DNA from: Saccoglossus kowalevskii
Taxonomy: Eukaryota; Hemichordata; Enteropneusta; Harrimaniidae
Assembly: GCF_000003605.2 (NCBI RefSeq)
Contig: NW_003147273.1
Coordinates: 13,992-38,533 of the forward strand
Length of the DNA: 24,542 nt
Direction of reading: 5' to 3'
The notes below the pieces were generated by a model. The model saw only the letters and a program-made list of their open reading frames with translations. It made no database searches and was not told the origin of the DNA. This document shows positions 1 to 24,542 of the stretch, in pieces; the first letter of the stretch is position 1, and every line of letters begins with the position of its first letter. The position numbers were made by a program, and so were the translations under genes.

Positions 1-770
1 ATTGTAGTCTACACTCTAAGATTGCATCATGGAACATTGTTGTCTACATTATAAGATTGCACCATGGAATCTTGGGACATTGTTGTCTACACTCTAAGAT
101 TGCACCATGTAATTATGGGACATTGTTGTCTACATTATAAGATTGCACCATGGAATCATGAGACATTGTAGTCTACATTATAAGATTGCACCATGGAATC
201 ATGAGACATTGTAGTCTACATTATAAGATTGCACCATGGAATCTTGGGACATTGTTGTCTACATTATAAGATTGCATCATGGAATCATGGGACATTGTTG
301 TCTACATTATAAGATTGCATCATGGAATCATGGAACATTGTAGTCTACACTCTAAGATTGCATCATGGGACATTGTTGTCTACATTATAAGATTGCACAA
401 TGGAATCATGAGACATTGTGGTCTACATTATAAGATTGCACCATGAAATCATGGGACATTGTAGTCTACATTCTAAGATTGCACCATGGAATTGTGGGAC
501 ATTGTTGCCTACACTCTAAGATTGCACCATGGAATCATGAGACATTGTAGTCTACATTTTAAGATTGCACCATGGAATTGTGGGACATTGTTGCCTACAC
601 TCTAAGATTGCACCATGGAATCATGAGACATTGTAGTCTACATTTTAAGATTGCACCATGGAATTGTGGGACATTGTTGCCTACACTCTAAGATTGCACC
701 ATGGAATCATGGAACATTGTTATTGACACTTGAGGATTGCACCATGCCAATTGATATTCCAAAATTATTT
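1..770. repeat. 43-bp satellite/minisatellite array
   Basis: About 17-18 units of a roughly 43-bp repeat with core GTCTACATTATAAGATTGCA followed by CCATGGAATCATGRGACATT. Variants include CACTCTAAG for CATTATAAG, and shortened units near 330 and 366. Pairs alternating AATTGTGGGAC and AATCATGAGAC from about 490 to 700 repeat as dimers. The array runs off the left edge and lies in an SRPRB intron. It decays at 715-770. Confidence 0.95.
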
Positions 771-1219
771 GAGATTCTGAGTCACATTTTCATATAATAA
801 ATGTTTTGTTGTCTGGGGAACAAGTTCAGATGATCCGTGCTGATATTAACCAATCACTCGACCGCATGCAATACAGTAAACATTTCAATTTTACAAGAGA
901 CACATTTCATTAGTTCTGGAAGTCGGTGATAATTTGGTAGTAATGAAAATAACTAGGGTCCGAAAAAACCACAGTGACTTTTGAAAACTTTTGTCCTAAT
1001 AAATGACATTAAAATGTAGAAATAAAATAATTGAAAATTTAAACAATATATATCTATATATGACAAGAATTTAACATGATTAAAACAGCTACATAAAAAG
1101 GTGATGATAGGCACAACAAGTACCTACCATACCAAGGTACGATATTTCCAAAGCATGTACACAAAATATTAATGCGTGACAGCCACCATACTTCCTGCAA
1201 GCCTGTTGTAATCACCCAC
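771..1219. other. SRPRB intron sequence, no feature seen
   Basis: AT-rich sequence between the satellite and exon 3. I looked for the next SRPRB exon (AIVFVVDS-like) on the minus strand and did not find it. Confidence 0.6.
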
Positions 1220-1380
1220 CTTGCTTGGTCTTTGAACTGGTCTATTTTATGATTACGCAATCTCTCATGCCCTGGAAGATCCAATATTTTCAAAACTCCT
1301 TTTTTCTCTCCTTGTAGCTTATATGTACCGGAATTCTCTTTTATCGAAGTCTGTGTCATCACATATTTACCGCTTGTCAG
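1220..1380 (-). CDS. SRPRB: SRPRB coding exon 3 (switch I/II)
   Basis: Acceptor TTCTATTTTTAG ends at 1381; donor AG|GTGGGT follows at 1219. The exon encodes 53 codons plus two bases, from LTSGKY through TQTSI and DLPGHE to FKDQA. The last two bases (AG) start an Arg codon finished in the next exon, matching the FKxxAR position of the family. The reading frame runs on past the donor into non-conserved sequence, which is intron. Confidence 0.92.
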
Positions 1381-4300
1381 CTAAAAATAGAACAACAATA
1401 GAGGGAATGTCAGGGAGATATAGACAAGTTTTGAATGTCCCATGATTCCATGGTGCATCTTGAAAACTTGTTTGGTACAAAACATAAGCTGATACAGTAA
1501 AATATTCATCTAAATCTGCATATTCCTGCTGACCGGGAATGAATCAGACAAAATTGACAGATTTCATGATCAAGTTTTTGTCCTCCAACGTTTTTGTGCA
1601 ACTATTTACAAGTCTGTAATTCTCGTAATTCAATAACAATTTTAACCAAACCAATGACGGGAATTATAGATTTTTGATTTTTTTATAGATTTTGATTTGG
1701 CCATTGGTGTTATACTACTGTATTTGTTCTATTATTAACACTAAATTAAGTCATATTTTAATGATCCAGTAAACAGTAAATGCAATGTGCATTTCAAATA
1801 GAGGAAATATGGTATTGTTTTTTCTCCAATGACTCCTGTTAGTAGTAGTTTAGAATCAATGTGTTTTTTGTGGTATGCAAGACATCTACAAAAAACACCT
1901 GGCATCGATGATCTTATTAGCCATAAATGTATATTCAAACGACACATACTCAGTTTTTGATTGGTCAAATCTGAACCATGTAAAGTAAGATTCTCTCCAT
2001 TGGTTAGTTCTGCTCTTTAGCCATGCAAATTTATTCAAACATCACTTAACACAGATTGGTCAAATCTGAACATCAAGCAGTCTGTTGGCTGAGATAGTTT
2101 TGCTGTTATCAATGGACATTTCAATTAAAGAACTGAAGATATCATTAGAAAATGAACAATATGAATAGTATCAAACCAATCGGACTTACAGTTTTTTTAA
2201 CAAGAAGTCGAAAATAACACTTTTATCACGAAATAAACAAATCTGAGAGAGGTATACCTGTAGTACCTATATATAATATCAAAGCAATCAGACTTGCATT
2301 TTTTTACGAGAAGTCAAAAGTATCACTTTTTACCAAAACATCACAAAATGAACAAATCTAAGAGAGGTTTACCCAAGGTACATATACACAAAGTATTAAA
2401 GCATTCAGGCTGTAAGTTGTAGTTTTCAGGAAGAACTCGAAAAAGTAAAACATTGACACAGACTCCGACGGACAATCACTCATATGATAAGCTCCACTCG
2501 ACAAAGTCGACAACGGAGCTAAAAAAAGTTGAAATTATCCATAACAATGATAATATCTTTGAGAACTTTTTATGAAAAAGTAAAGCTCGGGGAGAAAAAT
2601 TACGCTTGTACTGTATCTGACTGATGTAACTGACTATCATTGTGTTTGACTATCATTGTTCGATGCTGAGCATATTCACTCACCTTACTAAACAACAAGG
2701 TCTTTCCAGAATCACATAATCCAACAAGTAGTACACCTCTTCTAGTGTTCTTTCTACCGAGAATTATCTTGAACAGAACTGTAATAATTATGAATTTCAT
2801 TAAAATTATTGTATTTATTTCAAATTTGAGTTTCAATAAACTTAATTATTAGTATTAAGTGACAGAAAACTCAATCAAATGAGATGAAATAGAACCAGTT
2901 AAAATATTGAGTATTTGAGCAGAAACTACAAGTTTTAACCCAAGAATAATATTGGTTAACAAGTCACTAAAAATTAACTTCCACATTTAGGGCCACTTAT
3001 CATTATTCTAATGATACAACAGATATATTTCACAGATGGGAGTGGTCTATTTTAATGCTGAGATGAAGAAGACAATGTCTTTTGCACTTGTTGTTTTATT
3101 GTTTATTTTATCCGAATCAATAAACGATAAATCTACATTCTGATTATTTTTTTTTATCATGCTACGTATGATGGAAGTGTACTTCACTGCAGTCAAGATG
3201 ATGGTTGTGCGTGGAATTGAACAGGTCGTTAGTTTTCACTTTTAAATGTTTATGGGTTTCTATGAATCTTTGTTCACATAATACTTAGAATTCAATTCTG
3301 GCCTTCATTTCATGATGGGGTAAAAGTGTTATTCCTGTTCAATTTTAACAATGTTAGCTATTAATTCACATCTTATTTGTTTTATCGATCAGTATTGTAT
3401 CTGTGGTGTCAAAAATAAATATCATCTTGTGTTAGCTTATTTTTAATGTGACAATATAAACAGTCAAAATAAACGTTCGAAAACTGCAGCAATTATCCTA
3501 CTTCCAAAGAAACAAAGTCAATGTTCTTCCTGTGGTTTGTAGTTCCATGATTGGAGCTTGCTCTCTCAAGCAAATTCTGACTGGTACATTAAAGTTTCTG
3601 GAGAAACACTAACTGACCTCTGCTTTTTATAATTCAAAAATGTAAAGTGGAATTGACGGAAACATTGAAAAAATTTCATTTAAAAAGAAATGTAGGTACA
3701 AAAATCTGGTTAGGATGATGGTTTTGGTTAGGTTTAGTTTTTCATGTTTCCATGACCACTCTCCCAGGTTTCAATTTCCGGAAATTCTACACGATGATTC
3801 ACATTTTTGCAACAGTTCTTTAAAACCGGATCACCCCTACCTGAACCCTAACCCTACCCCTAAACCAGACCACCCCTACCTGAACCCTAACCCTAACCAT
3901 GGAGGTAGAAAAGAGAAGGAGTGAGAACGCTATTGTTTCCGCTGGTTTCATAATGCTTTGGATTTATTTACTCAGTACACATTGTAATTATTTGGCAATC
4001 ACGCTGTCAAGTGTCACCGTTAATCGGCTTACATGTTTCGGCTGTATTCGGAAACTTCACAAAGATTCACGACGCACTGCTCATGCCCAAACAGATAACA
4101 ATAATACAAAATGCAGCGAAAGATGTACGCTGAGTGTACTCAATACCCCAAATCTATTGTAACATAAGGCGCGATTTTCAACATCTGCACAGTTCTGCAC
4201 ACCGATGAAAATGCCCCGTCAAAACATCTCGCCATAAACTTATCATGTATCTTTACATTTCACTGCAAAAATTTGTGGGATTTTTTTAATCAATGTCCAA

Positions 4301-5318
4301 AGTTGCACGACTATTTCGATGAAAAATATCAGAAAAGAAGTAATCACACATCTTGGAAGCATCAATATACAAAATTTCCAGTGCCTACAAGTGTGAAATG
4401 ACCTTTATGACCCGATGAAGGTCATTGCGCACGCACAATTCTTTTATTCATGGTTTGCGCATTCAATTTTATAGACAATGTTTAAACAGAATTTATTTTT
4501 TTCAGTTCTACTCTCGTTTTCTTGTGTAAATAAGCGACTATCATCATGTAGATAAAACGACTTCTAAACAAAAACAATAATTGGTTTAACCAGAGAGAAG
4601 ACAAAGGGTGTTTATAAGATTGACATGGGCTTAAATAGCGTCCTCACTCCTTCTCTTTTCTACCTCCATGCCCTAACCACAGTCCCTCAACACTATGCAC
4701 TAACACTCCAGCTCCCATGTAATTCAATATGCCCCTCCAAATAATTATAAGTGATCTAAAGAGGGGTATATAGAATTGAAATGGAGGAGGGGTAGTGGAG
4801 GGACAGGGTTGGGATTAGAGTTATGGGCGAGAGGGGCCTAAGGATGGAGCTCCATGACCTAAGGAACTCTTACCAAATAGTATCCATTCATTCACGCTCT
4901 CAGTTCCGTCTTTTTGTGATCGCATTCATAGACAATATGAAGTTATATAATTTAGTTCTTGGGTTCTCTGTATCGCGTTATTTTTTATCGGAAGGTTCAT
5001 TTTATGCTCGCAGAGTTTTTGCGCACAAAATATACAAATATAGACTACTGAATTGCAGCTAAGAAAGCACATGTGGTATAACTACGAATAGATTTTTATT
5101 CTGAACCACAACACATGTGCCTTTGAAATGGTACCATATGTTCAGTGAATGGAATATTATCTTCAGAAACACAATTTGGTTAAAAAATACTAACCTATTG
5201 TTAGAATAACTACAGCTAAAGCAACCACAACACTCAAAACAACGGGATCTTGTTTGGATATTTCTTGTTTCAATAAATTCACGTAGCGATCAATTTCTCG
5301 AAGCTCTTTGGTCGCCAT
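1220..5318 (-). CDS. SRPRB: Signal recognition particle receptor subunit beta, 5' three exons (partial gene)
   Basis: Small Ras-like GTPase that anchors the SRP receptor alpha subunit in the ER membrane and takes part in docking ribosome-nascent chain complexes at the translocon. Coding exons read on the minus strand are 5318-5195, 2778-2684 and 1380-1220. They join in frame through donors GTTAGT, GTGAGT and GTGGGT and give about 126 residues. What is seen: a short cytosol/lumen-side lead (MATKELREID), then a membrane segment at about residues 26-46 rich in V, L and I, a P-loop GLCDSGKT at 61-68, TQTS at 82-85 (switch I region) and DLPGHE at 107-112 (G3 motif). The family signatures SVVVA, VLLVGLCDSGKTLLF and DLPGHE match animal SRPRB. 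The G4/G5 motifs and C-terminus should lie left of base 1; no later exon was found in 1-1219. The start is the first ATG before the conserved N-terminus. Family assignment is near certain; only exon-edge details are inferred. Confidence 0.93.
1436..1461 (-). repeat. Single inverted unit of the 43-bp satellite
   Basis: The reverse complement matches the satellite core (GATGCACCATGGAATCATGG) with one deleted base. It sits on the other side of SRPRB exon 3 from the array, in the opposite orientation. Confidence 0.8.
1917..2072. repeat. Two-copy ~98-bp tandem duplication
   Basis: TTAGCCAT...ATTCAAAC...GATTGGTCAAATCTGAAC occurs at 1917-1976 and again at 2017-2072. It includes the motif TTGATTGGTCAAAT that is also the core of the 30-bp minisatellite near 18 kb. 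Confidence 0.7.
2161..2460. repeat. Three-copy degenerate tandem repeat, ~108-117 bp period
   Basis: Copies begin near 2167, 2275 and 2392. Each has TAT(C/T)AAA-C-AT(C/T), then a GAAGTCGAAAA-like segment. The first two also share ACAAATCT(G/A)AGAGAGGT. The third is truncated. Confidence 0.75.
2684..2778 (-). CDS. SRPRB: SRPRB coding exon 2 (P-loop)
   Basis: Acceptor ATTATTACAG ends at 2779 and donor AAG|GTGAGT follows at 2683. The exon is 95 nt, two bases plus 31 codons. It finishes the membrane helix, gives the basic stop-transfer stretch GRKNTRR, and carries the nucleotide-binding P-loop GLCDSGKT. Confidence 0.93.
3832..3897. repeat. CCCTAA-rich short repeat
   Basis: Two copies of CACCCCTACCTGAACCCTAA separated by CCCTACCCCTAAACCAGAC. 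Six-base CCCTAA runs resemble the animal telomere motif, but the tract is short and degenerate, so it is an interstitial repeat. Confidence 0.75.
3898..4670. mobile_element. Non-autonomous DNA transposon, ~38-bp terminal inverted repeats
   Basis: The left end CATGGAGGTAGAAAAGAGAA and the continuing GGAGTGAGAACGCTATT are matched in reverse complement at 4633-4670 with one mismatch. Both sides are flanked by CCCTAAC (3891-3897 and 4671-4677), a likely 7-8 bp target duplication, although the left flank is itself CCCTAA-rich. It is 773 bp with no transposase. The superfamily was not assigned. Confidence 0.82.
4671..5194. other. Intron 1 remainder
   Basis: Contains a purine-rich GGAGGGG stretch (4780-4850) and the 12-bp palindrome ATGGAGCTCCAT bracketed by CCTAAGG on both sides (4840-4866), perhaps an insertion scar. 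The rest is unremarkable. Confidence 0.4.
5195..5318 (-). CDS. SRPRB: SRPRB coding exon 1 (N-terminus and membrane anchor)
   Basis: ATG at 5318-5316. The exon encodes 41 codons plus one base: a polar stretch (RYVNLLKQEISKQDP) and then a V/L/A/I-rich membrane helix. The donor is G|GTTAGT at 5194. The first base of the split Val codon pairs with TT at the start of exon 2. Confidence 0.92.
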
Positions 5319-5382
5319 ATTGAAACTGATGCAAGCGACAAGCTCCCTCACTGGATGTAACTGCAATAACTTTTGTTTTTGT

Positions 5383-5397
5383 TATAAAGGCGCATGT
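5383..5397 (-). promoter_or_regulatory. Possible SRPRB core promoter (TATA-like and GCGCATG half-site)
   Basis: On the minus strand a TTATAA sequence sits about 65-70 nt upstream of the SRPRB ATG, next to CATGCGC, which resembles an NRF1 half-site. Only about 115 bp separate the start codon from a transposon at 5439, so the promoter must be very short or include the element. Confidence 0.22.
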
Positions 5398-5438
5398 GTG
5401 ATGGCGCTCACACTCGATGAACGTTGTTGTACAATATC

Positions 5439-5955
5439 GGGGGGGGGGGCAAGGGTTATTTTCGTTCAACGTAATTGCAATATTTTTTTGTCCGTACAAC
5501 GTAAATAGAAAAAAATAAATTTCGTAATTCTGTAATCAAAGGCTAGACGTACAACGTAATCAATCAAATATTTTTTTTGTACACTGTAAAAATGTGTCAT
5601 TTTTCTCGTACGTACAAGAATTTACATCCAAAAAATCGTAAAGAAGAATCCAGGGAAATTACATTTTAGAAACTGTAAAACGACTAGATGACACAATTCA
5701 CTACAAAATTGAATGTCAAGACGCAAAAGGTCCTCTAACCGAATGAAGAGCATTACGAGGGTAATATGCGCATGCGTCTCTACACTCGGCGAGGCAATGG
5801 CGGAGAATATTTGAGTCGGAGAGTTCTTTGGACCATTCAATGTACCATTTTTTTAACACTGTAAACTGTATAAACGTCTTTTTTTCCTTGTAAATTGTAA
5901 AAAGCCCTTTTTATTTCCCGTAAAACCGTACCAGCTACCCCCCTTGCCCCCCCCT
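5439..5955. mobile_element. MITE-like element with G-run termini, next to the SRPRB start
   Basis: Starts with eleven G then CAAGGG and ends CCCTTGCCCCCCCCT, forming terminal inverted repeats. It is flanked by a CAATATC duplication at 5432-5438 and 5956-5962 (7 bp, or 8 with a mismatch), compatible with a hAT-type element. Many copies of CGTACAACGTAA/GTAC-CTGTAAA motifs lie inside both ends, as subterminal repeats do. It is 517 bp with no transposase. Confidence 0.75.
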
Positions 5956-6512
5956 CAATATCTGCTCCATCTGTTAATTTATTTTCACTATTTTGATGTT
6001 TTGAGCAATTTCACTGGGTTTTAAGTTCTAATAATATTATAAAAGTTCAACGAAAAACTACAGTAGTAGAATTATCCCCAAGCTGCATTCTGTACAACCA
6101 ATTATTGTGCCTGCAACAGTTCACACAGGTCTTATCCAATTTCAGACCATTTTATAAACTTATTAATCCTGATTCAATCTGATTTAAATAAATATGAAAG
6201 TAAACAAAAAATATTTATTATAATTTTTATTATTTTGTAATTTTTTTTATTATGTGAATCTTATTTTGCAATTTTTTTTTATTATGTGAATCTTATTTTG
6301 TAATTTTTTTTATTATGTGAATCTTATTTTGTATTATTTTAAATATCACCACCCTTGTGGGGTTTCATGATAAACTAAACTTGAAAAAAATACCAGCAAC
6401 TAAAAATACAAATAAAAAAAATATCAAATATATGAAAATTAATTAAATGCATATTTGAAAAAATGCAATAAAAAAAAACAAATAATTTGTTAACTCAGTT
6501 CAGAAGTAAACA
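5956..6512. other. Intergenic AT-rich stretch with a short tandem repeat
   Basis: No gene seen. It contains the tandem repeat annotated at 6236-6335. Confidence 0.7.
6236..6335. repeat. ~33-bp tandem repeat, three copies
   Basis: TTATTATGTGAATCTTATTT followed by TG(T/C)AATTTTTT, repeated three times with changes only in T-run length and one T/C. Confidence 0.9.
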
Positions 6513-6514
6513 TA

Positions 6515-6840
6515 TCCTCGGGGGCGGACATCCGGGCATTTTCTACCGCCTGGCAACCCTCGCGGTGAAAACAAAGACCAAAAACTCGCAGAAAACGGTA
6601 CTTTGCGATGGTTGATGAGAGTCCCCTGAACAGTGTAACAAGATTAGCCCTACGTGTGTAACATATATGAATTTGGTTGTTCAGGATTACTTCAAAGATG
6701 AGTTTGTGTTGTTTTCTCGAGTTTTCACCGGCTCTACCGGCATTCCACAGCAGCACGCACAAAGCCCATAGAAATACGTGGTACAGTGGTGCGCGTCTTA
6801 GCAACGTAGAACGTCTGTGACGTAGCTCCGCCCCCGAGGA
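6515..6840. mobile_element. 326-bp MITE with TCCTCGGGGGCGGA ends
   Basis: Perfect 14-bp terminal inverted repeats TCCTCGGGGGCGGA / TCCGCCCCCGAGGA, flanked by TA on both sides. This suggests a TA target site as in Tc1/mariner-like elements. It is GC-richer than its surroundings. The open frame through it (minus, 104 codons) is a by-product. A relative lies at about 11060-11150. Confidence 0.82.
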
Positions 6841-6842
6841 TA

Positions 6843-7257
6843 AGTCAAGATCAGTAAAAAATTGAGGACAAATAGTAAGTAGTGAATTGTTTTTGGATTA
6901 TATTTCATACAATGTAATTGAAATAAGATTCTAGTTTGAAATTTTTTTAGTTTAGCTATTTATTTTTCCTTATTATACATCTCTCACTGTAAAGCCACAA
7001 GTTACAGCGCGCCGTGATTTTGCAGTATTTTACGGGGTGTTTTCATCCTACCATGTTAGGAAATGCTAATTCCAAGTATGGAATGATTACACGCGTAAGT
7101 GTCCTCTAATAATAAAAGCAAACATGGCAGATCCCAGGGTTTGACTGGACTCCACACAAAGAAGTTCGCTGATTCTGTTCTAAACATTTTGGATTTTGGC
7201 ATTTCCATGATGCACTAGTATCCTAGGGAGGAAAAAATGTATACTGCATGTAATAAT
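6843..7257. other. Intergenic, no feature seen
   Basis: AT-rich sequence without recognisable coding or repeat structure. Confidence 0.5.
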
Positions 7258-7342
7258 GTTATTACGAGGATACCGAAAAGTATGCTGCGCATACTCCCGC
7301 TGTACTGTCTATGTGCATACTTTTGGGTATCCTCGTAATAAC
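7258..7342. mobile_element. 85-bp foldback MITE
   Basis: 28-bp inverted ends: GTTATTACGAGGATACC then (G/C)AAAAGTATGC, 27 of 28 bases pairing, around a 29-base loop. A related half-copy lies at about 12525-12577. Confidence 0.8.
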
Positions 7343-8322
7343 CTCATATAATAAAATAATGAAAGATTACATAATAATAATGAAAAAATAATTAATAATA
7401 TTAAATTATATTTAAAAAAAAAAACCATATACTATAAATCAGATTTCCATCCTATTGACGTTTCATATTGTTGATTTTTTTTTCTGGATATTTGCAAAAC
7501 CTCATTAAAAAAAAATCTTTTACTAAATGTTTTTGTGAAGGCTTGGCAGCTCAAACAAAGTAATATATGATAAAATTTACATAGCATCAAATTTTTTTTA
7601 ACACAACTACAGTTAATTAGTCAATCACTCCGATTTCCTCCTTTATAATGTTTTTATTTAATTCTGGAAATGACTGGATGTATGTTCTTGATGGATACAA
7701 CATATTCACCAAAACTTGTAATACTTAACATTCTGTGTGGCAAGTCCACTTCTGTCATCTCACTTTCACAAAATATAACATTTCGATCAACACAAGTAAA
7801 CAATTTATGATCCATTTGATCCAAAATTAACAAAATCATAAAAAAATGCTTAAAAATTTGCAAATATTTATACCTAATATTTGATGGGTAAGCTTATATT
7901 GTTTAAAGGAATAATTGGACATTCATATGTCATGTGTCTCTTCCTCTGACTATATTTGATCAAGGATTTATAAGATTGGGATATGCAAATGAGCGATATG
8001 CGACATCTCTTGTGAATTTACGCGAATTGCGAGATGATCTACATTTCTAAAACTCCTAATGCAATATTAGAGATTTTAAATTCAAGACGAAATTTGCGTA
8101 ATCCGCCACAAAAATTAAATGATTTGATTTTGAACATGAATTTTTTTTTTTGAAGTTCAATGTTGAAATGCTTTCAGAAAGAAACATGACACTGAGGTAC
8201 CAAAATATTTCATTAAATATATAGCACATTATTAAGAGTACAAATACTGCAAGTTCACATGGATTTAATTAAGCAAATTTCCCTTATCAGTGAAAATCAG
8301 CGAATAATTATTGCATTTACAG
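7343..8322. other. Intergenic, AT-rich
   Basis: Apart from the doubtful exon at 7654-7863 and a fragment of the 207-bp MITE end at about 8287-8324, I see nothing definable. Confidence 0.5.
7654..7863 (-). pseudogene. Possible C-terminal exon or gene remnant, unidentified
   Basis: An open frame on the minus strand whose last 55 residues look protein-like (for example MDHKLFTCVDRNVIFCESEM, then TEVDLPHRML). Its stop codon overlaps an AATAAA signal. Hydrophobic/charged alternation suggests a beta-rich domain, but I do not recognise the family. A possible acceptor TTTTTAAG lies just upstream of HFFMILL. No matching upstream exons were found in 7864-10000. It may be a real 3' terminal exon, a decayed gene, or chance in AT-rich DNA. 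Confidence 0.25.
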
Positions 8323-8324
8323 TA

Positions 8325-8531
8325 CTGTAAAAAGGTTAATTATTCACTGGATTTTAATTTTGCTTATTTTGCAGACTGGAAAATGCGCTAAATTGAAACC
8401 CAGTGAATATGTCAAATATAGGCTAGAATACATTATCTAAATGATAAAACCGTGAATATAAAACCCACTGAATATGCCTGAAATGATAAATCAGCAAAAT
8501 TTAAAGCCAGTGATAATTATTCATTTTACAG
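8325..8531. mobile_element. 207-bp MITE, copy 1 (CTGTAAAA...TTTTACAG)
   Basis: Ends CTGTAAAA and TTTTACAG flanked by TA (8323-8324 and 8532-8533). Subterminal TTATTCACTGG / CCAGTGATAATTATTCA are inverted. The same 207-bp element occurs in the opposite orientation at 20688-20894. Confidence 0.87.
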
Positions 8532-8533
8532 TA

Positions 8534-10066
8534 TTAAAATTAAATGTACATTTTTTCTTAAATACGAAAGGTTTGTCTTTCGTAGTACACAGATGTCAAT
8601 CACCAATGCAACGTTTTCCTGTCATTCATCGATAAATATAAAAACACTCTTAATTTTCATTCTATAATATTTTATTTGCAATAATAGAAAATATTAAAAT
8701 AAACATAATTTATATCCAAGATATGTTATAATGATAAGGCACTGTAAGACTAAATATTGGTTTAATGTAATTAACAGTGTCAGAATGCATGGATGAAATA
8801 TACAAGCGAAATGTACATACTGGTAATGAATAATAATGTACATCAATGGAAACAAATTTGAATCTTTATTTCTGTGTAAAAAAAAAGATTTGTTTCTGGT
8901 GTGGCAATGCTTCATTTTTCTTTGCTGATTTTTATTCCCCTTTTTACCACATATTAGCAGAAACTAGAAAAACGAATTTTGAGTGACAGATAAGGGCACT
9001 ATAAACTGGAAACATTTTTTTTAATTATTTATGAACTAATAGTAGATACCATTATTAAGTGTAGTTCACAATTCTCATGTTGCTAAGCAACTATGTATGG
9101 AAAGCACATTTAAACCAGATCTCTTGAAGATCTATTGTTTTTTATGGCCAGCATAAAACTTGTTAATTAATCTGTGGGTTTCCCCCTCTTCGTAATAGTC
9201 AGGAATTTCTGCTAGGATTAATGAAGAATGAGGCAGGCACACTTTGGTTACTATGGCGATATCTGTTGATATACATCAAAAGAAGAAAACCTACAACTGC
9301 CATCCATTGTTTGAAAAATTAGCATATTCATTATTAGAATAAAAGTGATATGTGGAAATAATTGTTTGGTACATGTATGTAAAGTTAAACAAATGTCATA
9401 TCAAGTTTTCGATTGAGATAACAACGACATCAGCTATAATGGAAAGACAGACCTATCTCAGAACAAGCTGGGTAGTAAATTAATGTACAATGACACAACC
9501 ATAAAGGGAGAGAGCAAGAATTCATTGGTTTTTGCTGTATATATATATATTATATATTTTATCAGTAATTTACATTACCAATTTATGTGATTAATAAAAG
9601 CAACTTTGTATATATCAATAGTTTTCATCTTATTTTATAAATTATTCCATTAAAATGTCAGTGAAGAATTTGTAAATTGTGAGTAAAAAGTAGAGACTTG
9701 TAGAAAATTATGTTTATTTGCTGCAAAACTAATAAAGAAATTATAGAAAAATAAAAAATAAATTGAGAAAAATTAAGGCATTCAATTGTTAATTGTGATT
9801 GGCTAAACTTGAAATAACACAGCAATGTAAACTGAAACTAGTCTCTAATTAAGATTAGATAAGTAAAGGGCTTGCAACTTCATTCACATCAAGTGTAGAT
9901 GAGAAATCATGTAGACGACACAACTAGTTTAGTCGATTAACCATGATGTGCAAATTCATTAATAATTAATTTTTAATCATAAAATAAAAAAACTTGGCAC
10001 ATTATACCATACATAATGATAGAAGTTGAAGACCCTTAATTTAATCAACCCTTTACAGTGAATTTA
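8534..10066. other. Intergenic region downstream of the dioxygenase gene
   Basis: Likely includes the 3' UTR of the dioxygenase gene at its right end. A (TA)n tract lies at about 9539-9560 and the palindrome GTTGCTAAGCAAC at 9079-9091. No other gene was recognised. Confidence 0.5.
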
Positions 10067-10267
10067 CTACACATGAGAATTGTGTAACAAGAAATTCTTT
10101 GCGTCATGCAAATTCGTCTTCATTAATTCAACTCGTTTATTTTGCATATCCTTCAATGTTTCGTACAGTAGCTTATCTGAAATGCTGGCATCAATATCAG
10201 TGTGATACAACATAGACAGAATTGCTGATTCTTTAATGGTCAAACCTTCATCAAATTCTTCCATTAT
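10067..10267 (-). CDS. Dioxygenase gene exon 7 (C-terminal helical tail and stop)
   Basis: 201 nt, acceptor TTTCTTTAAAG (ends 10268), phase 0, stop at 10067-10069. The 66-residue tail is rich in E, D, K and L and predicted helical by composition (FDEGLTIKESAI, KLLYETLKDM). It ends NSHV, so there is no classical ER-retention signal. A candidate AATAAA on the minus strand lies at 9713-9718, about 350 nt downstream. Confidence 0.82.
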   Translation of the reverse strand: MMEEFDEGLTIKESAILSMLYHTDIDASISDKLLYETLKDMQNKRVELMKTNLHDAKNFLLHNSHV

Positions 10268-13200
10268 CTTTAAAGAAATATATTAAAGAAATAAGATTGA
10301 TAAGATAAGGGTCACATGATCTCACTTTCATAACTATGTTCAGTGATTTGCGATAAAAATCGCACACGAATTGAACTCTTGTAATTTTCGAATCTTCAAA
10401 GCGATTTCATTCCGTTGGTATCAATCATTTGTATATCTAACGAATAGTGTTACAGAATGCAGTGGAAATGCATGATTGCGTATAAATAAAAATAAAATAA
10501 GATTTTTGCCGCATTCATAAATTGTAAACAAGTGTATTAAAGGCTTTGTAACAATTTAAGGCAAGAATGATTATCAAAAAGATCTAAGATGAACATGAAC
10601 CAGTTCATAAAAATGTAGGTTTTTCTTATAATTTTGTGATCACCTCGCAATTTGTGCGATTTTTTCAATTCATGTTGGAATTTCATCGCATATCACACAT
10701 TTGCATACCATAATTTTATAAATCCATGATGTTATACATACACTAGGACCCCAGTAAAAGTCACTGTGATCTAAAGATCCACATATTTGAAATGCAATCA
10801 CTTACCTCTCTCAGTGACTTGCCCATGGCTGTTCTTTTATCTTTGCTGACTTTTACAGCAAATGTATATCTAGCATTGTGTACGTCAGCACTCGGTGGTC
10901 TGGCAGAATGTGGAATTATGCCTGTAATTAACCATATGATTTTTAATAACTCGTAATTAACTGAACAGTAACGGTATAATTAATTTCCCATACAAAGCAT
11001 CATTCGCTGCACGGTGTTGTTCTGTTTGGACATTACTCCCTCCACAACACCATGCGGTAATTCACCAGCGTTTCACAACAGCTCGCGCAGAGCCCATAGA
11101 AATACACGGTAGAGTGGTGCACGTCTTGTGACTTAGCTCGCGGCGAGGATTTTGATAGCTTGGCCAACCGCATTGATGAAATATGAAATACTTCAAGATG
11201 ATAGTGGAGTGCATCGCCGGAACTTTCACCTTGAAAATTCAAGATGATACAAAGTGGCATTTAAAGAGAGATAATGGGTTATTTAGGGCCTATATATATA
11301 TATCAGAGAATACTTGTACGAAGTTTGGTGATGAAATATCCTCATTTAGCTGACTTAAAATTAACTTGAGTAGCGCTGTTTTTTTTTTTAAATTTAAAAT
11401 GATTATTACAAGAAATTAAAGCGGAGGAGTATTCACCAGCGAATGTGCAGGAAATGTGAGTGCCAAACAACAATAACAAGGCATGATAAAACACAAAGGC
11501 TCATGGGTAGACCATTGTTTGTAAGCTATGGTCGTTTGCCACATGCATAATTGACAATCCTTCACTTTAAAGTGTACTATTTAGAAACAGTCTTTTAATG
11601 ACACAGACTGAAGAGTGAATTAACCACTAGACTTTAATATGGTGAACAAACAGATTAAAGGGGAACCGCTCAATCCCATGGATTGCACCAAAAAATCATG
11701 GGACACTATTGCTTATGTTGTTTACAAAGTTAATCTATCTTTTGTTATCAATTGTAATTTTAATCCAGAAAGTAAATTTGTTGTGAGATTAGGCTTAACT
11801 GGAAGTGCCCCTTTAAGATTGATATGCTATGTATTGATGTCAAGAGAAGTCATTTTAATGTGCATCTTCAGAATTATTACACAGTGCTTACTAAGCCATG
11901 GTTGTCGTGTAGTACGTGTTCGTATTTCATGTAAACAAACAATGTATTTTACATGCATTATGTACGTCCCATACCGAACAGGACCACGCCCTTTAATTAA
12001 CTTGTAAATATTCATAGTATAATTAGATGCAAGCAACTACTGTATTGAAATACAAAATGCAAAAATATCTTTTTACACACATAATCTGCATAAATTAGGT
12101 AGAAGCTTCAATACAAACTAGTTTGATAAATTCACAAATGTTTTTTACACTTTCATAGAACATATTGAATGTGCCTAGAAACCAAATTAAATAAATCATC
12201 CAAAATCAGTGATCAAGAATGTCAACACTAATAGTGTACGTTAGTTACCATGGTTACCACAGTCTGATGTCACTTAATACGTTAAAATTTCATTAAATAC
12301 TTTAATTAAAAGTCAGCTATACTATTCAGTTTGCAATATATCAATTATAATTCAATTTAGATGCATAAATCAAAATTGTAATTTTTTTTTAGTTTAATTT
12401 ACCATCATATTTCATTTAAATAAAACACACCGTATTTGCTCTATTAGAGCAGCACCTAGGCCAAAAATAAAATACTGGATTATTAATAAAATATCTAAAA
12501 ATAAAAACAAACATAGCGTCGGTCGATACTCTCGCTGTAGGCAGTTCAAGCATATTTTTCGGTATTCTCGTAATAACCTCATAAGCTCATAAGCTTCTGA
12601 TAGATACAGTATTTCGTAAGTAATAAATTAAGCCATGTATTTCTGACTAGTTTGAAACACTACAGCTTTCGCATAATGTGTCATTACTTTCACATTCACA
12701 GTCACATTAAAGTCACACATTTAACACATTGCAATGGTATCACCCATTTGTCACAATGATTCTGCATATTTGTTTCACACTAATACATTACATAGTTGCT
12801 TTGTATATTTTAAAGACTTGAGTGACAATCTAAATCTTGATTGTCCAGCTCTGCAATAGAATTTCTTTTTTATTGCTTTTCGTCAAAAAACAAAACAGTC
12901 TAATTGCAAAAAGAAGTAAATGATGTCAATGTTTTACTGTCAAAGAAAATTGTCCCTCATTAACATATCCAATGAATGCAAAATGAACATCCGTCATCTT
13001 TCCCGAAATTAACATGTATAACAATGTAGATGTAGCTAATGAAAATTTAGTGCAAAAAAAAAAAAAAAAAGTAAGAAATAAGAAATAAAGACAATTCCTG
13101 ATTGGTTGAATGGTACTAGTGTTAGGATTGATTATAAAATTATAACATACCACGAAATATGGCAACCCGTCCATATTTAGGTGTTACAGCGCCGATTGGT

Positions 13201-16200
13201 TCGTATTGTTCATTACCAGTGCTTTCACCAACCAAATGAGTAATTGGATCATTAATTTCATTGAAGTAAACTGTCTCCCCATATTTGTTGACGTCCCAAT
13301 CCGGATTCATATAGAGCAGGAAAGTGAATTCATCCTTGAGTGAAAAGAATTGATAAGTGAATTTACTCTCACTAAGCACGCATAGAAATTAATGACAAAT
13401 GAACATATTTTTACTGAGCATGCGAGAAATGTTTCCTCACTGGGCACCATCAAGTGTTTGTGTTCAACCATGCGAAAACATTTTCTTTGGATGAAGATAA
13501 TTCAAATTTTATTTGCATCACTTAACAAACCCACAAAATGATATTACATATACTATTATAATCACAACTGAGTAATAATCAATGTTTCTAACAACTCAAA
13601 AACTAGTTATTTACCTGTTAAATAATGTAACCTGCTTACGCAACTGTGTGATTGCTTGCTACTAAACCAATGTGTTTTTATTTGAAACTTGTTCTATACT
13701 TTCATTTGCCAAGTAAATTAAAACTAATACATATCATTACATTAGACAGTACATGTATCACAGGGAAATGCCAAATATTTTTTTGAGACTATAAAATTTA
13801 ACAATTTGTTATGCATGTTTTAGAACCAATTGAAGGCATTTTATTCCTGTCTCACGCCTAAAATTAGAAAAATGACGGCATTATTTTTGATATCTTGCAA
13901 GCCATGTCATGAATAGTGTATTGAAGCTATAATAGATTGAAATTGCGATAACAAAAATGTGCCAAAAGTTCTCCCTGGACATGTTTCGGAGCAAGCTCCA
14001 AAAATATGACCCGTCCTCCAAAAAATCACGTAAAACAAGATATCAGACAAATACAATAGTTGTCTTTGCCCCTAAAACAGTTACTCAGTGAACAATGTTT
14101 GACAGAAGGAATAGAACACGATTTGAGCATTTCTTTTTTTCTCTCTCCCTCTCTCTTCAGTCTGAGTTCTATTAACAAAAATTTACCTCAAACTTTTCGC
14201 AGTCGGTATGGATATGTGTGTGATCTGCATTTCTGATAACATTCAGCGACACGTCATATGGATACCACTCAGTTCTGTTGTTACTAATGTGTTGAGCAAC
14301 TTGAGACACAACGTCCCAAACGTTACTAGGAAGAAATGAATCAACCTGAAAAACAGGTATTAATTAATTTGGTTACTATGATGAATATTAGTGCATGTTT
14401 ATTTCAAAGTGTGACATTTTACAATATAGTAAATAATAATGTCATGTTCTTTATTCTTACATATGTGCCCGGGGGGTCACTCTATATGCTGTTACTACCC
14501 CATGTGCGTTCCAAATTTAGCGGGGAAGCAGAGTGTTTTTCAACTTCTAATTTATTTATTTATTAACACACAACATCCCCCGGAGGGGATGAAAAGGGTT
14601 ACAAATCAGATATTAGTAAAAGAAAAATAACCACATAAAAAGAAAGGGAACAAAAAGGCATAAAAAAAAAAAAAAAGATAATAATTTGAATACGAGGAAT
14701 GTATTACTGGCTTAGTTTACGTAGGTGCTGCTGTCTTGTATTAAAACAGTTTTTTAAATAAAGCGGGCCCGCGCAGGGAGCAAATAGGCCCCTTTTAAAA
14801 TGCTAATGTCTGCAATAGGCCCGCTTTAGGCCCCCTCTTGCAACAACCACTCCCATACACCGCCCTAGGCCCCGAATTGGCGGACCCATAGCCCCGACCA
14901 GGCCGCAAACGTCTGCCCGAACCTTCACACCGAGACTTTGCCGCCACTTCCAACACGAGCATACGGAGGCTTATTGTAATCGAAGAAACAAAACAAAACG
15001 AAACGAAACGGGATAACACAATAATAATAAAAATTAAACTGTATTCAGTGACAATGGCTGAAAATAATATTTAAGCAATAAACCACCGCCGGAGACGAAA
15101 CTTGACCAGTATTTTTATTTATTTATTTGTTACTACCCTTTTACATCAGGGGTTCACTAATTAGTAATTAGGAGCTGCAATAAAAATTATTGGAAAAAGC
15201 ACATACTATATAAATGAAAAAGGAAACAGACAATTTAAAACTTAAAAGGAAGTACAAAAATGTAAAACTTAATGAAAATACAAAAAAATAAAACCTTTGA
15301 ACTTAAAGTAAATACAGTAAATAAATCTAATCTACATAATCTCTTCTATAATCCCATGACATCAATAAGATATCTTTCCACAATTCTATTGAATATATTT
15401 ACTTTTCAGTCGTGTATTTAACACCCTAAAATATTTGCCGAAAACAACGGGATTTTAATTAGTAAGTAAGTAAACGTAAGTAAGTAAACGTAAAAGTAAG
15501 TAAACGGTTCGTTTCGCTAATTAAAGATAATCGGAAATCTGCAATCACGCTGCGAAACAAGGGTCTTACAGGTACAATAATCACAACTATCGGACGAAAC
15601 TTGAGCGGTATTTTTACCTTTCAATCGTGTATAAATCTTCATAAAAAAATTGTCTATAATTAGCGAAACGAACCATTCACTAATTAAAATCCCGCTATTT
15701 TCGACAAATGTTTCATGGTGTTAAATGCACGACTGAAAGGTAAATACTAGTATACTGGTCAAGTCAAGTATCGTCTGACAGTTGTGAATATTGCTACGTG
15801 TCAGACCTGAATCTGATTACAGATTTTCGATTATCTGTAATTAGCGAAACGAGCCATATGCGTATTAAATATTATTATTTTCGGCAAATATTTTGTGAAT
15901 ATTGTGCGTATAAAACCCATTTTCCCTGATTACAGTTTAATTTTCATTATGTGTGTTATCCCATTTCGTTTCGTCGATACAATAAACCGCATACAGAAAG
16001 TCATTTCCCAGAATCATTCACACTTCCGAAACTCCTTTCGCTCCTCGGCCTTATTCTCATTCAGCTCCGGCTTTTTTCTGGGTTTTCTGCCCTGCATTCA
16101 TGCCAAACTCTCTCAAAGTTGAATATAAAATGGTAATGGTATCCGATGGAATAAGAATCCTGGCAAAGTTGTGTGCATTGTGATCATATTCACAATCATG

Positions 16201-19200
16201 TCAATAGTTCTGATCTTTCTTCATCAAACAACGAATGACACCAACAGGAGTTGCATACACAGTAACTTGTTTGAGTTGATCACACTCCACTTGATTGCAA
16301 AAAACGGCAGAGAATCCTCGCAATAGGGGGTAGGATGTTCTCAATATATGTCTGAAATAAGGGGTGTTTTTTTCTTCAATATGTCTGCTCCAGGGGGTAC
16401 TAAATTTACATTGCGTCCGCAATAGGGGGTATGGTTTATCAATGTGCTGCCAGTCCTAGGGGCCTATTATTTTTTAGCAAGAACGCACATGGTGTAAGGT
16501 TTTAATATTGAGTGACCCCCCGGGCATATGTGGCAGTTTATGAAACAAAGACAAGAAAAATAAACTAAAAATATAGGGTCACCATACTCAGTTAAGAGAA
16601 AAATGATGTATATTATAATGTAAATTAAATGTTTTATTTTACAATTGTTTCCTATGGCAAGGATAAATCTTAATATCTCGAAATTTTCGCCAGTAACACA
16701 TGGTGAAAAAGTTATATATATATAGTGTCATTGCAATGTCCTTGCTCATTTCTTGAAGTATTACATAATTGATATTATTTTATAGTGTTGATGTGTTTTC
16801 ATTATGGTCTATGGCTGCTGAATTCGACATTTTTTTTTTCTCAAAAACCAGATTGACAATGAATTAAAATAATTCATATATTGTTCCCTAATACTAAAAT
16901 TATTAATTGTAAAAAGATTTTAATCAGAAATAAATTATTGTAAGAAAAATATGTGATAATGATAAACTGGTTTGTATTCCTTCCTCAATTATAGCTTAAG
17001 GTTTTGAGCAAGTAAGTTTAAAACACTTAAATGGGAGGAGTTGTCACCTGCGCATGCATCAGATGGCCATAGCGTGTCATTGTTTACAAACAAGCGTCTA
17101 CCCATGATCCTGTGCGTTTTTAGCGTGTGTTGTTATCGTCACTTGGGACTCGATTCCCACGTGTGCGCAGGTGATGACCGTCCCACTTTAAATAAATCCG
17201 ATTTTGGGACAAAACGCTTTGTATAAAACATACATAATAATTTTAATATAATACACTGTTCATAATAAAATGGCTGAAGGATTTTATATTTTTCAACTCA
17301 AATTCGGAAATTATTGCACATACATCTACAACCAGCCTCCTCTATTTTAGGTCTAAGAGGAAGTGGAGCATTTCTAATATTTGCTGTTGAGCAGATTAAA
17401 CTAATAGTGAAATAGACATACTGTGAACATTTTTATCCAGTTCACGTTGTCACCGTCCTCCGGTAAAGTGACATCGGTATCAGCAAAACGCAATTTTCCC
17501 TTAACAGTCGTGAGAAATTGGTACAATATATCCAATTGTTCTTTTGTGAATAAATCATCATAAACTGCAACAGGTCTAAAAATGAAGAATACAGATATCG
17601 ATGATAGGTCAGATGATTTGATTGGTCAAATATATGAATGTTTGAATTTGATTGGTCAAATATATGAATGTTTGAATTTGATTGGTCAAATATATGAGTG
17701 TTTGAATTTGATTGGTCAATTATATGAATGTTTGAATTTGATTGCTCAAATGTATGAAGTATAAGTAGGTCAAATATATAAATGTTTGAATTTGATTGGT
17801 CAAATATATGAATGTTTGAATTTGATTGGTCAAATATATGAATGTTTGAATTTGATTAGTCAAATGTATGAATGTTTGAATTTGATTGGTCAAATATATA
17901 AATGTTTGAATTTGATTGGTCAAATGTATGAATGTTTGAATTTGATTGGTCAAATGTATGAATGTTTGAATTTGATTGGTCAAATGTATGAATGTTTGAA
18001 TTTGATTGGTCACATGTATGAATGTTTGAATTTGATTTGTCAAATACATGAATGTCTGAATTTGATTGGTCAAATGTATGAATGTCTGAATTTGATTGGT
18101 CAAATGTATGAATGTTTGAATTTGATTGGTCAAATGTATGAATGTTTGAATTTGATTGGTCAAATGTATGAATGTCTGAATTTGATTGGTCACATGTATG
18201 AATGTTTGAATTTGATTTGTCAAATACATGAATGTCTGAATTTGATTGGTCAAATGTATGAATGTTAGAATTTGATTGGTAAAATGTATGAATGTTAGAA
18301 TTTGATTGCTGTCGCATATGACTTGTTTACCACTTCCGTGTCACTGAGAATGTTCTAGAAACGTACTGTGTCTGGGTAGAATATTCTAGATTTTTAGGAA
18401 CTGGTTGGATAGGTAATAGAACACCGTAGAAGGCAATAGAAGGTAATGGAACATTCTAGAAATTTGTACATGTAGTAAGTTCCAGACTCATTATGTATGC
18501 TGATGTAATGGTCTATTTATAGACAGTGGGAGTATATATAGGGGAGTTGTTCAGCACTGAGTTCAGATCGGAGATCTCGTTGTATTGTATTGGAGTTTAA
18601 GTATCTAGTTATTGGAGTAGTGGAGTTTTACCACGTTATTTTACTTGATGTTTGCAGAGTATAATAATACCAGTACCAGTTGAAACCTCATCTGTTGGCT
18701 CCGTGTTCGTATTTTATCATCGCCGCCAGGGAAGTCTTTCTGTTACTGTTGCCATTTTGGTATTTGAACCATCACACCTGTACTATACCAATTACGGTAA
18801 AATTACGTTGCGTGTGACAATTGGTCAAATGCATGAATGTTTGAATTTGATTGGTCAAATGTATGCATGTTTGAATTGGATTGGTCAAATGTATAAATGT
18901 CCGAATTTGATTGGTCAAATGCATGAATGTTTGAATTTGATTGGTCAAATGTATGCATGTTTGAATTTGATTGGTCACATGTATGAATGTTTGAATTTGA
19001 TTGGTCAAATATATGGAGTACAAGTAGGTCGAATGTGTGAATATGATAATTAAATAAATCCTACCTTCCCTCTCCATCATAGAATTTTCTTGTAAGATGT
19101 TTATCTAAATCATATTTTGGTATTATGCCTGGTAATGTGGGAAATACCTCAGATTTGAAGAATATATTTTCAGTTTCCAAAAGTCTCTACAAATACAATA

Positions 19201-20610
19201 AGAAATAATAGGGATAACTCATTTATCAGTAGTTTTCATTTCTTAATTCTATTCTATTTTATTTCTTTTCAATTCTATTCTCTTTCAATTCTATTCTATT
19301 GCTTTTTGATTCTATTCAACTGTATTGTACTCAATTCAATTCAATTCTATTCTACTCTAATCTTTTCCTTTTCAATTCTGTTCTATTCTCTTTCAATTCT
19401 ATTCTTTTTTATTCTATTCAATTCAATTACATTCTACTCTAATCTATTCCTTTTCAATTCTGTTCAATTCTATTCCTTTTTATTCTATTCTATTCAATTC
19501 AATTCTATTTTACTCTAATCTATTCCTTTTCAATTCTATTCTATTTTTATTCTATTTAATTCAATTCTATTCTACTCTAATCTATTCCTTTTCAATTCAA
19601 TTCTATTCTACTCTAATCTATTCCTTTTCAATTTCTATTCTATTCTATTTTGATTCTATTCAATTTTATTCTATTCAATTACTATTCAATTCTATTGTAT
19701 TTTTTTCTGTTTCATTTTGAATTCTATAATACATGCCGGAAATTTAATTAAAGCATTGTTAGACAATTCTAAACTTAACACAAAAGATAAAATTAGTTGT
19801 TGTTAGTGTTTCAATAAGAAAGTGAATGGACAAGAGACTGTAGGTTAATGTATGATTTATCGCTTACATTTAACTCTGAGGCAGTATTTCGATCAAACTA
19901 ACCTTTTTGGATTTCTCCAATTCATATTCATATTTTTCTTTTGAATCTGTAGCCTGAACCAACAGAATAAGACCACTGAAAACCTGTGCAATGGAGGGAG
20001 GGTGATACATATGTGGAATAGTGCCATTCCAGAAGGTGACACGACCAGACTGGGGATGAGCCGTCCATAGAATACTGGATACAGATCCATTGCGGTGTCT
20101 GGAGTAGAGGGACAGGTTACCATAGTCATTCTTTTTCCAGTTAATATCACTCAAAAACAGCATCAGCATAAAATCGTCACTTGTTGTCTCTTCCAAAACT
20201 AATGGTTCAAACCTTCTTGTGATAGTGCCCATTACAGAAAATGGATAGAGTGTTTTGTGTGTGACACCAGATACCGCTCTGCTCATGGCCTCCCACAAAT
20301 ATGTTTTGGAAAAAAATTCCAGTTGCATTTCGGACCTCCATAATAAATTTGATTTATCAACATCCCCAAGTTTATCATGATAATTCCATATGCTAAAATG
20401 AAATGCTGCAATACGAAGCTGTTCTAGGAGTTCATCAGTAAAGAGGTCATCAAAGACGGCCGCCTGACAACCATCTTTAGTATCATAGCTATGTACTAGA
20501 TGTTTGGTGACATCAAAATTGGTTTCCGTAGCAACCGCACTGTAGTTACTAAGTAGAAAGAATGCTAACAAAAATAGTCCTACTTCACCGAAGTCTTGCA
20601 TCTTTGTCAT
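10067..20610 (-). CDS. Tandem 2-oxoglutarate/Fe(II) dioxygenase-domain protein, secretory (prolyl-hydroxylase-like), complete gene
   Basis: Seven minus-strand coding exons: 20610-19903, 19186-19065, 17575-17422, 14345-14187, 13334-13151, 10921-10806 and 10267-10067. They total 1,644 nt, giving 547 residues plus stop. An N-terminal signal peptide (hydrophobic core about 11-20, possible cleavage after SAVA) and sequons at N165, N174, N195 and N351 indicate ER/secretory location. Domain 1 (about 31-225) and domain 2 (about 256-470) align with each other (KHL...VxDDLFT..., then IPHxxxPPS). Domain 2 keeps HTD (H374, D376), distal H447 in IPHSARPPS and R460 in RYT, so it should bind Fe(II) and 2-oxoglutarate. 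Domain 1 has leucines at both HxD positions. A charged, helical tail (about 482-547) follows, with no KDEL-type signal. The family is the 2OG-FeII oxygenase/prolyl 4-hydroxylase-like superfamily; the substrate is unknown. Collagen P4HA, leprecan and lysyl hydroxylase are poor fits in length and architecture. Confidence 0.9.
10268..10805 (-). other. Dioxygenase gene intron 6
   Basis: No repeat or exon recognised beyond two similar AAATCGCACA segments at about 10356 and 10650 in opposite orientation. Confidence 0.6.
10806..10921 (-). CDS. Dioxygenase gene exon 6 (distal His and 2OG Arg)
   Basis: 116 nt, acceptor TTAATTACAG and donor GAG|GTAAGT. It encodes IIPHSARPPS, RYTFAVKV and SKDKRTAMGKSLRE. 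H447 is the distal iron ligand and R460 (RYT) the likely 2-oxoglutarate carboxylate binder. R450 is an alternative for that role. Confidence 0.88.
11060..11150. mobile_element. Degraded relative of the 326-bp MITE
   Basis: Shares AGCCCATAGAAATACACGGT-type sequence, then AG(A)GTGGTGC(A/G)CGTCTT and CGAGGAT, with the right half of the element at 6515-6840, in the same orientation. About 15 bases near the right end are deleted. The left end was not found. Confidence 0.75.
11415..11574. mobile_element. MITE copy related to 17026-17192
   Basis: The reverse complement shares CCATAGC, TTACAAACAA, TCTACCCATGA and TGTTGTTAT-like blocks, in the same order, with the element at 17026-17192. Degenerate ends GGAGGAGTATTCACC and GACAATCCTTCACTTTAA correspond to the same inverted repeats. 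Confidence 0.75.
11681..11711 (+). repeat. Lone unit resembling the 43-bp satellite
   Basis: GATTGCACCA, three extra-like A bases, AATCATGGGACA then ATTG matches the satellite unit of 1-770 at about 24 of 28 bases. It lies 11 kb from the array. Confidence 0.6.
11896..11992. mobile_element. Short repeat copy related to 21917-22039
   Basis: Shares GTGTTCG(A/T)ATTTCATGTAAA then CAAACAATGTATTTTACA and CCCATA(T/C)CGAAC with 21917-22039. The right end GGACCACGCCC resembles the inverted end of that copy. Confidence 0.72.
12525..12577. mobile_element. Half-copy of the 85-bp foldback MITE
   Basis: GATACTCTCGCTGTA ... CATATTTTTCGGTATTCTCG then TAATAAC matches the right part of 7258-7342. Both copies are followed by CTCATA. 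Confidence 0.7.
13151..13334 (-). CDS. Dioxygenase gene exon 5 (beta-helix core)
   Basis: 184 nt, acceptor CTTTTCACTCAAG-type site ending at 13335 and donor G|GTATGT. It encodes DEFTFLLYMNPDW, then KYGETVYF and KYGRVAIFR, strands typical of the double-stranded beta-helix fold (Y/GGET-F and GR-IF-G). The final G starts Gly443. Confidence 0.88.
13335..14186 (-). other. Dioxygenase gene intron 4
   Basis: Contains a pyrimidine-rich stretch at 14130-14160 on the plus strand. No repeat family or exon recognised. Confidence 0.6.
14187..14345 (-). CDS. Dioxygenase gene exon 4 (HxD iron ligands)
   Basis: 159 nt, 53 codons in phase 0, acceptor TGTTTTTCAG and donor GAG|GTAAAT. It encodes VDSFLPSNVWDVV to HTHIHTDCEKFE. 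H374 and D376 in HTD are the predicted facial-triad ligands. NRT at 351-353 is a glycosylation sequon. Confidence 0.88.
14545..14640 (-). mobile_element. Probable non-LTR/SINE 3' tail fragment inside the transposon
   Basis: Read on the minus strand, it ends CCCCTCCGGGGGATGTTGTG followed by TGTTAATAAATAAATAAATT, an (AAAT)n tail typical of CR1/L2-like or SINE 3' ends. The body extends to about 14640. Confidence 0.45.
14764..14990. other. GC-rich block within the transposon
   Basis: Rich in GGCCC, with repeated AATAGGCCC and TTTAGGCCCC motifs, in sharp contrast to the AT-rich neighbourhood. It is followed by an AAAACG-type simple repeat (14985-15010). No convincing coding frame. Confidence 0.5.
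15108..15395 (-). mobile_element. Second probable non-LTR 3' tail fragment
   Basis: On the minus strand it ends CCCCTGATGTAAAAGGGTAG then TAACAAATAAATAAATA. The ending and tail resemble the fragment at 14545-14640. Confidence 0.4.
15397..15746. repeat. Long inverted repeat (hairpin) inside the transposon
   Basis: The outer arms 15397-15462 and 15680-15746 are inverted copies (TTTCAGTCGTG..., CGGGATTTTAATTAGT). An inner perfect 18-bp pair lies at 15506-15523 and 15657-15674 (GGTTCGTTTCGCTAATTA). A further partial copy, AATTAGCGAAACGAGCC, is at about 15841. AGTAAGTAAACG repeats lie between the arms. Confidence 0.75.
17026..17192. mobile_element. ~167-bp MITE with GTCACCTGCGCA ends
   Basis: The left end (TTAAA-TGGGAGGAGTTGTCACCTGCGCA) and the right end (TGCGCAGGTGATGACCGTCCC-CTTTAA) are imperfect inverted repeats of about 30 bp. 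A second, inverted copy lies at 11415-11574. Confidence 0.78.
17422..17575 (-). CDS. Dioxygenase gene exon 3 (start of domain 2)
   Basis: 154 nt, acceptor CATTTTTAG (ends 17576) and donor ACA|GTATGT. It encodes PVAVYDDLFTKEQLD through NWIKMFT. VAVYDDLFT aligns with AAVFDDLFT of domain 1. The phase (one base completing AGA) fits exon 2 exactly. Confidence 0.88.
17611..18309. repeat. 30-bp minisatellite, left block
   Basis: About 23 units of TTTGAATTTGATTGGTCAAA + TGTATGAATG. The unit length is a multiple of three and lacks stops in three frames, so long artificial frames appear on both strands (10-residue repeats NLIGQMYECL and TNQIQTFIHL). A 180-bp higher-order period is visible: 18001-18060 and 18181-18240 are identical. 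A variant unit, GAAGTATAAGTAGGTC, breaks the block at 17755-17771. Confidence 0.97.
18310..18819. mobile_element. Solo LTR inserted in the minisatellite
   Basis: 510 bp beginning TGTCGCA and ending TGTGACA (TG...CA with inverted ends). It is flanked by ATTGC (18305-18309) and ATTGG (18820-18824), a 5-bp duplication with one change. The minisatellite resumes in phase on the far side. A TATATATA box at about 18532-18540 followed by GTTGTTCAGCACTGAGTTC looks like an LTR promoter with start site, reading on the plus strand, opposite to the host gene. No internal retrotransposon genes or second LTR remain. Confidence 0.85.
18820..19030. repeat. 30-bp minisatellite, right block
   Basis: About seven units of the same repeat, with GCATG variants alternating in every second or third unit. 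It ends with GGAGTACAAGTAGGTCGAAT, the same odd unit type seen at 17755. Confidence 0.95.
19065..19186 (-). CDS. Dioxygenase gene exon 2 (linker into domain 2)
   Basis: 122 nt between acceptor TTTGTAG (ends 19187) and donor AAG|GTAGGA. It encodes RLLETENIFF through YDGEG and the first two bases of an Arg codon. The stretch PKYDLDKHL mirrors NFDVTKHL of domain 1, which supports the exon. Confidence 0.85.
19187..19902 (-). other. Dioxygenase gene intron 1
   Basis: 716 bp, about two thirds of it a TTCTA/TTCAA pentanucleotide tract (19236-19710). Confidence 0.8.
19236..19710. repeat. Degenerate pentanucleotide (ATTCT/ATTCA)n tract with longer period
   Basis: Almost wholly built from TTCTA, TTCAA and CTTTT words. 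A higher period is visible as ACTCTAATCTATTCCTTTTC, recurring about four times with intervals of roughly 60-80 bp. On the sense (minus) strand it is purine-rich. Confidence 0.92.
19903..20610 (-). CDS. Dioxygenase gene exon 1: signal peptide and degenerate 2OG domain 1
   Basis: 236 codons in one exon, ending AAG|GTTAGT. It holds the whole N-terminal domain, including DDLFT (54-58), the strand DDFMLMLFL (145-153) and IPHMYHPPS (198-206). Where an active enzyme has HxD, this exon has L137-V-L139. The 2OG-binding Arg seen as R460 in domain 2 is replaced by Gly here. An in-frame TAG lies upstream at about 20662, beyond a possible splice acceptor at 20632. M4 is an alternative start. Confidence 0.9.
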
Positions 20611-20620
20611 TTTGTACCAT
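20585..20620 (-). promoter_or_regulatory. Possible overlapping upstream ORF at the dioxygenase start
   Basis: An ATG in favourable context (ACAATGG) 10 nt before the main ATG opens an 11-codon frame, MVQNDKDARLR, that ends at TGA inside the main coding region. If the transcript includes this 5' leader, the overlap would reduce initiation at the main start. This is inference from sequence only. Confidence 0.3.
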
Positions 20621-20687
20621 TGTTTTGTTTCCTTAGATAAATAAAAACAGACATTGTTATACTAAATAAGATGAATAAATTTAATTA

Positions 20688-20894
20688 CTGTAAAATGACT
20701 AATTTTCACTGGGTTGAAATTTCACTGATTTAGCATTTCAGGCATATTTAGTGTGTTTTAAATTCACGGTTTTATCATTTAGATAATGTAATCTATGTTC
20801 ATTTTTACATATTCACTGGGTTTTAATTTAGCACATTTTCCAGTCAGCGAAATAAGCAAAATTAAAACCCAGTGAATAATTAACTCTTTTACAG
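20688..20894. mobile_element. 207-bp MITE, copy 2 (inverted relative to copy 1)
   Basis: CTGTAAAATGACTAA...TTCACTGGG to CCCAGTGAATAATTAACTCT then TTTACAG. Preceded by TA; the right flank is TT. Exactly 207 bp, as in the copy at 8325-8531, and reads as its reverse complement with many shared blocks (GATAAAACCGTGAAT, CATTATCTAAATGATAAAAC). Confidence 0.87.
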
Positions 20895-21916
20895 TTACAT
20901 TAATAAACAATCCATTTCAGGAAGCCATTAAGCAAAGAATTAAATACTACAATACATAGAATGACAGCTGTAAAAATGCTGGATTTCCTAGTTCTTTCTG
21001 TTTTATAATGACAAATAATAATACCCTGGTAATGATATTTTTTTTATTGATTTGTCACACTTTATTATGATGAGTATATTGGATTATGATATAATCTGAA
21101 AAAGTTATTCCCACAGTATACAACTGAGTACTTCTTCGATGAAACAATGAAATTCTATAATACGCATATGCACTGTTTTTTTGGGTACGTAAAAATAACA
21201 ATCACTCCACATGCACATTTTGCATTTTTCATCTAAAGAATAACATACAATGCAAAGCAAAATCACCATTTTTAGTTTCTGATAAATCATACAACATTAA
21301 TTAACTTATCATATCAACCAAAAATATTAAAAATTATGTGTTTTCTTTTATATTGCATTTATAATTTCAGAGTGTTAAAATCAGAGTACCACAGTGGTAA
21401 TACAGTACACAATCATAATTTGTGTAAACAAACAAACAAACAAATAAACAAACAACCTAAGTGACATGCAATGTATATCAAACATTTTAATATTTAAAAA
21501 AAATAATTAATTATTATAAGCAAAGCAAAATGAGATTAAAAACAAATGTGGAAAACCACTTTAGTTTCAGCCAGATTAGTTGCATTTCAAACATATTAAT
21601 TTAAGTGCAAAACTGAATAAATAATTAAATTCTTAAAATATACATATATGTCGTGTCAAAGTTTTATTAATTTCAAAATGTGAAATATGCTTATTTTATT
21701 ATTGTAAGAAAAATCTACTCAAGTTTTGAAAACAGATTGTATGTGGAGAAAATACTGTTGAAGTAGCTAGTTGGCTTATTAGCAAATTTACTCAGGGTAT
21801 AAATTAACAGAACCTTAATATCGACGAATAATATCAAAATTGAGGACTAGGGGATTACAAAGCATGGCCCAGCTTTTCAATGGAAATACCACATGACATG
21901 TTGTCAACTAAAAAAT

Positions 21917-22039
21917 GGGCGGTGGTCGTCACGAAGCGCGTGTTCGAATTTCATGTAAATAAACAATGTATTTTACACGCGTTGTGTACATCACTATGAG
22001 TCCCATATCGAACCAAATGCGGTGCAACGACCACCACCC
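21917..22039. mobile_element. ~123-bp MITE-like repeat, GGGCGGTGGTCGT ends
   Basis: The ends GGGCGGTGGTCGT and ACGACCACCACCC are inverted with one mismatch. The interior GTTCGAATTTCATGTAAATA and onward matches 11896-11992. It directly abuts the next MITE. Confidence 0.75.
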
Positions 22040-22043
22040 TTTA

Positions 22044-22307
22044 GGCCAGACTTTTATTATCCCTTGTTTTGCAAACCCGTCGCAGGAGCCGAAAATGAAA
22101 TAAAAATATAATTATATTTCAGCGTAATTTCAGGTTATACATGGAATAAAATTTTATTTCATTTCTTCTCTCCGACCAATGATTTCACTTACAATTCTAT
22201 GAGAATCACACAAATCTAACGGAAAAAAAGAATTAATTTTTTTTTTTTTTTCGCCCTCCTCAAAAAAATTGCCTTATTGCGAAACAAGGAATAAAAAAAG
22301 TCTGGCC
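22044..22307. mobile_element. 264-bp PIF/Harbinger-like MITE
   Basis: GGCCAGACTTTTATTATCCC ... GGAATAAAAAAAGTCTGGCC ends form inverted repeats that extend inward with CTTGTTT(T/C)GCAA. Flanking TTA at 22041-22043 and 22308-22310 fits the 3-bp TWA target duplication of PIF/Harbinger elements. No coding sequence. Confidence 0.83.
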
Positions 22308-22982
22308 TTAATCTGTTTGAAAATAAGGGGCCATTTGATTTACTAATTTACCAGATAAAAGAACAAATAGTGTAAGACATACTTCCTTGAAATAGAATTG
22401 ATGTGAATAATAACCAAGCTTCAACAGCAATGGCTTCTGAAAGCTTCCAGTAAAAAAAGGCGAAACAATAAGGTTCGATGTGCATGAGTGGGGGGGGGGG
22501 GTACCGACCAGAACTTTTGAATGATCATAACCTGAAAGACACTTTCCTTCAACACATATAATTGTTTGTTTGTCTTTATTCACATCTGTATTGCATTTTA
22601 GTCAAAATCGTAATAGGGATACGAACGCAATAGATAATTATTATTATTATACAAAGTATTTGCCGACCGACTATAGTCAATCCTGTTGCCATAAGAGCGC
22701 ACTCGAGCCCGGACACTTAATTTATTCCGAGGTCAAAGCTACAACAAATGTTGATACATTACACGCTTCAAGGTGAACTTGCGGTTTCTTAGTGACAAGG
22801 AAACCATACCCAACGGTGGATGAATTTTGCACGAAGCAGAGGACAAGCAATGGCCTAGCTGCAGTCACGTGGCAATTGGTGTACGCTGTACAGTTAGTTC
22901 GTCCGCTACGAAACACTGTTTAAGTTTACGCCATACATGAATGCAACGATGTCGTGTAGTCCGCCGCCCTTCCTGTACTTAC

Positions 22983-23030
22983 CTGCGAATATGATGAAAG
23001 GTTGGTGACCCATGAACAAATGATAACCAT
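22983..23030 (-). CDS. Possible alternative first coding exon of the dioxygenase gene
   Basis: Bounded by acceptor-like GTGTCTTACAG (ends 23031) and a perfect donor CAG|GTAAGT at 22982. Its 48 nt start with ATG and encode MVIICSWVTNLSSYSQ without a stop. Splicing to the acceptor-like TTTATCTAAG ending at 20632 would join in phase 0 with seven codons before the usual Met. This would bury the signal peptide 23 residues inward. It could equally be a 5' UTR exon or chance. No homology evidence is available. Confidence 0.25.
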
Positions 23031-23329
23031 CTGTAAGACACGTGGTAAAGGATCAGTATTTGCACAAGGGGGCATCAGTTCCGTTCAACGTACGTGTCAA
23101 AATGATCTTCAACAGTCGACGTCGAGATATACACAAACACGATACAAGTTATTTATCTCAGTTCCGTGTTCTCTTTCAACTGCCTCTAGACGGCGCAATT
23201 TTGTCTGCTTGCAATGTGTTGATACCTGTCTAAGCGTTGGTATCAGCCAATGATGATTTTCGCTCGTTACTTAAGAAAGTAACCGTGACTCTGGCAGAAA
23301 TGCCAAACAACGACTCTAAGCAAGCACAG

Positions 23330-23705
23330 TTTTCGCTATGAAAAAGGCCACAGATCGTAAAAACCATAAACACCATGCCAGTTTACAATAATAAGAACAT
23401 AGTCAAATCCACTAGTATAACTAAATAACAATACATAAATACATAAACAAAAACATACTAAAACAGTTTAACAAAAGGGCTTGGAAAAATCAGGGAATTG
23501 ATAATTACTGTATCGCATAACCATACTTTCTTTTATAAAAATGTTACCCATAATGTATTTTAAATTCTGACTCTTCATCCATCAAATGGAAATTAACAGT
23601 TTTATTTCTAATTGAGTCAAACAATTTGTTCCTGATTGTAATATGTTGTGGGCATTTCATAACATAATGGTATTCATCCCAATATCACATGTGTTATTAT
23701 CACGT
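23330..23705 (-). mobile_element. Decayed non-LTR retrotransposon (LINE) 3' end
   Basis: A minus-strand frame from 23678 to the stop at 23544 reads DEYHYVMKCPQHITIRNKLF and onward, the cysteine-containing C-terminus (xEYHxxxxCPxxxxxRxxLF) found after the reverse transcriptase of many animal LINEs. TCDIG just upstream is in another frame, a one-base frameshift. About 200 bp of AT-rich 3' UTR follows to about 23330. The reverse transcriptase core is absent, so it is 5'-truncated. Confidence 0.65.
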
Positions 23706-24542
23706 GGTGCGGTGTATCTTTAGTTTCCGCGAGCGTATTTTGTGCCACGAGTCCGGGTACACAGGGCGTCGTTAACATCAATATAGGGCATACAAAAATT
23801 CCCTTTATACTGTGCATATATGTAAATTTTAATGTTACGAGGACCAGAAATTGTTATTGCCGGAATTTTGTTCAAAAACAACGTAATGTAGGTTTTTAAA
23901 TTGTCTTTATTTACGGTCACGGTGTGAGTAAATAACGCGCACGCTTTCGTTGGGTTCGAAAATCGAACACTTCCATGGCAATGTTTTGGTGAGCGTCTTT
24001 GAAAGTAGTACCACTGTGACGCATCGACCAATCAACGACAAGCATAAGATCGCGTGGTGGCAGAGATATATTCGTAATAGAACTCTGCCTGGGGAGATTG
24101 GGTCACGGTGTGAGTCACGGTAAATAACGCGGTATTTGTATATTAGGTGTCTGTGAATGTTGTCGATTTCCATTACTTTTAAAAACTGCATTAGCTACTG
24201 GTTGGGAATACAACAGATGGGTCCTAATAGATCATTGGTTTTGGATTTGGTCATGGGCGAAAGTATGGCTGGGCCAAAGTGTGGGGTATGTTTCTTTTAC
24301 CGTTCACACAAAAGATAAACATTTCTGAGGCGATGACACAAATCTCCGTTATATTCCATAGATCACAAGTGCAATATTTGACTTGTTTTTATGTTTTCAA
24401 ATTTAGCGCTGCGTTAACACATGCAACCAACTTCACATTAAGGACGAATATGTTTTGTAGTTATTCACCCCACTATTACCGTATTATAACATAATTACTG
24501 CATATATAGATTAACACTAACTACCCACTACACCAAATTATG
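23706..24542. other. Right-edge region, no gene recognised
   Basis: Two direct copies of GGTCACGGTGTGAGT followed by TAAATAACGCG lie at about 23916-23939 and 24101-24132. Open frames here (103 and 94 codons on minus, 71 on plus) have no recognisable motif. Confidence 0.5.

Follow-up and report, generated by a model that had tools for sequence, protein, structure and literature searches.

A Tandem 2OG/Fe(II) Oxygenase Gene

A gene in the 24,542-nucleotide stretch of Saccoglossus kowalevskii DNA studied here, which we refer to as the window, is likely to encode a secretory tandem 2OG/Fe(II) hydroxylase, probably of the prolyl type, in which a live C-terminal domain (D2) is supported by an N-terminal pseudo-oxygenase domain (D1). 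The spliced length of the gene is 1,644 nt, corresponding to 547 amino acids and a stop codon, and every intron starts with GT and ends with AG. The features are as follows, with the basis of each in brackets.

10067..20610, minus strand: whole gene of seven exons, start and stop codons included (exons in phase, GT-AG introns)
19903..20610, minus strand: exon 1, presumed signal peptide and putative pseudo-oxygenase domain D1, residues 1-236 (splicing; AlphaFold2 model)
20530..20610, minus strand: presumed signal peptide, about residues 1-27 (hydropathy only)
20188..20202, minus strand: D1, site of the lost HxD, L137 to E141 (alignments; the L139 column holds H in 38 of 38 relatives)
20011..20019, minus strand: D1, I198-P199-H200, distal His retained (alignment)
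19972..19974, minus strand: D1, G213, column of the 2OG-binding Arg (alignment; R in 38 of 38 relatives)
19065..19186, minus strand: exon 2, linker and first part of D2 (splice consensus and frame)
17422..17575, minus strand: exon 3, D2 (splice consensus and frame)
14187..14345, minus strand: exon 4, D2 with HxD (splice consensus and frame)
14202..14210, minus strand: D2, H374-T375-D376, Fe ligands (conserved alignment columns)
13151..13334, minus strand: exon 5, D2 (splice consensus and frame)
10806..10921, minus strand: exon 6, part of D2 carrying the distal His and the Arg (splice consensus and frame)
10908..10910, minus strand: D2, H447, third Fe ligand (conserved alignment columns)
10869..10871, minus strand: D2, R460, 2OG-binding Arg (conserved alignment columns)
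10067..10267, minus strand: exon 7, C-terminal tail and stop (splice consensus and frame)

The splice sites in this gene model were placed by consensus only, and D1 is encoded by a single exon while D2 is spread over six, as might be seen if two adjacent single-domain genes, or a pseudogene, had been joined by eye. Such an artefact is very unlikely, since all exon phases fit and the same arrangement recurs in two relatives in the same genome, here called C52 and C2853. The original prediction had staked its case on the junction between exon 19903-20610 and exon 19065-19186, where the consensus splice sites and the frame agree; in C52, D1 and the start of D2 share one exon with an open frame of 325 codons, and in C2853 D2 comes after D1 on the same strand. 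Given its composition, the window would be expected to contain an open stretch of 235 codons about 0.0006 times.

The most hydrophobic 11-mer of the window protein begins at residue 10, and by hydropathy the N-terminus is hydrophobic in both the window and the C52 genes. Pattern matching identified five sequons, at residues 22, 165, 174, 195, and 351, of which N22 is located inside the presumed signal peptide, leaving the four that had been predicted. The protein ends in HNSHV, with no KDEL-type end. Hydropathy and sequons together suggest that it is probably secreted or at least enters the secretory pathway.

The C-terminal Domain

The HTD motif at residues 374 to 376 and the Arg at position 460, both assigned to the second domain from the start, were borne out by the alignments, in which H374, D376, H447, and R460 all fall in conserved columns. 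The Pfam check that had been proposed for the 547-residue protein returned 2OG-FeII_Oxy_3 at 40.4 bits (cut-off 27), and the D2-side exons 2 to 7 alone scored 27.3 bits against the same cut-off. Outside Pfam, the families that D2 matched best were phrog_274 (1.2e-18) and the NCBIfam family FlmC (9.6e-15), the latter below its family cut-off of 240 bits; FlmC also matched D2 of C52 (1.5e-23). No paper on FlmC with 2-oxoglutarate was found in the literature searched. When the D2 profile was compared to PDB sequences, OGFOD1 was the top match, and collagen prolyl 4-hydroxylases and PHD2/EGLN were also among the matches.

We infer from these sequence features that D2 is a live catalytic domain, which would bind Fe(II) via H374, D376, and H447 and 2OG via R460. 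Its chemistry would most likely be side-chain hydroxylation, and distant sequence matches together with matches to a predicted fold suggest that the target is probably prolyl, as in the nearest relatives. The substrate would be a protein or peptide located in the ER, in the Golgi, or outside the cell.

The N-terminal Domain

The two domains had been said to align along their length, and a BLASTP comparison of D1 to D2 yielded an E-value of 6e-15 with 48 of 203 columns identical (24%). The Smith-Waterman score was 156, as compared to 59 for the best of 1000 shuffled D1 sequences. D1 and D2 are thus homologous, probably by descent from one internal duplication of what would have been an active domain.

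Most of the catalytic residues are missing from D1. It had been reported that L-V-L at residues 137 to 139 takes the place of HxD; the loss of the motif stands, but the exact register depends on the alignment. L139-E140-E141 was found at this place in a 39-row alignment, E140 and T142 were placed under the His and the Asp in a 5-row MAFFT alignment, and E140 stood beside a gap in the BLASTP comparison of D1 to D2. There is no histidine between H118 and H172, so that no register yields the His of HxD. Two further details of the original prediction, the Gly in place of the 2OG-binding Arg (G213, in a column that is Arg in all 38 relatives of the alignment) and the retained IPH motif (I198-P199-H200), were recovered by alignment, and the distal His is the sole survivor of the HxD...H and Arg set.

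An AlphaFold2 model of D1, built from an alignment of 2OG enzymes, predicted the double-stranded beta-helix fold of the oxygenases with a pLDDT of 80. Among the top 1000 PDB chains in a fold search with this model (Foldseek, VIA-align), the best matches were OGFOD1, AlkB, and the prolyl 4-hydroxylases, with AlkB tied with the prolyl hydroxylases. A profile search of the PDB with two D1 sequences alone gave a single match, to a merozoite surface protein with an E-value of 0.3. The proposed combination of a dead N-terminal and a live C-terminal 2OG domain is consistent with the homology of the halves, the Pfam match, the column counts in the relatives, and the D1 model.

Diversification of D1 in the Same Genome

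The D1 sites are incomplete also in both relatives, in line with the claim that D1 is dead. C52 has the same two-domain layout as the window gene, with a full site in D2, while its D1 contains none of the four site residues: the His and the acid of HxD are both missing, and the distal His is gone. The state of D1 nevertheless varies within the family. The C2853 gene, which is visible from inside D1 to early D2 where D2 is cut off, has retained HxD, with Tyr and Gln in place of the distal His and the Arg; its D1 scored 42.1 bits against PF13640, above the cut-off, over profile positions 9 to 75 of 98. A loss of function in this D1 would depend on two residues.

The retained HxD in C2853, together with H200 and the acidic residues at the lost HxD in the window protein, could be taken to mean that D1 is alive and binds a metal or a 2OG-like ligand via other residues, such as E140/E141 and H200, for another activity. 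We consider this improbable. The absence of the distal His, as of any HxD His or acid, from D1 of C52 argues against the use of that His together with other Fe ligands; moreover, the Arg column holds G, N, and Q in the D1 domains of the window, C52, and C2853, respectively.

That D1 is instead decaying baggage of the internal duplication, with no present role, is unlikely, although some of the data are of the kind that decay would leave behind. The window and C52 proteins are 27% identical in D1 and 45% in D2, the D1 branches in the tree are long, and the residues lost differ gene by gene. However, the D1 reading frame stays open throughout the covered part of all three genes, the D1 domains of the window and C52 align well (z of 19.8 over shuffles), and D1 is predicted to fold. 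The D1 clade was weakly supported in the tree (69/73); in a tree without the window D1, the C52 D1 did not group with the D2 domains, whose nearest row was the viral locus L022.

The different residues lost from the three D1 domains point to separate routes of loss after one internal duplication, and suggest that D1 now helps rather than catalyzes. A D1 that has kept its fold and lost its cofactor site would most likely support D2, by contributing to the substrate groove, to folding and domain packing, or to dimerization. Whether these genes represent an animal family apart from OGFOD1, made up of tandem 2OG hydroxylases of the secretory pathway, in which D1 has been dismantled by different routes in at least three paralogs with fold and linkage kept, we regard as evenly balanced. 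If so, the three paralogs are natural replicates of the part that a dead oxygenase domain plays for its live partner, and their differing losses permit tests of which pseudo-oxygenase surfaces stay and why.

Relatives in Other Data Sets

The Saccoglossus kowalevskii assembly made up the animal data covered by the searches. No match was obtained in plasmids by tblastn with D2, in viral contigs with D2 alone, or in genome contigs with alignment A1. With alignment A3, one alphaproteobacterial relative was identified in genome contigs and 202 relatives in viral contigs, of which the best 80 of 202 were kept. The resulting 81 loci (80 viral and 1 bacterial) were thinned at a likeness of 0.85 to 40 (39 viral and 1 bacterial), all of which were included in the trees. 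Alignment A4 comprised 38 of the 40, after removal of L023 and L067 by hand, and alignment A8 comprised 28 (27 viral and 1 bacterial).

Among the literature matches listed, no tandem layout of one dead and one live 2OG domain was found, OGFOD1 apart. The window gene points to hydroxylation of secreted proteins in Saccoglossus kowalevskii, which was not found described in the literature searched. The phrase "two 2OG-Fe" occurs once in a ciliate genome paper (PMC4614350).

Comparison with Known Systems

The architecture had not been recognized among the named collagen prolyl or lysyl hydroxylases. The uS12 prolyl 3-hydroxylases OGFOD1/Tpa1/Ofd1, which were not named at the time, do pair a live with a dead 2OG-type domain. 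Like the window protein, these enzymes have two double-stranded beta-helix domains in tandem, of which one is catalytic and the other lacks a metal site; the lengths are similar (542 amino acids in OGFOD1, 547 here), and OGFOD1 is the nearest solved structure by the D2 profile and tied nearest by the D1 fold. They are cytosolic or nuclear, whereas the window protein has a likely signal peptide. No match to Ofd1_CTDD (PF10637) was listed by Pfam up to an E-value of 10, in a search where the HMMER filters drop most weak matches, and D1 as an OGFOD1-type C-terminal domain was rejected on this ground. A PF10637 search of the protein's own genome gave no match anywhere, controls included, and so carries no information either way.

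PMC4396695 places the live domain first in OGFOD1, while it is second here, and proposes an origin by duplication and loss for that family. The OGFOD1 domains are given in the same source as 12% identical, as compared to 24% for the halves of the window protein. A divergent OGFOD1/Ofd1 member with permuted domains would account for the matches and the similar length, but is highly improbable given the domain order, the missing Ofd1_CTDD, the identity of the halves, and the likely signal peptide. By the tests made, with its reversed domain order and no Ofd1_CTDD, the window protein is outside the OGFOD1/Ofd1 family.

Collagen prolyl 4-hydroxylases and PHD2/EGLN share with the window protein a 2OG domain of the prolyl-hydroxylase type with HxD...H, and were matched by both the D2 profile and the D1 model. 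Each contains a single oxygenase domain, and the collagen prolyl 4-hydroxylase alpha subunit carries an N-terminal P4H alpha domain and a peptide-binding domain, for neither of which Pfam listed a match in the window protein up to an E-value of 10. FlmC and PHROG 274 (cyanophage 2OG oxygenases), although the best D2 family matches outside Pfam, come from microbes and phages and contain one such domain each. In LH3/PLOD, as described in PMC6082870, the live 2OG domain is also C-terminal and is preceded by an accessory domain believed to have lost its activity, but this domain is glycosyltransferase-like rather than 2OG-type. The window protein would add a further pair of live and dead 2OG domains, in reversed order, and place it in the secretory pathway if the signal peptide is real.

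Gene structure and homology of the 2 domains

The gene for the putative tandem 2OG/Fe(II) dioxygenase contains 7 exons:

20610-19903, minus strand: exon 1, a single 708-nt exon encoding the N-terminal domain (D1)
19186-19065, minus strand: exon 2, part of the C-terminal domain (D2)
17575-17422, minus strand: exon 3, part of D2
14345-14187, minus strand: exon 4, part of D2
13334-13151, minus strand: exon 5, part of D2
10921-10806, minus strand: exon 6, part of D2
10267-10067, minus strand: exon 7, part of D2

The introns are GT-AG and the phase is kept, giving 1644 nt that encode 547 residues and a stop codon, with D1 in exon 1 alone and D2 spread over exons 2 to 7. The 2 domains were identical at 48 of 203 columns (BLASTP, E 6e-15), with a Smith-Waterman score of 156, where 1000 shuffles gave at most 59, and a profile-profile comparison of the D1 domains of this gene and a paralog on contig C52 with their D2 domains plus 28 relatives gave a probability of 98.6. 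The original prediction of 2 domains was confirmed, apart from a small correction of the register.

Active-site residues

The site residues in D2 are H374-T-D376, H447, and R460. Both His residues and the Arg were present in all 28 relatives aligned with D2 (27 viral contigs and 1 bacterium), while the Asp column contained D in 21 and H in 7, such that 7 of the 28 have HxH instead of HxD. In a 39-row alignment, D1 contained L139, E141, H200, and G213 in the columns for the first His, the Asp, the distal His, and the Arg, where the 38 other sequences had H (38 of 38), D (28) or H (10), H (38 of 38), and Arg (38 of 38), respectively. The register of the lost HxD motif in D1 moved by 1 to 2 residues between alignments, none of which placed a His there; the L-V-L reading was one of these alignment-dependent registers. 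The interpretation of a putatively active C-terminal and inactive N-terminal 2OG domain is supported.

Paralogs with different losses in D1

The main new point is a set of paralogs in which the losses in D1 differ. In the 572-Mb genome, which contains the window at 13992-38533 of contig C3768, at least 2 further copies of the gene were identified on contigs C52 and C2853, using the window protein, C52 exon 1, C52 D2, and C2853 D1 as queries, which give lower bounds on copy number. The C52 gene (exons at 3007-3943, 4376-4581, 5600-5744, and 7082-7338 of its locus, L101) encodes 514 residues, with a hydrophobic N-terminus followed by D1 and D2. Its D2 site is H360, D362, H419, and R432, and the 4 places in D1 are occupied by L131, S133, F190, and N203. 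The C2853 gene was seen partially, from a first visible exon preceded by a stretch of Ns to the contig end, beyond which the remainder of D2 lies; it contained D1 over at least 4 exons and 2 D2 stretches. Here, D1 has kept H-H-D, but the distal His is replaced by Tyr and the Arg by Gln. D1 has no introns in the window and C52 genes and is split in C2853, and intron positions differ between the genes. A genome search with PF13640 gave 6 matches, on C2853, C342, C351, and C2732. The window gene, with a D2 interrupted by introns, was not among them. By eye, the exons on C342 and C351 resemble HIF prolyl hydroxylases.

A tree that included 40 relatives clustered the 5 animal domains together (92/82), as it did the D2 domains (98/91) and the long-branched D1 domains (69/73). 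In trees inferred before C2853 was added, window D1 joined the D2 domains (93/95) when C52 D1 was omitted, and C52 D1 was placed apart from them when window D1 was omitted, with the viral sequence L022 adjoining the D2 domains (93/95). The simplest, though unproven, interpretation is a single internal duplication that preceded the divergence of the paralogs. Because HxD was kept in C2853 and the distal His in the window gene, the ancestral D1 would by parsimony have had at least both, and the losses would be at least partly separate. The D1 Arg is absent from all 3 genes and may have been lost in one single event.

Family and structure matches

The full-length window protein matched PF13640 in Pfam with 40.4 bits (cut-off 27) and PF13661 with 26.8 bits, marginally below the cut-off of 27, and the sole match to D1 alone was PF13661 (17.2 bits). 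The corresponding scores for the full-length C52 protein were 50.5 and 40.3, and C2853 D1 exceeded the cut-off for PF13640 (42.1). Matches to the NCBIfam family FlmC (window D2, 9.6e-15; C52 D2, 1.5e-23; C52 D1, 0.00086; C2853 D1, 4.5e-17) all remained below its own cut-off. Matches to phrog_274 were 1.2e-18 for window D2 and 0.0088 for D1. The PDB profile search ranked OGFOD1 (1.3e-6) before the putative hydroxylase 9blq (7.8e-6) and the HIF prolyl hydroxylase 6ey1 (3.6e-5), followed by prolyl 4-hydroxylases and PHD2, which suggests that D2 is distantly placed near the prolyl hydroxylases.

The cyanophage proteins at loci L005, L006, and L009 are labeled "DNA endonuclease V", as is PHROG 274. 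They contain the HxD...H pattern and can be aligned to D2, and the label looks wrong for a 2OG oxygenase family.

Neighboring gene and repeats

The downstream gene on the same strand (5381-1057, minus) is SRP receptor beta-like. Two of its exons matched PF09439 (cut-off 25), one with 23.4 bits at profile positions 3-38 and the other with 25.5 bits at 23-71, and an N-terminal membrane exon without a Pfam match (5381-5193) was assigned by eye. A 43-base unit is repeated about 17 times in tandem at 26-746, and intron 2 contains a 30-base minisatellite (17616-18308 and 18820-19015) whose two parts lie about 510 bases apart. In intron 3, inverted arms of 43 nt (77%) with GGGGGGTCACTC-like ends lie about 2 kb apart and enclose nested inverted repeats; this unit (14445-16547) may be a transposable element that was inserted there. 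Near both the window gene (8294-8437 and 20782-20916) and its C52 paralog (about 6800-6915 of L101) lies a short palindromic repeat around "attcactgggttttaattt", which may be a small mobile element. A short frame at 23547-23684 (minus), with no Pfam match, is similar by eye to the last part of a LINE reverse transcriptase.

Possible role of D1 and comparison with known systems

In the proposed mechanism, Fe(II) and 2OG would be bound by D2, which would then hydroxylate its substrate, with D1 in a supporting role. The window and C52 proteins were 27% identical in D1 (47/174) and 45% in D2 (79/174), indicating that D1 is freer, yet not free. In OGFOD1, the 2 domains are tightly packed, and the roles that PMC4396695 proposes for the inactive C-terminal domain are substrate or partner recognition, stabilization, or oligomerization; by analogy, D1 may have such a role. 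The relevant passages of PMC7864055 likewise concern OGFOD1, and no other tandem 2OG oxygenase was apparent in the titles and abstract openings of 14 of the 15 papers with DSBH-domain wording. LH3 follows the same idea of an accessory domain beside a 2OG domain, the accessory domain there being glycosyltransferase-like (PMC6082870). OGFOD1, with its active domain first, differs from the window protein in domain order, likely compartment, and domain identity.
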